Below, piece after piece: positions 1 through 64,000 of a stretch of DNA of 64,000 bases (its first letter is position 1; each line of letters starts with the position of its first letter). Under the pieces are notes generated by a model. It was not told where the DNA came from. It searched no databases and saw only the letters and a list, made by a program, of their open reading frames with translations. The DNA is from Solirubrobacterales bacterium (GTDB taxonomy: Bacteria > Actinomycetota > Thermoleophilia > Solirubrobacterales > Solirubrobacteraceae): the NCBI GenBank assembly GCA_027315115.1, contig DAHUYQ010000045.1, positions 1 to 64,000 of the forward strand, written 5' to 3'. The position numbers and the translations under genes are program-made.

Positions 1-73
1 CGCGCCGGGCCGAGCGCCGGGCCGACCCCCGCGCAAGCCGCCACCCGCGCGCCGGGGGCTCGCCAGTCTTCGC

Positions 74-820
74 TCAGCCTTCCGGCCGTGGCCCGGGGAT
101 GCCACGGAAGGCAAACGGCTCGCTGGGCCGGCCTGCCTGCACGTACCAGCACTCGCCTGACATCTCGCCCTCGAAGAGGGTAATCACGGTCTCCGCCACG
201 CGCTCGGCGGGGATGATCGGCAAGCCCTGAGCGCTCAGCGCATCGCGGATCGGCTCGATGATCTTCGACTCCGCGAAGCCCGGGCAGACCGCGTTCACGC
301 GGACGCCCTCGCCGACGAGCGCCGGCCCGAGCGCACGCACGAGCCCGACGACCGCGTGCTTGTTGGCGCTGTAGACCGGATCGAACGGCATGCCCGTCAG
401 ACCGGCCAGCGACGCGGTCGCAACGATCGCGCCGCCGCCCCTGGCCTTCAGCGCGGGCAGCGCGGCGTGGACGCCGAACACCACGCCGTCCAGGTTCACG
501 CCCATCGCCCGCCGGTAGGCGTCCAGATCGAAGTCCTCTCCGAGACCGCATCCCGTCGACACCCCGGCGTTCAAATGCACCAGATCGACGCCGCCGAGCC
601 GCTCGCCGACCACCTCGACGGCATGCAGGCACTGGTGCAGGTCGCTAACGTCGGCGGCGACGAACTCGCCGCCCAGCCGCGCGGCCACCGCGGCTCCCTC
701 CTGCTCGTCCACGTCCACGATCGCGACCAGCGTGCCGCGCTCGGCCAGCGCCGTCGCGACCGCGCGCCCGATCCCGCTCGCGCCGCCGGTCACCAGCGCC
801 ACCTTGTCTGCCACCTCCAC
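74..820 (-). CDS. SDR-family NAD(P)-dependent oxidoreductase
   Basis: Classical short-chain dehydrogenase/reductase of about 248 residues, a soluble NAD(P)-dependent oxidoreductase whose substrate cannot be read from sequence. It shows the N-terminal cofactor motif TGGASGIG, the LNAG motif and the catalytic YSANK (YxxxK) with an upstream serine in TASLAG. I prefer the GTG at 820 because a GGAGGAGGGG ribosome-binding site lies just upstream; an in-frame GTG at 838 would add six residues. It stands alone, ending near the window edge and diverging from the tRNA-Val on its other side. The family is certain; the role is not. Confidence 0.9.
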   Translation of the reverse strand: MEVADKVALVTGGASGIGRAVATALAERGTLVAIVDVDEQEGAAVAARLGGEFVAADVSDLHQCLHAVEVVGERLGGVDLVHLNAGVSTGCGLGEDFDLDAYRRAMGVNLDGVVFGVHAALPALKARGGGAIVATASLAGLTGMPFDPVYSANKHAVVGLVRALGPALVGEGVRVNAVCPGFAESKIIEPIRDALSAQGLPIIPAERVAETVITLFEGEMSGECWYVQAGRPSEPFAFRGIPGPRPEG

Positions 821-940
821 GATCCCCTCCTCCCGCACTCGCCTCCAGGTGCGCGCACACTATCTCAGCGTCTGGGCCGCCGCCCACGCTCGCCCGCGAC
901 GACGACTCCACCCGGTCCCCAATAGAATCGATGGTTCAGA

Positions 941-1012
941 GGGCGCGTAGCTCAGTGGGAGAGCGCTCGCTTCACACGCGAGAGGTCGCAGGTTCGAAAC
1001 CCGCCGCGCCCA
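941..1012 (+). tRNA. tRNA-Val (CAC)
   Basis: 72-nt cloverleaf. The acceptor arms GGGCGCG and CGCGCCC pair fully. The anticodon stem CTCGC/GCGAG encloses the loop TTCACAC, giving anticodon CAC. The T arm has a TTCGAAA loop and one A-C mismatch in its stem. CCA is not encoded. Confidence 0.95.
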
Positions 1013-1112
1013 TAAGATCCCTCGCCACCGCGGTCATCTTCGCTGCGATCAGCACGCCTTCATCGACGTAGTACGTCGTCTTGCGCCGAGCTATGCAACC
1101 CACGATGGCTCG

Positions 1113-1532
1113 ATGGCGTCAACCGTCAAGACGCTGGACTGGTTGAGGCGGAGCCGGACGCTAACGGCCTACGATCTGGCGGCGACGCCAGAACTCCGGT
1201 CACGCTGGCGGCCGCGCACTGCCGCCGCCGCAATCCGAGCGGGTCCCGACTTGATCGACGTCGAGATTCTGCACGCCTTGCGCGGAGTGCCGATTCGCGC
1301 AGAGATCACGCCTGAGCGCGCCGCCGACGCACGCACCGATCTTGCGGAGGCGGCACCGCTCCGCTGCCCACACGAGCCGCTGAGCGACCGCATCTGGGAG
1401 CAGCGGCACAATCTCAGCGCGTATGGCGCCGCCTTCGTCGCACTTGCCGAGACGCTCGACCGACCCGCGCGAGACCCGCGCTTGGTGGCGGCGCTCTGCG
1501 CGGGCGCGGACTTCGTGAAGGGCTCACGCTAG
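1113..1532 (+). pseudogene. degenerate VapC-like PIN-domain toxin
   Basis: The central and C-terminal part reads like a VapC ribonuclease: LIDVEILHALR, an ERAADA segment, then RHNLSAYGAAFVALAE. The N-terminal strand that normally carries the first catalytic Asp (V-D-A-S type) is missing; residues before about 45 look unrelated. The conserved Asp of the usual Y-D-A-A-Y-V-A-L-A motif is Gly here, and the following T-R-D motif is reduced to ARD. No VapB antitoxin reading frame precedes it. I therefore read it as a decayed toxin, not an active gene. The ATG at 1113 may not be a real start. Confidence 0.65.
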
Positions 1533-1761
1533 CGGCGCCGCCAGGCAGAGCAGCGCCGCTGCGTGCAGCACGATCCCCGGCTGCCGGGCGCCGACTCCCC
1601 GAGCGCGCGCTTCCAGCGCCAGGACCGCCCGGCACACGGCGCGAGCGCTACCAAAGCGACGGCTCGTTCCGATGCGCGGGACTAGCTCGGCGCGGGGCGG
1701 AGCTGCGCCAAACTCTCCAAAGCTCAGAATTTCCGGCAGATCAGCCGATACCCAGGTCAAC

Positions 1762-3936
1762 ATGCCCCGCGCCGATCCAGCGACGACGTTCGCCGCGCGC
1801 CAGGCCGCCGGCCCGCTGCGCCAACTCGACCTCCGGCAGCTCGTAGAGCGACTGCCGGCGATCGTCTACGTGGCCGACGTGGGCATCGAGGGCAGGTGGC
1901 GCTACGTGAGCCCCGGCGTGGAGGCGATCCTGGGCTTCACCGCAGCCGAGATGCTCCAGGACGTGGGGCTGTGGGCGCGCCAGGTCCATCCCGATGACAG
2001 GGCCCGCGTCTTCGCCCGCGAAGACGATCTGATCGCCCCGGGCGCGCCCGAGGAATACCGGATGCTGCACCGCGACGGCAGCATGGTCTGGGTCCGCGAC
2101 GAAGCGGCGCTGGTCAGCGACTCCGACGGACAGGCGCGGTGGCACGGCGTGATCTCCGACATCAGCGACCGCAAGCGCAGCGAGGCCAAGCTCGAAGGGC
2201 GGGCCGAGCAGCAGGCGGCCGTGGCGCGGCTGGGAAAGCGCGCTTTGGAAGGGGCGCAGGTGGCCGAGCTGATGGACGGCGCGCTGGGGGAGGCACGGCG
2301 CACGCTCGGCGTGGAGGCCGGCGCGGTCTTCGAGCACGCCGTCGAGGCCGGCCCGGCGATCGTGCGTGCGCAGCTCGGTGAGATCGGCGCCCCGCCGGAC
2401 GCGACCATCGCCGCCTCACCCAGCAGCCGCTGGCTGCCTGCCACGTTGTCCGGCGAGCCCGCCGGCAGCCTCTGCTGCCAGATCGAGAGCGCGAGCGGGC
2501 GCTGGGGAATGCTGTGGCTGGCAGGCGCCCCCGATCGGCTCTTCGAGGCCGCGGACGTCGACTTCGTGCAGGCGCTCGCGAACATCCTCGCCGACGCGAT
2601 CCGGCAGCGAGCCACAGAACAGGACATCCGCCACCAGGCGCTGCACGATCCGCTCACCGGCCTTCCCAACCGGATCCTCTTCCTGGACAGGCTGGCGCAC
2701 GCCCTCTCGCAGGCTCGCGCGAAGGTGGCGGTGGCGCTGCTGGACATCGACAACTTCAAGCTGATCAACGACAGCTTCGGCCACAGCGCCGGTGACGAGC
2801 TGCTGATGCAGGTCGCGCCCCGCCTGAGGGCGGCGCTGCGACCGCATGACACGATCGCCAGGCTCGGCGGAGACGAGTTCGTGGTGCTCCTGCAGGACGT
2901 CGAGGACGAGCATGCGGCGGCGGCGGTCGCCCGGCGCATCGTCGCGGCCTTCGATACGCCGTTCGAGCTGCACGCCGGCGAGCACTTCGCGAAGGTGAGC
3001 CTGGGCGTGGCGATCTCCCACGGCAGCGACGGCACCCCCACGAGCCTGATCAGCGACGCAGACGCGGCCATGTACCAGGCCAAGGAGCGCGGCCGGGCGC
3101 GCTTCGAGATCTTCGACGGCGCGATGCGGGCGCGGGTGGTGGAGCGCCTGTCGGTGGAGAACGACCTCCGCAGGGCCGCGCAGCGCGGCGAGCTCGAGCT
3201 GCTCTACCAGCCGATCGTCAGCCTGGAGGAGAGGCGGCTGGTCTCCGTGGAGGCGCTCGTGCGCTGGCGGCACCCCACGCGCGGCATGCTCGACCCGAAG
3301 GCGTTCATCCCGGTCGCCGAGGAGAGCGGCCTGATCGACCCGATCGGGCGCTGGGTGCTTGACAGCGCCTGCGAGCAGGCCGCGCGCTGGCAGGCAGAGC
3401 ACCGGGACCGGCCGCCGCTGCGGATATCGGTCAACCTCTCCGTCCAGCAGTTCCGGCAGCGCGATCTGGAGACGAGCATCACCGCGGCGCTCACGCGGTC
3501 GGGCATCGCGCCCTCCACCCTCTGCATCGAGATCACCGAGTCCGTGCTGCTGCAGGAGTCCGACGGCGTGCGCGACACCATGACCCACCTCGCAAGTCGC
3601 GGCGTGGCCTTCGTGCTCGACGACTTCGGCACCGGGTACTCCTCGCTCGGTTATCTGACGCGTCTGCCGATCTCCGGGCTGAAGATCGACCGCTCCTTCG
3701 TGGAGGCGCTGGGCCGCAAAACGCGCTCCACCGAGATCACCACGGCGATCGTGCGGATGGCGCAGGCGCTCTCAATCGAGGTGATCGCCGAGGGCGTCGA
3801 GAACGAGCTGCAGGTGGGGGAGCTTCACGATCTGGGCTGCCGGCTCGGCCAGGGCTTCCACTTCCACAAGCCGCTGCCCGCCGATGGCATCTCCGCTCTC
3901 TTGGGCGGAGAAACGCGCCCGGCCGCGGCCGGCTGA
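1762..3936 (+). CDS. PAS-GAF-GGDEF-EAL cyclic-di-GMP signalling protein
   Basis: Bifunctional cyclic-di-GMP protein of about 724 residues, without membrane segments. Order: a PAS domain with a PAC-like end (roughly residues 25-130), a GAF-like region (about 150-290), GGDEF (about 300-460) and EAL (about 475-715). The cyclase site is intact (RLGGDEF), with an RxxD inhibitory-site pattern (RPHD) five residues before it. The EAL domain keeps EALVRW and DDFGTGYSSL, so both synthesis and hydrolysis look possible. The start is the ATG at 1762; an upstream in-frame ATG at 1672 would add 30 residues of poor quality. It is a single-gene unit. Confidence 0.93.
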   Translation: MPRADPATTFAARQAAGPLRQLDLRQLVERLPAIVYVADVGIEGRWRYVSPGVEAILGFTAAEMLQDVGLWARQVHPDDRARVFAREDDLIAPGAPEEYRMLHRDGSMVWVRDEAALVSDSDGQARWHGVISDISDRKRSEAKLEGRAEQQAAVARLGKRALEGAQVAELMDGALGEARRTLGVEAGAVFEHAVEAGPAIVRAQLGEIGAPPDATIAASPSSRWLPATLSGEPAGSLCCQIESASGRWGMLWLAGAPDRLFEAADVDFVQALANILADAIRQRATEQDIRHQALHDPLTGLPNRILFLDRLAHALSQARAKVAVALLDIDNFKLINDSFGHSAGDELLMQVAPRLRAALRPHDTIARLGGDEFVVLLQDVEDEHAAAAVARRIVAAFDTPFELHAGEHFAKVSLGVAISHGSDGTPTSLISDADAAMYQAKERGRARFEIFDGAMRARVVERLSVENDLRRAAQRGELELLYQPIVSLEERRLVSVEALVRWRHPTRGMLDPKAFIPVAEESGLIDPIGRWVLDSACEQAARWQAEHRDRPPLRISVNLSVQQFRQRDLETSITAALTRSGIAPSTLCIEITESVLLQESDGVRDTMTHLASRGVAFVLDDFGTGYSSLGYLTRLPISGLKIDRSFVEALGRKTRSTEITTAIVRMAQALSIEVIAEGVENELQVGELHDLGCRLGQGFHFHKPLPADGISALLGGETRPAAAG

Positions 3937-4006
3937 GCCACCGGGGAGCGTCAGGACGACGCGCGGGAGGCGCAGCCAGCCGCCCTGGCGCCCATAATGA
4001 GCGGCC

Positions 4007-5869
4007 GTGCCATCGAGCCCAAAGGACAGCGCGGCCGCCGCGCCGCAGATGCCCCCGCCTCCCTGGAGCGCACCCGAGCCGCGAAGGCGCTTCGGCCTCG
4101 GCCTAGCGCGCATGGTCGTCGGCGCGCTGCTGGTGATGGCGCTCGCGGGCGGCGCGGCCTATGCGGTCGCCCACAACGAGATCGGCAAGGTCGCCGAAGC
4201 GATCGGGCACAAGCACATCACGGTCGCCTCGAAAGTGTTGGAGCCGACCTACGAAGGCGGCCCGCAGACGCTGCTGCTGGTGGGCAACGACGCGCGCCGG
4301 CACACGACGACCTCGCCCGTGGTGCCGCACTCCAACGAGATGCTGCTCGTGCGGATCGACCCGAGCAGGCCGGTGATCTCGATGCTCTCGATCCCGCGCG
4401 AGCTGCAGGTCACCTTCACCACGCCGAACGGTGAATCGATCACCAATCGCTTCAACTCCGCCTACACCTACGGCTACGAAGAGGGCGGCGGGACCAAGGG
4501 CGGCATCAAGCTGATGGTCGAAACCATCAAAAGGGTGCTCGGCCTCGGCGTCAACCACGTGTTCGTCATCGACTTCAAAAAGTTCGAACACGCGATCGAG
4601 GAAATGGGCTGCGTCTACTTCCCCGTGGACAAGCGCTACTACCACAACAACCACGAACCGGGCGCTGAACAGTACTTCGAAATCAACCTGAAGCCCGGCT
4701 ACCAGACTCTCTGTGGCAAAGAAGCGCTCGAATATGTCGCCAACCGTCACGAAAGCACCTCGCTCGTGCGCGACGCGCGCGACCAGCGCTTCATGCTCGA
4801 AGTCAAGAAACAGTACGGCGGCAACCTCTTCGAAGAACGCGAAAAGTTCGAGCACATCTTCGGCAAGAACGTAGAAACCGACCTGCACGGAGAAGGGCAG
4901 GTCTTCGATCTGCTCAAGCTCCTGGTGGGCGCGCAGGGCAAGCCGGTGCGGCAGATTCACTTCAACGTCGAACTGGTGCCGACCAGCGCGACCAACTGCG
5001 CGTGCGTGCTTGCGACCCCGCAGGAGATCCAGGAAGCCCGCGACCAGTTCCTCGGCGGCACGGCGCCGCTCTCGCAGAGCAGGATCGACAACGCGCTGAG
5101 CGGCGCGAAGCAGGCGCGCGCGAAGGCCGAGCGCTCGCGCAAAGCGCCGCCGCAGCAGCCATCGATGACGCCCACCAGCGCGCAAGCGCTCGACCACGCC
5201 CGATCGATCGCCCCCGACCTGCCCTTCCCGCTGGAGTACCCACGGATCCGCAACACCTACGAGGAATCAGAACCGGACGTGCTGCGCCCATACATCCTTC
5301 ACGGCCCGGATCACCACCCCTACAAGAGCTACGTGATCGTGATCGACAGGGGCCTGCTCGGCCAGTACTACGACGTGGAGGGCACGACCTGGAGCAGCCC
5401 GCCGATCCTGGAAAAACCCAGCAACACGGTGAAGATCGGCCCACGCGAATACTCCCTCTACTACAGCGGCGAACACATCACGACCGTCGCGTGGCATGAA
5501 CGGGGAGGCACCTACTGGGTCGAGAACACGCTCGTCAACAGCGTCTCGCCGCGCGAGATGATCGAAATCGCGGAGGAAACCCAGCCGGTGGATCGCGCGG
5601 TCTCACGGGCGCCGATCGCGCGCGCCAAAGGCGCCGAAGCGGCATTGCGGCTGCCCTCCGCCTCGACCACCAGCGCCACGAGCTACCGGCGGATCGCGGA
5701 GCTGCTCGGCGGGCTGGCGTTGATCGCGCTCATGGTGCTTGCCGTCCTGGTGTTGCGCAAGCGCAGGGAAGTCAAGCTGCTGCGTGAGCAGATCGGCGCC
5801 CAGGTCAGCGCGCTGGAAGCGCACGCGCGCCGTCAGCGGGCGATGTTCTCCGGCGCCCGCGAGCGCTGA
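4007..5869 (+). CDS. LytR-CpsA-Psr (LCP) family cell-envelope protein
   Basis: Membrane protein of 620 residues with a Pro-rich cytoplasmic N terminus, one membrane helix near residues 30-50, and an extracellular LCP domain. Visible LCP features are LLLVGNDARR, SIPRELQV and the Arg/Asp-rich LVRDARDQRF that sits at the polyprenyl-pyrophosphate site. Family members transfer glycopolymers from lipid carriers to peptidoglycan. It is longer than usual: a second extracellular region (about 400-560) and a second membrane helix near residue 575-595, followed by a basic coiled-coil-like tail, place both ends in the cytoplasm. It starts with GTG and has only a weak ribosome-binding site. Confidence 0.88.
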   Translation: MPSSPKDSAAAAPQMPPPPWSAPEPRRRFGLGLARMVVGALLVMALAGGAAYAVAHNEIGKVAEAIGHKHITVASKVLEPTYEGGPQTLLLVGNDARRHTTTSPVVPHSNEMLLVRIDPSRPVISMLSIPRELQVTFTTPNGESITNRFNSAYTYGYEEGGGTKGGIKLMVETIKRVLGLGVNHVFVIDFKKFEHAIEEMGCVYFPVDKRYYHNNHEPGAEQYFEINLKPGYQTLCGKEALEYVANRHESTSLVRDARDQRFMLEVKKQYGGNLFEEREKFEHIFGKNVETDLHGEGQVFDLLKLLVGAQGKPVRQIHFNVELVPTSATNCACVLATPQEIQEARDQFLGGTAPLSQSRIDNALSGAKQARAKAERSRKAPPQQPSMTPTSAQALDHARSIAPDLPFPLEYPRIRNTYEESEPDVLRPYILHGPDHHPYKSYVIVIDRGLLGQYYDVEGTTWSSPPILEKPSNTVKIGPREYSLYYSGEHITTVAWHERGGTYWVENTLVNSVSPREMIEIAEETQPVDRAVSRAPIARAKGAEAALRLPSASTTSATSYRRIAELLGGLALIALMVLAVLVLRKRREVKLLREQIGAQVSALEAHARRQRAMFSGARER

Positions 5870-5938
5870 TCCGGGCCCGGCCTCAGTCCAGACGCAATCG
5901 CCGGCCTGCGCGGCCTGGCGCCGCAGCGTGAGCGCGAC

Positions 5939-7387
5939 TCAGCGCCGCAGCCCCGCGCACGCCTGCAGGAACACCGCCTCCGCGAGCGCGATCCTTTCGA
6001 TCTCGCGCGGGTCGACGCTCTCGTCGGGAGCGTGGATCAGGCACCGCGGCTCCTCGACGCCCATCAGGATGATCTCCGCCTCGGGGTAGGTCTCCTGCAG
6101 CACCGTGCAGAGCGGGATCGAGCCGCCCTCGCCCTCGGTGGTCATCTCGCGTCCGAACGCGAAGCGCATCGCCTGGGCCATCAGCTCGTAGGCGGGCCCG
6201 TCGGTGCGGGCCGCGAAGGGCGCGGCCACCGCGTCGCGCTCGATCTGCACGCGCGCGTTCCACGGCGCGACGTCTTCCAGGTGAGCCACGAGGGCGTCCT
6301 GGGCGGCCACCGGGTCCATGCCCGGCGGCACTCGCAGGCTCACCCGCGCCCGCGCCCGCGGCTGCAACGATGCGGTCGCGTCGGCCACCGACGGGCAGTC
6401 GATCCCGAGCACGTTCACCGACGGCCTCGCCCACAGCATCTCCGAGATCGAGCCGCTGCCGATCAGGGAGACGCCGGGCAGCACGTGCGCGTCCGCGCGG
6501 AACTGGTCGGCCGGATAGTCCACGCCGCTCCAGTGGCCGTCTGCCGCCAGCCCCTCGATCGTGGCGTTGCCCTGCTCGTCGTGCAGCGTGGCGATCATGC
6601 GCGCCAGCGCGATCAGCGCGTCGGGGGCGGGGCCGCCGAACATCCCCGAGTGCATCGCGCTCTCCAACGTGGCGACGGTCAGCGTCACGCTGGCGATCCC
6701 GCGCAGCGAGGTGGTCACGGTGGGCACGCCAACGGCGAAGTTGCCTGTGTCGCAGACGATCACCACGTCGGCGGCGAGCACCTCCGGCGACTGGCGCACG
6801 AACTGCTCCAGGCCACCGGTTCCGCGCTCCTCGGCGCCCTCGGCGATCAGCTTGATGCCGACCGGAAAGCCGGCCGGCGCGCCGGCCGGTCCAGCCGCAG
6901 CGCCCAGATCGGCCGCGCCGCCAGGGCCCGCCGCGCCACCGGGGCCCGCCGCGCCACCGCCCGCGGCGCCCCCGAGCGCCCGCAAGGCGGTCAGGTGCGC
7001 GACCACGTTGCCCTTGCAGTCGGCCGCTCCCCGCCCGTACCAGCGCCCGTCGCGCTCGGTCAGCGCGAAGGGCGGAGAGGTCCACTCCTCCTCACCCAGC
7101 GGCGGCTGGACGTCGTAGTGGCAGTAGAGCAGCACGGTGGGAGCCCCCGCGGGTGCGGGGGTGTGTCCGAAGACGGCCGGATGGCCGTCTGGCATTTCCA
7201 GCAGCCGGCAGTCCCGCACCCCTGCCTGCGTGGCCGCGGCCGCCACGTACCGCGCCGCCTCCAGGCAACGCTCCGGCGGAAACTGCGTGGATTGCGCCAC
7301 GCTCGGGATCGCGACCAGCCGCTCCAGGTGCTGCCGGGCGCTCCCCATCAGCTCCGCCACCGCCTCGCGCAACGCCTCGTGCGACAT
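5939..7387 (-). CDS. M20-family metallopeptidase (dipeptidase-like)
   Basis: Zinc peptidase of 482 residues. Metal-site motifs are visible: LLYCHYDVQPP (HxD, H90/D92), the GRGAADCKGN Asp at 123, and EGAEERGT around 183-190. A dimerisation/lid domain with the conserved GGxxPDALIAL-like segment follows. Residues 139-173 form a Gly/Ala/Pro-rich insert encoded by a GC repeat (about 6869-6973) in a loop between the metal ligands. This insert is not part of the family core. The ATG start has a good AAGGGG site. It diverges from the small membrane-protein gene at 7523 across 135 bp. Substrate unknown. Confidence 0.92.
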   Translation of the reverse strand: MSHEALREAVAELMGSARQHLERLVAIPSVAQSTQFPPERCLEAARYVAAAATQAGVRDCRLLEMPDGHPAVFGHTPAPAGAPTVLLYCHYDVQPPLGEEEWTSPPFALTERDGRWYGRGAADCKGNVVAHLTALRALGGAAGGGAAGPGGAAGPGGAADLGAAAGPAGAPAGFPVGIKLIAEGAEERGTGGLEQFVRQSPEVLAADVVIVCDTGNFAVGVPTVTTSLRGIASVTLTVATLESAMHSGMFGGPAPDALIALARMIATLHDEQGNATIEGLAADGHWSGVDYPADQFRADAHVLPGVSLIGSGSISEMLWARPSVNVLGIDCPSVADATASLQPRARARVSLRVPPGMDPVAAQDALVAHLEDVAPWNARVQIERDAVAAPFAARTDGPAYELMAQAMRFAFGREMTTEGEGGSIPLCTVLQETYPEAEIILMGVEEPRCLIHAPDESVDPREIERIALAEAVFLQACAGLRR

Positions 7388-7522
7388 ATCAACGCCCCTT
7401 CACTTTCGATCTCGGATGCAAGATATTCTTATAGCTCCTATCAGAATGGACATGCGTGGGCCCCACCCCCGACGTTGATCGGAGTAGTCTGGGTGCATGG
7501 GAGACGCAGGGGCGGCGGCTTG

Positions 7523-7822
7523 ATGGAGGTGGCCTTCCTGTCGGTGGTGCTGGGCGGGCCGCTGCTGATGTGCCTGATCGCGCTCGTGGGATCGCATTTC
7601 CACGAAGGCGGCGACGCAAGCCTGATCGACTGGAAGCCGACTCGCTCGGCCGAGGCCGAAGCGCGCATGAAGAACAGCGAGGTGGAGCAGATGCTCGCCG
7701 CCATCAACCGCTATCGCCGTGCTCGAGGCGTCAACGAACGCTCGCTGGAGCGCTCGCTGGAGGAGATCACCGCCGCGCGCGCGGAAGGAGTCGCGAGCGC
7801 CGGCGCTCGATCTGATGATTGA
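7523..7822 (+). CDS. small single-pass membrane protein, unknown function
   Basis: A 99-residue protein with one N-terminal hydrophobic helix (about residues 3-23) followed by a charged cytoplasmic tail rich in Arg, Glu and Ala that should be helical. The tail contains WKPTRSAEAEARMKNSEVEQ, suggesting a membrane-tethered helical segment. The ATG is preceded by a weak GGCGGC-type site. I do not recognise a named family. It lies head to head with the M20 peptidase gene and upstream of the Crp-like regulator. Confidence 0.65.
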   Translation: MEVAFLSVVLGGPLLMCLIALVGSHFHEGGDASLIDWKPTRSAEAEARMKNSEVEQMLAAINRYRRARGVNERSLERSLEEITAARAEGVASAGARSDD

Positions 7823-7869
7823 GCACGCCCGCTGACGGGTAGGTGCTCGGTGATGAAAGGAGTTCGCAC

Positions 7870-7917
7870 ATGGGGGCGCAGACGGGATGTCTGATGGATT
7901 GCGAGCGATGCGCGTAG
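7870..7917 (+). CDS. possible 15-residue Cys-containing leader peptide
   Basis: A perfect AAAGGAG (7856-7862) stands 7 bases before an ATG that does not belong to the regulator frame. It opens MGAQTGCLMDCERCA followed by TAG. The frame overlaps the first codons of the Crp-like gene, whose own ATG at 7887 lacks a comparable ribosome-binding site. Three of 15 residues are Cys. This would suit a translationally coupled leader, but it could also be a chance frame using a ribosome-binding site that initiates further on. Confidence 0.4.
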   Translation: MGAQTGCLMDCERCA

Positions 7918-8756
7918 TGGAGCCGGCCGTGGGCCTTGGGGAGTCCAGGCGACTGGGCCTGGACGGCCGCGCCGGCGTGCAGCGGGTGAGCGTGCTGGAG
8001 GTCGAGCCGGCGCTCTGCGACGGCCTGGACCCGCGCAGCCTGCCGAGCGCCGCCCGCTCTGCGGCGGCGGCTACCTGGACGCTCTCGCGCGGGCGCTGGC
8101 AGAGCGAGCCGTGGATGTTCGACCGTCGTGGCAGTCTCGGCTTGATGGTGATCGAGGGGCTGATCGCAAGGCAGCTTATGGTCGGGGACATGGAGGCTGT
8201 CGAGCTGATCGGCCCGGGCGACGTGCTGCGGCCGTGGGCGGAAGTGGATCGCGAGGTCGCCCAGCAGGTGAACGAGAGCTGGATCGTGACGAGGCGAGCG
8301 CGGCTTGCGCTGCTGGACCGCAGCTTCGCGATGTCGGTGGGCGCCTGGCCCGAGATCGCGGCCAACATCAGCGATCGCGTCGCGATGCGCGTCGGCTGGA
8401 TGGCGCTCTTCTCGGCGATCCAGGGCATCAGGCGGGTCGATGACCGTCTGCTTGCGACCCTATGGTCCTACTCCGATCGCTGGGGGCGGGTCACCCCCGA
8501 CGGAGTGCTGCTGGAGCTCGAGCTCACGCATCGCCTGCTCGCGGGAGTGATCGGCGCCCGCCGCCCCTCCGTCACCACGGCGCTGAAGGCGCTGGAGGAA
8601 AGTGGCGCGCTGACCAGGCGCCGCGACCGCTCGTGGCTGCTGCATGGGCAGCGCCCCGCCGTCCTCGCCACGCCCTCCGCGGATCCGCAGCAGCAGCAGC
8701 AGCCGGTCGCCGTGCCCGACCGCAGCAGCGGCAACATGCTCAAGATCGCCGGCTAG
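7887..8756 (+). CDS. Crp/Fnr-type transcriptional regulator
   Basis: 289-residue protein. The middle (about 60-140) resembles the cyclic-nucleotide-binding-like beta-roll of Crp/Fnr regulators (GLMVIEGLIARQL, then ELIGPGDVLRPW). A long dimerisation helix follows, and a C-terminal winged helix with a recognition helix around RRPSVTTALKALEESGAL. The canonical cAMP phosphate-binding loop is not apparent, so the ligand is unknown. A short poly-Gln run lies near the C terminus. The in-frame region upstream is closed by a TGA at 7854, so ATG 7887 is the only reasonable start, overlapping the possible leader ORF. Confidence 0.85.
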   Translation: MSDGLRAMRVVEPAVGLGESRRLGLDGRAGVQRVSVLEVEPALCDGLDPRSLPSAARSAAAATWTLSRGRWQSEPWMFDRRGSLGLMVIEGLIARQLMVGDMEAVELIGPGDVLRPWAEVDREVAQQVNESWIVTRRARLALLDRSFAMSVGAWPEIAANISDRVAMRVGWMALFSAIQGIRRVDDRLLATLWSYSDRWGRVTPDGVLLELELTHRLLAGVIGARRPSVTTALKALEESGALTRRRDRSWLLHGQRPAVLATPSADPQQQQQPVAVPDRSSGNMLKIAG

Positions 8757-8784
8757 GAGCCGGCGCTGGCGCTGGCGCGCGGGG

Positions 8785-8934
8785 CTATCGCGATTGGTCG
8801 CGCGAGCGTTCGTGCCGGCGGCTGAGCTGCCAGCCCAGCCAGAGCAGCGTCAGCACGAGCAGGCCGAGTGGGATGATCAGGGTCACCTCGTTGGCGACCG
8901 TCGAGTCAGCGATGGGCAGCAGGGTGTGCAGCAT
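8785..8934 (-). CDS. 49-residue membrane protein of the cytochrome oxidase locus
   Basis: Short gene supported by an excellent ribosome-binding site (CAGGAGG six bases before the ATG at 8934). It overlaps the end of ctaG by 29 bp in the same orientation. The product has one strong membrane helix (LIIPLGLLVLTLLWLGWQL) and an Arg-rich cytoplasmic end. Its position as last gene of the oxidase cluster suggests a small accessory or stabilising subunit, such as the tiny subunits of heme-copper oxidases; that role is inference. Confidence 0.7.
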   Translation of the reverse strand: MLHTLLPIADSTVANEVTLIIPLGLLVLTLLWLGWQLSRRHERSRDQSR

Positions 8935-10027
8935 GGATCCTCCTGTCGGGGCGGTCGGCACGGTCGCCGTCGCCGGCGACCGAGGTGGTTTGGCGCGGCC
9001 GCGCAGGCGACCGCGGGACTGAGGATGACGTCGAGCCGGGGAGCAGCGAGGGCACTGCGTGCCCGTTGCGCCCGCCCGGGCGCTCCGGCGGCGCTCCGTC
9101 GCTGCCGGCGCGCACGAGCTCACTCGGCGGCGGGCGCCCGGAGACGTCGTCGGCGAGCCAGTAATAGATGGTCATGAAGACCAGCAGCGACCAGGGCAAC
9201 GACGCCGGCACCCACATGATCCCCGCGGCGAGGTGCTGGTCGTCGATCGCCGAGAGCCCGCCTTCACGCTGCCTCACCGTCGCGTACACCGTGTACCACG
9301 GGCTCGACGAGAAGGCCAGCAGGATCGCGAGCGCCCAGCCCACCAGCATCTGCCCGATCGCGAACGCGACCCGCAGAGGTCCGCTCAGGCGGCTGTGGAA
9401 GGGCGGCGAGTCGATCAGTTGGCCCCATGCCAGCAGACCGAAGGCCAGGAACGTGGCGTGCTCGGCGTAGTGGACGGGCGCGCTGCGCAGCGTCAGGTCG
9501 TAGGCGGCCGGGATGTGCCAGACGATCAGGTCCACCGCCAGCAGCGTGAATGCCACCCATGGCGTGCCGAGCGCGTGCGCCAGCCCGCGCACGGGCGCGG
9601 CGCTCTCGCTGCCAACCACCCAGCGGCCCAGCGAGCGCCGGAAACGCAGCGGAAAGGCCCGCCAGAGCCGCATCCAGGGCGCGGCCAGCATCATCAGCGG
9701 CGGCACCACCATGATCAGCAGCACGTGCTGGCACATGTGCGCCCAGAAGTACTTGTCCGCCATTCCGTCCATCGGCTCCTGCAGCGCGAGCGCGAGGATC
9801 GTCAGGCCACTCGCGAAGGAGAAGGTGCGCCGGCGCTCCAGCCTGCGCCGCTGCTCGCCGATCGTGCCCGCCCGGCAGGCCGCGCGGAAGCGCGCTCCCC
9901 CGAGCCAGTACATCGCGCCCCCCAGCATCCCCAGCATCAACGGCAGGTTGCTGGAGGCGCTGCTTCCCAGCAGGAAGCTCGCGGGCGCGAGCACGGGCAC
10001 GGAGGGGGTTGCCGGCGTGCCCATCAC
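8906..10027 (-). CDS. ctaG: cytochrome c oxidase assembly protein, CtaG (caa3) type
   Basis: Polytopic membrane protein of 373 residues with about seven hydrophobic segments, matching the Bacillus-type CtaG family needed for caa3 oxidase assembly. Conserved features include HMCQHVLLIMVVPPLM and a His-rich WHIPAAYDLTLR segment. The last 70 residues are polar and low in complexity, so the end of the frame may be non-essential. It lies 18 bp after ctaE in the oxidase operon. Confidence 0.88.
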   Translation of the reverse strand: MMGTPATPSVPVLAPASFLLGSSASSNLPLMLGMLGGAMYWLGGARFRAACRAGTIGEQRRRLERRRTFSFASGLTILALALQEPMDGMADKYFWAHMCQHVLLIMVVPPLMMLAAPWMRLWRAFPLRFRRSLGRWVVGSESAAPVRGLAHALGTPWVAFTLLAVDLIVWHIPAAYDLTLRSAPVHYAEHATFLAFGLLAWGQLIDSPPFHSRLSGPLRVAFAIGQMLVGWALAILLAFSSSPWYTVYATVRQREGGLSAIDDQHLAAGIMWVPASLPWSLLVFMTIYYWLADDVSGRPPPSELVRAGSDGAPPERPGGRNGHAVPSLLPGSTSSSVPRSPARPRQTTSVAGDGDRADRPDRRIHAAHPAAHR

Positions 10028-10045
10028 CGCACTCCCGCGCGCCGC

Positions 10046-10705
10046 TTACGCGACGACGTAGAGCAGCAGGAAGGTGACAACCTGGACACCTGCCAGGAAG
10101 TACCAGTAGAACGCGAAGGATCGCGCCTCGACCTGGATGCGGCCGCTGATGGCGCCCTCTCCGCCCGCCGCCCCCGCCACCGAGACGACCGGGCCGGCCG
10201 GCACGTGCCGCGTGCGAAACGAGCCGGTCACCATCGTCTGCAGCCAGTAGATCGAGGTCAGCAGCGCGACGCCGCCGTAGAACCCGGTCCACGCCACGAA
10301 CACGCTTGCGTAGGGACCGCTGCCGGGCGTGAAGGGCAGCGAGGCCCACTGGTAGCACTGGACGCCGAGCGCCGCGTAGATCAGCAGCAGGCTGATCGCG
10401 GCCGGCCCCCGCCAGGCCCCCTCGCCGCGCCGGCGCAACGCGTCCACGGCGACGCCGGTCAGCAGCGCGCTCACCAGCACGCACGCGAGCACTCCGATTC
10501 CTGTGCCCGTCGGCACTTTCACCGAGGATGGGCGCCACACCGCGCCGGCGTCGCGCTCCTTCAGGTAGACGTAGGCGAAGAGGAAGGCTCCGAAGAAGGA
10601 GACCATCGCCGCGCTCAGCAGTCGCACGCCGACGTTGATGTTGCGTGCCATCACCTCCGGCGGCTCGGCCTCGTAGCCCGCCGTCTGAAAGCCCATCTCC
10701 TGCAT
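10046..10705 (-). CDS. ctaE: heme-copper oxidase subunit III
   Basis: Subunit III of the aa3/caa3 oxidase, about 219 residues with five or six membrane helices. Family features are the N-terminal helix VRLLSAAMVSFFGAFLFAYV and the C-terminal SFAFYWYFLAGVQVVTFLLLY. The ATG at 10705 lies four bases after the ctaD stop codon and is preferred; an ATG at 10738 would overlap ctaD by 29 bp. A small polar, Gly-rich loop separates the last two helices. Confidence 0.9.
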   Translation of the reverse strand: MQEMGFQTAGYEAEPPEVMARNINVGVRLLSAAMVSFFGAFLFAYVYLKERDAGAVWRPSSVKVPTGTGIGVLACVLVSALLTGVAVDALRRRGEGAWRGPAAISLLLIYAALGVQCYQWASLPFTPGSGPYASVFVAWTGFYGGVALLTSIYWLQTMVTGSFRTRHVPAGPVVSVAGAAGGEGAISGRIQVEARSFAFYWYFLAGVQVVTFLLLYVVA

Positions 10706-10709
10706 CGGA

Positions 10710-12626
10710 TCAGCCACCGGCCGCCACCACCTCTGCATGACTTGGATTCAGGTTTGCCACCAGCGGCGCCTCGGGCGTCCCGTATTCGTAGGGGGACGCG
10801 TTGATCACCGGCACGCGCTCGAAGTTGTCGACCGGGATCGGCGTGGGAAGCTGCCACTCGATGCCCTTCGAGTGCCACGGGTTGGCCTCGGGTCTGCGCC
10901 GCTCGAAGAAGCACGAGTAGACCACGTTGACCACGAAGACCGCGAAGGAGAGACCGATCATGTAGGCGGCGGCGGTGACCCAGTCGTTCAGCCACTGGAG
11001 GCTGGGAGAGTAGGCCGATACGCGGCGCGGCTGGCCGAGCATCCCGACCGCGAAGAGCGGGAAGAAGGTGAGGTTGAAGAAGATGAAGAAGAGCCAGAAC
11101 TGGAGCTTGCCCAGCTTTTCGTTGAGGTGGACGCCGAACATCTTCGGGAACCAGTAGAAGAGCCCGCCGAAGAAGGCGAAGACCAGTCCGCCCATGATCG
11201 TGTAGTGGAAGTGCGCCATCACGAAGAAGCTGCCGTGCGTGCTCACGTCACTCGGAGCGTCGGAGAGGAACACGCCCGAGGCGCCGCCGATGAAGAAGTT
11301 GAAGAACAGCGCCAGCGCGAACAGCATCGGCACGCTGAAGCGGATTTTTCCTCGAAACAACGTGCCCATCGCGTTCAGGAACACGAGCGCCGTGGGGATC
11401 GATATGAGCTCGGTGGTGAACATGAAGAAGGGCCGCAGGTCCGGGTTGATGCCACTCACGAAGAGGTGGTGCTGCCAGACGAAGAAGCTCAGGAGCGCCA
11501 CGCCCATCAGGCCCGCGACGGCCAGCCGGTATCCCCACAGCGGCTTGCGCGAGAAGACGGGCAGGATTTCCAGCACCAACCCGAAGCCGGGCAGCGCCAG
11601 GATGTAGACCTCGGGGTGCCCGAAGAACCAGAACAGGTTCTCGTAGAGGAAGGGCGAGCCGCCTGAGAAGGGCATGAAGAACGTGGTGCCCACGACCCGG
11701 TCCAGCAGCACCAGCGACATGCCGGCGATCAGCACCGGCGCCGCCAGAAGCTGCAGGAAGGCGGTCGCGATCACAGACCACACGAAGATCGGCAGCCGCG
11801 TCCAGGTCATGCCGGGCGCGCGCATCGTGTAGACGGTCACGAGCATGTTGAAGCCGACCAGCGCCATCGAGATCCCGATCAGCGCGAAGGAGATCAGGTA
11901 GCAGTCCATGCCGAGCTTCGCCTGCACGGAGAGGTTGGCGTAGCCGGTCCACCCGGTCGGGAAGCCCTTGGCGCCAACGGCCGCCAGCAGCACGACGCCC
12001 GCGACGGGCAGCAGCCAGAAGCTCAGCGCCTCTATGCGCGGGAAGGCCATCCGCTTGGCGCCGACCATCACCGGCACGAAGTAGTTGCCGAACGGCCCCA
12101 GCACCATCGAGGTCGTCATCATCATCATCATCGTGCCGTGCAGGCCGACCAGCGTGATGTAGTTGTCCGCTGACCAGAAGTGCTCGGTGGGATAGAGGAG
12201 CTGGGTGCGGATCAGCATCGCGTTCAGGCCCGCGACCAGGAAGAAGAACAGCACGCCCCAGAGGTATTGGATGCCGACCACCTTGTGGTCGGTGCAGAGC
12301 GTGAAGTAGCGGGCGATGCCCTTCTCCTCCTTCTCGCGCAGCGTCGGCGCTGCGCCGGTCAGGCGCGCGATCGGGTAGTTCAGGAAGCCCATCCCGACCA
12401 GGAAGCCGACGATCCCGAGCAGGATCCCGCAGACGAATTCGATGTCGTTCTGGTTGGTTTCGGTTTGAGCCGGAATCCCTTTGCTGAGCACGTGCCCGAT
12501 CACCAGCGCACCGATCAGGTAGCCGCCGATCCCGAGCACGATCCCGGTGAAGACGTTGAAGCGACCGAGCCCGCGCCACCACGGCTCGCGCACTGGCCCG
12601 GCTGCCGGGATCGCTGCGGCGCTCAT
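10710..12626 (-). CDS. ctaD: cytochrome c oxidase subunit I
   Basis: Catalytic subunit of about 638 residues. The ligand motifs are present: GLHGTMMM (low-spin heme His), WFFGHPEVYILALPG (CuB His plus the cross-linked Tyr), WQHHLF (CuB His pair) and AHFHYTIMGG (heme a3 and heme a His). The N terminus adds about 95 residues with two extra hydrophobic segments (VFTGIVLGIGGYLIGALVIG and GILLGIVGFLVGMGFL) before the usual first helix. The ATG at 12626 has AAGGAGT upstream; an ATG at 12674 lacks support. The enzyme reduces O2 to water and pumps protons. Confidence 0.96.
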   Translation of the reverse strand: MSAAAIPAAGPVREPWWRGLGRFNVFTGIVLGIGGYLIGALVIGHVLSKGIPAQTETNQNDIEFVCGILLGIVGFLVGMGFLNYPIARLTGAAPTLREKEEKGIARYFTLCTDHKVVGIQYLWGVLFFFLVAGLNAMLIRTQLLYPTEHFWSADNYITLVGLHGTMMMMMTTSMVLGPFGNYFVPVMVGAKRMAFPRIEALSFWLLPVAGVVLLAAVGAKGFPTGWTGYANLSVQAKLGMDCYLISFALIGISMALVGFNMLVTVYTMRAPGMTWTRLPIFVWSVIATAFLQLLAAPVLIAGMSLVLLDRVVGTTFFMPFSGGSPFLYENLFWFFGHPEVYILALPGFGLVLEILPVFSRKPLWGYRLAVAGLMGVALLSFFVWQHHLFVSGINPDLRPFFMFTTELISIPTALVFLNAMGTLFRGKIRFSVPMLFALALFFNFFIGGASGVFLSDAPSDVSTHGSFFVMAHFHYTIMGGLVFAFFGGLFYWFPKMFGVHLNEKLGKLQFWLFFIFFNLTFFPLFAVGMLGQPRRVSAYSPSLQWLNDWVTAAAYMIGLSFAVFVVNVVYSCFFERRRPEANPWHSKGIEWQLPTPIPVDNFERVPVINASPYEYGTPEAPLVANLNPSHAEVVAAGG

Positions 12627-12642
12627 CTGCTCACACTCCTTT

Positions 12643-13518
12643 TCATTCGGCCCGGTAGGTCGGTTCGGGGGCATAGGTCGGCTTGTATGCCGGCAGGTAG
12701 TGCTGGATCGGCGCCCACTTTTCGCGCTCGTGGGCGATCCAGGCGCGGAACGCGGCCGGCGAGACGACGCGCAGACGCGAGGTCATGTGGCCGTGCCAGA
12801 GCCCGCAGAGCTCGGCGCAGCGGACCGTCGAGGATTCCTCGCGCACCGGCTTGACGAACGCCACGTTGGCGTTGCCGGGAACGGCGTCCGCCTTCACCGC
12901 CAGGTGCACCGCCCAGAAGGAGTGGATCACGTCGATCGAGGTGACCGAGAACCTCACCTCCTGACCGACCGGCAGCACCAGTTCGGTGGTCTCCACCCCG
13001 CCGAAGGTGGGATAGCGGTAGGTCCAGGTCCACTGCTGCCCGATCACCTGCACCGGCAACGCGCTGCTGGCGTTCGCCGGCAGCGCGACCGAGATCGGGG
13101 CGGAGCCCAGGCCACCGCCCGCGCCTTCCTCGCCCGGGAAGAGCTCGTATGCGCCCCATGCGGCCAGGAGCAGCACGATGACGAACGTCGTTGCGATCCA
13201 GAGCACCATCACGCGCGTCTGGCCTCTGATCGCCGGCCCGTCGGTGAGCGCGTCCGCCTCGTCCTTGCCGCGGAACATGATCAGCGCGTTGATGAAGTAG
13301 AGCAGCAGGCCGATCATGATCGGCACCACGATCGCGACCATCACCGTGTTGTCCTGCTGCTGGCCGTGAGCGGCGTCGCTGGCCGACCCCGGCGGCAGCA
13401 GCGGCCCGACGAAGATCACCACCAGCGGGGTGGCGACCACGCTCAGGACCAGCCACAGCCAGGCGATGCGCCGCAGCTCGGGCGGCACTTTCAGGCCCCC
13501 CTCTCCGCCCGTGCTCAT
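12643..13518 (-). CDS. ctaC: cytochrome c oxidase subunit II (CuA)
   Basis: 291-residue subunit II. Three hydrophobic segments precede the periplasmic CuA domain, one more than the usual two; the first (IAWLWLVLSVVATPLVVIF) may be an added anchor. The CuA ligands are complete: the His in VIHSFW and CAELCGLWHGHM (CxxxCxxxHxxM). No cytochrome c domain is fused at the C terminus. The ATG overlaps the TGA of the upstream cupredoxin gene (ATGA), so the two are translationally coupled. Confidence 0.94.
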   Translation of the reverse strand: MSTGGEGGLKVPPELRRIAWLWLVLSVVATPLVVIFVGPLLPPGSASDAAHGQQQDNTVMVAIVVPIMIGLLLYFINALIMFRGKDEADALTDGPAIRGQTRVMVLWIATTFVIVLLLAAWGAYELFPGEEGAGGGLGSAPISVALPANASSALPVQVIGQQWTWTYRYPTFGGVETTELVLPVGQEVRFSVTSIDVIHSFWAVHLAVKADAVPGNANVAFVKPVREESSTVRCAELCGLWHGHMTSRLRVVSPAAFRAWIAHEREKWAPIQHYLPAYKPTYAPEPTYRAE

Positions 13519-14183
13519 GAGCTCTGCACTTCCAGCTCGCCGTCCATGTAGCCGATCGACTGCATCGGCCCGCCGAACCCGAAGATGAACCCGGCCGCGC
13601 AGGGCACGAAGCACTGCCAGCGGTACTTGCCGGGGCCGCGCGTGCGGAAGGTGAATGTGATCGTGTTGTGCGCCTCGGCGAGGGTGCAGGGAGCGTTGGA
13701 GCACTGGTTCGGCGCTTCTTCGTCGACGCCCGGAAGCGGCACGCTCACACCCAGCTCAGGGATCGCGAACGTGTGCGAGGCCAGTTCGGGGTTGAGCACC
13801 TTCACCGGCTTGCCGTTGACGTACATCACGCCTCCGACCACGCCGCGCGGCTGCCCCCAGAGCGGGTTGCGCAGCCCGGTCGCGGAGTCGTACTGGTAGA
13901 CGGTCACGTGGACCAGCGAGTAGGCGGGCACCCGCAGGATCGTGGAGTGCACCCATTTGTGGCCGGGAGTCCTCGCGTAGTAGGAGACCCAGAAGCTGTT
14001 TTCGCCGTGCCCGACTTCGGCGACCGTCTGCAGTTCCAGCGCCGCCACCCGGCGGCCGATCACTGCCGCCTGCACCGGCGGCGGGGACGCCTCCAGGAAG
14101 AGGGCGACGTAGAGACCGATCGCGACGCCACCGCCCACGACCAGCACAGCCGCCAGCAATGCGCCCAACCGCCTGGCCGACAT
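13515..14183 (-). CDS. membrane-anchored cupredoxin-like protein heading the oxidase operon
   Basis: 222-residue protein with one N-terminal membrane anchor and an extracellular beta-rich domain. Its end, YRWQCFVPCAAGFIFGFGG, resembles the copper-loop region of CuA/cupredoxin domains: two Cys three residues apart, but no following HxxM. Another Cys pair (NQCSNAPC) precedes it. The ATG at 14183 has AAGGAGG upstream and its stop overlaps ctaC. The operon order suggests electron entry or copper delivery to the oxidase. Whether it binds copper is unclear because the standard ligand set is incomplete. Confidence 0.7.
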   Translation of the reverse strand: MSARRLGALLAAVLVVGGGVAIGLYVALFLEASPPPVQAAVIGRRVAALELQTVAEVGHGENSFWVSYYARTPGHKWVHSTILRVPAYSLVHVTVYQYDSATGLRNPLWGQPRGVVGGVMYVNGKPVKVLNPELASHTFAIPELGVSVPLPGVDEEAPNQCSNAPCTLAEAHNTITFTFRTRGPGKYRWQCFVPCAAGFIFGFGGPMQSIGYMDGELEVQSS

Positions 14184-14300
14184 TCGCCCGCGCCTCCTTC
14201 CAGTGTCGTTTTGACCCGAAGCCGGCCGGGAGCCGCCTTCTCGGCCCATTAGCTACCACTGCCACAAGGCGGCGTCAACCCACAGATAAGCGCCGACGAA

Positions 14301-14326
14301 GCAGAGGTCATGCCAATGACCTCTGC
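14301..14326. terminator. perfect 10-bp hairpin between fab and cox operons
   Basis: GCAGAGGTCA, a 6-base loop TGCCAA, and TGACCTCTGC form a perfect stem. It sits after the lipoprotein stop (minus strand) and about 120 bp before the cupredoxin start. It may terminate the fab operon or act as an operator for the oxidase operon. The inner 15 bases (14306-14320) recur exactly at 37148-37162. No T-run follows. Confidence 0.5.
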
Positions 14327-14399
14327 GAGGAAATGCTGGTACGGAAAGCGACGCAACTGTGGAAAAGCCCAGACCCGCGCGTCCGGCCCGATTCTCACA

Positions 14400-14954
14400 T
14401 CAGCGCAGCCAGCGAGCCTGTGGCAGGCGACCCGAGCCGACTCGCAGCACAGCCCACATGCCCGCGGCCGCTTCCCAGGTGCCGCGCGCCCGCGTGAGAC
14501 CCACGATCCGGTAACGGCCCGGCCTGGTGAACGTGACGGTGAAGCTCGCACGCTGCGCGGTCGCCATGCCGTCCGCGGGGTGCGCGACGTAGGCCACGCC
14601 GGGCTGCGGCGCCGCGGTGCCCGGAGCGGGCGCCAGCCCGCACGCAAAGCGAGCGGTCTTCAGTCTGTTCTCACACTCGAAGGTTGCCCTCCATCCGACC
14701 GGCACGGTGAACAGCAGGCCGCCCTTCCTGGCCCCGTCGACGTCCAGCATCGAGGCTTCGTGGCCGTAGCCCAGCACGACCTTGACGCGCACCGTGCGCG
14801 CCGAGGCATCCACGCTCAGGAAGCGCTGCGCCGAGGGGCGCGGCAAGGTGCCGGGGGCGCCGGAGGATCCGCAGCCGGCGAGCCACAGCGCGGCGAGCGC
14901 CGCCGCCACGAGGGCGTCAGGCAGACGATTTCGAGCTCTCCTGATCTCAGGCAC
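14400..14954 (-). CDS. putative lipoprotein, last gene of the fab operon
   Basis: 184 residues beginning with a basic n-region, a hydrophobic core and the lipobox ALWLAGC, so export and lipidation are likely. The mature part is predicted beta-rich (TVRVKVVLGYG, GLLFTVPVGWRATFEC, ASFTVTFTRPGRYRIVGL). That layout recalls cupredoxin- or sulfocyanin-like folds, but the copper ligands are absent. It follows fabI by 23 bp in the same direction, probably in the same transcript. Function unknown. Confidence 0.65.
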   Translation of the reverse strand: MPEIRRARNRLPDALVAAALAALWLAGCGSSGAPGTLPRPSAQRFLSVDASARTVRVKVVLGYGHEASMLDVDGARKGGLLFTVPVGWRATFECENRLKTARFACGLAPAPGTAAPQPGVAYVAHPADGMATAQRASFTVTFTRPGRYRIVGLTRARGTWEAAAGMWAVLRVGSGRLPQARWLR

Positions 14955-14977
14955 CGCATCCTCGGCGGCGCCCCTGC

Positions 14978-15781
14978 CTATCGCTTTCCGATCCCTGCCC
15001 TGCTCGGCATCGGAGCGCCCATCGCATGGTAGCCGCCGTCCACGTGCAGGATCTCCCCCGTAATCCGGCGCGCCATCGGAGAGAGCAGGAAGCAGCAGGC
15101 GTCCGCGACCGGCGTGGGGTCGCTCGCGTCCCAGGCCATCGGCGCGACCTGCGACCAGGCAGCCGCGAGGTCGCTGAAGCCGGGGATGCCGCCGGCGGCC
15201 AGCGTCTCCACCGGCCCGGCCGAGACCAGGTTGACGCGGATCTCCTTGGTGCCCAGGTCGCGCGCGAGGTAGCGCGAGACGGCCTCCAGGGCCGCCTTGG
15301 CGACCCCCATCCAGTCATAGGCGGGCCAGGCCACCCCTCCGTCGAAGTCCAGCCCCACCACGCCCGCGCCGTCGGGAGCCGCCTCCAGCAGCGGAAGCAG
15401 CGCCTCCACGAGCGCCTTCAGCGAGTAGGCGCTGGTCTCGTACGCGGAGATCGCGCTCTGCCGCGGCGCCTGCAGGAAGGCTCCGCCGAGCGCGTCCAGC
15501 GGCGCGTGCGCGATCGCGTGCAGGACGCCGTCCAGGCCACCGAGGCGCCCGGCGACCTCGTCCGCGAGGCCGGCGAGGTTCTCCGAGCTGTTGACGTCGA
15601 GCTCGATCACCTCCGCGGGCCTGGCAAGCTGCGCGGCGGCCCGCTCGGTCATCCTGCGGGTGCGGCCAAAGCCGCTCAGCAGGACCTCCGCTCCGAGCTC
15701 CTGCGCCCGCTCCGCGGTCGCGAACGCGATCGAGTGGCGGTTCAGCACGCCGGTTATCAGCAGACGTCGCCCGGACAGCAT
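14978..15781 (-). CDS. fabI: enoyl-ACP reductase (FabI type)
   Basis: 267 residues, NAD(P)H-dependent reductase completing each fatty-acid elongation cycle. Seen: the N-terminal TGVLNRHSIAFA motif, in which FabI replaces the usual SDR GxxxGxG; the catalytic Y-x6-K (YDWMGVAK); and a C-terminal ITGEILHVDGGYHAMG. The ATG at 15781 forms TGATG with the maoC stop; a GTG one codon earlier is possible. Tyr and Lys are intact, so an active enzyme is expected. Confidence 0.93.
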   Translation of the reverse strand: MLSGRRLLITGVLNRHSIAFATAERAQELGAEVLLSGFGRTRRMTERAAAQLARPAEVIELDVNSSENLAGLADEVAGRLGGLDGVLHAIAHAPLDALGGAFLQAPRQSAISAYETSAYSLKALVEALLPLLEAAPDGAGVVGLDFDGGVAWPAYDWMGVAKAALEAVSRYLARDLGTKEIRVNLVSAGPVETLAAGGIPGFSDLAAAWSQVAPMAWDASDPTPVADACCFLLSPMARRITGEILHVDGGYHAMGAPMPSRAGIGKR

Positions 15782-16335
15782 CACATCGGCACCGACACCG
15801 AAGGCGGCGTGTGCACCGAGTCGGGAATCGCCTCACGCCAGTACGCGGCCTGCTCGCCTTCGGCGGCCCACAGCACCTGCACGCTGCCGCGTGCCACAAG
15901 CGCGCCCTCCCCGTTTCGGATCGCCAGCGCGAGATCGACCAGCCCCGCGCTGTGGTCCACGGGCCGCAGCCCCGTCACCTGCGCGGTGACCGCGATGCTC
16001 TCGCCGAACCGCACGGGCCGCTTGAAGACGGTCTCTCCCACCCTGCGCAGCGCCCGCACGCGTTCGGGCTGCAGCGGCACCAGCCCCACCGCCAGCGAGA
16101 GGATCAGCATCCCGTGGGCGATCCGCTCCCCGAAGGAGCTGCCGGCCGCCCAGCCCGCATCCCAGTGCTGAGGGTGCCAGTCGCCGGTTAGCGCGCAGAA
16201 GGCGACCACGTCCGCCTCGCGCACCTCGCGGCAGTCGCTCTGGAAGCTCTGCCCCTCCCGCAGTCGCTCGAAGGGGGCCGACCAGATGAGCTGCTGGGAG
16301 TCGTCCGGCATCTCAGGCTGCGAGTCGTGCGGCAT
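15781..16335 (-). CDS. MaoC-like hydratase/dehydratase in the fab operon
   Basis: 184-residue single hot-dog-domain protein with the R-hydratase signature: ALTGDWHPQHWDA followed by FGERIAHGML. Asp52 and His57 are the likely catalytic pair. No FabZ or FabA is encoded in this operon, so this protein may provide the 3-hydroxyacyl-ACP dehydratase step; that is an inference from context. It is coupled on both sides by TGATG overlaps. About 20 polar residues precede the domain, and a second ATG at codon 9 is an alternative start. Confidence 0.85.
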   Translation of the reverse strand: MPHDSQPEMPDDSQQLIWSAPFERLREGQSFQSDCREVREADVVAFCALTGDWHPQHWDAGWAAGSSFGERIAHGMLILSLAVGLVPLQPERVRALRRVGETVFKRPVRFGESIAVTAQVTGLRPVDHSAGLVDLALAIRNGEGALVARGSVQVLWAAEGEQAAYWREAIPDSVHTPPSVSVPM

Positions 16336-17846
16336 CAGAGCGGGATGTTGCGGATCGGCGCTGCCGGGACCTGCACGTCGCGCAGCATCTCCAGCGTGGC
16401 GGCGATCCGCTGCCGGGTCTGCTCGGGTTCGATCACTTCGTCGATGAAGCCCTCGGCGCCGGCGCTCTCCACGTGCAGGTGCTCTTCGGCGTAGGCGTCG
16501 GCCAGGCGGCTGCGCTCGGCGGGCCCGTCCGGCGCCGCCTCGATCTGGCGGCGGTTGAGGATCCCGACAGCCTGCCCGGCGCCCATCACGCCCAGTTCGG
16601 CGCCGTGCCAGGCGAAGACGTGGTCGGCGCCCAGCGCCTTTGAGTTCATCGCGATGAACGCGCCCCCGAACGCCTTGCGCAGCACGACCGTGACGCTCGG
16701 GACCGTGCACTCCGCGAAGGCGTGGACGAGCTTCGCGCCGTGGCGGATCACGCCCTCGCGCTCCTGGCCAGAGCCGGGCAGGAAGCCGGGCGTGTCCACG
16801 AGCACCACCAGCGGCAGCCCGAACGCGTTGCATGTGCGCACGAAGCGAGCGGCCTTCTGCGCGGAGTCGACGTCCAGCACGCCGCCGAGGTGGCGCGGCT
16901 GGTTTGCCAGCACGCCGACCGGGCGACCCTCGATTCGCGCGAGCGCGCACACGACGTTGCGCGCGAACTTGGGCGATATCTCGAGCATCTTCCCGGAGTC
17001 GACAATCGAAGAGATGGCCCGGCGAACGTCATACACCTTGCGTTGCTCGGATGGCACGGTTGCGCCCGGCGAGCCCGGGCTGGGTGGAGCGGCGGCCCGC
17101 AGCGGCGCGGGGGCCTCCCGGTGCTGGGGCAGATGGTCGAGCAGCTCGCGAGCCAGCCCGGCGGCCGCGCGCGCGCTCGGAGCGGTCAGGTGACACACGC
17201 CGTTTCGCTCGTGCACGCGCTGGCCGCCCAGCGCGAATGTGTCGATCTGCTCGCCCGTCACCTCGGCGACCACGGCGGGACCGGTGAGGAACATCGCCGC
17301 CTCCGCGGTCATGATCACGAAGTCGGTGAGCGCCGGGCCGTAGCAGGCGCCGCCGGCGGATGGGCCGCACAGGATCGAGATCTGCGGCACCAGGCCGGAG
17401 AGCATCACGTGCTCGCGGAAGATCGCCCCGTAGCCGGAGAGCGCCGCCAGGCCCTCCTGCATCCGCGCGCCGGCCGACTCGATGAAGCCGATCACCGGCA
17501 CGCGCGCGCGGCCTGCCAGGCGCAGCACTTCCACGATCGACTCGGCGTGCGCCTCGCCCAGCGACCCGCCGGCGAAGCTGCCGTCCTGGGCGTAGCAGTA
17601 GACCGGGCGCCCGTTGACGCGCCCGTGCGCGGTCAGCACCCCATCGCCGGGCCGCGCGCGCTCCCCCATCCGGCGTGAGAGCACGCGCGCACGCAGCGGC
17701 TGCAGGGTGCCCGGGTCCAGCAGCGCCTCCAGGCGCTCGCGCGGGCTCAGACGCTCTTCGCGATGCTCGACGGCGGCTGGGACCTCCGCTGCGGCGCGGA
17801 CCTCCGGGCGGAGCAGATTCGGTGCACTCTGTGTCGCAGGGCTCAT
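16335..17846 (-). CDS. acyl-CoA carboxylase carboxyltransferase (beta) subunit
   Basis: Biotin-dependent carboxyltransferase of about 503 residues, PccB/AccD-like. Visible are GFIESAGARMQEG and CGPSAGGACYGPALTDFVIM in the N half, then VDTPGFLPGSGQEREGVIRHGAKL and RKAFGGAFIAMNSK in the C half; these are the two crotonase-like acyl-CoA and carboxybiotin sites. A Pro/Ala-rich linker joins the halves. Within a fab operon it most likely makes malonyl-CoA. The biotin carboxylase and BCCP subunits are not nearby. The ATG at 17846 overlaps the fabF TGA (ATGA). Confidence 0.9.
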   Translation of the reverse strand: MSPATQSAPNLLRPEVRAAAEVPAAVEHREERLSPRERLEALLDPGTLQPLRARVLSRRMGERARPGDGVLTAHGRVNGRPVYCYAQDGSFAGGSLGEAHAESIVEVLRLAGRARVPVIGFIESAGARMQEGLAALSGYGAIFREHVMLSGLVPQISILCGPSAGGACYGPALTDFVIMTAEAAMFLTGPAVVAEVTGEQIDTFALGGQRVHERNGVCHLTAPSARAAAGLARELLDHLPQHREAPAPLRAAAPPSPGSPGATVPSEQRKVYDVRRAISSIVDSGKMLEISPKFARNVVCALARIEGRPVGVLANQPRHLGGVLDVDSAQKAARFVRTCNAFGLPLVVLVDTPGFLPGSGQEREGVIRHGAKLVHAFAECTVPSVTVVLRKAFGGAFIAMNSKALGADHVFAWHGAELGVMGAGQAVGILNRRQIEAAPDGPAERSRLADAYAEEHLHVESAGAEGFIDEVIEPEQTRQRIAATLEMLRDVQVPAAPIRNIPL

Positions 17847-19075
17847 GGCGCCTCCATGCATAGGACCGTGTTGTGACCCCCGAAGCCGAAGGAGTTGGAG
17901 AGCGCGAGCGCCGGCCGCTGCTGTCCTAAGGCCAGCGGCCGAGCCGCGCCGGGCACGTAATCGAGGTCGAGGCCCTCCTCGGCCTCCGCCCAGCCGAGCG
18001 TCGGCGGCGCGATCCGATCGCGCAGCGCCAGCAGCGTCGCCACCGCCTCGACCGCGCCGGCGGCGCCCAGCAGATGCCCGATCGCGGACTTGGTCGAGGA
18101 GACGGGGATCCGGCTGGCGTGATCGCCGAGCGCGAGCTTGATCGCCTTGGTCTCGGCCCGGTCGTTGAGCGGCGTGGAGGTGCCATGGGCGTTGACGTAG
18201 TCGATGTCCTGCGCCTCCACGCCCGCGTCGGCCATCGCCATCAGCATCGCGTCCGCCTGACCTGCCCCGTCGTCGCGGGGCGCGGTGATGTGGTGGGCGT
18301 CAGAGGTCGCGGCGTAGCCGCGCAGCGCCCCCAGCACGCGCGCGCCGCGCTCGCCTGCGGCGCTCTCGCGCTCCAGCACGAGCACCGCCGCGCCCTCGCC
18401 CATCACGAAGCCGTCGCGGCGCGCGTCGAAGGGACGCGAGATGCCGCTCTTCGACAGCGCTTCCAGCGCGCCGAAAGCCGCGCGCGCGAGCGGCGTCAGC
18501 CCCGCCTCCGAGCCTCCGGCCAGGACCGCGTCGACCTCGCCCGCACGCAGCATCCGCATCGCCGAGCCGATCGCGTCGGCGCCGGAGGAGCAGGCGGTGC
18601 TAAGAGCGAATGAGGGCCCGCGCAGGCCGTGCCGCAGCGAGAGCGCGGCGGCGCCCGCGTTGGCCATCATCAGCGGCACCGACAGCGGCGAGACCCGCTG
18701 CGGCCCCTGTTCGCGAAGCGCGTCCTGGCCATCCACCAGCGTGTGGATGCCGCCGATGCCGGTGCCCAGCACGCAGCCCACGCGACGCGGGTCGTAGGGA
18801 ATCCCGTCCGAGCCGGCGGCCGGAGCCCAGCCGGCGTCCAGCAGCGCCTCCTGGCAGGCGGCGATCGCCAGTTGCGTGAAGCGGTCCGCGCGGCGCACCT
18901 CCTTGGCGGAGAGGAACTCGCGCGGGTCGAAGTCGGCGCAGGGCGCCTCGCCGTCCGCGATCCCGCAGACACCCGCGCTCCAGCGCTCGTGCAGCGTGCG
19001 CGCGCCAACCCCGAGCGGGGTCACGGCGCCCACGCCGGTCACGACGATCCGCTCCGATGTGGGCTCCGCCGCCAC
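17843..19075 (-). CDS. fabF: beta-ketoacyl-ACP synthase II
   Basis: Elongating ketosynthase of 410 residues. The catalytic triad is present: Cys in STACSSGADAIG, His in NAHGTSTPLND and His in KSAIGHLLGAAG. The C-terminal NSFGFGGHNTVL is typical of FabF. It starts with GTG only three bases after the acpP stop and has no strong ribosome-binding site, so translation is probably coupled to acpP. Confidence 0.95.
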   Translation of the reverse strand: MAAEPTSERIVVTGVGAVTPLGVGARTLHERWSAGVCGIADGEAPCADFDPREFLSAKEVRRADRFTQLAIAACQEALLDAGWAPAAGSDGIPYDPRRVGCVLGTGIGGIHTLVDGQDALREQGPQRVSPLSVPLMMANAGAAALSLRHGLRGPSFALSTACSSGADAIGSAMRMLRAGEVDAVLAGGSEAGLTPLARAAFGALEALSKSGISRPFDARRDGFVMGEGAAVLVLERESAAGERGARVLGALRGYAATSDAHHITAPRDDGAGQADAMLMAMADAGVEAQDIDYVNAHGTSTPLNDRAETKAIKLALGDHASRIPVSSTKSAIGHLLGAAGAVEAVATLLALRDRIAPPTLGWAEAEEGLDLDYVPGAARPLALGQQRPALALSNSFGFGGHNTVLCMEAP

Positions 19076-19078
19076 GCT

Positions 19079-19327
19079 CTAGGAGACCCGGTCGGCGATC
19101 AGCGTGACCGCGTCGCCGACGGTCTTGACGTTGGCCACGTCGGAGCCGCGCAGCTCGACGCCGAAGCGCTCTTCGACGATCTGGGCCAGCTCGGCCAGGT
19201 CGAGCGAGTCGACGTCGAGCGCCTCGAAGGTCGCCTCGCGGTCGATCTCGGAGCGCTCGGCGCCGAAGCTCACCAGCGACTCGATCACCACCTGCTCGAC
19301 CTGCTCCTCGGTTGAAGTTGTGCTCAT
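19079..19327 (-). CDS. acpP: acyl carrier protein
   Basis: 82-residue acidic ACP. The phosphopantetheine attachment serine lies in LDVDSLDLAEL. The ATG at 19327 has AAGGAG seven bases upstream; a longer frame to 19387 is not needed. It sits between fabG and fabF, the common order, and carries acyl chains for the whole operon. Confidence 0.96.
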   Translation of the reverse strand: MSTTSTEEQVEQVVIESLVSFGAERSEIDREATFEALDVDSLDLAELAQIVEERFGVELRGSDVANVKTVGDAVTLIADRVS

Positions 19328-19367
19328 CTGTTCTCCTTGTTTGCGTTTGTCAACTACTCGCGTGCCC

Positions 19368-20105
19368 TCAGGCGCCCAGCCCGCCATCCACGTACAGGAC
19401 GCTTCCGGTCACGTACCCCGCCTGCTCGGAGGCCAGGAAGGCCGCGCAGGCCGCGACCTCCTGCGGTGTGCCGGCGCGCCGGGCGGGCACGCTCGCAAGC
19501 AGCGTGCCGTCGAGGCCAGCGGTCATGTCGGTGTCGATCAGGCCCGGCGCGATCGCGTTGACCGTCACGCCGCGGCGCGCGACCTCGGTCGCGATCGTCT
19601 TGGTCATCCCGATCAGGCCCGCCTTGGCCGCCGCGTAGTTGCTCTGTCCGGGATTGGCGCGAGGACCGACGACGGAGGCGAGGTTGATCACGCGCCCGAA
19701 GCGCGCCCGGATCATCCCGCGCAGCGCCTTGCGGGTCAGGCGGAAGGCGGCGGTCAGGTTGGTGTCCAGCACCCGCGCCCACTCGCCGTCGCCCATGCTG
19801 AGCGCCAGGTCGTCGGCGCGCACCCCGGCGTTGTTGACGAGCACGAGCACCGGCCCGAGCTCTGCCGTCAGGCGCTCGAAGGCGTCCTGCACCTGCTGCT
19901 GGTCGGTCACGTCGGCCTGGAGCGCGAGCGCCCTGCCGCCGGCCTTCTCTATCCGGGCAACCGTCTCCGCCGCGGCGGACCGCTCGCTGCGGTAGTTGAC
20001 GCCGACCGCCCAGCCCTCGGCCGCAAGCGCGGCGCTGATCGCCGCGCCGATGCCGCGCGAGCCGCCGGTCACCAGCGCGCAGCCGCGCTGCGTGGCGGCG
20101 CTCAC
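19368..20105 (-). CDS. fabG: 3-oxoacyl-ACP reductase
   Basis: 245-residue SDR that reduces 3-oxoacyl-ACP with NADPH. Motifs: TGGSRGIG, VNNAG, a catalytic serine in INLASVVG and YAAAK. The start is a GTG that overlaps the fabH stop (GTGA), so fabG is coupled to fabH. The operon position makes fatty-acid synthesis its most likely role. Confidence 0.94.
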   Translation of the reverse strand: MSAATQRGCALVTGGSRGIGAAISAALAAEGWAVGVNYRSERSAAAETVARIEKAGGRALALQADVTDQQQVQDAFERLTAELGPVLVLVNNAGVRADDLALSMGDGEWARVLDTNLTAAFRLTRKALRGMIRARFGRVINLASVVGPRANPGQSNYAAAKAGLIGMTKTIATEVARRGVTVNAIAPGLIDTDMTAGLDGTLLASVPARRAGTPQEVAACAAFLASEQAGYVTGSVLYVDGGLGA

Positions 20106-21130
20106 GAGCCCCACTCCACGACGGCCGCTCCCCAGCTCAGACCGGCGCCCACAGCACCCAGCACGACCTTCGCGCCGGGCTTGAGCAGGCCGTCGGCGCG
20201 CGCGGCCGCGAGCGCCAGCGGGATGCTGGCGGCGCTGGTGTTGCCAGTCTCGGCGATGCAGTCGTAGATGCGGTCGCGCCCGAGGCCCAGCCGGTCGGCG
20301 ACGGCGGCGAGGATCCGTGAGTTGGCTTGGTGGAAGACGAAGAGATCGATCTCCCGCAGGCTCAGTCCCGCGATGTCGGTCACCCGGCGGGTCGAGGTGT
20401 GCAGCAGGTGCACCGCGCGCAGGAAGGTCTCGTGGCCTTCCATCTCCAGCACGCCCTTCTCGCGCGTGGCCTGGATCGTCTGCGCCGCGGAGCCGTCGCT
20501 GCCCAGCAGCGCCGGGCCGACGCTGCCCGCGGCGTTGGCCGCCAGCACCAGCGCGCCGGCGCCGTCGCCGAAGATCGGCGCCGTGCGGCGATCGTCGGGG
20601 TCCAGGAAGCGCGACATGACCTCCGCGCCGATCACCAGCGCGTGCCGTGCGCGACCGGCCTCGATCCAGGCGGTCGCGAAGGAGAGCGCCGCGATCGCGC
20701 CCGAGCAAGCGGCGCCGATGTCCACCGCGGCGGCCTGCAGCGTGCCGAGCGTGTGGGCGACCAGCGGCGCCACGGGCGGCGTGATCTCGTCCGACGCGAG
20801 CGTGGCCACGAGCACCAGGTCGATGTCGGTCGCCTGCATGCCGGCATCCAGCAGCGCGGCGCGGCCGGCGCGCACCGCCAGGTCGCTGACGCGCTCGCCG
20901 CTCGCCGCGTAGCGGCGCTCGTGGATTCCGGTGCGGCGCTCGATCCAGCCGTCGGCCAGGCCCAGCCGCCCGGCTATCTCCTGGTTGCCGACGCGCCGCT
21001 CCGGCAGCGCGGTGCCCAGCCCGACGATCCCGGCGCTGCGCACGCGCGCAGGCTGCTCGCCCTTGCCTGCGGCTCCCGCGGGCTCCGACGGCGCGGAGCC
21101 CTGCTGCACCGTGTCCAGCTCAGGCCGCAA
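20102..21130 (-). CDS. fabH: beta-ketoacyl-ACP synthase III
   Basis: Initiating ketosynthase that condenses a primer acyl-CoA with malonyl-ACP. The triad is visible: Cys in GAACSGAIAAL, His in FHQANSRIL and Asn in AETGNTSAAS. The first candidate start (TTG, 21130) overlaps the fabD end by 11 bp; a GTG at 21109 would shorten a non-conserved N terminus, which does not reach a recognisable core until residue 32. Primer specificity (straight or branched) cannot be judged here. Confidence 0.94.
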   Translation of the reverse strand: MRPELDTVQQGSAPSEPAGAAGKGEQPARVRSAGIVGLGTALPERRVGNQEIAGRLGLADGWIERRTGIHERRYAASGERVSDLAVRAGRAALLDAGMQATDIDLVLVATLASDEITPPVAPLVAHTLGTLQAAAVDIGAACSGAIAALSFATAWIEAGRARHALVIGAEVMSRFLDPDDRRTAPIFGDGAGALVLAANAAGSVGPALLGSDGSAAQTIQATREKGVLEMEGHETFLRAVHLLHTSTRRVTDIAGLSLREIDLFVFHQANSRILAAVADRLGLGRDRIYDCIAETGNTSAASIPLALAAARADGLLKPGAKVVLGAVGAGLSWGAAVVEWGS

Positions 21131-22076
21131 TCTCGATCCTCCCGCCGCCGGCGATCAGTGACGCGGCCTCGATGCCGGCAAGCTCGGGCAGGTTGCGCCC
21201 CACCAGCCCGGCGAGCACCTTCCCGGGACCGAGGTCCACGAGCTCCCTGGCGCCCTGCTCGAAGAGGTGGAGCACCGTCGCGCGCCAGCGCACCGGGCGC
21301 ACGATGCCCTGCGCCAGCTCTGAGCGCACGTCGGCGATCGGCTGCCCGCTCGCACATGAGATCACCGGCGCTCGCGGCGTGGATATCTCGACGGTGTCCA
21401 GCAGATCCCGGAACGGCTCCACCGCCGGCGCCATCGCGGGCGAATGGAAGGCACCCGCCACGTCGAGCAGGATCGCCCTCACGCCGATCTCCCGGGCCTG
21501 GCCGACGAGCTCGCGCAGGGCATCCCGAGCGCCGGCCAGCACGACCTGGCCGGGGGCGTTGTCGTTGGCAACGCTCGCCTCGTGCGCCTCAGCGAGCAGG
21601 GCGACCTGCCGCTCGTCGGCGCCGAGCAGCGCGACCAGCCCGCCGCCGCCGTCACGCTCGCCCGCCTGCGCCATCAGCTCTCCGCGACGCACGGCCAGCA
21701 GCAGCCCGGTCTCAGCGGTGATCGAGGCGGCCGCCACCAGCGCCGCGAGCTCGCCGAGCGAGTGGCCCGCGAATGCGCGCGGCTCCCATGAGCGCTCCAG
21801 CTCTCCAGAGTCGATCGCCGCTCGCAGCGCGATCCATGAGGCGACGCTCGCGCAGAAGATCGCCGGCTGGGCAAAGCGGGTGCTCTGCGCGACCCGCGGG
21901 AACGGGTCCTCGCCGACGAGGTCGATGCACCGCGCGAGCAGCTCCGGGGCGAGCTCGGCCACCGCCTCGCGCATCGTGGGCGTCTGGCTGCCCTGGCCGG
22001 GGAACATCCCCGCCACGGGACCGCGCGGAAGGCTGCTCGCCCTTGACTGCCCGGATGACACAGCCTCACGATCCAC
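21120..22076 (-). CDS. fabD: malonyl-CoA:ACP transacylase
   Basis: First gene of the fatty-acid operon, about 318 residues. It has MFPGQGSQ, the active-site serine in AGHSLGELAAL and the catalytic His in GAFHSPAM. The frame opens with GTG at 22076, but the conserved core begins only at residue 24, so a downstream start is possible. It moves malonyl groups from CoA to ACP. A perfect G/C palindrome (22114-22129) lies about 40 bp upstream. Confidence 0.93.
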   Translation of the reverse strand: MDREAVSSGQSRASSLPRGPVAGMFPGQGSQTPTMREAVAELAPELLARCIDLVGEDPFPRVAQSTRFAQPAIFCASVASWIALRAAIDSGELERSWEPRAFAGHSLGELAALVAAASITAETGLLLAVRRGELMAQAGERDGGGGLVALLGADERQVALLAEAHEASVANDNAPGQVVLAGARDALRELVGQAREIGVRAILLDVAGAFHSPAMAPAVEPFRDLLDTVEISTPRAPVISCASGQPIADVRSELAQGIVRPVRWRATVLHLFEQGARELVDLGPGKVLAGLVGRNLPELAGIEAASLIAGGGRIEIAA

Positions 22077-22113
22077 GCCGGGCCGCCGCCCGGCAACCGC
22101 GGGCGGCTCAGCG

Positions 22114-22129
22114 CCCCCCGATCGGGGGG
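22114..22129. promoter_or_regulatory. perfect 16-bp G/C-tract palindrome upstream of fabD
   Basis: CCCCCCGATCGGGGGG, followed directly by TGATC. It lies 38-53 bp before the fabD start, where an operator or leader hairpin would act. A near copy (CCCCCC-GAAT-GGGGGGG, then TGATC) occurs at 22484-22505. Function is inferred from position only. Confidence 0.45.
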
Positions 22130-22268
22130 TGATCAGGTGCCTTCGGGGGAACGCGGCAGGATTCCCGGCTCACGCGTCGCCTGCGGGCCGGCCGCGGGCG
22201 ACCGGTGCCAGGGGGGCGACCGTGGCCGCGGGTCGACCGGCTCCCATCGGCGATCGTCTCGTTAAACA

Positions 22269-22302
22269 GGTGGTGGGGCGGTCCGAAGACCGCCCCACCA
22301 CC
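22269..22302. terminator. perfect 14-bp stem-loop
   Basis: GGTGGTGGGGCGGT, the loop CCGAAG, and ACCGCCCCACCACC pair without mismatch. The hairpin lies downstream of the response-regulator gene, read on the minus strand, and upstream of fabD, so it most likely ends the two-component transcript. No U-tract is present, as is usual at this GC content. Confidence 0.65.
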
Positions 22303-22310
22303 CCGAGGAG

Positions 22311-22331
22311 GAGAGACCGGGGGGGTCTCTC
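22311..22331. terminator. 8-bp stem-loop next to the main terminator
   Basis: GAGAGACC, a GGGGG loop, and GGTCTCTC form a perfect stem immediately before (minus strand) the 14-bp hairpin. The two together look like a tandem terminator for the two-component operon. Confidence 0.5.
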
Positions 22332-22483
22332 TCTGCCGGCCCGGGTCCAGGACCGACAGAGCCTTGCGCATCCAAGCGAGTTGCTCCCTCTCGCTCCGTT
22401 CCGTGCGGGATTGGATGCCAAATCTCGGTGCCCGGGGAGCTTGCGCGATCTGGCCCTCGGCGACAAGCGTCGCCCGCGCAATG

Positions 22484-22545
22484 CCCCCCGAATGGGGGGG
22501 TGATCCCGTTCGATCGGGGGTCGCTCCGGCATTTGGGGGTCGCTC
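22484..22545. repeat. second G-tract palindrome and 19-bp tandem repeat
   Basis: Near copy of the fabD-proximal palindrome (CCCCCC-GAAT-GGGGGGG, then TGATC), followed by two tandem units sharing GGGGGTCGCTC at 22516 and 22535, period 19 bp. It lies in the gene-free stretch 22077-22631, which otherwise contains only the hairpins. No gene is supported there. Confidence 0.5.
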
Positions 22546-22631
22546 TGGCTTGTGCGGATGCGCCCGCGCGCGCTTCGGCGACGCCCGGGCGCCCTCAGTG
22601 CGCCCGCGCGCTCAGATGCGGGGGCGCGCCC

Positions 22632-23285
22632 TCAGGTGCGCAGCCCCAGCCGCTGGCTGCGCTCCACCGCCTCGGCGCGGTTGCGCACGCCGAGCTTGCG
22701 GTACAGGGCGCTGGTGTGCTCCTTGACCGTGTGCGGGGAGAGGAAGAGCGCGCCGGCGATCTCGCGGTTGGTGGCACCGCCGGCGATCAGCCCGAGGATC
22801 TCGCTCTCGCGCTCGGTGAGCGCGGGAACGTCGGGGTTGACAGGAGGCTCGCTGAAGACGGTCTCCCCGGCGCCCACCAGCTTGACCACGCGCGCGATCT
22901 CGCCGGCGGGGGCGTCCTTGGAGATGAAGCCGGCGGCTCCCGCGGCACGCGCCGCGCGCGGAGAGATGCGGCCGGCGCCGGAGAGCAGCAGTACGCGCGG
23001 AGCCGGCGCCTGCGCGCGCAGGCGCTCGCAGATCTCCGGACCCGACTCGCCGCCCAGGAAGAGGTCGACCAGCGCGACGTGCGGCTCGTAGCGGCGGCAG
23101 ATCTCGATCGCCTCCTCACCGTTATGGGCGCTCAGGCAGCGCTCGACCCAGGGCTGCTGGCCGAGCATCAGGCGAAAGCCCCAGTGCACGACGTCGTGGT
23201 CGTCGACGACCAGCACGCGCAGCCTGCGGCTGCCGAGGATCTCATCCTCGCGGTCCTCGGGTCGCTGCGGAGCTCTAGCGCTCAT
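22632..23285 (-). CDS. NarL/LuxR-type response regulator
   Basis: 217-residue response regulator. The receiver has VVDDHD, the phospho-acceptor Asp in ALVDLFLGG, a switch Ser in LLLSGAG and a conserved Lys in FISKDA. The C-terminal LuxR-type helix-turn-helix is LTERESEILGLIAGGATNREI followed by LSPHTVKEHTSALYRKLG. Its ATG overlaps the kinase stop (ATGA), defining a two-component operon. Targets unknown. Confidence 0.95.
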   Translation of the reverse strand: MSARAPQRPEDREDEILGSRRLRVLVVDDHDVVHWGFRLMLGQQPWVERCLSAHNGEEAIEICRRYEPHVALVDLFLGGESGPEICERLRAQAPAPRVLLLSGAGRISPRAARAAGAAGFISKDAPAGEIARVVKLVGAGETVFSEPPVNPDVPALTERESEILGLIAGGATNREIAGALFLSPHTVKEHTSALYRKLGVRNRAEAVERSQRLGLRT

Positions 23286-24472
23286 GCCGTGGGCGCCACC
23301 AGCCGCACCTGCCAGATGCCGGGGGCGCACTCGCCGTACTCGAGCACCGCCCCGTGCTGGAGCGCCTCCAGAGTGGCCAGGCGCAGCCCGATGCCGCCAC
23401 GCGCGGCGATGCCGGCGGCTGCGTCGGCCCCGGCCTTGCACTCGTTGCGGATGTCCAGCGTGAATGCCTCCTCGCCGGCCGCCAGGCGCACTTCGACGCG
23501 CCGGGCGTCGGCGTGCTTGATCGCGTTGCGGACCGCCTCCACGAGGATCGACTGGGACAGCGCCTCAAGCTGTGCGGGCACTTCGCTTCGCTGCCCCTCC
23601 AGCGCGATCTCCAGGTCGGGGTGCATGCCGCGCAGGCGGTCGAGCTCCTCGAAGAAGGTCACGGCGGTGGGCGGCGAGGAGCGCCCCAGCGGTCGCTGCA
23701 ACGCCGCGCGCAGCTCGCCGAGCGCGGCGTGCACCTCCTCGGCGCAGCGCTGCTGCGACTCCTGGTCCAGCAGCTCCTCGCCGGAGAGCACCAGCGATAC
23801 GCCGAACAAACGTTGGATCACCCCCTCGTGGATCTCGCGGGCCAGGTCGATGCGGTGTTGGAGCTGACGGTTGCGCTCGCCATAGGCGGCCGCGCGCCGC
23901 GCCACGGAGGCCATCGCGATCGCCTTGCCCAGCGTCCAGAGCAGGTGTCGCTCGTCGGCGCTGATCTCCGGGTAGGCCGGATCGCGCTCGCTGAAGACCA
24001 CGCCGACGTAGCGGCCGGCGGCCGCCATCGGCGTGCAGACGATCAGCAGGCCGTCAAGCAGCTCGCGCAGCGACTCGGGAATGTCGAAGTCCTTGGCACC
24101 CACCACTTCCAGCACGCGGTCTTCGGCCAGTGCCTGGCGCGCGATCGGCACCGAGTCGACGGTCACGAAGAGGTCGCTGAAGCGCTCTATCTCCAGGTTG
24201 TGGGCACCGACGGCGCGCACCCTGCGGCGCACGGGGTCGTAGCGGAACAGGATCGCGCGGCGCATCGCGGCCAGGCGGCAGATCGCCTCGCAGAGGCTGC
24301 TGAAGAAGGCGTCGGGCGGAGACCCCTCGCCGATGCCCAGCAGGAGGTCGGACACGACCTCCAAAGCCTCCACGTGATGATGCTGGTCGCCCAGCGGGCT
24401 CATCCGCTTCACCCACGAGGCGGACGTCCACCGCCGCGCAGACTGCGGCTGGTCGATGCCAGCTTGCTCCAT
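23282..24472 (-). CDS. GAF-domain sensor histidine kinase (HisKA_3 type)
   Basis: About 396 residues, no membrane helix, so a cytoplasmic sensor. A GAF-like domain spans about 35-180. A HisKA_3 dimerisation helix follows, with the phospho-acceptor His in REIHEGVIQRLFGV. The ATPase domain has the N box EAVRNAIKHA and the G box GGIGLRLATLEAL. The ATG at 24472 has AGAGGT upstream; ATG 24403 (MSPLGDQ) is an alternative. It is the partner of the downstream NarL-type regulator. The signal may be a small molecule or redox cue. Confidence 0.9.
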   Translation of the reverse strand: MEQAGIDQPQSARRWTSASWVKRMSPLGDQHHHVEALEVVSDLLLGIGEGSPPDAFFSSLCEAICRLAAMRRAILFRYDPVRRRVRAVGAHNLEIERFSDLFVTVDSVPIARQALAEDRVLEVVGAKDFDIPESLRELLDGLLIVCTPMAAAGRYVGVVFSERDPAYPEISADERHLLWTLGKAIAMASVARRAAAYGERNRQLQHRIDLAREIHEGVIQRLFGVSLVLSGEELLDQESQQRCAEEVHAALGELRAALQRPLGRSSPPTAVTFFEELDRLRGMHPDLEIALEGQRSEVPAQLEALSQSILVEAVRNAIKHADARRVEVRLAAGEEAFTLDIRNECKAGADAAAGIAARGGIGLRLATLEALQHGAVLEYGECAPGIWQVRLVAPTA

Positions 24473-24512
24473 GCGACACCTCTTCTGTCGCGCGGCCGAG
24501 TGTCGCGCCACC

Positions 24513-24527
24513 TTGACAAGTTGACAA
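24513..24527. promoter_or_regulatory. tandem TTGACAA direct repeat upstream of the kinase gene
   Basis: TTGACAA-G-TTGACAA, an AT-rich patch in very GC-rich DNA, about 40 bp upstream of the kinase start. A second direct repeat, TGTCGCGC (24486 and 24501, period 15), lies between it and the gene. Either could bind the response regulator or form part of the promoter; not proven. Confidence 0.4.
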
Positions 24528-24625
24528 TACAACGGTTCGCCAGAGTCTGGCGCACCATGCGCGAGCGAGCGCCCCGGCGAGGGCCGCCACAGGCGGCCTG
24601 CAGGCGCCGCCGCCCGGCCTCGCGG

Positions 24626-24695
24626 GCAGGCGCCGCCTAGAAAAGCTGCTGGACGATCAGGCAGGCGCCGCTTAGAAAAGCTGCTGGACGATCAG
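24626..24695. repeat. 35-bp tandem duplication at the mntH 3' end
   Basis: Two adjacent 35-bp copies (24626-24660 and 24661-24695) differ at one base. Each contains the mntH stop codon and the final codons (reading LIVQQLF on the minus strand). Because 35 is not a multiple of three, only the gene-proximal copy is in frame. This looks like a recent replication-slippage duplication. Confidence 0.9.
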
Positions 24696-26000
24696 GAACA
24701 CGTTGAGCGCGACGATCAAGCCGGCGATGCCGAACGCCACGGCCGTCGTGAGGCGAGAGTTGACGTGCACGCCCATCACCTCGCGGTTGCTGGTCAGCAG
24801 CACCAGCGGAATCAGCGCGAAGGGAATCCCGAAGGAGAGCACGACCTGGCTGAGCACCAGCGCGCTGGTCGGGTTCATGCCGGCCGCGAGCACCGCGAGC
24901 GCCGGGATCATGGTGATCGCGCGCCGCGCCAGCAGCGGGACGCGAACGTTGATGAAGCCCGCCATCACGACCTGCCCGGCGTAGGTGCCCACGCTCGAGG
25001 AGGAGGCGCCGGAGGCCAGCAGGGCCACGGCGAACGCGAGCGCCGCGCCGCCGCCGACCAGGTGGCCGAACTGCGCGTGCGCTTCCTGGATGCCGCTGAT
25101 GTGGATCAGACCCTCTCCGTGGAAGAGCTTCGCGGCCACGGCGAGCATCGCCATGTTGATGATCCCCGCCAGCCCGAGCGCGATCAGCACGTCCAGGCGC
25201 TCGAAGCGCAGCACCCGGCCGCGCTCGCGATCGTTGCGGCACGGCATGCGGCCGTTGGTGAGCGCCGAATGCAAGTAGATGACGTGCGGCATCACGGTCG
25301 CGCCGATGATGCCGACCGCGAGGTAGAGCGAGGTGGCGCCGTGCAGGCCGGGGATCAGGCCGTGCAGCGACTCGTGCGCCGAGGGGCCGATGCGGAAGGT
25401 CTCGTAGAGGAAGCCGAGGAAGATGATGCCCAGCAGCGCCGTGATCGCCAGCTCGAAGCGCTTGACGCCGTGCGCCTGGAGCTCGAGGATCGCGAACGCG
25501 ATCACGCCGGTGATCAGGCCCGCGGGCAGCAGCGGCACGCCGAAGAGAAGGTTGAGCCCGAGCGCCGCGCCCAGGAACTCGGCGATGTCGGTCGACATCG
25601 CCATGATCTCCGCCTGCACCCACATTCCCCAGGCGACTGGGCGCGGGAAGCGCTCGCGGATCACCTCCGGCAGGTTGTGGTCGGTGACGATCCCGAGCTT
25701 CGCGGACAGGTACTGCACCAGCATCGCGATCAGGTTCGCCGCCAGCACGACCCACAGCAGCAGGTATCCGTAGCGCGCCCCGCCTTCGATGTTGGTGGCG
25801 AAGTTGCCGGGGTCCACGTAGGCGATCGAGGCGACGAACGCCGGACCCAGCATCCACAGCGTCGCCCGCAGGCGCCCCTTGGCCAGCAGGCGGTCCAGAG
25901 CGCTCGGGCCGAAGGGCTCTGCGGCGACTCCGCCCAGGGCGCCCGGCGGCAGCGCGACTGCCGCGTCGGCCGCGGCGCCGCTCGGCGGCGGCGGCGTCAC
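24672..26000 (-). CDS. mntH: Nramp-family divalent metal transporter
   Basis: Proton-coupled Mn(II)/Fe(II) importer of 442 residues with about 11 membrane helices. Metal-site motifs are present: VDPGNFATN in helix 1 and MPHVIYLHSAL in helix 6. The GTG start overlaps the TGA of the upstream DtxR-family gene and has an AGGAGG site. Coupling to that regulator, with an inverted repeat upstream of both, fits manganese- or iron-controlled expression. The C terminus falls in a 35-bp tandem duplication. Confidence 0.93.
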   Translation of the reverse strand: MTPPPPSGAAADAAVALPPGALGGVAAEPFGPSALDRLLAKGRLRATLWMLGPAFVASIAYVDPGNFATNIEGGARYGYLLLWVVLAANLIAMLVQYLSAKLGIVTDHNLPEVIRERFPRPVAWGMWVQAEIMAMSTDIAEFLGAALGLNLLFGVPLLPAGLITGVIAFAILELQAHGVKRFELAITALLGIIFLGFLYETFRIGPSAHESLHGLIPGLHGATSLYLAVGIIGATVMPHVIYLHSALTNGRMPCRNDRERGRVLRFERLDVLIALGLAGIINMAMLAVAAKLFHGEGLIHISGIQEAHAQFGHLVGGGAALAFAVALLASGASSSSVGTYAGQVVMAGFINVRVPLLARRAITMIPALAVLAAGMNPTSALVLSQVVLSFGIPFALIPLVLLTSNREVMGVHVNSRLTTAVAFGIAGLIVALNVFLIVQQLF

Positions 26001-26764
26001 CGGGCCTCCTGGAGGGGCATCTCACCCCTCTGTGGCACCCCGCCCACGGGCGGGCCGGCCGCGAGCGCTCCGCCAGCCGGCGCCTGCGCGCCGTCGAGCT
26101 CCACTCGCATCGCCTTGGCGAGCAGGCCGCCGATCGCCTGCTCTGTGCCGTCGAAGTCGATCAGCAGCGGGCCGCCGAAGGGCTGGCGCTCGACCACCCG
26201 TAGATGCGCTCCCGGCGAGATGCCGTGCGCGCTCAGGTAGCGAAGCATCTCCGGGTCCGAGTCCGACACGCGCACGAAGACGCCTTCCTGGCCCTCCCCG
26301 AGGCTGTCCAGCGACTGGCCGCTGCGCTCGACCAGCTCGAGCTGGGCGCTCGGGATCGGATCTCCATGCGGGTCGAAGGTCGGTTCTCCGAGCTTGGCCG
26401 CGATGAGCTGCTCCAGCTCCTCGGAGATCACGTGCTCCAGCACCTCTGCCTCGTCGTGCACGCGGTCCCACGGCATGTCGAGCGTCTTGGCCAAGAAGAG
26501 CTCGAGCAGCCGGTGGTGCCTGATCACCTCAAGCGCCACCTGCCGGCCGCGCTGCGTGAGCTCCACGCCCTTGTACGGGACGTGCTCTGTCAGCCCCAGC
26601 TCGCCGAGGCGGCGGACCATCGCCGACACCGATCCCGGCGTGATCGCCAGGCGCTGCGCCAGCGAGTTTGTCGACACCGGCCCCCCGGTGCGCGACTGCA
26701 GCGTGAAGATCGCCTTGCAGTAGTCCTCGACAGCGGACGAGCGGTCTGTGTCTGTGGAGGCCAC
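25997..26764 (-). CDS. DtxR/MntR-family metal-dependent repressor
   Basis: 255 residues in three parts: a winged helix (SLAQRLAITPGSVSAMVRRLGELGL), a metal-binding/dimerisation domain (RHHRLLELFL, HDEAEVLEHVIS) and an FeoA/SH3-like domain (from about 145 to 225). A Gly/Pro-rich tail follows. The longer three-domain form is IdeR/DtxR-like, but the coupling to an Nramp transporter suggests Mn(II) or Fe(II) sensing. A palindrome at 26773-26790 directly before the GTG start suggests autoregulation of the regulator-mntH operon. Confidence 0.92.
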   Translation of the reverse strand: MASTDTDRSSAVEDYCKAIFTLQSRTGGPVSTNSLAQRLAITPGSVSAMVRRLGELGLTEHVPYKGVELTQRGRQVALEVIRHHRLLELFLAKTLDMPWDRVHDEAEVLEHVISEELEQLIAAKLGEPTFDPHGDPIPSAQLELVERSGQSLDSLGEGQEGVFVRVSDSDPEMLRYLSAHGISPGAHLRVVERQPFGGPLLIDFDGTEQAIGGLLAKAMRVELDGAQAPAGGALAAGPPVGGVPQRGEMPLQEAR

Positions 26765-26772
26765 AAACCCAT

Positions 26773-26790
26773 GTTATGGCATGCCAAAAC
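26773..26790. promoter_or_regulatory. probable DtxR/MntR operator
   Basis: GTTATGGCATGCCAAAAC: an 18-bp inverted repeat with one mismatched pair around a perfect TGGCATGCCA core. It lies 9-26 bp upstream of the repressor start and also close to the 3' end of the GtrA gene. It resembles the AT-flanked palindromes bound by this regulator family. Confidence 0.65.
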
Positions 26791-26795
26791 CTATT

Positions 26796-27245
26796 TCAAG
26801 GCACTACTGTGCGCTCGGGCTCCGCGAGGTGCATCCGGAAGGTCCAGGTGCGGTTGGCGAAGAAGGTCGCGCCGACGACCAGCGCGATCGCGATCGCCTG
26901 GCCGACGAGGTCGGCAAGCCCCGCGCCGTTGACGAACAGGTAGATCAGGCCGAGGTCGGCGCCCAGCCCGCAGCCCTGCACGACGGTCCAGCGCAGCGCG
27001 GCGCTCGACCCGCCGCTGTGGCCCTTGAACGTCCAGCTCCGGTTCAGCAGAAAGCCGTTGCACGCCCCCACCACGAAGCCGATCGCGGAGGCGGCCACGT
27101 ACCACACGCCGAGCACCTTCACGAGGATCGTGAACACCACGAAGGTCAGCAGCGTGTTGCTCACGCCGACGAGCCCGAACTTGAGGAACTGCTCCACGAC
27201 GGGCATGCGCAACGCGAAGGCCGCCATGTCCCCTAGTCTTCTCAT
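26796..27245 (-). CDS. GtrA-like membrane protein
   Basis: 149-residue protein with four hydrophobic segments and the GtrA family hallmarks FLKFGLVGVSNT, NGFLLNRSWTF and a second FFANRTWTF. Family members help flip or supply polyprenyl-linked sugars for glycosyltransferases. The start is uncertain between ATG 27245 and ATG 27227; neither has an ideal ribosome-binding site. It diverges from the GT2 gene at 27279 across only about 33 bp, and the pair probably work together. Confidence 0.85.
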   Translation of the reverse strand: MRRLGDMAAFALRMPVVEQFLKFGLVGVSNTLLTFVVFTILVKVLGVWYVAASAIGFVVGACNGFLLNRSWTFKGHSGGSSAALRWTVVQGCGLGADLGLIYLFVNGAGLADLVGQAIAIALVVGATFFANRTWTFRMHLAEPERTVVP

Positions 27246-27278
27246 AGCTCCCCAACTTAACCAGCTTCGAGGTCCGGC

Positions 27279-28310
27279 ATGTCGAACGCACCTGCACAGC
27301 GCACTCCCACACTGCTCAGCGTTGTCGCTCCCGTGTACAACGAGGAGGAGCTGATCGACGCCTTTGTGGGGCGCGCGACCGCCGCCGTCGCGGACTTCAA
27401 CTTTGAGCTCATCCTCGTCAACGACGGCAGCGCCGACTCCACACCGGAGAAGCTGGACGCGATCGCCGACCGGGACCCGCGCGTGCGAGTCGTGCATCTG
27501 TCGCGCAACTTCGGCCACCAGGCGGCGCTGACGGCCGGGCTGGAGCACGCGATCGGCGACGTGGTGGCGATGATCGACGCCGACCTCCAGGACCCGCCGG
27601 AGCTGATCCCCGAGATGGTCGCCCGCTGGTGCGACGGCGCCGACGTGGTCTACGCGGTGCGCAGGCAGCGGGAGGGCGAGACGGCGTTCAAGCTGGGGAC
27701 CGCCTCTCTCTTCTACAAGCTGTTCCGCAAGCTGGCGCAGGTCGACCTGGAGCCCAACTCGGGCGACTTCAGGCTGCTGGATCGCAAAGCGCTGGACGCG
27801 CTGCTGTCGATGACCGAGCGCTCCCGCTTCCTGCGCGGCATGACCGTCTGGGTCGGCTTCACCCAGACCGCGGTCTCCTACGAGCGCGACGCGAGGGCTG
27901 CCGGCGAGACGAAGTACACGCTGCGCAAGATGCTGCGCTTCTCGCTGGACGCGATCGCCTCCTTCTCGCACCTGCCGCTGCAGCTTGCCACCTACGTCGG
28001 GCTGATCTCGGCCGGGATCGCGTTCATCGGGATACCCGTGGTGGTCGCGCTGCACTTCGCGGGCTCCTATCTGCCCGGCTTCGGCTCGCTGACGATCGCG
28101 ATCCTGCTGTTGGGCGGCATCCAGCTCATCGCCCTGGGAGTGATCGGCGAGTACGTGGGCCGCATCTACGACGAGGTCAAGCACCGGCCGCTCTACATCG
28201 TGCGCGATGAGCGCAACCGTCCCACCAACGGACGTGGGCCGCTGGTGCGCGCGGGCCTCTCGCTCCAGGCCGCCGCCGTCGAGGAGCACGTGCATGAGCA
28301 CGTCGGGTAG
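27279..28310 (+). CDS. GT2 glycosyltransferase, polyprenyl-phosphate type
   Basis: 343 residues: a GT-A catalytic domain with VVAPVYNEE, LVNDGSADST and the metal-binding MIDADLQDPPE, then two C-terminal membrane helices (about 235-300). The layout matches dolichyl/undecaprenyl-phosphate sugar transferases of the GtrB/DPM1 class, which load a sugar onto a lipid carrier. The divergent GtrA-like neighbour is the usual flippase partner. The last codons overlap the next gene. The sugar is unknown. Confidence 0.92.
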   Translation: MSNAPAQRTPTLLSVVAPVYNEEELIDAFVGRATAAVADFNFELILVNDGSADSTPEKLDAIADRDPRVRVVHLSRNFGHQAALTAGLEHAIGDVVAMIDADLQDPPELIPEMVARWCDGADVVYAVRRQREGETAFKLGTASLFYKLFRKLAQVDLEPNSGDFRLLDRKALDALLSMTERSRFLRGMTVWVGFTQTAVSYERDARAAGETKYTLRKMLRFSLDAIASFSHLPLQLATYVGLISAGIAFIGIPVVVALHFAGSYLPGFGSLTIAILLLGGIQLIALGVIGEYVGRIYDEVKHRPLYIVRDERNRPTNGRGPLVRAGLSLQAAAVEEHVHEHVG

Positions 28311-28713
28311 CGCGCCGTCCGCTAGCGCGCCGTCCGGTAGCGCGCCGTCCGCTAGCGCGCCGTCGGGTAGCGCGCCGTCGGCTAGCGCGCCGTCCGCTAG
28401 CGCGCCGCCGCAGGCGCCGGAGACAGCGCCGGCGAGCCGTGCCGACCATGGCTCGATCGACCACCGTCGCGAGCGCATCCGGGTGCAGACCGCCACGCAC
28501 CGGATCGAGGGCAACGTCACGCTTGCCAGGGACGGCTTCCGCAGCCGCGTCTCGGACATGCTCAACGCCTCCGAGCGGGACTTCCTCACGCTCACCGACG
28601 CCACGGTCACTCCGATCGCCGGCGGACCGGGCGAGCGCCACGGCTTCCTTGCCGTGGCGCGCCGGCACATTGTCTTCGCGGTGCTCGCCGACGGCGAGCA
28701 GCAGCCGAGCTGA
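28294..28713 (+). CDS. small DUF6812-like protein with a repeat-encoded N terminus
   Basis: 139 residues. The first 40 consist of (G/A)SAPS units from a 15-bp tandem repeat. The remaining domain (RERIRVQTATHRIEGNVTL, a DMLNASERDFLTLTDA segment, then RRHIVFAV) looks like a compact beta-rich domain that I associate with DUF6812; that assignment is from memory. The ATG lies inside the end of the glycosyltransferase gene (17-bp overlap). Function unknown. Confidence 0.65.
   Translation: MSTSGSAPSASAPSGSAPSASAPSGSAPSASAPSASAPPQAPETAPASRADHGSIDHRRERIRVQTATHRIEGNVTLARDGFRSRVSDMLNASERDFLTLTDATVTPIAGGPGERHGFLAVARRHIVFAVLADGEQQPS
28308..28412. repeat. 15-bp minisatellite, seven units
   Basis: Seven tandem copies of TAGCGCGCCGTCCGC with small variations. 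In the DUF6812-like frame each unit encodes (G/A)SAPS. In the glycosyltransferase frame the first unit supplies the TAG stop. Copy number should vary between strains. Confidence 0.9.
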
Positions 28714-28838
28714 CCACGGACCCGAATAGCGCCGACCGCATAGTCGAACGCTGTTTCCAGGCTGTTATCGCGGCTTGAAGACGGTTCGCATCGTGCCGAT
28801 GCCCGCCAGGCCCAAGCGGCTGGGCCGGCACGACGCCA

Positions 28839-31064
28839 ATGCTCTTCGACGACAGCAGACCACCAGTCACCATCTTCGAGACGCGCACGCACGCATGCGC
28901 GTCTCTGGGCTTGATCGCGGCGATGCTCGCCTACCTGCTTGCCCGCTGGGGATCGTTTGCGCACCCGGTCGCGGCCCTGGCCGGAATGCTCGTCCTGCTG
29001 GCGCTCGGCGGGATGCTCGCGCTCGCCGCGTCCGGCCGCGCCGGCGCCCGTTCCCGGGCGGAAGCAGGCGCCCCGCACCAAGCGCAAGCCCGCCCCTGGC
29101 GTCTGTGGACGGCGTGCTGCTGCGGCCTGGCGGCCGCGCTTGCGATCGGCGCGAACGGCCAGATGTCCTCGCCGCTGTGCGGGCCGTTCCTGGTCGCGCT
29201 GTCGCTCGCGACCGTCTCCCGAGGCACGCGCGAGATCGACCTCGGCATCGGCGCGGCGATCGGCGCGCTGACCATGATTCCCCTGGACCCCGCGCGCGCC
29301 TTCTCCGCCGTGCAGTTCGCGCTCGCGGCGCTCGCCCTGGCGGCGCTCATGCGGATTCTGGAGCGGATGCTCGCGAGGTCGCGTGAAGAGGCTGACATAG
29401 ACCCGCTGACCAGGGTGCTCAACAGCGCCGCGTTCACCCGCGCCGCGGCGGGCAGGCTGCAGAGCGCCCGGCACGACTCCGCGTGGGGCGTGGTGATGAT
29501 CGACCTCGACGACTTCGGGCTGCTCAACAAGCGCAGCGGGCATCTCGCCGGCGACCGGCTGCTCCGCAGCGCGGTCCAGCGTCTGCGCCACGCCGTCGGG
29601 CAGGAGGGCATCGTCGGGCGCCTGGGAGGCGACGAGTTCGCGGCGCTGGTCCCCGCGGAGAGGGCACAGGCGCTCGGCGGGGACGTGCTCAGAGCGCTGC
29701 TTGCCCAACCGGAGCCGATCAGCGCGTCGATCGGCGTGGCCTGCAGCCATCACGAGCGGGGTGATTGGGTCGCGCTGCTGCGCGAGGCGGATGTCGCGCT
29801 GCGGGCCGCCAAGCGGAACGGCAAGAGCAAGGCGGTGGTGTTCGCCGAGGGCATCGACGCCGAAGAGCAGATCAAGCGCAGGCACGTGCGGGAGGCGATC
29901 GACTCGGATGCGATCCAGATCGTCGTGCAGCCGATCGTGGATCTCGCGGCCGGCCGCATCCATGCCTTCGAGGCGCTCTCGCGGTTCGTGGGACTCGAGC
30001 CCGCCCACCCCGCCCACCCCGCTCACCCCACCAGCCCGGCGCAGTGGATGGCGATGGCCGAGCCGTTGGGCATGAGAGTCGAGCTCGAACAGGCCTGCCT
30101 GCGGCGCTCACTGCAACTGCTCCCGCGTCTGCCCTCGGGCGCCAAGCTCTCGGTCAACCTCTCGGCCGCCGCGCTGCACGACCCTCGCACACGCACGATG
30201 CTACGCGAAGGCGCCCCGGAGCGGCTGATCGTCGAGCTCACCGAGGAGAGCCTGGTGACGGACGCGCGCGGCCTGCGCGCCGATCTCGACCCGCTGCTCG
30301 CCCGCGGGATCACGCTCGCGGTGGACGACATGGGCGCCGGCTATTCGAACCTGCGCCAGGTGATCGCGCTCGCGCCGACGATGCTCAAGCTCGACCGCAC
30401 GCTCGTGCGCGGGATCGACCGCGATCCCTCCCAGCGTCTGCTGATCGACGCCCTCACCGGCTACGCGCAGCGTACGGGCGCCGAGATCGTCGCCGAGGGC
30501 ATCGAGACGGAGTCCGAGCTGGAGGTGATCAGGTCGCTCGGCATCTCATACGGCCAGGGGTACCTGCTGGCAAGGCCGGCGCCGCCGTGGCCGAGCGTCA
30601 GCCTGCCCGCCGGCGAGCAGCCGCCCAGACGCGACCTGGCGCGAGGCTCGCGCCCGGTGACGATCCCGCCGGAGACGACGGCGGACCAGGCCCGGCAGCG
30701 CTTCATGGCCCTGCCGGAGCTGGAGAGCCTCGCGATCGTCGATGGCGAGCGCCGCCCGCTTGCCCTGATCACCCGCCACCGGCTGCTGACCGTGCTCGGC
30801 CACCGATTCGGCTACGCGCTCTGGGGAGAGCGACCCGTGACGCGGATCGCCGACCGCTACTGCCTGCGCCTGCCCGCAGGCACCTCGATGCAGGAGCTGG
30901 CCCGCAAGTCCCTCGCGCGCCCGCTCGAACACCGCCACGACCCGATCCTCCTGGTCGACGAGCGCGGACGCCTGGTCGGCCAGGTCACGATGAGCGACAT
31001 GCTGATGGCCACCAGCCCGGCGCAGGAGGCGCCGCAGCAGAGCTTCGCGGTCGCGCGGGGGTGA
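28839..31064 (+). CDS. membrane-bound GGDEF-EAL protein with C-terminal CBS-like region
   Basis: 741 residues. Five or so hydrophobic segments (about 20-180) form a membrane sensor. A GGDEF domain (RLGGDEFAAL, about 188-345) and an EAL domain (FEALSRF, DDMGAGYSNL, about 360-590) follow. The last 130 residues resemble a CBS-pair module (ALITRHRLLTVLG, then VDERGRLVGQVTMSDML). A His/Pro/Ala repeat (three PAH units) lies in an EAL loop. The GGDEF lacks a clear RxxD inhibitory site. Single-gene unit. Confidence 0.92.
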   Translation: MLFDDSRPPVTIFETRTHACASLGLIAAMLAYLLARWGSFAHPVAALAGMLVLLALGGMLALAASGRAGARSRAEAGAPHQAQARPWRLWTACCCGLAAALAIGANGQMSSPLCGPFLVALSLATVSRGTREIDLGIGAAIGALTMIPLDPARAFSAVQFALAALALAALMRILERMLARSREEADIDPLTRVLNSAAFTRAAAGRLQSARHDSAWGVVMIDLDDFGLLNKRSGHLAGDRLLRSAVQRLRHAVGQEGIVGRLGGDEFAALVPAERAQALGGDVLRALLAQPEPISASIGVACSHHERGDWVALLREADVALRAAKRNGKSKAVVFAEGIDAEEQIKRRHVREAIDSDAIQIVVQPIVDLAAGRIHAFEALSRFVGLEPAHPAHPAHPTSPAQWMAMAEPLGMRVELEQACLRRSLQLLPRLPSGAKLSVNLSAAALHDPRTRTMLREGAPERLIVELTEESLVTDARGLRADLDPLLARGITLAVDDMGAGYSNLRQVIALAPTMLKLDRTLVRGIDRDPSQRLLIDALTGYAQRTGAEIVAEGIETESELEVIRSLGISYGQGYLLARPAPPWPSVSLPAGEQPPRRDLARGSRPVTIPPETTADQARQRFMALPELESLAIVDGERRPLALITRHRLLTVLGHRFGYALWGERPVTRIADRYCLRLPAGTSMQELARKSLARPLEHRHDPILLVDERGRLVGQVTMSDMLMATSPAQEAPQQSFAVARG

Positions 31065-31077
31065 GAGCGGCAGGCTC

Positions 31078-31317
31078 GCCCGACTCTACGGAGCGGCGCT
31101 GCGGCCTTCGAGCAGGAGCGCCGCGGAGCGCTCACATTGGCGCGCCGGCGCCCGATGCCTGATCGACCACATCCTCGTGAGCCGCAAGCTCGCCGACCCG
31201 ACCATGGATGCGACCGTCCACCACCAGGCGAAAGCCTCGATCGGGATCGGCCCGACGAAGGGAAGGGACCACCGCGCATCCGACCACGATCCCGTGATCG
31301 CGCGCCTGTCCATCTGA
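31078..31317 (+). pseudogene. C-terminal fragment of an endonuclease/exonuclease/phosphatase-family protein
   Basis: Open frame without a start codon, ending LIDHILVSRKLA, then a stretch finishing RASDHDPVIARLSI and TGA. IDHILVS and SDHDPV are the last two catalytic blocks of the EEP (DNase I-like) fold. The first two-thirds of the domain, including the N and E motifs, are absent; the preceding gene ends at 31064. It is a 5'-deleted remnant. The frame stays open to 31482 after the stop, encoding an Arg/Glu/Ala-rich stretch of no recognised family. Confidence 0.7.
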
Positions 31318-31534
31318 CTGGGGCGGGAGCCGGGCGTCTCGGCTCAAAAAGCAACGGGGAGATCCGAACAACATGCGAACCCCGAGGCTGCCCTGGAGCG
31401 GCTGCTGGAGGCGCTGATGGAGCCGGTTGGACGAGCGGCGCGGCGGCGAGCGGCTGAGGCGGTGCGCGAGCGGGTCCGCTGATCCCCGGCTGCGAGGAGC
31501 GTCCTGTCGCCTGCTGCTCCGCTACGGTGTCGGC

Positions 31535-31855
31535 ATGGGTACCAAGGATGTGATCGAGGCCGCTGGAAGGACATTGGCGGCCGTGGCCACAGACCCCGTC
31601 AAGATTGTGCTCTTCGGCTCGCGCGCTCGCGACGATGCAGGCCCTGACAGCGACTTCGACTTCCTGGTCATCGAGCGCGATCCGCTGGACCGACACGCCG
31701 AGATGGTGCGCCTGGGACGCGCGCTGCGTCCGTTGAAGGTGCCGTTTGACATCGTCGTGGTCAGCGAGCGTTACGCCGAGGACTGGGCAGACGTCGAGGG
31801 ATCTATGGTGCATGCCGCGCTGAGCGAGGGGCGTGTTCTGCATGCCGCGCCATGA
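31535..31855 (+). CDS. MNT-type nucleotidyltransferase (antitoxin-like)
   Basis: 106-residue minimal nucleotidyltransferase with the core GSRARDDAGPDSDFDFLVIE (GSx10DxD). It overlaps the following HEPN gene by 14 bp, the layout of MNT-HEPN toxin-antitoxin modules, in which the MNT protein modifies and silences the HEPN RNase. The ATG at 31535 is chosen because upstream sequence lacks conserved features. Two tRNA-Ser genes lie within 1.5 kb downstream. Confidence 0.88.
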   Translation: MGTKDVIEAAGRTLAAVATDPVKIVLFGSRARDDAGPDSDFDFLVIERDPLDRHAEMVRLGRALRPLKVPFDIVVVSERYAEDWADVEGSMVHAALSEGRVLHAAP

Positions 31856-32288
31856 CCAACTCGACTTGGCGCGCGTGCTGCTCGCCAGATCACTGGATGA
31901 CCAGACGCTGGTGCGGAAGGTCGGCCCTGACACAGAGATCGCGGACGCGATCATCGGCTTTCACGCCCAGCAAGCCGTCGAGAAGTCGATAAAGGCAGTA
32001 CTCGCCGCTCGCGGCGTGGCGTTCATCAAGAGCCATGCGCTGAGCTATCTCATCGGCCTGGTCGAAGAACACGACATCACCGCGCCAGAGGCGCTCTCCG
32101 AAGCCGACGTGCTCTCCCCGTGGGCGGTCGAGTTCCGCTACGAAGGCGAACAGCCGCCTGCCCTCGATCGTGCGGCATCTCTTGCGCTGCTCGAAGAGGT
32201 GCATACGTGGGCCGAAGAAGAGATCAAAGCCGCCGAAAGCCCGCCCGAGCCCGCCGCGCCCACCGATCAGCCGGCCCGCGGCAACTGA
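31842..32288 (+). CDS. HEPN-domain protein (toxin-like partner of MNT)
   Basis: 148-residue all-helical HEPN protein. Family features are IGFHAQQAVEKSIKAVLAAR, KSHALSYLI and a C-terminal helix (LALLEEVHTWAEEEI). In this HI0074-like class the protein pairs with an MNT nucleotidyltransferase. I cannot place a perfect Rx4-6H RNase motif, so RNase activity is uncertain. The start is ATG 31842, inside the MNT gene. Confidence 0.85.
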   Translation: MPRHDQLDLARVLLARSLDDQTLVRKVGPDTEIADAIIGFHAQQAVEKSIKAVLAARGVAFIKSHALSYLIGLVEEHDITAPEALSEADVLSPWAVEFRYEGEQPPALDRAASLALLEEVHTWAEEEIKAAESPPEPAAPTDQPARGN

Positions 32289-32415
32289 AGGCGGCGGCTC
32301 CGCCAACATTCTCGTTGCGGCCGCGCCCAGCGAGGTTCGCACAAGCGCCAAGCAGCCCTGTCCCATCGGCGTTTCAGGCTTTCCCAAGCCAAAAACGGCC
32401 GGCAAAGGCCGCCAA

Positions 32416-32505
32416 CGGAGAGGGAGGGATTCGAACCCTCGATGGAGTTTTCAACCCCATACTCGCTTAGCAGGCGAGTGCCTTCAGCCACTCGGCCACC
32501 TCTCC
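32416..32505 (-). tRNA. tRNA-Ser (GCT)
   Basis: 90-nt class II tRNA. Acceptor arms GGAGAGG/CCTCTCC pair fully with a G discriminator. The anticodon loop CTGCTAA gives GCT. The long variable arm is present. Minus strand. Confidence 0.96.
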
Positions 32506-32604
32506 CGGGAGGTCAGCAGACCAGTTTAGACCCTGAGCGGCCTGGGCGAATGCAGGCATCGGCCTGCGTGCGCGCCGGGGGCGCCGATCTAAGATGTCGG
32601 CTGG

Positions 32605-32841
32605 ATGCGCCGCGCCATCGAAGACTTCAAGCAGCGCTTCTCGCCGCGCCAGCGTGCGGCGATCGTCTCGCTCGGCCTGCTCGAGCTCGGCTTGAAGGCC
32701 TTGGCCGCCCGCGACATCCAGCGCAGGCCTGCCGATCAGATCCGCGGCAGCAAGATGCTCTGGCGGCTGGCGCTGCTGGTCAACACGTTCGGGCCGCTCG
32801 GCTATTTCCTGCTCGGGCGTCGCAGGCAACAGACGCACTGA
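32605..32841 (+). CDS. small PLDc_N-like membrane protein
   Basis: 78-residue protein. It has a helix of LGLLELGLKALAARDIQRRP type, a WRLALLVNTFGPLGYFLLGRR segment with one membrane helix, and a basic end. The pattern of two short hydrophobic segments with an N-T-F-G-P-L motif matches the N-terminal membrane region of phospholipase-D-like proteins that often occurs as a stand-alone small gene. It lies between the two tRNA-Ser genes. Function unknown. Confidence 0.7.
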   Translation: MRRAIEDFKQRFSPRQRAAIVSLGLLELGLKALAARDIQRRPADQIRGSKMLWRLALLVNTFGPLGYFLLGRRRQQTH

Positions 32842-32966
32842 GCCTCGGCGGACCGGCGCCGGCGCAGAGGCTCCCTGGCGCGCAGTTCGTCTCCAGCCCT
32901 GGGCCGACTCCCTCGCGTCCGCGTCGCGTCTGGACGCGACAGGCGGCTCCTGCGGGCATTCGACCA

Positions 32967-33056
32967 CGGAAGGGGAGGGATTCGAACCCTCGAGGCGGGG
33001 GTTGCCCGCCTGCTGGTTTTCAAGACCAGTGCATTCAACCGCTCTGCCACCCTTCC
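32967..33056 (-). tRNA. tRNA-Ser (TGA)
   Basis: 90-nt class II tRNA. Acceptor GGAAGGG/CCCTTCC plus G; anticodon loop CTTGAAA giving TGA; a long GC-rich variable arm. Minus strand. Confidence 0.96.
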
Positions 33057-33187
33057 CAGCGCGCGTCCAACAGAAGGCTACCGATCCCTTCCGTGGCCGG
33101 CCAGAGGCACATGCCCGCGTAGTTTTCGCTGAACGCGCACGGCAGACCCCCGATGTTCGCATTCAGGCCGCATCCTAGGTTCGGGCC

Positions 33188-35287
33188 ATGCCAAAGGGCG
33201 CAGACGAGCCCGCTCAGCAGCGCCGGTCGGACCCCGATCCACGAGGCGATGGCGATCCGCGGGGCGAGCGGCATCCCAACGGCTGGCGGGTGCGGCCGGG
33301 ACCGGACGGGCGCGGCAGCCCGCCGCAGCCGTCGCCTCGCATCGGCAGGGGCCTGCTGATCTTCTTCGCGCTGCTGCTGATCTTCAACATCGTCGTGGCT
33401 TCGCTGATCCAGCAGCCAGCCACGCAGCCGCGGGTGCGGATTCCCTACAGCCCCACCTTCCTCTCCGAAGTCAAGGCGGGGAACGTGGAAACGATCTCCT
33501 CCACCAGCTCCACGGTGAACGGGAAGTTCCGCAAACAGGTCCGCTACCCCGACCAGAAAGCGACGCCGACCAACCGGTTCGTCACGCAGATCCCCTCCTT
33601 CGCCGACGACAAGTCGCTGCTGGCGCTGCTGGAAGAAAAGAAAGTCACGATCAACGCCTCGGCGCCCTCGACGGGCTCCTCGCTGCTGGTCACGCTGCTG
33701 CTGAGCTTCGGGCCGGCGCTGCTGATCATCCTGCTGTTCGTGTGGCTGATGCGAGGGATGGCCCGCGGGATCGGCGGCGCGGGAGGCATCGGCGCCTTCG
33801 GCCGCTCGCGCGCGCAGCGCGTGGAGCCCTCCGAGCAGCACGTGACCTTCGACGACGTGGCCGGGATCGACGAAGCCAAGGCGGAGCTCAGCGAGCTCGT
33901 GGACTTCCTGCGCGACCCGGAGAAGTACCGGCGGCTGGGAGGACGGATTCCGCGCGGCGTGCTGCTGACCGGATCGCCCGGCACCGGCAAGACGCTGCTG
34001 GCCCGTGCGCTGGCCGGCGAGGCGCAGGTCCCGTTCTTCTCCATCTCGGCCTCCGAGTTCGTGGAGATGTTCGTGGGCGTCGGCGCCTCCCGCGTGCGCG
34101 ACCTCTTCAACCAGGCCAAGGAGGCGGCGCCGGCGATCATCTTCATCGACGAGCTCGACGCGATCGGGCGCTCGCGCGCCGGGGCGATCGGCGGCTTCGG
34201 TGGCGGGCACGACGAGCGCGAGCAGACGCTCAACCAGATACTCACCGAAATGGACGGCTTCGACCCGTCCGTGGGCGTGATCGTGCTCTCGGCGACCAAC
34301 CGCCCGGAAGTGCTCGACGCGGCGTTGCTGCGTCCGGGGCGCTTCGACCGCCGCGTGGCGCTGCAGCCGCCGGACACCGCCGGACGCCGCAAGATCCTCG
34401 AAGTCCACACGCGCTCGGTGCCGCTCTCGCAGGACGTAGACCTCGACCGGCTCGCCGCCACGACCGCCGGCATGGTGGGCGCCGACCTGGCCAACGTCGT
34501 CAACGAGGGCGCGCTGATGGCCGCCCGCCGCGGCCACGACAAGGTCAGCATGGCCGACCTGCACGATGCGCTGGAGAAGCTCGTGCTGGGCACCGAGCGG
34601 CGCATCCTGCTGAGCGCGCACGAGCGGGAGCGCACCGCCTTCCACGAGGCAGGCCACGCGATCGTGGCGATGCTCACCCCCGGCGGCGACCCCGTGCGGA
34701 AGGTCTCGATCATCCCGCGCGGGGTCGCGCTGGGCGTAACGCTCTCGGCGCCCGAGGCCGACCGCTTCAGCTACGACCGCTCCTACCTGCTCGGCAAGAT
34801 CGAGGTCGCGCTGGGCGGCCGCGTCGCCGAGGAGCTGGTCTTCGACGAAATCACCACCGGCGCCCAGAACGACCTCAAGCAGGTCACGGAGCTGGCGCGC
34901 AACATCGTCGGAAGCTGGGGCATGAGCGACGTGATCGGGCCGCTGGTGCTGAACGCGGAGGATCCACAGATGCTCGCCTATCCCGGCGGCGAGATGATCT
35001 CGCCGGCCACCCGCCAGCTTCTCGACGAAGAGGTGCGGCGGCTGGTGGAGGACGCGCACGACCGCGTCACGCGCCTGCTGAGCGAGAACCGCGGCAGGCT
35101 CGACGCGCTCGCCCATGCGCTGCTGGAGCACGAGACGCTCGAGCAGGACGAGGCCTATGAGATCGCGGGGATAGAGCCGGCGAAGGGCCGATCGGCCGGC
35201 GAGGTCGCGGGGCCCGCGGCGGCGGCACCCACGCCCACGCCGGCCGAGACGAACCGGCCTGCGCCGGACACGCCCACGCGCCGGTGA
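33188..35287 (+). CDS. ftsH: ATP-dependent zinc metalloprotease FtsH
   Basis: Membrane AAA+ protease of 699 residues. Two helices flank a periplasmic region (helices near 55-75 and 175-195). The AAA module has Walker A GSPGTGKT, Walker [12 protein letters not shown] and the arginine-finger region RPGRFDR. The zinc site HEAGH follows, with a third acidic ligand downstream. The N-terminal 50 residues are polar and Pro/Arg-rich. TAGGTT lies seven bases before the ATG and could be a -10 element for a leaderless transcript. Confidence 0.95.
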
Positions 35288-35292
35288 TCCTG

Positions 35293-35328
35293 CTGAGCGC
35301 CGGCGAGGCGCGCGGCGCCGCCGCTCAG
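35293..35328. terminator. imperfect bidirectional hairpin between ftsH and the Vms1-like gene
   Basis: CTGAGCGCCGGCG and CGCCGCCGCTCAG can pair with two mismatches around a GC-rich loop. The hairpin covers the stop region of the minus-strand gene and the end of ftsH, where convergent transcripts would meet. Confidence 0.4.
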
Positions 35329-36491
35329 TACCGCAACACCGCGGCGATAGGGCCGTGCTCAGCGAGCCCGTCGGGGTCGTGACGCACGATCGTCACAGTT
35401 CCCGAGCGGTTGAGGGCCAGCTCGATCGCGCTCTCGACCACGTCTTCGCGCGGGACGCGCACCGCGCCGTCGGCGGGGCAGCGCCCGCCGGTGCTGAAGA
35501 GGCGATCGCAGTCGGGGCAGGCGAAGCCGGGGGCGGCGTAGCCATCTGCGAGCAGCAGCGTCTGCACCCTGCCGTCGCTGAGCAGATCGAGCACCTCGTC
35601 CAGGCCCGCTGCCGCTGCCCCTCCGCGCGCAAGCGCCTGTTCGAGGCGGTCGAGCATCTCGGCCTCCCGGCGCCGCTCGTCCGCTTCGATCGCCGGCAGG
35701 GCGCGGCGGCGGACCTCGTCGGGGCCGGCCCGCTCGACGTCGATCTCGAAGCTCCCGCCCAGGCGCGAGGCGAGCTCCGCCGGGAGTTGCGCCGCCACGC
35801 GGCTGCTCATCTCCGCATGACATCCGATCAGCAGCCTGTCGAAGGCGGCCACGGCAAATCGCTCCTGCAGCACCGCGCAGGCGCCGCGGATGTGCTCGTC
35901 GACTTCGTGCTCGATTCCCCGCTGGTAGCGAGCCTGAGACCAGCCGCCCTGCGAATGGCGGCCGTGCACGTCGTCGAGCACCTCCGCCACCTCGCTGAGC
36001 CGGTCGCGCGTTCCCCGCAGGATGCGCGCCGCGCGCCGGCTGATCAGGAGCACGCCCCAGCGCTCGGGTGCGACCAGCTCGGCAAGCGGCTCCACGTACG
36101 GGCCGATCTGCACGGTCGCCCTTCCCTCCACGGGGCGGGGCAGGCGGACCACCTCCAGCGCCTTGGCCGGCGCGCAGCTAAAGACGGCCAGGCCGCGTGC
36201 TCCCTGCGGGCTCAGCTCGCGGTCGCTGAGCAGCGCGCGCACCTGTTCGAGATCCTCGCGCCGCGCCATCCGCTGCTCGTGCGGCGTCCCGGGCTCGATC
36301 GGATGCCTGTGCTCGACGTTGCTGAGCAGCGCATCTGCCTGCGTGCGCCGCTCGCCGATGGCGGGAAAGCGCGCGGGATCGAAGTCGAGGTAGAGGCTCA
36401 GGACGCTCTGGCCGTCCACTTCCAGGCCCGCCAGGCGTTTGAGCGCCTCGCTGGCCGAGCCGGTTCTGTGCACGGCGCCGTCGATAGCCAT
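35325..36491 (-). CDS. Vms1/BaeRF-type release-factor homologue (peptidyl-tRNA hydrolase-like)
   Basis: 388 residues. The middle has GGWSQARYQRG, corresponding to the catalytic loop of Vms1/ANKZF1-like release factors (GSQ/GGQ analogue), followed by a Rossmann-like segment (FDRLLIGCHAE). The C-terminal part carries a zinc-ribbon-like CPDCDRLFSTGGRCPADG. Relatives release stalled nascent chains from tRNA in ribosome rescue. It is convergent with ftsH, which degrades aberrant proteins; a joint role is only suggested. The ATG at 36491 is chosen over 36527. Confidence 0.75.
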   Translation of the reverse strand: MAIDGAVHRTGSASEALKRLAGLEVDGQSVLSLYLDFDPARFPAIGERRTQADALLSNVEHRHPIEPGTPHEQRMARREDLEQVRALLSDRELSPQGARGLAVFSCAPAKALEVVRLPRPVEGRATVQIGPYVEPLAELVAPERWGVLLISRRAARILRGTRDRLSEVAEVLDDVHGRHSQGGWSQARYQRGIEHEVDEHIRGACAVLQERFAVAAFDRLLIGCHAEMSSRVAAQLPAELASRLGGSFEIDVERAGPDEVRRRALPAIEADERRREAEMLDRLEQALARGGAAAAGLDEVLDLLSDGRVQTLLLADGYAAPGFACPDCDRLFSTGGRCPADGAVRVPREDVVESAIELALNRSGTVTIVRHDPDGLAEHGPIAAVLRY

Positions 36492-36717
36492 GATCGACTC
36501 ATTCTGCGCGCCGGCGTGCGCCGCCAAATCCGCAGCAGCAACGGCTTTGCTCTGGGAGAACTACGCGTTCGACGGCGCTGGCGGGCGTGCAACCGCGGTT
36601 CCGCCCGCCCGTGCCGCGTAGCTCGCACGGGCGCGTTCCGTAGATGCCACCGATGCGTGGGGGCGGCCGCCGCGGAACGCTTCCTGCAGGCAACAGAGCA
36701 CCGGCCCGGGAGGCAGT

Positions 36718-37146
36718 ATGAGCGACGTCGATCCGCACATCATCGATCAGAGTGCCGAGAAGGCCCACATCTGGCTCAACGAGACCGCTCAGGAGCTGGG
36801 GGTGGAGGACCGGCGCTACGCCTACCGCGCGCTGCGCGCGGTGCTGCACACGCTGCGCGACCGACTGACCGTCGACGTCGCCGCCAAGCTCGCGGCGCAG
36901 CTACCGATGCTGATCCGCGGGATCTACTACGAGGACTGGGACCCCAGCCGCACCCCGCTTCCCATCCACGACGCCGAGGCGTTCCTGGACCACATCGTCA
37001 AGGAGGGCCGGATGGGGGGCGAGACCGAGGCCTCGGTGGCCGTGGGCGCGGTCTCGCGCGTGCTGCGCAGGCACGTGACCGCGGGCGAGATCGACGACGT
37101 CTTGGCCGTGCTTCCCGACAAGGTGAAGGTGCTGCTGGCCGCGTAG
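36718..37146 (+). CDS. DUF2267 family protein
   Basis: 142-residue all-helical protein with the DUF2267 pattern: an ALRAVLHTLRDRLTVDVAAKL segment, a QLPMLIRGIYYEDWDPS stretch, then DVLAVLPDKVKVLL. The ATG has GGGAGG seven bases upstream. The biochemical function of the family is unknown. It is followed by a regulatory-looking region (37148-37240). Confidence 0.85.
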   Translation: MSDVDPHIIDQSAEKAHIWLNETAQELGVEDRRYAYRALRAVLHTLRDRLTVDVAAKLAAQLPMLIRGIYYEDWDPSRTPLPIHDAEAFLDHIVKEGRMGGETEASVAVGAVSRVLRRHVTAGEIDDVLAVLPDKVKVLLAA

Positions 37147-37147
37147 C

Positions 37148-37206
37148 GGTCATGCCAATGACATCTTGGCGTCACGGCGCACCTCAGTCCCGTCACGGCG
37201 CACCTC
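37148..37206. promoter_or_regulatory. shared 15-mer and 21-bp-spaced direct repeats
   Basis: GGTCATGCCAATGAC at 37148-37162 is identical to 14306-14320. It is followed by two exact copies of GTCACGGCGCACCTC at 37171-37185 and 37192-37206, a 21-bp period (two helical turns). They lie 66-125 bp upstream of the secreted-protein start, the spacing expected for activator or repressor sites. Confidence 0.5.
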
Positions 37207-37271
37207 TGGCCGGATAGTCTTGTTGAGAATATTCGGCGGGGTTGAGGTCCATACCGAGGAGAGACTGGAGA

Positions 37272-37820
37272 ATGGGAATGAACGATTCCTGCGCGCCCGT
37301 GGGGCGGAGCCTGAACACCAGCGCGGCCGCGCTGGTCGATGACGCGAGCCGTCGCGCCCTTGCGCTGCTCTCGGCGCTGCTGCTGTGCGGCGCCGTGTGT
37401 GCAGCGACGGCGACCGGCGCGGGCGCCAAGGCGGCAGGCAGGGCGCACACGTCCCTGACCAACACGTACGTCAAAGAGCAAGGGCACCTTCACTTCGTCA
37501 GCAAAAACGGCGGATCGGCGATCGTCGAGCAGGGCTATGCGACCGGCACCTTCAGCGCCGGCCTCGACATCGATCTCACGATCAAAGTCTCGAAGATCAC
37601 GGGGTCCTTCACCGCGAACCTGAAGGGCGGCTCGATCAGCGGCTACGCCGCGGCCACGCCGCACGTCTCAGGGCAGTGGGTGAGCTTCAAGGGGTCATTG
37701 ACGATCAAGCACGGCACCGGCCGCTATGCCGGCGCCTCCGGCACGGCGAGCCTCTACGGCTCGTTCAACCGCGTGCAGCTCAAGCTCAACGTTCAGGTTG
37801 TAGGGCGGCTGCGGCTGTAG
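37272..37820 (+). CDS. secreted beta-rich protein, unknown function
   Basis: 182 residues with a signal peptide (ALALLSALLLCGAVCAATATG) and a mature part of alternating polar/hydrophobic strands: GYATGTFSAGLDIDLTIKV, a GSFTANLKGGSISGY segment, and HGTGRYAGASGTASLYGSF. The GTGRYAGASG motif occurs in small secreted barrel-type proteins of actinobacteria; the exact family is not recognised. The ATG at 37272 has GGAGA upstream. The 3' end overlaps the convergent ddl gene by 35 bp. Confidence 0.7.
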   Translation: MGMNDSCAPVGRSLNTSAAALVDDASRRALALLSALLLCGAVCAATATGAGAKAAGRAHTSLTNTYVKEQGHLHFVSKNGGSAIVEQGYATGTFSAGLDIDLTIKVSKITGSFTANLKGGSISGYAAATPHVSGQWVSFKGSLTIKHGTGRYAGASGTASLYGSFNRVQLKLNVQVVGRLRL

Positions 37821-38823
37821 GGCGCCGGACGATCTCGGCCACCAGCTCGTTGAAGCTCATGCCCGCGGCGTCGGCGGCCGCGGGCGTGATGCCCGTCTCG
37901 GTCAGCCCGGGGATGGTGTTGATCTCCAGAACCTGCGGCTGGCCGTCCTCTTCGAGGATCACGTCCACACGCGCGAAGTCTCTGCAGCCCATCAGGGAAT
38001 AGCTCTGCAGGGCGACCTCCTCGACCCGTGCGCGCTCCTGCTCGCTCAGCGGCGCCGGCACCTCCAGCCGCACGCCGCCGATCGTGTAGTGCGCCTCGTA
38101 GCTGTAGAAGCCGCCCGGGGTGTGGAGCTCCACGATCGGCAGCGCGGTGGGGCTCTCGGGCAAGGCGGGCGTGGCGGGCGTGGCGGGCGTGGCGGGCGGG
38201 GCGGGCGGGGCGGGCGGGGCGGGCGGGGCGGGCGGGCCCATTATCGAGACGGCGAGCTCGCGGCCCAGGATCCGGCGCTCGACGAGCACACGGTCGCCGT
38301 AGCCGAAGGCGCCGAGGATCGCGGCGGGAAACTGCTCGGCGGACTCCACGAACTTGATCCCGATCGCCGAGCCCTGCGCGACGGGCTTGACGACGACCGG
38401 CATGCCGAGCTGCTCCAGCAGAGAGGGGAACGTCGATGCGCCGCCCATCTCCCGAAAGGCCGTTTCGCTGAAGGAGTGGAAGGCCGGCGTGGGAATCCCG
38501 TGCTGGGCGAGCATCCGCTTGAAGAGCACCTTGTCCATGCAGAGCGCGCTGGCCAGCACGTCGGAGCCGGTGTAGGGGATCGAAAGGGTCTGCAGCAGCT
38601 CCTGGAGGGTGCCGTCCTCGCCGCCGCGGCCGTGCATCGCGATGAACACGAATCCCGGCTGGATCTCCAGCACCGCGTCGATGAAGCGCGCGTCCACGTC
38701 GAGGCTGTGCACCTTGTAGCCGAGCTCGCGCAGCGCCCTCGCGACGCGGTGCCCGCCGCGGAGGCTGATCTCGCGCTCCAGCGAGGCCCCTCCCATCGCG
38801 ACCACGACTGGCTGGGAGGCCAT
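37786..38823 (-). CDS. ddl: D-alanine-D-alanine ligase (second copy)
   Basis: 345-residue ATP-grasp ligase. It has HGRGGEDGTLQELLQ, MDKVLFKRML, VVVKPVAQGSAIGI, an omega-loop segment FYSYEAHY and VLEINTIPGLT. The Tyr at the end of the loop, typical of dipeptide rather than depsipeptide ligases, is present. Residues about 197-227 are a Pro/Ala/Thr insert made by a 9-bp tandem repeat, placed between the core and the omega loop. It follows the other ddl by six bases. Confidence 0.9.
   Translation of the reverse strand: MASQPVVVAMGGASLEREISLRGGHRVARALRELGYKVHSLDVDARFIDAVLEIQPGFVFIAMHGRGGEDGTLQELLQTLSIPYTGSDVLASALCMDKVLFKRMLAQHGIPTPAFHSFSETAFREMGGASTFPSLLEQLGMPVVVKPVAQGSAIGIKFVESAEQFPAAILGAFGYGDRVLVERRILGRELAVSIMGPPAPPAPPAPPAPPATPATPATPALPESPTALPIVELHTPGGFYSYEAHYTIGGVRLEVPAPLSEQERARVEEVALQSYSLMGCRDFARVDVILEEDGQPQVLEINTIPGLTETGITPAAADAAGMSFNELVAEIVRRPTAAAALQPER
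38164..38237. repeat. 9-bp tandem repeat inside ddl
   Basis: Eight tandem GCGGGCGTG/GCGGGCGGG units. On the minus strand they encode PAT and PAP triplets in the second D-Ala ligase. Strain-to-strain length variation is expected. Confidence 0.85.
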
Positions 38824-38829
38824 GACGCC

Positions 38830-40116
38830 TCAGACCTTCGCGCCGCCGGCTCGCTGCGCGAGCAGGTTGGTGTCGAACACGGTCGTGGTCTTGCCGTTCT
38901 CCGCGTGCTCGGCGAAGGCGATCTCGATCAGCTCGTCCATCAGGTCAGCGAATGGCAGGCCCGCCGGCTCCCACAGATAGAAGGAGAACGATCCGGGGAT
39001 CGTGTTGCACTCGTTGACGTAGATCTCGCCCGCGGCGTCGATCAGGAAGTCGACGCGCGCCACGCCGGCGCAGCCGAACGCCTCGAAGGCGCGCCTGGCC
39101 AGGTCCTGGACGCGCGCCGTGGCCTGCTCCCCGATCGGCGCCGGGATCAGCCGGCGCGCGCTCTGCATGCCGGGGCCCTTGGCGCCCTCGGCGGCCTTGG
39201 CGCCCTCGGCGGCCCCGGCGTCCCCGGCAGTCTTGGCGCCCCCGGCGCCGCTCGCGGGCGCCGCCGGCTGCTGCTTGCCTTCGCCGTCGCCCTTGCCGCC
39301 CCCCATGTACTTGTCCTGGAAGGAGAGGAAGCCCTCCCCGGCGACCGGCTGCTCGCAGACCGAGACCCGGCCCTGCGCGCCGGGCCGGCCCAGCACCGCG
39401 CAGTTGACCTCGACGCCGCCCTCGACCGCGGGCTCCACGACGCAGGCGCGGTCGAGCTCGAAGCAGAGCTGCAACGCCTCCTGAAGCTGCGATGCCTCCA
39501 CGCAGCGGCTGACGCCGACGCTGGAGCCGAGATTGGCAGGCTTCACGTAGACAGGAAGAGAGAAGCGCCGCGGGATCGAAGCGACCATGCCCTCTGGATC
39601 GCGCTCGAAGCCCTCGCGGCGCAAGGCCATGTGCTCGAGCACCGGCAGCCCGGCGGCGCCCAGAATCGCCTTGGTCACGATCTTGTCCATCGCCGCCGCG
39701 GCGGCGCCGACGGGCGGCCCGACATAGGGCATGCAGGCCAGCTCCAACGCACCCTGCAGGCAGCCGTCCTCGCCCTGGGTGCCGTGGGTGGCGAGCACGA
39801 TCACGTCCAGCTCGATCGGCGCCTGCCGGCGGGCGCCGCGCAGCAGCGAACCGCCGCCGGCGAGCGGCACGAGCCTGCCGCGATGCAGGTCGAAGCTCAC
39901 CTCGGGCGCGCTCGGCGCCTGTCCGCTGCGGTAGGCGGCCAGGTCGCGCAGCTCGGGCCCCGCGTACCAGCTCCCCGTGCGCGAGATGTAGATCGGCAGC
40001 GGCCGGTGGCGCTCGCTGAGCACCTCGACGGCCTGCAACCCGGTGATGATCGAGACGTCGTGCTCGACCGACCTGCCGCCGAACGCGACGCCGACGCGTA
40101 GTCCCGTGCCTGGCAT
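38830..40116 (-). CDS. ddl: D-alanine-D-alanine ligase (first copy)
   Basis: 428-residue ATP-grasp ligase with AFGGRSVEHDVSI, LATHGTQGEDGCLQG, VYVKPANLGSSVGVSR, FLSFQDKYMGGG and VNECNTIPGSFSFYLW. The loop Tyr of the D-Ala-D-Ala class is kept (DKY). A Gly/Ala/Lys-rich insert (about 272-318) follows this loop directly. It belongs to a different subfamily from the downstream ddl, so the pair is unlikely to be a recent duplication. Both should feed the MurF-type ligase encoded 1.4 kb away. Confidence 0.9.
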   Translation of the reverse strand: MPGTGLRVGVAFGGRSVEHDVSIITGLQAVEVLSERHRPLPIYISRTGSWYAGPELRDLAAYRSGQAPSAPEVSFDLHRGRLVPLAGGGSLLRGARRQAPIELDVIVLATHGTQGEDGCLQGALELACMPYVGPPVGAAAAAMDKIVTKAILGAAGLPVLEHMALRREGFERDPEGMVASIPRRFSLPVYVKPANLGSSVGVSRCVEASQLQEALQLCFELDRACVVEPAVEGGVEVNCAVLGRPGAQGRVSVCEQPVAGEGFLSFQDKYMGGGKGDGEGKQQPAAPASGAGGAKTAGDAGAAEGAKAAEGAKGPGMQSARRLIPAPIGEQATARVQDLARRAFEAFGCAGVARVDFLIDAAGEIYVNECNTIPGSFSFYLWEPAGLPFADLMDELIEIAFAEHAENGKTTTVFDTNLLAQRAGGAKV

Positions 40117-40149
40117 GGCGTAAGCCTATTGATGGTAGGCCGGTGCCGC

Positions 40150-40252
40150 TTTCCGCGCTTGCGCCAGGATGCTTTCCGCGCTTGCACCTACTGTTTTCCG
40201 CGCTTGCACGCTATCTTTTTCCGCATTTGCAGGCACAGGATTCCGCATTTGC
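40150..40252 (+). repeat. five-copy 13-bp motif array, 22-23-bp period
   Basis: TTTCCGCGCTTGC or its variant (A/T)TTCCGCATTTGC starts at 40150, 40173, 40195, 40218 and 40240. Spacing alternates 23, 22, 23, 22, about two helical turns. The last copy ends 13 bp before the GTG of the AAA/DUF4143 ATPase. Three related copies with exact 22-bp spacing occur at 53267-53323. Spacers are only 9-10 bp, so it is not a CRISPR array. Confidence 0.85.
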
Positions 40253-40264
40253 AGGTGATCGCCG

Positions 40265-41515
40265 GTGGCCGTGAAGCCCCCCGCCCTGATCGAGCGACAC
40301 GCTCGTGCCCTGATCGTCGAGGGGCTCGCCTACAGCCGCGTGGTGCTCGTGCTCGGCGCCCGCCAGGTCGGCAAGAGCACGCTCGCCAGGCAGATCGTGC
40401 AAGACGAGCACCCGGCGGAGATCGTGAGCCTGGACGACCAGGCCACCCGCGATGCCGCGCGCGCCGACCCGCACGGCTTCGTCGCCGACTTGGGCGGCGG
40501 CCCCACGTTGATCGACGAGGTTCAGCTTGCACCGGAGCTCTTGCACGCGATCAAGCAGGCGGTGGACGAGGATCCCACGCCGGGAAGGTTCCTGCTGACC
40601 GGATCGGCGAACGTGCTGACGGCGCCAAGGATCTCCGAGTCGCTTGCCGGCAGGACGCGCAGGATCGAGCTCTGGCCGCTCGCGCAATCAGAGATCCACG
40701 GCACGCGCACCAACTTCGTCGACAGGCTCTTCGCGGGGCAGCCACCGCACGTCAGCGACGCGCCGATCGGCGGGGAGGCGTTCGCGGATCTCGTAGCGCG
40801 CGGCGGCTATCCGGCTGTGCGCGAGCTCCCGGAGCGCCAACGGCTGCTCTGGTGTCGCGACTACGTCCAGAGCATCCTCGAGCGCGATCTTCGCGACATC
40901 GCCTCCGCCACCAAGCTCTCACAGATGCCGCAGCTCATCCGGCTGCTCGCCGCAACCTCCGGCAAGCTGCTCGACTACCGCAAGCTCGCCCGCGACCTGC
41001 AGCTCTCCGACAAGACGGTGCGCGCCTACGTGGAGCTTCTGCGCACGACATACCTGCTGCACGTGGTTCCCGCATGGCGTCCGGGGCTTCGTGCGCGAGA
41101 GCTGCAGGCCCCCAAGCTGCACCTGACCGACACAGGCCTGCTCACCCAGCAGCTAGGGGTCGATCGGGGGCGGATCGCCCGCGATCCTCAGGTCAGCGGC
41201 CCTGCCCTGGAGACGTTCTGCTCGATGGAGATTCTCAAGCTCCAGAGCTTCGCCGACATCGAATGCGACCTGCGCCACTACCGCACCGGGGACACTGAGA
41301 TCGACCTCATCCTCGAGGCGCAGTCAGGCGAGCTCGTCGCGATCGAGGTGAAGGCGAGCGCCTCCGTGCGGCCGGCGGACTGGCGTGCGATTCAGCGCCT
41401 GCGCGACAGCCGCCCCGATCGTTTCAGGGCCGGCGTCGTGCTCTACACCGGCCGCCGCACGGTCCCGCTCGGCGAACGCATCTGGGCGGTGCCGATCAGC
41501 GGGCTCTGGAGCTGA
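40265..41515 (+). CDS. AAA ATPase with DUF4143 domain
   Basis: 416 residues. An N-terminal P-loop ATPase has VLGARQVGKSTLARQ as Walker A and GGPTLIDEVQLAPELL as Walker B, plus LLTGSANVL as sensor-like segment. A winged-helix region follows (YRKLARDLQLSDKTVRAYVELL), and a C-terminal DUF4143 nuclease-like domain (RTGDTEIDLILEAQSGELVAIEVKA, PD-(D/E)XK-like D...E-x-K). The family is widespread and of uncertain function. GTG start with AGGTGA upstream, just after the repeat array. It looks inserted between peptidoglycan genes. Confidence 0.9.
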   Translation: MAVKPPALIERHARALIVEGLAYSRVVLVLGARQVGKSTLARQIVQDEHPAEIVSLDDQATRDAARADPHGFVADLGGGPTLIDEVQLAPELLHAIKQAVDEDPTPGRFLLTGSANVLTAPRISESLAGRTRRIELWPLAQSEIHGTRTNFVDRLFAGQPPHVSDAPIGGEAFADLVARGGYPAVRELPERQRLLWCRDYVQSILERDLRDIASATKLSQMPQLIRLLAATSGKLLDYRKLARDLQLSDKTVRAYVELLRTTYLLHVVPAWRPGLRARELQAPKLHLTDTGLLTQQLGVDRGRIARDPQVSGPALETFCSMEILKLQSFADIECDLRHYRTGDTEIDLILEAQSGELVAIEVKASASVRPADWRAIQRLRDSRPDRFRAGVVLYTGRRTVPLGERIWAVPISGLWS

Positions 41516-41551
41516 GCGCCAGCCCGACCGGCGCCAGCCCGACCGGCGCGG

Positions 41552-43186
41552 CTACCCTCGCCCGTTCTCGGCGTAGGTGTCGGGGAGGTCGTTCTCGAAG
41601 AGGATCACATCTCCCCGGCGCCTGATCTGGCCGAGCAGGCCGGTCGCCTGCGCCAGGTCGGCGACCACGTGCACGCTCTCGGCGTTCATGCCCGCCGCGA
41701 TCAGGCCCTCGTGGATCGGCCGGGTGCGGCGGCGGCCGACCAGCACCACGAGATCGCAGACCGCCGCGGCCTGCTCGCCGAAGCGCCGGTTGAGCTGCTC
41801 TTCCAGCTCGCCGAGCTCGACCATGCCCGGGGTCACCAGCAGCCGGCGCGTTGCTTCGTGGTCGCGCAGCACCTCCAGCGCGGCGGCGGCGCCGTCCGGG
41901 TTGGAGTTGTAGGCGTCGTCGATCACGACCACGCCCGCGGCGGCGTTGTGGATCGGCGCCAGGCGATGCTCGGGCGCGCTGACACCGGCCAGCGCGCGTG
42001 CGGTCGCCTCGGGCGCGATGTCAAGCGCCCGGCCGACCGCGACCGCCGCGAGCATGTTGTAGACGTTGTGGCGCCCGAGAAGCTGCGCGGAGATGTGGAT
42101 GCTCTGCCCGCCGTCGAGACTCACGTCCAGCTCGGTGCGCCCGCCGACCAGCGCGATGCTCGTGGCCCGCACCTGGGCATCGGGATTGTCGATTCCGAAC
42201 AGGGCGACCGGCGCGTGCGAGCGGGCTGCGATCGCCAGGCAGCGCGGGTCGTCGGCGTTGGTGATCAGACGTCCGTCGGAGGGCAGCGCCTCCATCAGCT
42301 CCGCCTTGGCCGCCTCGATCGCCTCGATCGAGCCCAGCCGCTCCAAGTGCATCGGCCCGATCGCGGTGATCACCCCGATCTTTGGCGAGACCAGCTCGCA
42401 CAGCTCGGCGATGTCGCCGCGGCGAAACATGCCCATCTCCGCCACGAAGGCCCTGTGCCGGGGCTGCAGATGCTCGTTGATCGTGCGCACGATGCCGAGG
42501 TAGCTGTTGAAGCTCGCGGGCGTGACCAGGGTGGGACGGTCGGCGTCGAGCACGGCGCCCACGCAGAACTTGGTGCTCGTCTTGCCGTAGCTGCCGGTGA
42601 TGCCCACCACCAGCGGGTCCACGCGCGCCAGCGTCCGCCGCGCGTTGCTCACGAACCGCCGGTTGACCGCAGCCTCCACCGGTCGCAGCGCGAAGTTGGC
42701 GGCGGTCATGACCAGGGGCGCCAGCGCGAAGAGCAGCAGGGCGACGCCGAGCAGGATCGCGATGCCGGGCGCTTTCACCCCCAGGGCGGCGCCCGCGATC
42801 GCAGCCGCCGCGACGAGCGCCGACGGCGCCAGCGCGAGCGCGAACAGGCGCTTGGCGCGGGCGGTGAAGACCAGCGGCTTGGCCGCCGGCCGCCGCCAGT
42901 CACGCGGCCCGAGGGCCCCGATCGGCGCGCTGATCGCCAGCAGCGCTCCCCCTACCCATCCCTGTCCAACCCAGATGTTCGCCACCCCCGCGGCGTACAG
43001 CGCGCCAACCGAGATCAGCTCCAGCGGCGCAATCAGCTCTCCGCGACGGCGCAGCCACAGGATCAGGCGCGCCGACTCGTAGTGCTCGATCTGCAGCAGG
43101 TGCAGCAGCCGGTGCTGAAGGCCGGCCATTCGCACGGCCAGCGCGAGGATCGCAAGCGCGGCCGCCGCCGCGGCGAAGGTGCTCAC
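41552..43186 (-). CDS. MurF-like Mur ligase with N-terminal membrane domain
   Basis: 544 residues. The first 170 contain about four membrane helices. The rest is a Mur ligase: P-loop GITGSYGKTSTK, FVAEMGMFRRGDI, TAIGPMHLERLGS, the GRHNVYNMLAA motif and VVIDDAYNSNPDGA. MurF adds D-Ala-D-Ala to the UDP-MurNAc tripeptide, fitting the two ddl genes nearby. The membrane anchor is not typical of MurF, so a related amide ligase acting at the membrane is possible. ATGA overlap with the hydrolase gene upstream. Confidence 0.85.
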   Translation of the reverse strand: MSTFAAAAAALAILALAVRMAGLQHRLLHLLQIEHYESARLILWLRRRGELIAPLELISVGALYAAGVANIWVGQGWVGGALLAISAPIGALGPRDWRRPAAKPLVFTARAKRLFALALAPSALVAAAAIAGAALGVKAPGIAILLGVALLLFALAPLVMTAANFALRPVEAAVNRRFVSNARRTLARVDPLVVGITGSYGKTSTKFCVGAVLDADRPTLVTPASFNSYLGIVRTINEHLQPRHRAFVAEMGMFRRGDIAELCELVSPKIGVITAIGPMHLERLGSIEAIEAAKAELMEALPSDGRLITNADDPRCLAIAARSHAPVALFGIDNPDAQVRATSIALVGGRTELDVSLDGGQSIHISAQLLGRHNVYNMLAAVAVGRALDIAPEATARALAGVSAPEHRLAPIHNAAAGVVVIDDAYNSNPDGAAAALEVLRDHEATRRLLVTPGMVELGELEEQLNRRFGEQAAAVCDLVVLVGRRRTRPIHEGLIAAGMNAESVHVVADLAQATGLLGQIRRRGDVILFENDLPDTYAENGRG

Positions 43187-43977
43187 GCGGCCCGGCCCTC
43201 GCCGATGAAGTGCCGCGCGATCGTCGCGAACTGCTTGGGCTGGTCGAGGTAGCTGAAGTGGCCGGCGCCCGGGAAGACCACGAGGCCGGCGTCCGGGATC
43301 AAGCGCTCCATCTGGTGTGCGTCGTCGAGCGGCGTCGCGGTGTCCTGTTCTCCCCAGATCAGCAGCGTGGGGGCCTTCACCGCCGGCATCAGATCGCGCA
43401 GATCGGAGTTCACGAGGCGCACGAACGTGGGTCGCATCTGCGGGGAGGCCGCCGCGTAGTCCGCGGAGGCGGCCCTGCCCACCAGCAGGTCGCGCAGCCT
43501 GGCTCCGGGGGCGCCGAGCAGGCGCGCGGCGTGCTTTCCGACCTTGGCCATCGCGACCTTTCGATAGTAGGTGAAGCCGCGTTTTGGCTTGATGCCGGCG
43601 CTGTCGACCAGGATCATCCGCGAGACCCGCCTCGGCTCGGCGGCGGCCATCGCGATCGCCACCCGGCCGCCGTTGGAGTGCCCGATCAGCGCCGCGGGCG
43701 AGTCGATCGCGACCGCGTCCATGAAGCTGGAAAGGAAGCGGCGGTAGTCCTCAACCCCCCACGCCGCCGGCGGCGGCTGGCTCTCGCCGAACCCGGGCAG
43801 GTCCAGCGCGTGCACCTCGGCGATGTCCCGGAGCGCGCGCACGATGGAGAGCACCGTCTCGATGCTCGAGCCCCAGCCGTGCAGGACAACCACGGGAGGG
43901 CCAGCGCCCTCGCGCATGTGCCTGACGCGCAGGCCGCCGATCTCGGTGAAGCTCGCCTGGAGCTCGGTCGAGTTCAT
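43183..43977 (-). CDS. alpha/beta hydrolase
   Basis: 264 residues. Oxyanion-hole region VVLHGWGSS, nucleophile Ser101 in GHSNGG, acid Asp in WGEQDTATP and His240 in PGAGHFSYL: a complete catalytic triad. It resembles small ester/thioester hydrolases. It is coupled to the downstream Mur ligase by an ATGA overlap, so envelope-related esters are possible but not shown. The sequence before the ATG is C-rich on this strand and lacks a ribosome-binding site. Confidence 0.88.
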   Translation of the reverse strand: MNSTELQASFTEIGGLRVRHMREGAGPPVVVLHGWGSSIETVLSIVRALRDIAEVHALDLPGFGESQPPPAAWGVEDYRRFLSSFMDAVAIDSPAALIGHSNGGRVAIAMAAAEPRRVSRMILVDSAGIKPKRGFTYYRKVAMAKVGKHAARLLGAPGARLRDLLVGRAASADYAAASPQMRPTFVRLVNSDLRDLMPAVKAPTLLIWGEQDTATPLDDAHQMERLIPDAGLVVFPGAGHFSYLDQPKQFATIARHFIGEGRAA

Positions 43978-44025
43978 GGGGGGAAGGTTATGGGGGATGC
44001 GGTTTCGGAGCGCCTCGCCCAGGGC

Positions 44026-44031
44026 TATAGT
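44026..44031 (+). promoter_or_regulatory. candidate -10 element for a leaderless channel transcript
   Basis: TATAGT lies ten bases before the ATG at 44041, with no ribosome-binding site between. Transcription would start at or next to the ATG, which is common in actinobacteria. The -35 is not obvious. Confidence 0.4.
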
Positions 44032-44040
44032 CGCCAGTGC

Positions 44041-44715
44041 ATGAGGGCGATGACCGCGCCGCGGGGCACGGATGAGGAGGCCGGCTACCGGTACGGGGCC
44101 GTCCTTGCGATCCTCCTCGTCCTTGTCGCCTTCGCGATCATCGCGCCGAGTGCGACCTGGTCGCGCGTGGTCGGCTTCAGCCTCGACGTCGCCGCCCTGA
44201 CGGCTGCGGTGGCGACCTCCCGCAGCGCCCCCGCCGCCCGCGGCCGCCGCGCGACCGCGGTGGTCGCGTTCGGCGTCGCGCTGATCGTCGCGATCGGCGC
44301 CAAAGCGATCCCGGTCGCGGTCACCTTCGCGCTCAGCGGGCTGGTCACCGCCGCGATCCCCGTCGCGCTGGCGGGCGGGCTGCTGCGGCTGCTGCGCGAC
44401 CGCGGCGTCACCGTCCAGGCGGTCGCGGGCGCGCTCAGCGTCTACCTGCTCGTAGGTCTGCTGTTCGCGTGGACGATCGGGTTCGTGGCCAAGGTCCACG
44501 GCGGCCGCTACTTCACCCAGCAGAGCGACGTGGACACCAGCAGCGCGACCTATTACAGCTTCACGGTGATGACCACCACCGGGCTCGGTGACCTCACCGC
44601 GGCCACGCAGATCGGCCGGGCGCTGGCCGTGCTGGAGATGCTCGTGGGCCAGATCTACGTGGTGGTAGTGATCGGGCTGCTGGTGGGCAGCGTCGCCGGG
44701 CGGCGGCGGGGCTGA
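44041..44715 (+). CDS. potassium-channel-like membrane protein
   Basis: 224 residues with about six hydrophobic segments. The last two flank a pore loop ending MTTTGLGDLTAA. This is an Ion_trans_2-type pore, but the selectivity filter is TTGLGD where potassium channels have T-V-G-Y-G-D. No ligand-binding domain is attached. It diverges from the hydrolase gene. Ion selectivity needs testing; the Leu for Tyr in the filter could change it. Confidence 0.8.
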   Translation: MRAMTAPRGTDEEAGYRYGAVLAILLVLVAFAIIAPSATWSRVVGFSLDVAALTAAVATSRSAPAARGRRATAVVAFGVALIVAIGAKAIPVAVTFALSGLVTAAIPVALAGGLLRLLRDRGVTVQAVAGALSVYLLVGLLFAWTIGFVAKVHGGRYFTQQSDVDTSSATYYSFTVMTTTGLGDLTAATQIGRALAVLEMLVGQIYVVVVIGLLVGSVAGRRRG

Positions 44716-44772
44716 TCGTGCCCGCACGCGCCGGGCGCGTGCGGCGCTGGCTGCTTGCGATCCGTGCCTACC

Positions 44773-44812
44773 GGCTTTCAAAGCAAATGGGGCTTTCGTT
44801 TGAAAGCGAACG
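44773..44812. repeat. 40-bp element, copy 1 (downstream of fic)
   Basis: Contains CTTTCAAAGCAAATGG and, eight bases on, CGTTTGAAAG, forming a near-perfect inverted repeat. A second copy sits at 45737-45776, immediately upstream of the fic start, so the broken fic gene lies between two copies in the same orientation. Confidence 0.75.
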
Positions 44813-44819
44813 TGCACCC

Positions 44820-45729
44820 CTATCGTCGCCGGCGATCGACGAGCGGCGCGCGCGTGCCCCGCAGCGCATCGAGCACCTCGGGCGCGAGGTAGACCTTGCC
44901 CCACTGGCGACCGGTCATCCCGCTGAGGATGCCTGCTCGCATGAGATCTGAGATCGCCGCCCGCGCGGTCGGGTCGCTCACCTCCAGGCGCCGCGCCACC
45001 CCCGCGGCGGTGAGGTACGGGGTCGCGAACAGCGCGTCCGCGAGCCGGAGCGTCGCGGGCCGGCCCTTCGATGCCAGCAGCAGCGCGCGGCAGCGCGCCC
45101 GCAGCTCGATGAGGCGCTTCGCGTCCCTCGCCGCCTCGCTCGCCTGCGCGCGCACGCCGTCGAGGAAGTAGCACAGCCAGGCATCCCAGTCGCCATGGTG
45201 CTCACCCGCGTCGACAGCTCGTAGCAGTCGGCGCTCGTGCGCTCGAAATGCGCGGACAGGTAGAGCAGCGGCTGCGGAAGCGTCCCCCGCCGGCGCAGCA
45301 GCAGCGGGATCAGCAGGCGGCCGACGCGGCCGTTGCCCTCGGCGAACGGCCTGATCGCTTCGAACTGATAGTGCATGAGCGCGGCCTGCACCAGCAGCGG
45401 CAGCCCGTCCTCGCGCAGGAAGCGCTCGAGATCGCGGAGCGCCTCGCGCATCTGGAGAGGCGGCGGAGGCGCGTAGGTCCCTTCCTCGATGGCGCCGCCC
45501 GACCACCCGACGAAGCTCTGGCTGGCGCGAAACCTGCCGGGCAAGCTTTCGCGTTCGCGAACGCCACGCATCAGCCGCTCGTGCAGATCACGGATCAGAC
45601 GCAGGCTGAGCGGACGCCGGCGCCCCAGGCTGGAGAGGCCGAGAACGTGCGCCTGGATGTGGTTGCGCACCTCGTGCACCTCGCGATGAGCTCGCCGGGC
45701 GCGCGTGCCGTGAACTGCTTGCGCTCCAT
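44820..45729 (-). pseudogene. broken Fic-domain protein gene
   Basis: A Fic protein is recognisable only by joining frames. An ATG at 45729 begins MERKQFTARAPGELIA and must shift near 45690 to reach the HREVHEVRNHIQAHV segment. That frame runs through HYQFEAIRPFAEGNGRVGR to HFERTSADCY. A second shift near 45220 is needed to enter LLRAVDAGEHHGDWDAW and the C-terminal winged helix. The Fic motif HPFx(D/E)GNGRxxR has Arg instead of the catalytic His. Two frameshifts plus loss of the catalytic residue indicate an inactive AMPylase. Confidence 0.8.
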
Positions 45730-45736
45730 GCAGACA

Positions 45737-45776
45737 GCCTTTCAAAGCAAATGGACATTTCGTTTGCAAGCCCCGG
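45737..45776. repeat. 40-bp element, copy 2 (upstream of fic)
   Basis: Shares CTTTCAAAGCAAATGG and TTTCGTTTG with copy 1 at 44773-44812. It lies eight bases upstream of the fic start and includes its likely ribosome-binding site (AAAGG on the minus strand). It could therefore act as an operator. Confidence 0.75.
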
Positions 45777-45782
45777 TGAACC

Positions 45783-46730
45783 TCAGCCGGATGCGTCGGC
45801 ACCCTCGGCCCCGCCGGCCCCGGCAGCCCCACCAGCCCCGGCAGCCCCACCAGCCCCGCCAGCCCCACCGGCCCCGGCAGCCCCGCCGTCCGCGCCGGGG
45901 CCCCGACCGGCGCGCGCCTCCGCCTCATGGGCAGCGATTCGCGCGCGGCGGTACTCGTTGACCACGATGTCGGTGAGCTCCTCGACCGAGGTCTCGACGG
46001 TCGGCTTGTCCAACGCGATCTCGCCGTCCTGGATCATGCTGACGCGGTCGCACGCTTCCAGCACGTGGACGTAGTTGTGGAGGATCATGATGATCGAGAC
46101 CCGGCCCTCGGCCTTCAGGCGCGCGACCAGGTCGAGGATCATCGCCCCCTCCTTTGCGCCCATCGCCGCCAACGGCTCGTCGAGCAGCAGGATGTCCGCG
46201 TCGGAGTTGACTGTGCGCGCGACCGCGATCGCCTGGCGCTGGCCGCCGGAGAGACGCGCGACCGCGACGTCGATGCGGGGAATGTTGATCCCGATCTCGT
46301 CCAGCGCGGCGCGCGCCTGCCGCTTCATCTGCCTGTTGGCAAGCAGCGGCAACGGACGGTGGACGAGCTCGCGCCGCAGGAAGAGGTTGTGGTAGACGGA
46401 GAGTTCGTCGATCAGGGCGAGGTCCTGGTAGACGGTGTCGATGCCCTTGCTGCGCGCGTCGTCGACGCTCCTTGGCTGGTAGGGCTGCCCGTGCAGGAAC
46501 ATCCGCCCGGAGTCCTGCTTCTGGAAGCCGCAGATGATCTTGATCAGCGTCGACTTGCCGGAGCCGTTGTCGCCGAGCAGGCCGAGCACCTCGCCCTTGC
46601 GCAGGTGCAGGCTCACGTCGCGCAGCGCCGTCACAGGCCCGAACCGCTTGGCGATGTGCTCGACGCGCAGCACGTCGTCGGGCGCCGATCTCGGTGGCAC
46701 GACGGGCAAGATCGGAGCCTGATCAGCCAC
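45783..46730 (-). CDS. sugar ABC transporter ATP-binding protein
   Basis: About 315 residues, one nucleotide-binding domain: Walker A GDNGSGKST, signature LSGGQRQA, Walker B ILLLDEPLAAMG (the usual catalytic Glu after the Asp is present) and switch His in MILHNY. It resembles one half of RbsA/XylG-type ATPases, so it probably works as a homodimer. The last 30 residues are a Gly/Ala repeat. The GTG start at 46730 overlaps the permease gene and has AGGGGG upstream. Confidence 0.92.
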   Translation of the reverse strand: MADQAPILPVVPPRSAPDDVLRVEHIAKRFGPVTALRDVSLHLRKGEVLGLLGDNGSGKSTLIKIICGFQKQDSGRMFLHGQPYQPRSVDDARSKGIDTVYQDLALIDELSVYHNLFLRRELVHRPLPLLANRQMKRQARAALDEIGINIPRIDVAVARLSGGQRQAIAVARTVNSDADILLLDEPLAAMGAKEGAMILDLVARLKAEGRVSIIMILHNYVHVLEACDRVSMIQDGEIALDKPTVETSVEELTDIVVNEYRRARIAAHEAEARAGRGPGADGGAAGAGGAGGAGGAAGAGGAAGAGGAEGADASG

Positions 46731-47847
46731 TTCGGTACCCCCTGCGGACGCGCTGCACATAGACATTGACGGTCATCGCGACGATGATCGCCAGGCCGAG
46801 ATAGAAGAGCTTGTAGTTGGCGTTGACCCCCTGCAGGATCAGCCCGTCCTGCAGCACGCCCAGGAACAGCGCCCCGATCAGCGCGCCGATCACGGTGCCA
46901 GAGCCGCCGGCCAGCAGCGTCCCGCCGATCACCGCCGAGGCGATCGCGAAGAACAGGATTTCGTTGGCGCCGGCCGGGTCGGGCTGAACCGAGCCGGCCC
47001 GCACGGCCTCCAGGACGCCCACCATCCCGGCGGTCAGAGCGCAGAGGATGAAGTTGCGCACCGTCACCAGCCTGACGCCGACGCCGGCCTCGGCTGCGCC
47101 GAGCTTGTTGGAGCCGATCGCGACCGTGTAGAGGCCCCAGCGGCTGAAGCTGAGCGTGACCTGCAGCACGATCACGATCACGAGCGCCCAGATCAGCTCA
47201 GAGTAGGTGCCGCCGCCGAAGACGTGGGCGAACGTGCTGATCTTGTTCACCGTTTCGGTGAGCACGACGTGATGGCCGTTGATCACATGGTCGACCTTCA
47301 CCTGGACCTGCTGGATCTGGGCGCCGGGCGTGTTCACCGGCGCGCCGTGGGAGATGATCAGCGTCAACCCCTCGAAGGTGAAGAGCATCCCCAGCGTGGT
47401 CACGAACGAGCTGATGCCGACGACCGCGACGAAGAACCCGTTCACGAAGCCGACCACCATGCAGCACAGCAGCGCGAGGATCACGCACGGCACGAGCGGG
47501 ATGCCGGCCGTGGAGAGCTTGTAGAAGATGAACGGCGCGATCAGGTACATCGCGCCGATCGAGAGGTCGATCTCGCCGAGGATCATCACGAACACCTCGC
47601 CCGCGGCGAGGATCGCCAGCGGCGCGAAGTACGGCAGCAGCGACTTGAAGTTGCTGCCGGTGAGGAAGGTGCTCGTGTTGATCGCGAAGTAGATCGCCGT
47701 CACGAGCGTGACGACGATGATGCTGCCCTCGCGCAACGAGAGAATCCGCGCCAGGAGCCCGTTGGTCTCGCTGGGGTGTGACCGGGCTCCCGGCCCCTCC
47801 GCGGTAGCCGGGCTGCCCGGCGCGGGTCCTCCTGTCACGCTGGCCAC
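46723..47847 (-). CDS. sugar ABC transporter permease
   Basis: 374-residue RbsC/XylH-like permease with about ten membrane helices. It has the conserved segment PYFAPLAILAAGEVFVMILG, GEIDLSIGAMY and a C-terminal AVIGGTLLAGGSGTVIGALI. It lies between the binding-protein and ATPase genes, which together form a complete importer with a single-domain ATPase. An unusually long periplasmic loop (about 175-215) contains a QVQVKVDHVINGHHV stretch. Confidence 0.92.
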   Translation of the reverse strand: MASVTGGPAPGSPATAEGPGARSHPSETNGLLARILSLREGSIIVVTLVTAIYFAINTSTFLTGSNFKSLLPYFAPLAILAAGEVFVMILGEIDLSIGAMYLIAPFIFYKLSTAGIPLVPCVILALLCCMVVGFVNGFFVAVVGISSFVTTLGMLFTFEGLTLIISHGAPVNTPGAQIQQVQVKVDHVINGHHVVLTETVNKISTFAHVFGGGTYSELIWALVIVIVLQVTLSFSRWGLYTVAIGSNKLGAAEAGVGVRLVTVRNFILCALTAGMVGVLEAVRAGSVQPDPAGANEILFFAIASAVIGGTLLAGGSGTVIGALIGALFLGVLQDGLILQGVNANYKLFYLGLAIIVAMTVNVYVQRVRRGYRSG

Positions 47848-47850
47848 CGT

Positions 47851-48987
47851 CTAGGCCGGTGTGCCTGCCGGAATCGCCACGACTTTGACTTCTGAGGTCG
47901 TCCCCTCGTAGCGGCTCTTGGATTCGACGTACGGCTTGACGGTTTCCTTGTCCAGGAACTTCAGACCGGTGTCCACCTCGGCCGGCCCCGTCAGCGACCC
48001 GGAGACCTGCCATTGGAAGAGCTGCAGGACCGGCAGGAACCCCTGCAGGTAGGGCTGCTGGTCGATCGTGAATTCGATGTTGCCTTCCTTGAGCAGCTTC
48101 TGCGTGCCTTCGGTCAGATCGAAGCCCCCTGCCTTGACGCCCTTGGCCGCGAGGCCGAACTTCTGCATCACGCGCGCAAGGCTTTCGGTGGAGCCCCCGT
48201 CGACCGCGTACATCCCCTTCGTGTTTTTGTGGCCGGTCCAATACGCTTCGATGGTCGAGAGCTCGCCCGGCACCGCTGCGCCTGTGGCCACCGTGTGGAC
48301 GGTGATCGGCGCGCCCGATGCCTTGATCGCGGCTTCCGCGCCTTCGATCCGGGGCTGCAGGTTGGCCGAGCCCGGCGTCGCGATGAACAACGCGACTTCG
48401 CCGGACTTCACCGCCGCGACGATCCGCTGCCCCATCCTTTCGCCGGCCAGCCGCAGGTCCTGGCCGATGTAGGAAAGCCTCTTGTTGGTGGGCGCGTCGG
48501 CGTTGTAGGCCACCACGGGGATGCCGGCCTTCAGCGCCGATTCGACCGGCGCGTTGAAGGCGTGCAGGTCGACCAGCGCGACCGCGATCCCGTCGGCGCC
48601 GCTGGAGATGGCGGTGTTGATCGCGTTGACCATCTGGTTGACGTTGCTGCTTTCCGACCCCGTCCACTGGTAGGAGCAGCCGAGCAGCTTGCAGGCGTCC
48701 GCGAGCCCGTACTGGGTCGGGACGAAGAACGTGTTCGTAGTTACGTGATTTACCACCACGAATTTGTACTTGGGGTGTTTGCCGAAAACTTCATCAGAGG
48801 TGTTGCTGCCACTGGACGCGCTGGAGCCGCAGGCCGCCAGCAGAGAACTCACGCCCCCGACCGCGGCGCCCGTGATCGCGGTCCGGCGCAGAAACGCCCG
48901 CCGATCGAACCCGGGTCTGAGCGCCTCAGACTGGTCAGATTGACCGGAGCGTTCGGCCTCTGCGAAGCGCTCCTCGATCTCTGTCAT
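47851..48987 (-). CDS. sugar ABC transporter substrate-binding lipoprotein
   Basis: 378 residues. A twin-arginine-like RRAFLRRTAITG and the lipobox LLAACG (Cys53) indicate Tat export and lipidation. The mature part is a type I periplasmic-binding fold like RbsB (VAVALVDLHAFNAPVES, IPVVAYNADAPTNKRLSYIG). The ATG at 48987 has GAGGAGG upstream. It diverges from the galT-galK operon across about 210 bp, so galactose or a galactoside is a reasonable guess for the substrate. Confidence 0.92.
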   Translation of the reverse strand: MTEIEERFAEAERSGQSDQSEALRPGFDRRAFLRRTAITGAAVGGVSSLLAACGSSASSGSNTSDEVFGKHPKYKFVVVNHVTTNTFFVPTQYGLADACKLLGCSYQWTGSESSNVNQMVNAINTAISSGADGIAVALVDLHAFNAPVESALKAGIPVVAYNADAPTNKRLSYIGQDLRLAGERMGQRIVAAVKSGEVALFIATPGSANLQPRIEGAEAAIKASGAPITVHTVATGAAVPGELSTIEAYWTGHKNTKGMYAVDGGSTESLARVMQKFGLAAKGVKAGGFDLTEGTQKLLKEGNIEFTIDQQPYLQGFLPVLQLFQWQVSGSLTGPAEVDTGLKFLDKETVKPYVESKSRYEGTTSEVKVVAIPAGTPA

Positions 48988-49198
48988 ATCTGCCTCCTCG
49001 ATTGTGCAGATCGCGGGCGCACGCCGCCCGCTGCTTTCTGACTGCGATATAGCGTCGCGCGTCGCGGCACGCGAGTCAACCCACAGCCCTGCGGCAATCC
49101 CGCAATCACGGTCAGGGAAACTACCCGCTTGGCGGAAATGCAATCCACCGCGGTCAGCCTTCGATCCGGCGCCGGATGCCGCGTGTACCCTCAATGCG

Positions 49199-49435
49199 AT
49201 GCAGGCAGACAATCCGCAGACGGGCGGCGCGGACTCACCCCGGAACGCCGCCGGGACACGCAGCGAAGCTGACAGTCAGCCCGATGACACAGCGCGGCCC
49301 CCCATCGGCGGCGCGAGCAGGGTCGGAGAGCGCGAGGAGCGCGTGGGACCACTGCTGCTGGACCGCTACGTCAAGGACGACCGACGCACGCTGCTGCTCT
49401 ACAGGCACGCCGACGGCGAGGCGAGCGGGACGTGA
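49199..49435 (+). CDS. small protein coupled to galT
   Basis: 78 residues; polar first half and a C-terminal block VGPLLLDRYVKDDRRTLLLY that looks structured and conserved. The stop TGA overlaps the galT GTG start (GTGA), which supports real translation of this frame. No signal peptide or membrane helix. Function unknown. Confidence 0.6.
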   Translation: MQADNPQTGGADSPRNAAGTRSEADSQPDDTARPPIGGASRVGEREERVGPLLLDRYVKDDRRTLLLYRHADGEASGT

Positions 49436-50343
49436 CGGAGCTGCGCTTCAACGAGCTGCGCGGCGAGCAGGTCGATTACGCCATCCACCGCCAGGACCGC
49501 ACGTTCCTGCCGGACCGCGAGCACTGCCCGCTGTGCCCGACCAGGCCCGGCGGGCCGCCCACCGAGATCCCGTTCCCCGCCTTCGAGATCGCGGTCTTCG
49601 AGAACCGCTTCCCGGCCTTCCAGGCGCCGCTCGGCGCGGCCGAGGTGGTCGTCTACACCGACCAGCACGAAGGCAGCTTCGGCTCGCTGCCCGCGCAGCG
49701 CGCGCGGGATCTGATGTGGGTCTGGCGGCACCGCTACCTGGAGCTCGGCGCACGCGAGGACGTCGAGTACGTGTTCATCTTCGAGAACCGCGGCGTGGAG
49801 GTCGGCGTCACGCTGCACCACCCCCACGGCCAGATCTACGCCTTTCCCTTCCTGCCGCCGGTGGCGTCGCAGGAGATCGCCGCCGACGAGCGCCTCGGCG
49901 GCTGCGGGCTCTGCCGCCTGCTGGCCGGCGAGCTGCGGGATGGGCGCAGGGTGCTCTTCGAGAACGACGCGGTCGTCTGCTACGTGCCCTACGCGGCGCG
50001 CTGGCCCTACGAAGCGCACGTGGTGCTGCGCGAGCACCGGCCCAGCCTGGGCGACTGCCAGCGCCGCGAGCTGGAGCCGCTGGCCGACGCGCTGCAACGG
50101 CTGACCAGGGGCTATGACGCGCTCTTCGCGCGCCCCTTTCCCTACATGATGGTCGTCCATCAGGCCCCCACAGACGGGAGCGAGCGCGGCCACCTGCACG
50201 TCGAGCTCTACACGCCGCTGCGCACCGCCACGAAGCTCAAGTACCTCGCCGGATCCGAGCAGGGGGCGGGCACGTTCATCTCCGACACGCTCCCGGAGGA
50301 GTCCGCCGCCGCGCTGCGGGAGGCGATCTCCCGTGCCGGCTGA
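49432..50343 (+). CDS. galT: galactose-1-phosphate uridylyltransferase
   Basis: 303 residues, Leloir pathway. Active-site HHPHGQ (His of HPHGQ at about 130-134) and the Zn-type HCPLC near residue 31 are present, as is a second half with [11 protein letters not shown] and [14 protein letters not shown] start, coupled to the upstream small ORF; its end overlaps galK by 11 bp. It exchanges UMP between UDP-glucose and Gal-1-P. Confidence 0.94.
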
Positions 50344-51451
50344 GCACGAGCCTGGCCACGAGCGTGAGGCCGGCCTCGAGCGCGCGCCCGGCGTGCAGCC
50401 GCGGCGCAGCCGCGCATTCGCGCCCGGCCGCGTGAACCTGATCGGCGAGCACACCGACTACAACCAGGGGCTCGCGCTGCCGTTCGCGATCCGGGAGGGA
50501 GTGAGCGTCAGCGCCGAGACGACCGGAGGCTCGCCGGCGCGGCTCGTCGCGCACGCGCGCGATCTGCACGCCGTCGACGAGTTCCCGGTGGCCGACCCGC
50601 CGCCGAGCACAGGCTGGCGCGCCTTCGTGCGAGGCGTCGTCGCCGAGCTCGCACGGGCCGGGGCGCGGATTCCCGGCGCCCGCCTGGAGATCGCCGGCGA
50701 GCTGCCGCGGGGCGCCGGCCTCTCCTCATCCGCCGCGATGGAGGTCGCGCTCTGCCTGGCGCTGCTCGGCCTCTGCGGTCGCCACGGCGAGGAGGATCTC
50801 GACCGCATCGAGATAGCGAGGCTCTGCGCGCGCGTGGAGAACGAGTGGGTGGGAGCGCAGACCGGCCTGCTGGATCAGCTCGCCTGCCTCTACGGCCAGC
50901 CGGAGACCGCCCTGCTGATCGACTTCCGCTCGCTGGAGATCGAGCCGGTCTCCTTCGTGCTCGGCGACTGGAGCCTGTTCGTGCTCGACTCGGGGCAGCG
51001 GCACTCGCACGCGAGCTCGGGCTACAACGAGCGCCGCCGCGAGTGCGAGCGGGCGTGCGAGCTGCTCGGCGTGCACTCGCTGCGCGAGGCCGATCTCGAC
51101 GCGCTGGCCGGGCTGCCGCGGCCGCTGCGCGACCGCGCCACGCACGTGCTCGGCGAAAACGAGCGCGTGCGCGAGGCCGTCGCGGCGCTGGCGGGTGGCG
51201 ACATGCCCGCGCTGGGCGCGTTGCTCGATGCCGCGCACGCGAGCCTGCGCGACCGCTACGAGGTCTCCACCCCCGCCTTGGAGGCCGCGGTGAGACGAAT
51301 GCGAGAAGCGGGCGCCGCCGGCGCGCGGCTGATCGGCGGCGGCTTCGGCGGCAGCGTGCTCGGCCTGTTCGCGCCCGGAGCGCAGCCGCCGCCGGGCGCG
51401 CGAGAGGTTCGCCCCGGGCCGGGGGCGCACCTGATCGCGTCCGGGGCCTGA
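50333..51451 (+). CDS. galK: galactokinase
   Basis: GHMP-family kinase of 372 residues. The galactokinase signature GRVNLIGEHTDYNQG, the ATP loop PRGAGLSSSAAMEVAL and the C-terminal RLIGGGFGGSVLGLF are visible. It phosphorylates galactose to Gal-1-P for galT. GTG start inside galT. UDP-galactose epimerase is not in the window. Confidence 0.94.
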   Translation: MPAEHEPGHEREAGLERAPGVQPRRSRAFAPGRVNLIGEHTDYNQGLALPFAIREGVSVSAETTGGSPARLVAHARDLHAVDEFPVADPPPSTGWRAFVRGVVAELARAGARIPGARLEIAGELPRGAGLSSSAAMEVALCLALLGLCGRHGEEDLDRIEIARLCARVENEWVGAQTGLLDQLACLYGQPETALLIDFRSLEIEPVSFVLGDWSLFVLDSGQRHSHASSGYNERRRECERACELLGVHSLREADLDALAGLPRPLRDRATHVLGENERVREAVAALAGGDMPALGALLDAAHASLRDRYEVSTPALEAAVRRMREAGAAGARLIGGGFGGSVLGLFAPGAQPPPGAREVRPGPGAHLIASGA

Positions 51452-51606
51452 TCGCGCGGGCCGAGCGCACTCGCGCCCGGCGGCTCGATCGCGATCCCAC
51501 CGATCGCGTCCTAAAGTGGAAGGCGAGCGATGAGGCGCTCCGCCGGGTGCGTTGCGGTCAGGGGCGGCCTCCACGTCGTGCAAGCAACCGACACAGGAGT
51601 GTGCTC

Positions 51607-52986
51607 ATGTCCCTTGCAGACGTCGAGATCAAGCGATCGGCCGCTCCCTCGCGCCGCCGGGAGGCCGCGAGCATCGTCCAGCGCGTGGTCGATCGCCTGG
51701 CCGCCGGCAGCCTGCGCTCGCGCCCGTTCGCGGTGCGCTTCTGGGACGGCAGCGAGCTGCCGGCGACAGCGGCGCCGGCCGCGACCGCGGCGCCGCTGGC
51801 AGCGGCGGCAGACCCCGCCTCCGCGGAGCGAGCAACGCCGCCGACGGTCCTGGTCACCCACCCCGCGGCGATCGCGCACATCGTCAGGGAGCCCAACGAG
51901 CTCGGCCTGGCCCGCGCATGGGGGCTCGGCCTGATCGACCTGGCCGGCGATCTCGACGACGCCTTCAACATCGGCGAGCGGCTGCCGAAGCTGCGCATCT
52001 CCGCTCGCGATCGTCTCGACGCGCTGCGCGCCGCCTGGCAGCTCGTGGGCGCAGGCGGCCTGATCGGCCTGCCGATGCCTGCCGGCGAGCTTCGCGCGCG
52101 GCGCGGCGCGCTTCACTCCAGGAGCCGGGACCGCGAGTCCGTCCGTCACCACTACGACGTGCCCACCGACTTCCACCGTCTGGTGATCGGGCCGAGCATG
52201 GTCTACTCGTGCGCGTACTTCAGCGAGCCGACCGACACGCTGGAGGAGGCGCAGGAGCGCAAGCTCGAGGTGATCTGCCGCAAGCTGCGGCTGAAACCCG
52301 GGATGCGCCTGCTGGACGTCGGCTGCGGCTGGGGCTCGCTGGTGCTGCACGCCGCGCGCGAGCACGGAGCGAAGGCGGTCGGCGTGACGCTCTCGGAGCT
52401 GCAGGCCAAGGAGGCGCGCGAGCGGATCAGGCAGGCCGGCGGCGAGATCGCCTCGCGCTGTGAGATCAGGGTCGCCGACTACCGCGAGGTCGGCGACGGC
52501 CCCTACGACGCGATCGCCAGCGTGGGGATGTACGAGCACGTGGGGCTGGACAAGCTCGACGAATACACCGCGACCATCGCCCGGCTGCTGCGCCCGGGCG
52601 GGCTGTTCCTCAACCACGGGATCGCACGCCTGCGGCAGCCGCCGCGGCGCAGCGCCTTCATCGACCGCTTCATCTTTCCCGACGGAGAGCTTCACCCCGT
52701 CGGCCATCTGATCCGCTCGCTGGAGTCGCAGCGACTGGAGGTGCGCGACGTGGAGGCCCTGCGCGAGCACTACGGCCTCACGCTGCGCCGCTGGATCGCC
52801 AACCTGAGCACCAACCGCGAGCAGGCGATCGCGATCGCCGGCAGCGAGCGGGAGCGGATCTGGCAGGTGTACCTGACCGGCTCGGCCCGCGCCTTCGAGC
52901 GCGGGATGCTCTCGATCTTCCAGGTTCTGTGCGCCCGCCCCGGCGCCGCGCACCCGTTGCCGCTGGCGCGGTGGCGGCTGGTCTGA
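51607..52986 (+). CDS. cfa: cyclopropane-fatty-acyl-phospholipid synthase
   Basis: SAM-dependent methyltransferase of 459 residues. It has the long N-terminal lipid-binding region of CFA synthases, SVRHHYDVPTDFHRLVIG, VYSCAYFSEPTDTLEEAQ, the SAM motif LLDVGCGWGSLVLHAA and a C-terminal WQVYLTGSARAFERGML. An Ala-rich insert (about 55-80) interrupts the N-terminal domain. The ATG has AGGAG seven bases upstream. It should cyclopropanate or methylate membrane phospholipids. Confidence 0.92.
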   Translation: MSLADVEIKRSAAPSRRREAASIVQRVVDRLAAGSLRSRPFAVRFWDGSELPATAAPAATAAPLAAAADPASAERATPPTVLVTHPAAIAHIVREPNELGLARAWGLGLIDLAGDLDDAFNIGERLPKLRISARDRLDALRAAWQLVGAGGLIGLPMPAGELRARRGALHSRSRDRESVRHHYDVPTDFHRLVIGPSMVYSCAYFSEPTDTLEEAQERKLEVICRKLRLKPGMRLLDVGCGWGSLVLHAAREHGAKAVGVTLSELQAKEARERIRQAGGEIASRCEIRVADYREVGDGPYDAIASVGMYEHVGLDKLDEYTATIARLLRPGGLFLNHGIARLRQPPRRSAFIDRFIFPDGELHPVGHLIRSLESQRLEVRDVEALREHYGLTLRRWIANLSTNREQAIAIAGSERERIWQVYLTGSARAFERGMLSIFQVLCARPGAAHPLPLARWRLV

Positions 52987-52999
52987 GGGGCGGGTGCCG

Positions 53000-53137
53000 T
53001 CAGCCGTACCGCCGCCGGACGAAGCGGGCACAGTGTGGAACAGTGAACGCGAGCTCGCCTCGAGCCGGCGCGTAGATGATGGCCTCGCGAACCAACAAGC
53101 GCGGGGGCGCGAAGTGCCCGACCGAGCTTCTATCCCG
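53000..53137 (-). pseudogene. C-terminal remnant of an AAA-type ATPase
   Basis: The last 30 residues of a minus-strand frame, VREAIIYAPARGELAFTVP followed by a basic RRR end and TGA, match the C-terminal winged-helix end that I know from bacterial ATP-binding proteins of the DUF4143/ATPase type. Upstream the frame has no ATPase motifs. A repeat array of the same class that precedes the intact ATPase at 40265 lies 130-190 bp upstream. It is probably the relic of a deleted ATPase gene. The rest of 52987-53423 holds no gene that I can support. Confidence 0.45.
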
Positions 53138-53266
53138 GTCTATACCCGAACCGGCTATAGAAGTGGCATGCTCGCCGAGCGCCTGCGCGGCGGCGGTCCG
53201 TCGTGTTCGGGCGCCCGGGTCCGGCGTCGACGCCACAGGACGAGTGTCCGGTGTCTGGACGCAAGC

Positions 53267-53323
53267 TATCCGCGTTTGCCGGCCCAACTTTCCGCGTCTG
53301 CCGCCATACCATTCCGCGCTTGC
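53267..53323 (+). repeat. three-copy 13-bp motif array, 22-bp period
   Basis: TATCCGCGTTTGC, TTTCCGCGTCTGC and ATTCCGCGCTTGC start at 53267, 53289 and 53311, an exact 22-bp period. The motif is the one in the 40150-40252 array, 13 kb away. It precedes, on the minus strand, a probable ATPase remnant. Confidence 0.8.
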
Positions 53324-53423
53324 CGCGTTCTTATTGAGACCTTCGCGCAAGCCGGCCTTGAGCCCAGCCATGTCAACGATGCACTCCCCGCGGATCGCAC
53401 AGCGGCAGAATCGAGCGAGACCA

Positions 53424-53496
53424 AGCCGACGGGGAGACTCGAACTCCCGACCCCTTCATTACGAGTGAAGTGCTCTACCAACTGAGCTACGTCGGC
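53424..53496 (-). tRNA. tRNA-Thr (CGT)
   Basis: 73 nt. Acceptor GCCGACG/CGTCGGC, D arm AGCTCAGTTGGTAGAGC, anticodon stem CTTCA/TGAAG with loop CTCGTAA giving CGT, and a normal T arm. Minus strand. Confidence 0.95.
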
Positions 53497-53647
53497 GCAA
53501 CGCCCGGCTGACGCGCGGTGGACCGTCGCGCACAACACGGGTGCCAGAGCCGTCGAGGATACCGCTCCTCCGGCTCTGCGGCCATCTGCGCCGGGGCGTG
53601 CGGCCTGGCGCGGCGAGGCGCGTCCGCGAGCGGGCGCACCGCCAGGA

Positions 53648-54409
53648 TCAGACCTCGCGCAGCGGCGGCCCGTCGAAGCTGTCCAGGAACGCGAGCTCCT
53701 CGACGGGCCTGCGCCGCAAACGGCGCGGGAATCCCTGCGCCGGGTAGCCGACCGCGACGTGGCAGGCCGTCGCGTACTCGGGCGGGATCGCGAGCAGTTC
53801 CCTGACCTCTGGCTCGCGCGCGCAGAGCAGCGTCGTCAGCGCGCTGGCGACGCCCTGGTCGCGCAGGGCCAGCATGAAGTTCTGCACGATCGGGTAGACG
53901 GAGGCGCCGCCGACGATGCTCAGGCGTCCAAGCTGCGCGTCGGTGGCGAGCAGGCTCTCCAGATGCGCGCAGACCACCACGATCGCGGGGTGGCCGCCGA
54001 AGGCGCGCGCGAAGTCGTCGGCGCTCGCCCGGCGCGGCGGGTCGGTCCGGGGCGGCGACTCTCCAGCCCGGGGCAGCTCTGCAGGCCGGGGCGACTCTCC
54101 AGCCCGGGGCGGCTCTGCAGGCCCAACCGGCGGACCAGGCCGGGGCGACGAGCCAGGCCGATCCGACGCCTGCGCGGCCGCAGCGCGCAGCCGCGCCAGG
54201 TATGGCTCCCACTGCTCGAGGTAGAGCTCGCCGAGGCGCGCCTTGCGCCGCGGCTCGCTGACGACGATGAAGCGCACCGGCTGGCGGTTGCCGCCCTGCG
54301 GGCCGAAGCGCGCGGCCTCGATCGCCTTCCACAGCACCGTCTGCGGCACCGGCTGCTCGCGGAAGCTGCGGCAGGTGCCGACTGTCTTCATCGCCTCGAT
54401 CAGATCCAT
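53648..54409 (-). CDS. nitroreductase-family protein
   Basis: 253 residues. The FMN-binding nitroreductase fold is indicated by the N-terminal CRSFREQPVPQTVL and ARFGPQGGNRQPVRFIVV and the C-terminal VAVGYPAQGFPRRLRRRPVEE. Residues about 82-128 are a Pro/Arg/Glu-rich repeat insert (RAGESPRPAELPRAGESP) not found in the family core. It lies 15 bp after recQ on the same strand. The substrate is unknown. Confidence 0.88.
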   Translation of the reverse strand: MDLIEAMKTVGTCRSFREQPVPQTVLWKAIEAARFGPQGGNRQPVRFIVVSEPRRKARLGELYLEQWEPYLARLRAAAAQASDRPGSSPRPGPPVGPAEPPRAGESPRPAELPRAGESPPRTDPPRRASADDFARAFGGHPAIVVVCAHLESLLATDAQLGRLSIVGGASVYPIVQNFMLALRDQGVASALTTLLCAREPEVRELLAIPPEYATACHVAVGYPAQGFPRRLRRRPVEELAFLDSFDGPPLREV

Positions 54410-54424
54410 CGCCGGCTCACATCC

Positions 54425-56299
54425 TCACACCTTCTCGAGCTCGGCGAGCAGCGACTCGCCGTGCTTGGCGCAGAATGCGGGGCCGATGCCCTTGATCGCC
54501 AGCAGCTCGCGCTCGCCGGCGGGCTTGCGCCGCAGCACCTCTTCGAGCACCGCGTTGCTTGCGACCGTGTAGGCGGGCTTTCCTTCGGCGCGGCCCGCTC
54601 GCCACTGGCGCAGCCGCTCGAATGCGCGCTCGTCAACCGGCTCCGCCGGGACCGCGCCCGACGCCGCACCCGCGGCCCCAGCGCCCGAAGCCTGCCCGAC
54701 CCCGGCCCCGCCGCCAAGCGCCCCCGCGCCCGCGCCCGCACCCGCCACCCCGCGCGCCCGCCCCGAGCGCGCACCCGCCACCGGCGCCGCCTGCACGGCC
54801 GCGGCCAGCAGCGGATCGGGATCGCAGACATCGCAGCACCGCCCCTCCGCCGCCACACGCCGCGCATCCCCGAAGTGCGTCAGCATCTGCTCCCTGCGGC
54901 AGACCCTGCCGTTGGCCACGAAGCCCTCGATCGAGCGGTACGCCTCCCAGCCGCGGTCCTTGGCCGCCTTGATCGCCAGATGCGCCGCGCGCGGGGAGCC
55001 GCGACCGGTCAGCTCGACGAGCAGGCCGCCGCCGGCGCCGGGCTCCAGCACCGCGGCCCCCGCCCGCTCGGCGATCGAGAGCAGCAGCCTGCCGCGATCG
55101 TCGAGCTCGCCATGCTCGATGCGCACCACATGCGCGTCCCCTTCTCGCTGAGCGCCGGCGCGCAGGCGGCCGACGAAACCGCGCACCTCCTCGACGGTGA
55201 TGTCCCGCTCGGTGTTGAAGCGGATCAGCCTGCCGAGGTCCATCCTGGCGGCGAGCAGCAGCGCGCGCGCCGGCAGCCCGTCGCGGCCGCCCCTGCCGGC
55301 CTCCTGGTAGTAGCCCTCCAGGCTGGTGGGGATCGCCCAGTGCGCGACGGTCCGCACGTCGGCCTTGTCGACGCCCATCCCGAAGGCGTTGGTGGCGACG
55401 ATCACCTCGGCCGCGCCGCCCATGAACGCCTCCTGAGCGCGCCGGCGCGCCTGCGCCTCCATGCCCGCGTGGTAGGCGACAGCGTGCAACCCCCATCCAG
55501 AGATCTCCGCCGCCAGCGCGTCGGTGTCCTTGCGCGTGCCGCAGTAGACGATCGCCGGCCGAGCGCGTGGGTCGCCCAGCACGTGCGCCAGCGCGGCCCG
55601 CTTGCGCGCGAGCGCGCCCTTGCCCTCCACGCCGACCACGTCGAAGCAGATGTTGGGGCGATCGAAGCCGCCGCTGATCTTCATCCAGTCACGGAGCTGC
55701 AGGCGGGCGGCGATCTCGCCCGCCACGCGCGGGGTCGCGGTCGCGGTGCTGGCCATCACCGTCGGGCGGCCGAGCGCCTCGATCGCGCCGTGCAGGCGCA
55801 GGTAGTCGGGCCGGAAGTCGTGGCCCCACTCGGCCACGCAGTGCGCCTCGTCCACGACGAACAGGCCCACCTTGCGACGGCTCAGAGCGTCGCGAAAGCC
55901 GCGCGATGCGAAGCGCTCGGGGGCCACTAGCGCGATCTGTGCCTCCCCGTCGACGATCCGCTGCAGTTCGGCGGCGTTGCGCGATGCCTCCAGGCTGGAG
56001 GCGAGCATCGCCACCCTGACGCCGGCCTGCGCAAGGCGGTTGCGCTGGTCGTCCATCAGCGCGATCAGCGGGCTGACGACGAGCACCAGCGGGTTGCCGG
56101 GAGCTAAGTCGTCGAGCGCGGGAAGCTGGTAGCAGAGCGACTTGCCAGCGCCGGTGGGCATCACGACCAGGCTGTCGCGACCGTCGAGCGCAGCCTGCAC
56201 CGCCTCGCGCTGGCCGGCGCGGAAGCTGCTCAGCCCGAACCGGGCGAGCAACTCCTCAGGCGTGCGGCGTGCGGTTGCGCGATCTGCGGTTGCGGGCAC
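54425..56299 (-). CDS. recQ: ATP-dependent DNA helicase RecQ
   Basis: 624 residues, 3'-5' helicase. Walker A MPTGAGKSLCYQLPAL, DEAHC box, GRGGRDGLP (motif VI) and a zinc-binding Cys cluster (CRREQM, CCDVC) are present. A C-terminal HRDC domain ends the protein. A long Gly/Ala/Pro linker (about 495-555) before HRDC comes from GC repeats. The GTG start overlaps the end of the NERD gene upstream, suggesting an operon NERD-recQ-nitroreductase. Confidence 0.94.
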   Translation of the reverse strand: MPATADRATARRTPEELLARFGLSSFRAGQREAVQAALDGRDSLVVMPTGAGKSLCYQLPALDDLAPGNPLVLVVSPLIALMDDQRNRLAQAGVRVAMLASSLEASRNAAELQRIVDGEAQIALVAPERFASRGFRDALSRRKVGLFVVDEAHCVAEWGHDFRPDYLRLHGAIEALGRPTVMASTATATPRVAGEIAARLQLRDWMKISGGFDRPNICFDVVGVEGKGALARKRAALAHVLGDPRARPAIVYCGTRKDTDALAAEISGWGLHAVAYHAGMEAQARRRAQEAFMGGAAEVIVATNAFGMGVDKADVRTVAHWAIPTSLEGYYQEAGRGGRDGLPARALLLAARMDLGRLIRFNTERDITVEEVRGFVGRLRAGAQREGDAHVVRIEHGELDDRGRLLLSIAERAGAAVLEPGAGGGLLVELTGRGSPRAAHLAIKAAKDRGWEAYRSIEGFVANGRVCRREQMLTHFGDARRVAAEGRCCDVCDPDPLLAAAVQAAPVAGARSGRARGVAGAGAGAGALGGGAGVGQASGAGAAGAASGAVPAEPVDERAFERLRQWRAGRAEGKPAYTVASNAVLEEVLRRKPAGERELLAIKGIGPAFCAKHGESLLAELEKV

Positions 56300-57140
56300 G
56301 ACCCATGACGCTACCTCCAGTCCCGGTCGGCGCGCGCGGACCGGGCGGGACAGGGCCGGGCGGGACGGGGCCGGTCAGCGCGCGCGGGCCGGGCGGGACG
56401 AGGCCGGTCAGCGTGCGCGGACGCCCGGCGCAATCGCCGCCCTCCGGCGCCGCGCCCGCCTCCTGCGCCTCATGCGCCCGCAGCGCGAGGCGCAGCGCGC
56501 GCCCGGCGCCCTCGACCTCCTGCGCGCTCAGCCGCCGCTCGCGCTCGCGCAGGTAGCGCAGCAGCATCCGCGCCGGCAGCACCCTGACGCCCTTGCGCCG
56601 CGCCAGGGGCCTGTCCACCCAGGCTCTGCTGTAGACGATCAGCGGCTCGACCGGCATCGCCACGGCCGCTTCCAGCAGCTCGCGCTGGGCATGCGCCTGC
56701 CGCAGCAGCGCGCCGTGCACGCGGCCGACCGCGATCGGGCCGGGATGGCTCTTGGTCTCCACCGTGAAGGCTCCGCCTGGCCCGATCGCGATGTGATCGA
56801 CGTCGCCGCGTCCGAAGCTCGCGTCGTGGATCACCTGCCAGCCCTCGCGCGCGAGGCTGTCGAGCAGCCCGCCGACGTGCTCCTCCCCACTGGCGCCGCG
56901 GTCTTGCCGGTCCAGCATCGGCAGCACGACACGCGAGACGAACAGGATGCAGAGCAGCAGCAGCAGCTCGGAGCCGATGAACAGAGGGCTGCGCAGGCCG
57001 AAGGCGCGGCCGGCGAAGGTGGTCTGTATCCCGAGCACGCCAAGCGCCATCAGGGTGCGCATCCGCAGCCGCAGGACGATCGTGCGAGCACGACCTCCAG
57101 GCGATCCGGGCGCCGGTCTTTGGATGCTGATCGTCGGCAT
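56256..57140 (-). CDS. membrane protein with NERD (nuclease-related) domain
   Basis: 294 residues. Two hydrophobic segments (about 25-80) are followed by a NERD domain: GEEHVGGLLDSLAREGW, FGRGDVDHIAIGPGGAFTVE (D...E-x-K catalytic pattern with Lys in ETKSHPG). A C-terminal Pro/Gly repeat (PPGPRALTGPVPPGP) comes from tandem DNA repeats (about 56316-56420). NERD proteins are thought to process DNA. The ATG at 57140 is chosen; a TTG at 57224 is unlikely. It overlaps recQ by 44 bp. Confidence 0.82.
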   Translation of the reverse strand: MPTISIQRPAPGSPGGRARTIVLRLRMRTLMALGVLGIQTTFAGRAFGLRSPLFIGSELLLLLCILFVSRVVLPMLDRQDRGASGEEHVGGLLDSLAREGWQVIHDASFGRGDVDHIAIGPGGAFTVETKSHPGPIAVGRVHGALLRQAHAQRELLEAAVAMPVEPLIVYSRAWVDRPLARRKGVRVLPARMLLRYLRERERRLSAQEVEGAGRALRLALRAHEAQEAGAAPEGGDCAGRPRTLTGLVPPGPRALTGPVPPGPVPPGPRAPTGTGGSVMGRARNRRSRNRTPHA

Positions 57141-57315
57141 CGCTCCCGCACGCGCATCGGTTCCGCATGACGCACGCTTTAGATAATTCGGAGAAGCCGA
57201 GCGCTCGTTGGATCGACCCCCCAAAGACGGTCATTGCTCCGACAACGCCGGCCGACAAGGGGTGGACTTGCGAAGGCATTGCTAAAGCGGCCGATGGGGG
57301 TCGCCGAAGCCAAGC

Positions 57316-57780
57316 ATGGGTGCAGCGACCTCAATCGGGAGCATGAGCGTCTTCAGCATGTCAGAACACGTCAACAAGATCGAGGCCGTCCCCGCGGACG
57401 TGAGCCTCATGCTGCGCGCTCACGCGGAGCTGCGCTCCCTGACCCGCGAGGTGCTCCCCGTGCTGCGCCATCTCGAGACGGGAGCTGGGCTGCCGGAGGA
57501 TCAGCACGACGCGGCCCTCGCCTATCTGGAGCTCGCCTGGAGCGAGGCACGCAGGTGCGCCTCGGAGAGCGATGCGGCTCACGCGCGTCTGTGCACGCTC
57601 CGCCGCGCGAGCGATGACGCTCTTGTTGAGGGGGGAGAGGAGGAGGATCTCTTGGTTGGGGCCTGCCGCTACTACGAAGCCGCCAGAGCGCAGCGCGATC
57701 GCCTGGCCCGGCGGGTTGGCCGGTTGCTGCCCGGCGGCGAGACGGCGCCCGCGCTGCGTCTCGGCCGCCTCGCGGGCTGA
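57316..57780 (+). CDS. hypothetical helical protein
   Basis: Up to 154 residues; ATGs at 57316, 57343 and 57358 are all possible starts. The sequence (SLMLRAHAELRSLTREVLPV, LAYLELAWSEARRC, RYYEAARAQRDRLARRV) predicts an all-helical soluble protein with repeated Ala/Arg/Leu heptads. No family recognised. It lies between two NERD genes on the opposite strand. Confidence 0.5.
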   Translation: MGAATSIGSMSVFSMSEHVNKIEAVPADVSLMLRAHAELRSLTREVLPVLRHLETGAGLPEDQHDAALAYLELAWSEARRCASESDAAHARLCTLRRASDDALVEGGEEEDLLVGACRYYEAARAQRDRLARRVGRLLPGGETAPALRLGRLAG

Positions 57781-57824
57781 GCGGCGCGCGGGCCCGGACG
57801 CGGCGCGGCGAGAGGCCGTTGCCC

Positions 57825-58430
57825 CTACGCCGATCCGCGCCGGCTCGCCCGCAGCGGCCGCCAGCGCGAGAAATGGGCATCCCTTTCCTTCGGGATCGCC
57901 GCCAGCGCCCGCGCGACCTCGCCGCGACCCTGCACGTCGAGCTGCTGCGGCCTGTGCGAGAGCCATTCGAGCAGGTCGCGCCCGCGCACGAACGCGATCC
58001 GCGGCGATTCGGCCACCGACTGCGGGAACTCGCACCAGAGCACCACGACCGGCGTCACGTGCGGCCCGCGCCCGGTCCGCGCGCGGATCTCCTTGTGCAG
58101 CGCTTTGGCCGCCTCCTGCACCTGCCGGCCGATCGCGCCACCCGGTTTGTCGGCCCTCGGGTCGCCGCCCTTGCGCAGCCACAGCATCCCGTCCTTCACC
58201 CGCGCGGCGCCGACCCCGGCCGGCATCCGCGAGGTGATCGCGAACACCCCGGCGGGCCCGACCACCACGTGGTCCACGCCGTGCCGCGCCTGCACTCCCG
58301 AGATCACGTCCCAGTCGCGAGCGGGCAGCCGACCGAGCAGCCGGTCGGTACGCTCCGCCGCGTCGGTGTCCGGTGGTTGCGGGGCGTCGGCGCGCCTTCG
58401 CAGTTCTTTGCGTCGCTGCATTGCTCCCAT
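57825..58430 (-). CDS. NERD-domain protein, soluble
   Basis: About 201 residues. The NERD core is VQARHGVDHVVVGPAGVFAI followed by a TSRMPAG segment; Thr-Ser replaces the E-x-K positions, so the nuclease site may be degenerate. The C half continues with PHVTPVVVLWCEFPQSV and LLEWLSHRPQQL. Starts at ATG 58430 or 58421. It is a diverged relative of the NERD protein at 56256 but lacks membrane helices. Confidence 0.75.
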   Translation of the reverse strand: MGAMQRRKELRRRADAPQPPDTDAAERTDRLLGRLPARDWDVISGVQARHGVDHVVVGPAGVFAITSRMPAGVGAARVKDGMLWLRKGGDPRADKPGGAIGRQVQEAAKALHKEIRARTGRGPHVTPVVVLWCEFPQSVAESPRIAFVRGRDLLEWLSHRPQQLDVQGRGEVARALAAIPKERDAHFSRWRPLRASRRGSA

Positions 58431-58532
58431 TACATAGGCTCTGCCGGATGCCCTCAAACGTCTCTCCGAGGCGATCTGTCCGGCTTATCGCCCTGCAAGC
58501 CCATCGTAGCCACAGACCAACCCAGGAGCCCC

Positions 58533-59414
58533 ATGACATCCGTTCCGCGCTTCGATCTCCAGTCCCATTCCACCCGCTCCGACGGGACGCTCGAGCCCGA
58601 CGAGGTGGTCGCCGCGGCCGCGCGGGCAGGCGTGGAGCTGCTGGCCCTCAGCGACCACGACACGGTTGCCGGTGTCTCTGACGCGCTGGCCGCCGGGGAG
58701 CGGCACGGCGTTCGCGTGGTGACCGCCGTGGAGATCTCCGCGCTGGACGACGGTGCCGGCGAGCCGCGCGAACTGCACATCCTCGGCTACCTGATCGACC
58801 ACGAGGACCAGGCGTTCACAGCCAAGCTGCAGGAGTTCCTCGGCGACCGCGAGCATCGCACCCTGCGGATGCGCGACGCGCTCGTGGACGTAGGGTTCGA
58901 GCTGGACGAAGCCGAGATCCAGCAGCGGATCGAGCAGGGCAGGCCGATCGGGCGCCCCCACCTGGCGGGCGCGGTGCTGGGCGCGCCCGCCAACGCGGAG
59001 CGGCTTGCGCGGGAGGGGATCGAGGACATCGGCGGCCTGATCAGGGCCTATCTGATCGAGGGCAAGCCGGCGTTCCGTCTGCGCGAGACCCCGACCGTCG
59101 CGCAGTCGATCGAGGCGATCCACGCCGCCGGCGGCGTGGCCGTCTGGGCGCATCCGTTCTGGGACCTCACCGACCCGCAGGAGACGATCCAGAGCATCGA
59201 GCGCTTCCGCGCGGCGGGCATCGACGGCGTGGAGGCCTTCTACATCACCCACACCGAGGAGCAGACGCGGCTGCTCTTCGGCCACTGCGAGCAGCACGGG
59301 CTGCTGAGCACCGGCTCGGCCGACTTCCACGGCCCCGAGAACCGCCTCTTCTCGAAGTTCCTGGCCTTCGAGACCTACGACCTGACCCCCAACCTGGGCC
59401 CGATCGCGGGGTAG
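58533..59414 (+). CDS. PHP-domain phosphoesterase
   Basis: 293 residues. PHP motifs: FDLQSHSTRSDGTL (the first His of the usual D-L-H-x-H is Gln), LSDHDTVAG, AVEISALDD, GVAVWAHPFWDL and STGSADFHGPEN. Relatives hydrolyse nucleoside 3',5'-bisphosphates or small phosphoesters. The ATG at 58533 has AGGAG upstream. The 59415-59621 stretch after it holds no gene I can support and marks the change to lower GC. Confidence 0.9.
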   Translation: MTSVPRFDLQSHSTRSDGTLEPDEVVAAAARAGVELLALSDHDTVAGVSDALAAGERHGVRVVTAVEISALDDGAGEPRELHILGYLIDHEDQAFTAKLQEFLGDREHRTLRMRDALVDVGFELDEAEIQQRIEQGRPIGRPHLAGAVLGAPANAERLAREGIEDIGGLIRAYLIEGKPAFRLRETPTVAQSIEAIHAAGGVAVWAHPFWDLTDPQETIQSIERFRAAGIDGVEAFYITHTEEQTRLLFGHCEQHGLLSTGSADFHGPENRLFSKFLAFETYDLTPNLGPIAG

Positions 59415-59621
59415 GCCCCGGCGCACCGCCCTCGCCGTCTGGCTCACCGCGCCAAGCACGTGCGCGCTGTACTTGCCGCGCCTGGGAAGCGCCGAGGCGA
59501 TCCGGAACTCCCGCGTCCCCGCTGCCATGCGCTCGCGGTTGGACGCCGAACTCACAGCCGCAGCTACTCGGGCACAACGGGAAATTTGAGCTGCCGACGT
59601 CGTGCTCCCTCACTGAGACCA

Positions 59622-60089
59622 CTAGACTTTCATGAAGGTTACAGCTATATGCACCTTGGCCGCATACCCTGACTGCTTAGTCACGACGACTGTCCAACTC
59701 CCGGCACGCTGCGCTGGCAACCGTGGGAACCGCTCGACACAACTGATCTGCGACCCACGGCGCCTACATGATTCTGGATTGCGCGTTGAGTTAAGGACGC
59801 TCAAGGTCGCTCCGTACCACGTGTGAATATGCACACTGATGTTAGTCGCCTCCGGAGCGGCCACGGCGACGTCGAACACGTACATCGCTGGCGATGGCGC
59901 GGTAATTCGATATCGCGCCGACGCGCTCCCCTCGGACAGAGACAGGGCGGCTGCTTGCGGTCGTCCCACGATAGCGCTGGTATGAACGAGGCTGCCGCCT
60001 GCGTGCTTGGACGGTTTGTGGGTGGCTCCACATGCAGCCGCGCCAAGCACGAGCGCACAGCACCCGATCGTAGCAAGCGTTCGTCTCAC
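59622..60089 (-). CDS. putative lipoprotein, end of the Mau-like cluster
   Basis: 155 residues; signal RRTLATIGCCALVLG with the lipobox GAAACGA, so probably lipid-anchored outside the membrane. The mature part is beta-rich (ARYRITAPSPAMYVFDVAV, VHIHTWYGATLSVL, GSWTVVVTKQSGYAAKVHIA). Two Cys (SCRRRGSQISC) could form a disulfide. The GTG start overlaps the stop of the upstream gene (GTGA). Family unknown. Base composition is lower in GC than most of the window. Confidence 0.65.
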   Translation of the reverse strand: MRRTLATIGCCALVLGAAACGATHKPSKHAGGSLVHTSAIVGRPQAAALSLSEGSASARYRITAPSPAMYVFDVAVAAPEATNISVHIHTWYGATLSVLNSTRNPESCRRRGSQISCVERFPRLPAQRAGSWTVVVTKQSGYAAKVHIAVTFMKV

Positions 60090-60616
60090 CCCAAGACTCC
60101 GGCCGACACCGACACGGAAACTGATTCGACGATTGCTTCGGCCGTGTGGATGTCGTCCGCCGACGCCGCGAGTCCCTCCCAGATCATCACCGTGAGTGCA
60201 GCCGGCTCGGGACGTTCGGTGGTCGGAGCGAGATTGTGTCCTACCCGCCGCCAGACGAACTTGGCGCCCCACTCGTAATCTAGCTGGACGGGGAACACCT
60301 GAGACTGACTGTACACGAGTGGATATGAGTAATGACTATAGTCTGGGATCGGAGGCCGGTCCGGATCGTCGATCGCTGGATCACCCAAGACCTCATAGTA
60401 CACCCAAATAAGGATTCCCGCTTCATCGAGTGCACTGATGTCAGGTGTGTTGTCTTCGCTTGCGACGGGTACTTGCTGAAGCGGACGATTCGATATCACG
60501 CATAGCTCATGAGGCGACCGAAGCGCCGGGACGACACTAGGCGCTATGAACCAGCCGGTATCGGGGTATTGTACGTCTACGCCGAAACCGCTTCCTTGCG
60601 CTGCACGAGTCAACAT
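60086..60616 (-). CDS. unknown soluble protein in the Mau-like cluster
   Basis: 176 residues, no signal or membrane helix, acidic, with many aromatic and Pro residues (PDYSHYSYPLVYSQSQVFPV, DEAGILIWVYYEV). No family recognised. The ATG has GGGAGT six bases upstream, and the stop overlaps the lipoprotein start. Local GC is low (60301-60360 is 50 percent), unlike neighbouring housekeeping genes. Confidence 0.6.
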   Translation of the reverse strand: MLTRAAQGSGFGVDVQYPDTGWFIAPSVVPALRSPHELCVISNRPLQQVPVASEDNTPDISALDEAGILIWVYYEVLGDPAIDDPDRPPIPDYSHYSYPLVYSQSQVFPVQLDYEWGAKFVWRRVGHNLAPTTERPEPAALTVMIWEGLAASADDIHTAEAIVESVSVSVSAGVLG

Positions 60617-60638
60617 TCAGGACTCCCTTCGGGTCGGA

Positions 60639-61187
60639 TTATGTGATGATCACCATGGCTGCAATGACAGTCGTCACTGCGATCAACACCCTACGTTGGC
60701 GCGCAGTCAAAAAGATCCGCTCAAGCGGTTGCACCTGTAGGGCCGCACGAAAACCGATCAAGCGTCCCAGCGCATAGGCTGACCATCCCACGAGTGCGAG
60801 TGGCGCCGCGTAGATAAGTGTCGCCGCAACGAATACCCAGAAGGCTCCGACCACGACGGCCGTGAACACGCCCAGGCCGAGAAGCACTCCGTAAGCAATC
60901 GGAAGCGTGTCGACATCGAGCGTACGCCGCCAGTAGTCGGGCACCTGCCATGGACTCTGAGGCAGTCCCCCTCCAACGCACTGCAGGACGGCGAGTACGA
61001 GACCAGCGGCCGCTGGGATTACGAGGACGGAGTGAAGCCCTAGGGCTATTGCCGCCCCCCGGACCAGGGCGAGCATGAGGCCCATCAAAATGGCACCGGC
61101 GAATAGCCCTGCGCCATGAAGCAAAGTCACACGACGGAGGGATCTCGATGTGGCTCCGCTCACGGCGGGCCGGAGGGCCGCAGCCAT
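60639..61187 (-). CDS. polytopic membrane protein in the Mau-like cluster
   Basis: 182 residues with four or five membrane helices (for example GAGLFAGAILMGLMLALVRG, VLVIPAAAGLVLAVLQ, GVFTAVVVGAFWVFVAATLI). A conserved-looking loop SPWQVPDYWRRTLD separates helices. No known family is recognised. The ATG has GAGG upstream and follows the 24-codon micro-ORF by nine bases. It may anchor or service the exported Cys-rich protein. Confidence 0.65.
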   Translation of the reverse strand: MAAALRPAVSGATSRSLRRVTLLHGAGLFAGAILMGLMLALVRGAAIALGLHSVLVIPAAAGLVLAVLQCVGGGLPQSPWQVPDYWRRTLDVDTLPIAYGVLLGLGVFTAVVVGAFWVFVAATLIYAAPLALVGWSAYALGRLIGFRAALQVQPLERIFLTARQRRVLIAVTTVIAAMVIIT

Positions 61188-61196
61188 CGATAGGCC

Positions 61197-61271
61197 TCAG
61201 GGCGACCAAAGCGCGACAAGCCCGACCGTAAAGCCGAGCCACGCGAATGCAGCAGCGTGTAGCGCGCCCAT
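61197..61271 (-). CDS. 24-residue hydrophobic microprotein
   Basis: An ATG that directly follows the TAG of the MauA-like gene opens a 24-codon frame ending TGA nine bases before the next gene. The product begins MGALHAAAFAWLGF and ends VALWSP: one membrane helix with three Trp-flanked hydrophobic segments, no charged residue. TAGATG coupling and the short gap to the next gene support translation. Too short to be called by length filters. Confidence 0.5.
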   Translation of the reverse strand: MGALHAAAFAWLGFTVGLVALWSP

Positions 61272-61706
61272 CTAACAGGGCGCCGGCCCGAGGCATGTTA
61301 CCGCGCGGCACCAGACGGTGGTACGCCCGCCGCATGCACCGTATGGCGTCGTGTAGTAGCAGCCAGGACGGCCATCACTGCCGCAGTACACTTTGCAATT
61401 GCTGGTCGTCATGCAGTCGCGGTATCGCGTGTAGAAGTATTTGGCGCAGAACGATGTGCACATGTACCACGAGCCACCTGGGCAGGTCCCACTCGGGCAC
61501 CCATGACCGAACGATCCGCCGCAGGACGTGGTATCGCCACATACGCTGCACGGACAGCTGGCCGGCAGGGCCTGCGCTGGCTGGAATCCCAAACCGCCAA
61601 CTCCGACTGCAGTCGCCGCTAGCGCCGTGCGACCAAGGAAGCTTCGGCGCGTCACGCTTCCGCCGACTCGCCGTGTCGCATTTTCGAATAGTTTGTCAAA
61701 CGACAT
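61272..61706 (-). CDS. Tat-exported Cys-rich protein resembling methylamine dehydrogenase light chain
   Basis: 144 residues. A Tat signal (TRRSFLGRTALAAT) is followed by a mature region of about 95 residues with 16 Cys. Two Trp occur at 80 (GGSWYMC) and 132 (TTVWCRAVTC), 52 residues apart. In methylamine dehydrogenase the TTQ cofactor is built from two Trp about 51 residues apart in similar contexts (S-W-I-G-T-C and N-W-C, from memory). Spacing, Cys density and the neighbouring MauD/MauE-like genes support homology. The cofactor and substrate are inferred. Overlaps the MauD-like gene by 11 bp. Confidence 0.7.
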   Translation of the reverse strand: MSFDKLFENATRRVGGSVTRRSFLGRTALAATAVGVGGLGFQPAQALPASCPCSVCGDTTSCGGSFGHGCPSGTCPGGSWYMCTSFCAKYFYTRYRDCMTTSNCKVYCGSDGRPGCYYTTPYGACGGRTTVWCRAVTCLGPAPC

Positions 61707-62304
61707 TCTCGCTAGCCTCCAATGATAGGCTTGACTGATCCTTTGGCGGTATGACTGAAACAGGCGGGTTGACGATCAGGTAGTCGGCCTGAGCCAACAT
61801 CTCCTCAACATTGTCGAGTGTGTTGACACCACCGGAAACGATGACCGCACCGTCGCGGTCGGTAACGACGGCCCACGGCGCACCCGGTACGTTCTTCGTA
61901 AAGCTTGACCTGTCGGCGATGTGAGGCAGGAATGCCGCCCCCTTGCTCCGGAGATATTCATCGGCTTCTTCGACAGTGGCGTCGAGGACGAGCAAGACTG
62001 CGGTATGGCTATCGGTCGACTTCGCTATACGCCCAAAGGCGGTCGTAAGGCCGCCGCACAGGCCGCAGCCTGGTGACACGAACCCCACCAGATATCGGGT
62101 GGCGTCTCGATGCGCAATCTCGCCCAAAGCCGCAGGTAGCGATAGCTGCGATCCATACTCGGGTCCGTCCCCCGCTGGCATCCCTGCGACTGGCTGGATT
62201 CGGAGATGAAGCACGCCCACTTGCCGGATAAGCGCTACCACTCCAACAGCATTGAGGAGCGACAGCGCAGCGAGCAGGACGACCGACAACTGTAGAATGG
62301 TCAC
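61696..62304 (-). CDS. MauD-like membrane-anchored thioredoxin-fold protein
   Basis: 202 residues: an N-terminal anchor helix (VVLLAALSLLNAVGVVALI) and a TlpA/thioredoxin-like domain with the redox pair C80-x-x-C83 in VSPGCGLCGGL. MauD is required to form the disulfides of the methylamine dehydrogenase light chain; here the target is most likely the adjacent 16-Cys protein. GTG start, eight bases after the MauE-like gene. Confidence 0.78.
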   Translation of the reverse strand: MTILQLSVVLLAALSLLNAVGVVALIRQVGVLHLRIQPVAGMPAGDGPEYGSQLSLPAALGEIAHRDATRYLVGFVSPGCGLCGGLTTAFGRIAKSTDSHTAVLLVLDATVEEADEYLRSKGAAFLPHIADRSSFTKNVPGAPWAVVTDRDGAVIVSGGVNTLDNVEEMLAQADYLIVNPPVSVIPPKDQSSLSLEASENVV

Positions 62305-62312
62305 GATGCGAC

Positions 62313-62978
62313 CTAGTGGCGCTCTGAAGCGACGGTGGTAGCTGCGGTCATTTGGGCCACGATCGCGGTTGTGGTCTGGCGCAGCGGGCCGAGCAGGCGT
62401 GCCATCTCGCTGAGCAGCGCGAGCAGCGCTGCAAAGATCGCTGCAACTCCGACCGTCTCAAGCGGTCGGTCAACCGGAGACGAAGCTGTTGCCACGCTTG
62501 CGAGCACGAGCAGCAGGCCTGTGCGCACGATGCTGTGCGGTCCGATTGTCTCGAGCTCCCCATCGCCACCGAAGCAGGCGCATGCGATATTTCGCCCGCG
62601 TAGGTGCGCATTGATGAGCGCCGTCAAGAAGACCGCGAGCAGCACGGCTCCGATGCCCGCTCCAGTCCGTCCAACCGGAGCGGGTACGGCGAGCCCCGCG
62701 AGGAGCAAGGCTCCAGACAGGATCTCAGCGAACGTGATGAGTCGCGCTGTGAACCGCGTTGCGGCCCCTGGAATCAGCTGATAGTCGTCGATCTGATCCG
62801 CAAACGCAGCAGCAACGCGAACCTTCGACAACCCCGCACCGAGCATCACCAGCCCGACGACCAGCGACGCGGCGGAGGTGACCAAGCCGAACACGAGCGT
62901 TACAGCCCGGGCCAGGACGTATACAGCGGTTTCGTGGACATACGAACAGTAGAAACCATGCCATGCCGGGAAAATCAA
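62313..62978 (-). CDS. MauE/DoxX-like membrane protein
   Basis: Up to 221 residues with four membrane helices. It shows the MauE-like first helix LVVGLVMLGAGLSKVR, a LIPGAATRF segment and a Cys-containing NIACACFGGDG loop. MauE acts with MauD in light-chain maturation, probably passing electrons across the membrane. The start is uncertain: TTG 62978 opens the frame, and a GTG at 62894 just before the first helix is a plausible alternative. First gene of the cluster. Confidence 0.75.
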   Translation of the reverse strand: MIFPAWHGFYCSYVHETAVYVLARAVTLVFGLVTSAASLVVGLVMLGAGLSKVRVAAAFADQIDDYQLIPGAATRFTARLITFAEILSGALLLAGLAVPAPVGRTGAGIGAVLLAVFLTALINAHLRGRNIACACFGGDGELETIGPHSIVRTGLLLVLASVATASSPVDRPLETVGVAAIFAALLALLSEMARLLGPLRQTTTAIVAQMTAATTVASERH

Positions 62979-62999
62979 GGTATCAAGCGAAAAGGTTCC

Positions 63000-63017
63000 T
63001 AACTGGCTAGCCAGCTA
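63000..63017. promoter_or_regulatory. 18-bp palindrome upstream of the Mau-like cluster
   Basis: TAACTGGCTAGCCAGCTA: perfect 12-bp core CTGGCTAGCCAG with outer TA/TA pairs and one mismatch. It lies between the TetR-type gene and the MauE-like gene, in the probable promoter of the cluster, and fits a TetR-family operator. Confidence 0.55.
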
Positions 63018-63078
63018 AACTGCATGAGGTGCCGCGAAGCCCGGCGACGCCGCGTCCTTTCAGTCGCCTTTAGCCAGA

Positions 63079-63969
63079 TCAGCGCCGGGGCGGGGGATGG
63101 CCCTTCCCGCGACCCAGAGCGCCGCCGACACGCGATGTGCTGCCGCTACGAAACCGCGCCTGCTCTGTGACGATTGCGTCGAGCGCGCACTGCGCGCCGA
63201 CCGCAGGGGCGAGCGAAACGAAGGAGCAAACTCCCGAGATGGCCGGCAACAAATGCGCGCGACCGCTGGCTACGTATCTGTGGACCATACCCCAGACAGC
63301 GCCGGCTGACGCTTCGGCTGCCAGGTCGCTCGGACGCTGACCGATTGGCGCACTCTCAAGGAGGCGTTTGGCAGCACCGGTGATCACGTGTTCGCGGCAG
63401 CGCATTCCGCTCGGCCCTGGCGCAAATACCTCGACGAACCCGAGGTTGGCGAAGTCTGAGTCGGCGGCGATGCGCGCGCACAGCGCCGCAAGCGCCCGGT
63501 GCACGCCTCCGGACCAGCTATGGCCGGTCGCTCCCTCGCGAACGACATCGGCCAGAGCATCGGCCGCAAGCCGTTCAAGCGCGCAGACGAAGCAGCTCTG
63601 CAAGCTCTCGAAGTGCTCATCGAAGCTCGCTCTGGAGACGCTGGCCTGAGCGCGGATCCGGGGAATCCTCAACTGCCAGTAGCCTTCTTGCGCGGCCAGC
63701 AGCGCCGTAGCGTGAAGAATCCGCGCCCGCTCGTCGGAGGGCTCTCGGGGATCGGTGGCTCGGAGCCTCGGTCCCAGCCCGTGTATAGGCGCCGCACCCC
63801 CAAGGACATCGAGCATCGCTCTCCTGGGACAACTCAGCGAGAGGGCCCACTCCGACAACTCTCTGGCGAGCCCTGGCAACTCGTCCGCGCGCCCCGCGAG
63901 AAGCCGTGCACGTGCCACACGCGCCAGCCCGGCGACAATGCCCGTCACGACAAGCGGCGCCACTTCCAC
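63079..63969 (-). CDS. two-domain TetR-family regulator, N-terminal domain probably lost
   Basis: 296 residues. The first 60 (PLVVTGIVAGLARVARARLL onwards) look like the C-terminal end of one TetR ligand domain. A complete TetR unit follows: DNA-binding region RARILHATALLAAQEGYWQL, RIRAQASVSRASFDEHFESL, then a ligand domain ending near residue 260. Upstream, the same frame contains TAA at 63973-63975 and reads on as coding-like sequence to the window edge, suggesting a nonsense mutation or a gene extending beyond the window. The GTG at 63969 follows AGAGGTGG. Probable regulator of the adjacent cluster. Confidence 0.65.
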   Translation of the reverse strand: MEVAPLVVTGIVAGLARVARARLLAGRADELPGLARELSEWALSLSCPRRAMLDVLGGAAPIHGLGPRLRATDPREPSDERARILHATALLAAQEGYWQLRIPRIRAQASVSRASFDEHFESLQSCFVCALERLAADALADVVREGATGHSWSGGVHRALAALCARIAADSDFANLGFVEVFAPGPSGMRCREHVITGAAKRLLESAPIGQRPSDLAAEASAGAVWGMVHRYVASGRAHLLPAISGVCSFVSLAPAVGAQCALDAIVTEQARFRSGSTSRVGGALGRGKGHPPPRR

Positions 63970-64000
63970 CTCTTATGGAGCGGAGGCAAAGCTCCGCGCG

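What the first reader, a model, noticed from the sequence alone, without database searches (positions are those of the whole stretch)
59622..62978. MauE-MauD-MauA-like cluster with new partner genes and no heavy chain
Genes for a MauE-like protein, a MauD-like C-x-x-C thioredoxin and a Tat-exported 16-Cys protein run in one operon. The Cys-rich protein has two Trp at 80 and 132, matching the spacing of the Trp pair that forms TTQ in methylamine dehydrogenase. The usual MauB heavy chain and MauG cofactor maturase are not in the window. Instead the operon continues with a microprotein, an unknown polytopic membrane protein, an unknown soluble protein and a lipoprotein. This could be a TTQ-type or heavily disulfide-bonded periplasmic redox system that has not been described.
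Basis: partly seen in the sequence, partly recalled or inferred. Interest (0 to 1): 0.85.

Follow-up and report, generated by a model that had tools for sequence, protein, structure and literature searches.

The report
Selenium protein in methylamine-enzyme-like operon
What looked like a tiny gene followed by an unknown membrane protein is most likely one gene read through an internal UGA as selenocysteine: a selenium-containing relative of the methylamine-enzyme assembly protein MauF, sitting beside the cell's selenocysteine genes.

Summary
The "microprotein" and the "unknown polytopic membrane protein" are one gene, 60639-61271 (-), with an in-frame UGA at 61197-61199. It encodes a MauF homologue (hhalign 99.7%, E 2e-25); the UGA replaces MauF's invariant Cys (WSPCG).
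Evidence for selenocysteine:
- In 69 homologous loci the codon is TGA in 41, TGC/TGT in 28, nothing else; four more distant loci, examined later, have TGA.
- A SECIS-like hairpin follows TGA: the published bacterial model is met by 36 of 41 TGA loci and 3 of 28 Cys loci. The window's own hairpin needs a 1-nt bulge and is not among the 36.
- selA, selB, tRNA-Sec and part of selD lie just past the window end on the same contig.
The family is not in a 119-family selenoprotein catalogue (2026); no NCBIfam selenoprotein model matched.
The 16-Cys protein is a distant methylamine dehydrogenase light-chain relative with both TTQ tryptophans aligned. But the second Trp is missing in 12 of 12 aligned non-canonical relatives, and no MauB or MauG was found in the genome, so TTQ is not supported as the shared function.
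Proposed (inferred) role: a one-site, DsbD-like membrane selenol/thiol relay for disulfide formation in the exported Cys-rich protein.

The parts
60639..61271 (-). Selenocysteine MauF homologue: 210 residues with Sec25, read through one in-frame UGA, stop at the low end. Starts directly after the stop of the Cys-rich gene.
   Evidence: alignment with continuous Cys homologues; MauF, hhalign 99.7%, E 2.2e-25
61197..61199 (-). In-frame UGA (Sec25), context WSP-U-GLSM, at the position of the invariant Cys of MauF
   Evidence: homologous codon TGA in 41 and TGC/TGT in 28 of 69 loci
61152..61171 (-). SECIS-like hairpin: loop CGUGA, 4 bp, a 1-nt bulge, then 3 bp; loop begins 32 nt after the UGA
   Evidence: (-12.1 kcal/mol as an isolated hairpin). 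Against: fails the contiguous-stem test and is not the minimum-energy fold of the 53-nt stretch
61272..61706 (-). Tat-exported 16-Cys protein related to the methylamine dehydrogenase light chain (MauA-like); 144 aa, Trp80 and Trp132
61696..62304 (-). MauD-like protein (N-terminal hydrophobic stretch, CGLC motif, both by eye)
62313..62978 (-). MauE-like (DoxX-related) membrane protein with a CACFGG motif (by eye)
   Evidence: PF07291, 71.5 bits
63079..63969 (-). TetR-like regulator between the operon and the sel genes; a second TetR follows at 63973-64599, mostly beyond the window
   Evidence: PF00440 below cut-off; second TetR over cut-off
60086..60616 (-). Soluble protein of unknown family downstream of MauF; no homologue in related loci, probably not a core part
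59622..60095 (-). Lipoprotein-like ORF (signal read by eye; weak NCBIfam lipoprotein hit E 0.036); no homologue in related loci, probably not a core part

Best explanation
The operon encodes MauE, MauD, a Tat-exported Cys-rich relative of the methylamine dehydrogenase light chain, and a MauF homologue whose single conserved redox residue is selenocysteine. SelB and tRNA-Sec, encoded next door, decode the UGA with the help of a hairpin just downstream (strongly supported, not measured). MauF is related to the DsbD transmembrane domain but keeps only the first of DsbD's two membrane redox residues. The proposed mechanism is inferred: the Sec of MauF exchanges electrons with the MauE and MauD cysteines, so that MauD forms or isomerises disulfides in the Cys-rich protein after export.
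For: 1. Reading frame: the window and five relatives read [FW][ST]P-TGA in frame where three others read WSPC; position 25 is invariant as U/C in 9 of 9 rows. 2. Codon alternation: 69 loci, 41 TGA, 28 TGC/TGT, no other codon; four more distant loci, all TGA. A separate DNA pattern that leaves the third base of that codon open (so only TGN can match) gave 37 loci in a collection of 84,980 species genomes: 22 TGC, 14 TGA, 1 TGT, 0 TGG. 3. Hairpin: 247 of 287 stem cells paired in 41 TGA loci (3'-column shuffles mean 0.67, 0 of 1000 as high) against 74 of 189 in 27 distinct Cys rows, no better than shuffles (296 of 1000 as high). The published bSECIS model, tested with a contiguous stem, is met by 36 of 41 TGA and 3 of 28 Cys loci. 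4. Machinery: selA, selB, tRNA-Sec and the C-terminal half of selD on the same contig, 64703-68269. Among genomes with the TGA form 35 of 41 have tRNA-Sec or SelA; among Cys-only genomes 14 of 27 (Fisher p 0.005). 5. Identity: MauF, hhalign 99.7%, E 2.2e-25, WSP[U/C]G on WSPCG; DsbD transmembrane domain, 93%, E 3e-7 for the family of 41 sequences (80.7%, E 1.3e-5 without canonical MauF; reversed control 0.3%). 6. At least 4 Sec/Cys switches on a tree of 71 rows.
Against: No protein or selenium measurement exists. Six of 41 genomes with the TGA form show neither SelA nor tRNA-Sec (G091, G125, G138, G177, G207, G263); they are 78-91% complete, and the tRNA search of 77 genomes used stricter filters. 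The window's hairpin needs a bulge, fails my contiguous-stem test and is not the minimum-energy fold of its 53-nt stretch (z -0.63). The profile was built with TGA read as C, which favours placing a TGA at that column, though it does not bar other sense codons there. Canonical MauF alone (4 sequences) does not match DsbD significantly (0.8%); only the wider family does. The relay role, its direction and its partners are untested.
Confidence: 0.8

Rival explanations
1. Two separate genes: a 24-residue microprotein, then a membrane protein that starts at the ATG four codons after the UGA by translational coupling. No recoding takes place.
For: The ORF finder lists the downstream ORF with its own ATG start; a Met stands at that place in most relatives.
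Against: That Met is also inside the continuous Cys homologues, in what corresponds to the first DsbD membrane helix. In the 69 loci the codon is TGA or Cys at the invariant position, never another stop. The hairpin is common with TGA and rare with Cys (36 of 41 against 3 of 28). sel genes are adjacent.
Confidence: 0.03
2. A decayed pseudogene or a sequencing error at the UGA.
For: The genome is a 65-contig assembly, 90.65% complete.
Against: The same UGA stands at the same codon in 41 of 69 loci from different genomes, with an open frame on both sides and, in most, a paired hairpin.
Confidence: 0.01
3. A TTQ-type quinoprotein system: W80 and W132 of the Cys-rich protein are cross-linked as in methylamine dehydrogenase.
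For: Both Trp align with the TTQ pair, and the partner genes resemble mau.
Against: The second Trp is absent in 12 of 12 non-canonical relatives and in the 30 proteins; no MauB or MauG found in the genome; the fused C-terminal domain of relatives is not homologous to MauB (hhalign 0.5%).
Confidence: 0.07
4. The Cys-rich protein is a secreted effector or peptide-like product and MauE, MauD and MauF are only its disulfide machinery, as proposed for mauE/mauD-containing RiPP candidates in Streptomyces (PMC7794033, passages seen).
For: Cys number and spacing differ between clades (mostly 10-11 Cys in clade 1, 18 or more in clade 2, ORF counts), while the Tat signal and partners are kept.
Against: Clade 1 is well conserved over its length (mean column identity 51% in 25 rows), and 39 of 69 loci carry a fused C-terminal domain on MauF, which suggests an enzyme or receptor rather than a peptide product.
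Confidence: 0.15

Closest known systems
MauF, MauE, MauD and MauA of the methylamine utilisation (mau) cluster (Paracoccus denitrificans, NC_008688)
   Same: MauF, MauE, MauD and light-chain homologues together in one cluster; WSPCG motif; Tat-type N-terminus of the light chain
   Different: MauF Cys replaced by Sec (UGA); no MauB or MauG found in the genome and none of the operon proteins scanned matched an amicyanin or MauJ family; gene order E-D-A-F; second TTQ Trp not conserved in relatives
DsbD/CcdA transmembrane thiol transporters
   Same: Colinear alignment with the DsbD membrane domain and its first-helix redox motif (hhalign 93%)
   Different: No conserved Cys at the second membrane site (only C25 is invariant among Cys); the remaining redox residue is Sec
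Known prokaryotic selenoprotein families (119 families or subfamilies by the count given in PMC13188914, Table 1)
   Same: UGA/Cys alternation, SECIS downstream, redox active site
   Different: No MauF, MauE or MauD entry in the table; TsoB there is a rhodanese/DsbD fusion-like protein with a UxxxxU motif; no NCBIfam selenoprotein model matched the members scanned

Membership tests
Bacterial selenoprotein | In-frame UGA aligned with Cys in homologues | tested here: met
Bacterial selenoprotein | SECIS hairpin fitting the published model (3-9 nt loop with G in its first two positions, 4-16 bp stem, 16-37 nt after UGA, at most -7.5 kcal/mol) | tested here: met
   Family: 36 of 41 TGA loci against 3 of 28 Cys loci. 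The window itself is not among the 36: it fits only with a 1-nt bulge (-12.1), and the hairpin is not the MFE fold of 53 nt
Bacterial selenoprotein | SelA, SelB, SelD and tRNA-Sec in the same genome | tested here: met
   SelA 449 bits, SelB 317 bits, tRNA-Sec 64 bits, all over cut-off; SelD C-terminal half only, 120 bits (cut-off 125), 203 bases before the contig end
Bacterial selenoprotein | Selenium in the protein | not testable with these tools
   Needs 75Se labelling or mass spectrometry
MauF | Homology over the membrane domain with the WSPCG motif | tested here: met
   99.7%, E 2.2e-25, 185 columns. No Pfam or NCBIfam model matched canonical MauF, so no curated cut-off was available to apply
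DsbD/CcdA | Two membrane redox cysteines (helices 1 and 4; the helix numbers are recalled) | tested here: not met
   Only the first is present (as Sec/Cys). Homology supported, membership not claimed
Methylamine dehydrogenase light chain | Match to the curated family model (PF02975 or TIGR02659) | tested here: not met
   PF02975: no match; TIGR02659: 14.3 bits against 196.85, signal region only. Distant homology by hhalign
Methylamine dehydrogenase light chain | Both TTQ tryptophans | tested here: inconclusive
   Both present in the window protein; second absent in 12 of 12 relatives
Methylamine dehydrogenase system | MauB heavy chain and MauG maturase in the genome | tested here: not met
   none at E up to 1 in a 90.65%-complete genome

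The most novel reading that the evidence does not exclude
A selenocysteine membrane relay serves a whole family of light-chain relatives that carry a protein-derived cofactor or cross-link on the conserved first Trp other than TTQ, with the window protein as the one found here that still keeps both TTQ tryptophans.
Probability: 0.1. Interest if true: 0.95.

Novelty: new variant of a known kind. Interest (0 to 1): 0.8.

Why it matters
It adds a selenoprotein family that the 2026 catalogue (PMC13188914) does not list: an integral-membrane, DsbD-related protein with one conserved redox residue that alternates between Sec and Cys. The UGA makes an ORF finder split the gene into a tiny ORF and a truncated membrane protein, and canonical MauF matched no Pfam or NCBIfam model here, so it is easily missed. 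It also suggests that mau-type maturation genes work, in Thermoleophilia, on Cys-rich light-chain relatives most of which cannot make TTQ, and it gives a direct route (selenium labelling, sel knock-out) to the unknown chemistry of MauF.

Tried and rejected
Protein search of the Cys-rich protein in 399 class genomes gave 9 genomes; the eight hits other than the window's own were judged chance matches after reading them. PF02975 in the own genome gave one sub-threshold hit with internal stops. The idea that the fused C-terminal domain of relatives is a MauB was rejected (hhalign 0.5%); it is at best weakly TolB-propeller-like (E 0.004). A defence-system role had no PADLOC match. Profile searches of solved structures gave nothing for MauF and one E 0.24 hit for the clade-2 Cys-rich proteins. 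Promoter and terminator scans found none. Literature listings: searches found 0 papers; 28 (18), 61 (5), 79 (3) and 122 (6) were listed in full; others (20 of 586; 20 of 91; 10 of 3,324; 12 of 21) only in part. None of the titles and abstract starts seen is about a Sec MauF. The library holds open-licence papers only.

Rows left out of counts: of 84 genomes with a family match, 68 are in the codon count (41 with TGA, 27 Cys-only; 69 loci). Of the other 16, G231 and G079 (two loci) were examined later, all TGA; the remaining 14 were not in the count because the listed matches do not cover the site. A further copy in the counted genome G011 was also examined later (TGA). Second matches of counted genomes that do not cover the site were not counted. 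Two loci (L125, L136) showed a second copy of the motif, counted once. In the tree two short rows (L122, L136) were dropped.
Full report
What is in the sequence. On the minus strand the window holds MauE (62313-62978), a MauD-like protein (61696-62304), a Tat-signal protein with 16 Cys (61272-61706) and then an ORF listed as 60639-61187. MauE is over the Pfam cut-off; the MauD-like protein is a clear but sub-threshold relative.

The missed feature. Directly after the stop of the Cys-rich gene, an ATG opens 24 codons that end WSP, then TGA, then GLSM in frame with the membrane ORF. Searching 399 genomes of the same class with the MauD-like protein gave 11 with a match at E up to 1e-8, the window's own included. 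The neighbourhoods of the other ten were read. In eight of them the membrane protein could be read across the site: [FW][ST]P-TGA in five and WSPC in three; in the other two (L022, L023) the fetched contig did not contain it. Aligned over nine loci, that position is invariant as Sec or Cys.

Codon count. A profile of the membrane protein matched 84 of 399 class genomes. In the 69 loci that were fetched and cover the site, from 68 genomes, the codon is TGA in 41, TGC or TGT in 28 and nothing else. Four more distant loci also have TGA. As a separate check, a DNA pattern with the third base of that codon left open was run over the collection of 84,980 species genomes: 37 stretches, 22 TGC, 14 TGA, 1 TGT, 0 TGG. 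The pattern was made for clade 1 and by design admits only TGN. The record titles name Thermoleophilia lineages (Solirubrobacter, Conexibacter, Miltoncostaea and others) or unplaced Actinomycetota; two say only bacterium. These 37 overlap in part with the 69 loci, so the two counts are not additive.

SECIS. In TGA loci a hairpin sits at +28 to +46 from the UGA. Over 41 TGA rows 247 of 287 cells pair (86%), against 67% (sd 1.9 points) when the 3' column is dealt anew and at most 65% when slid by 1-3 columns. Over 27 distinct Cys rows it is 74 of 189 (39%), no better than shuffles. Two stem positions are split between C-G and G-C; by eye that split largely follows the two clades, so it may be few events. 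The published bacterial model (PMC13188914, Figure 2 legend, section 5 read), tested with a contiguous stem, is met by 36 of 41 TGA and 3 of 28 Cys loci. The window is one of the five TGA loci that fail this strict test. Its hairpin has a CGUGA loop 32 nt after the UGA and a stem with one bulged A, -12.1 kcal/mol alone; in a 53-nt fold another structure wins, and the z-score is only -0.63.

Machinery. The window is C35:1-64000 of a 68,472-base contig. Just past its end on the same strand lie a TetR gene, selA (64703-66094), selB (66101-67660), tRNA-Sec (67670-67761) and the C-terminal half of selD (67793-68269). Operon and sel genes share a lower GC (0.60-0.68 in overlapping 1-kb steps from 59501 on) than the first 57 kb of the window (0.708, sd 0.030). 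SelA is sporadic in the genus (7 of 24 genomes, own included, 6 over cut-off), and none of the 16 congeners listed has the MauF homologue at E up to 1e-5. This fits joint acquisition of client and machinery, which is an inference. Across carriers, 35 of 41 genomes with TGA and 14 of 27 with Cys only have SelA or tRNA-Sec (Fisher p 0.005; data). The six TGA genomes without either are incomplete (78-91%).

What the protein is. Canonical MauF from four plasmid mau clusters aligns with the family profile at 99.7%, E 2.2e-25, with STWSPCGYSS on the Sec site. The family with canonical MauF added (41 sequences) aligns with the DsbD transmembrane domain at 93%, E 3e-7, first redox Cys on the Sec site; without canonical MauF it is 80.7%, E 1.3e-5, canonical MauF alone 0.8%, reversed control 0.3%; the second DsbD Cys has no conserved counterpart. 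Canonical MauF had no Pfam or NCBIfam match. In the members scanned no model passed its cut-off; the best for the membrane part was DsbD at E 0.1. In 39 of 69 loci the frame runs more than 330 residues past the site, giving a C-terminal domain that is weakly TolB-propeller-like and not a MauB; the window's MauF lacks it. A few of the short rows are cut by contig ends.

The Cys-rich protein. It matches canonical light chains at 95.2%, E 2.4e-8, with both TTQ Trp aligned, and the clade-2 Cys-rich proteins (7 rows, found beside Sec MauF) at 96.9%, E 1.9e-10, where W132 faces Val. As a caution, the clade-1 profile (window included) matches the light chains only over the signal region (95.1%), and the clade-2 profile reaches 77.9%. 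In a 17-row alignment only the window and the four canonical chains have the second Trp; 12 of 12 others do not. The first Trp is invariant in the 25 rows. No MauB or MauG was found in the genome. TTQ is therefore possible, among the non-canonical proteins seen here, only in the window protein, and its known maturase is missing.

How it most likely works. Shown: gene content, UGA/Cys alternation, hairpin in the family, adjacent machinery, homologies. Inferred: Sec is inserted; the Sec of MauF exchanges with the CxxC of MauD and the CxC of MauE; the outcome is disulfide formation or isomerisation in the exported Cys-rich protein. That MauE and MauD take part in methylamine dehydrogenase maturation is stated in PMC7794033 (passages); that MauF is needed too is recalled, not checked.

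Known or new. Table 1 of PMC13188914 (section 7, parts 1-2 of 3; sections 5 and 9 also read) covers 119 families or subfamilies by the paper's own count; I saw no MauF, MauE or MauD among them. PMC12013277, PMC5029168 and PMC9312934 were searched for terms only (no occurrence of methylamine, CcdA or DsbD). The literature listings 28, 78, 79, 113 and 122 showed no report of a Sec MauF (78 was listed only in part). The tree needs at least 4 Sec/Cys changes; the window sequence is on a long branch, so its exact place is unsure.

Noticed in passing
64703-68472 of the same contig (beyond the window end; L048): selA, selB, tRNA-Sec and a partial selD lie next to the operon, on the same strand, in the same low-GC stretch.
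   Followed up: yes
L127, L129, L134, L135, L124, L121, L125: A second clade of Sec MauF loci (mostly WSPUGESMLASITPLGERGR) with Tat proteins of 18 or more Cys bearing GWWKC, GWWMC or GWWRC; these look closer to the window's Cys-rich protein than clade 1 does.
   Followed up: partly
L184, L185, L186, L187: More distant MauF relatives with SG-, TG- or SP-UGA at the same site; L187 (G011) carries this Sec form beside a Cys form elsewhere in the same genome (L089).
   Followed up: partly
L023 and L192 (G232): MauD plus Cys-rich gene on one contig and a Sec MauF at the start of another: possibly one operon split by the assembly; ORFs that look transposase-like by eye lie beside the first.
   Followed up: partly
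L125 (G340) and L136 (G376): The same Sec motif occurs twice within a few kb (inverted in L125), either a duplication or an assembly fold-back.
   Followed up: no
G346, G318, G362, G363 (congeners): These have SelA over cut-off but no MauF homologue, so they probably have other selenoproteins.
   Followed up: no
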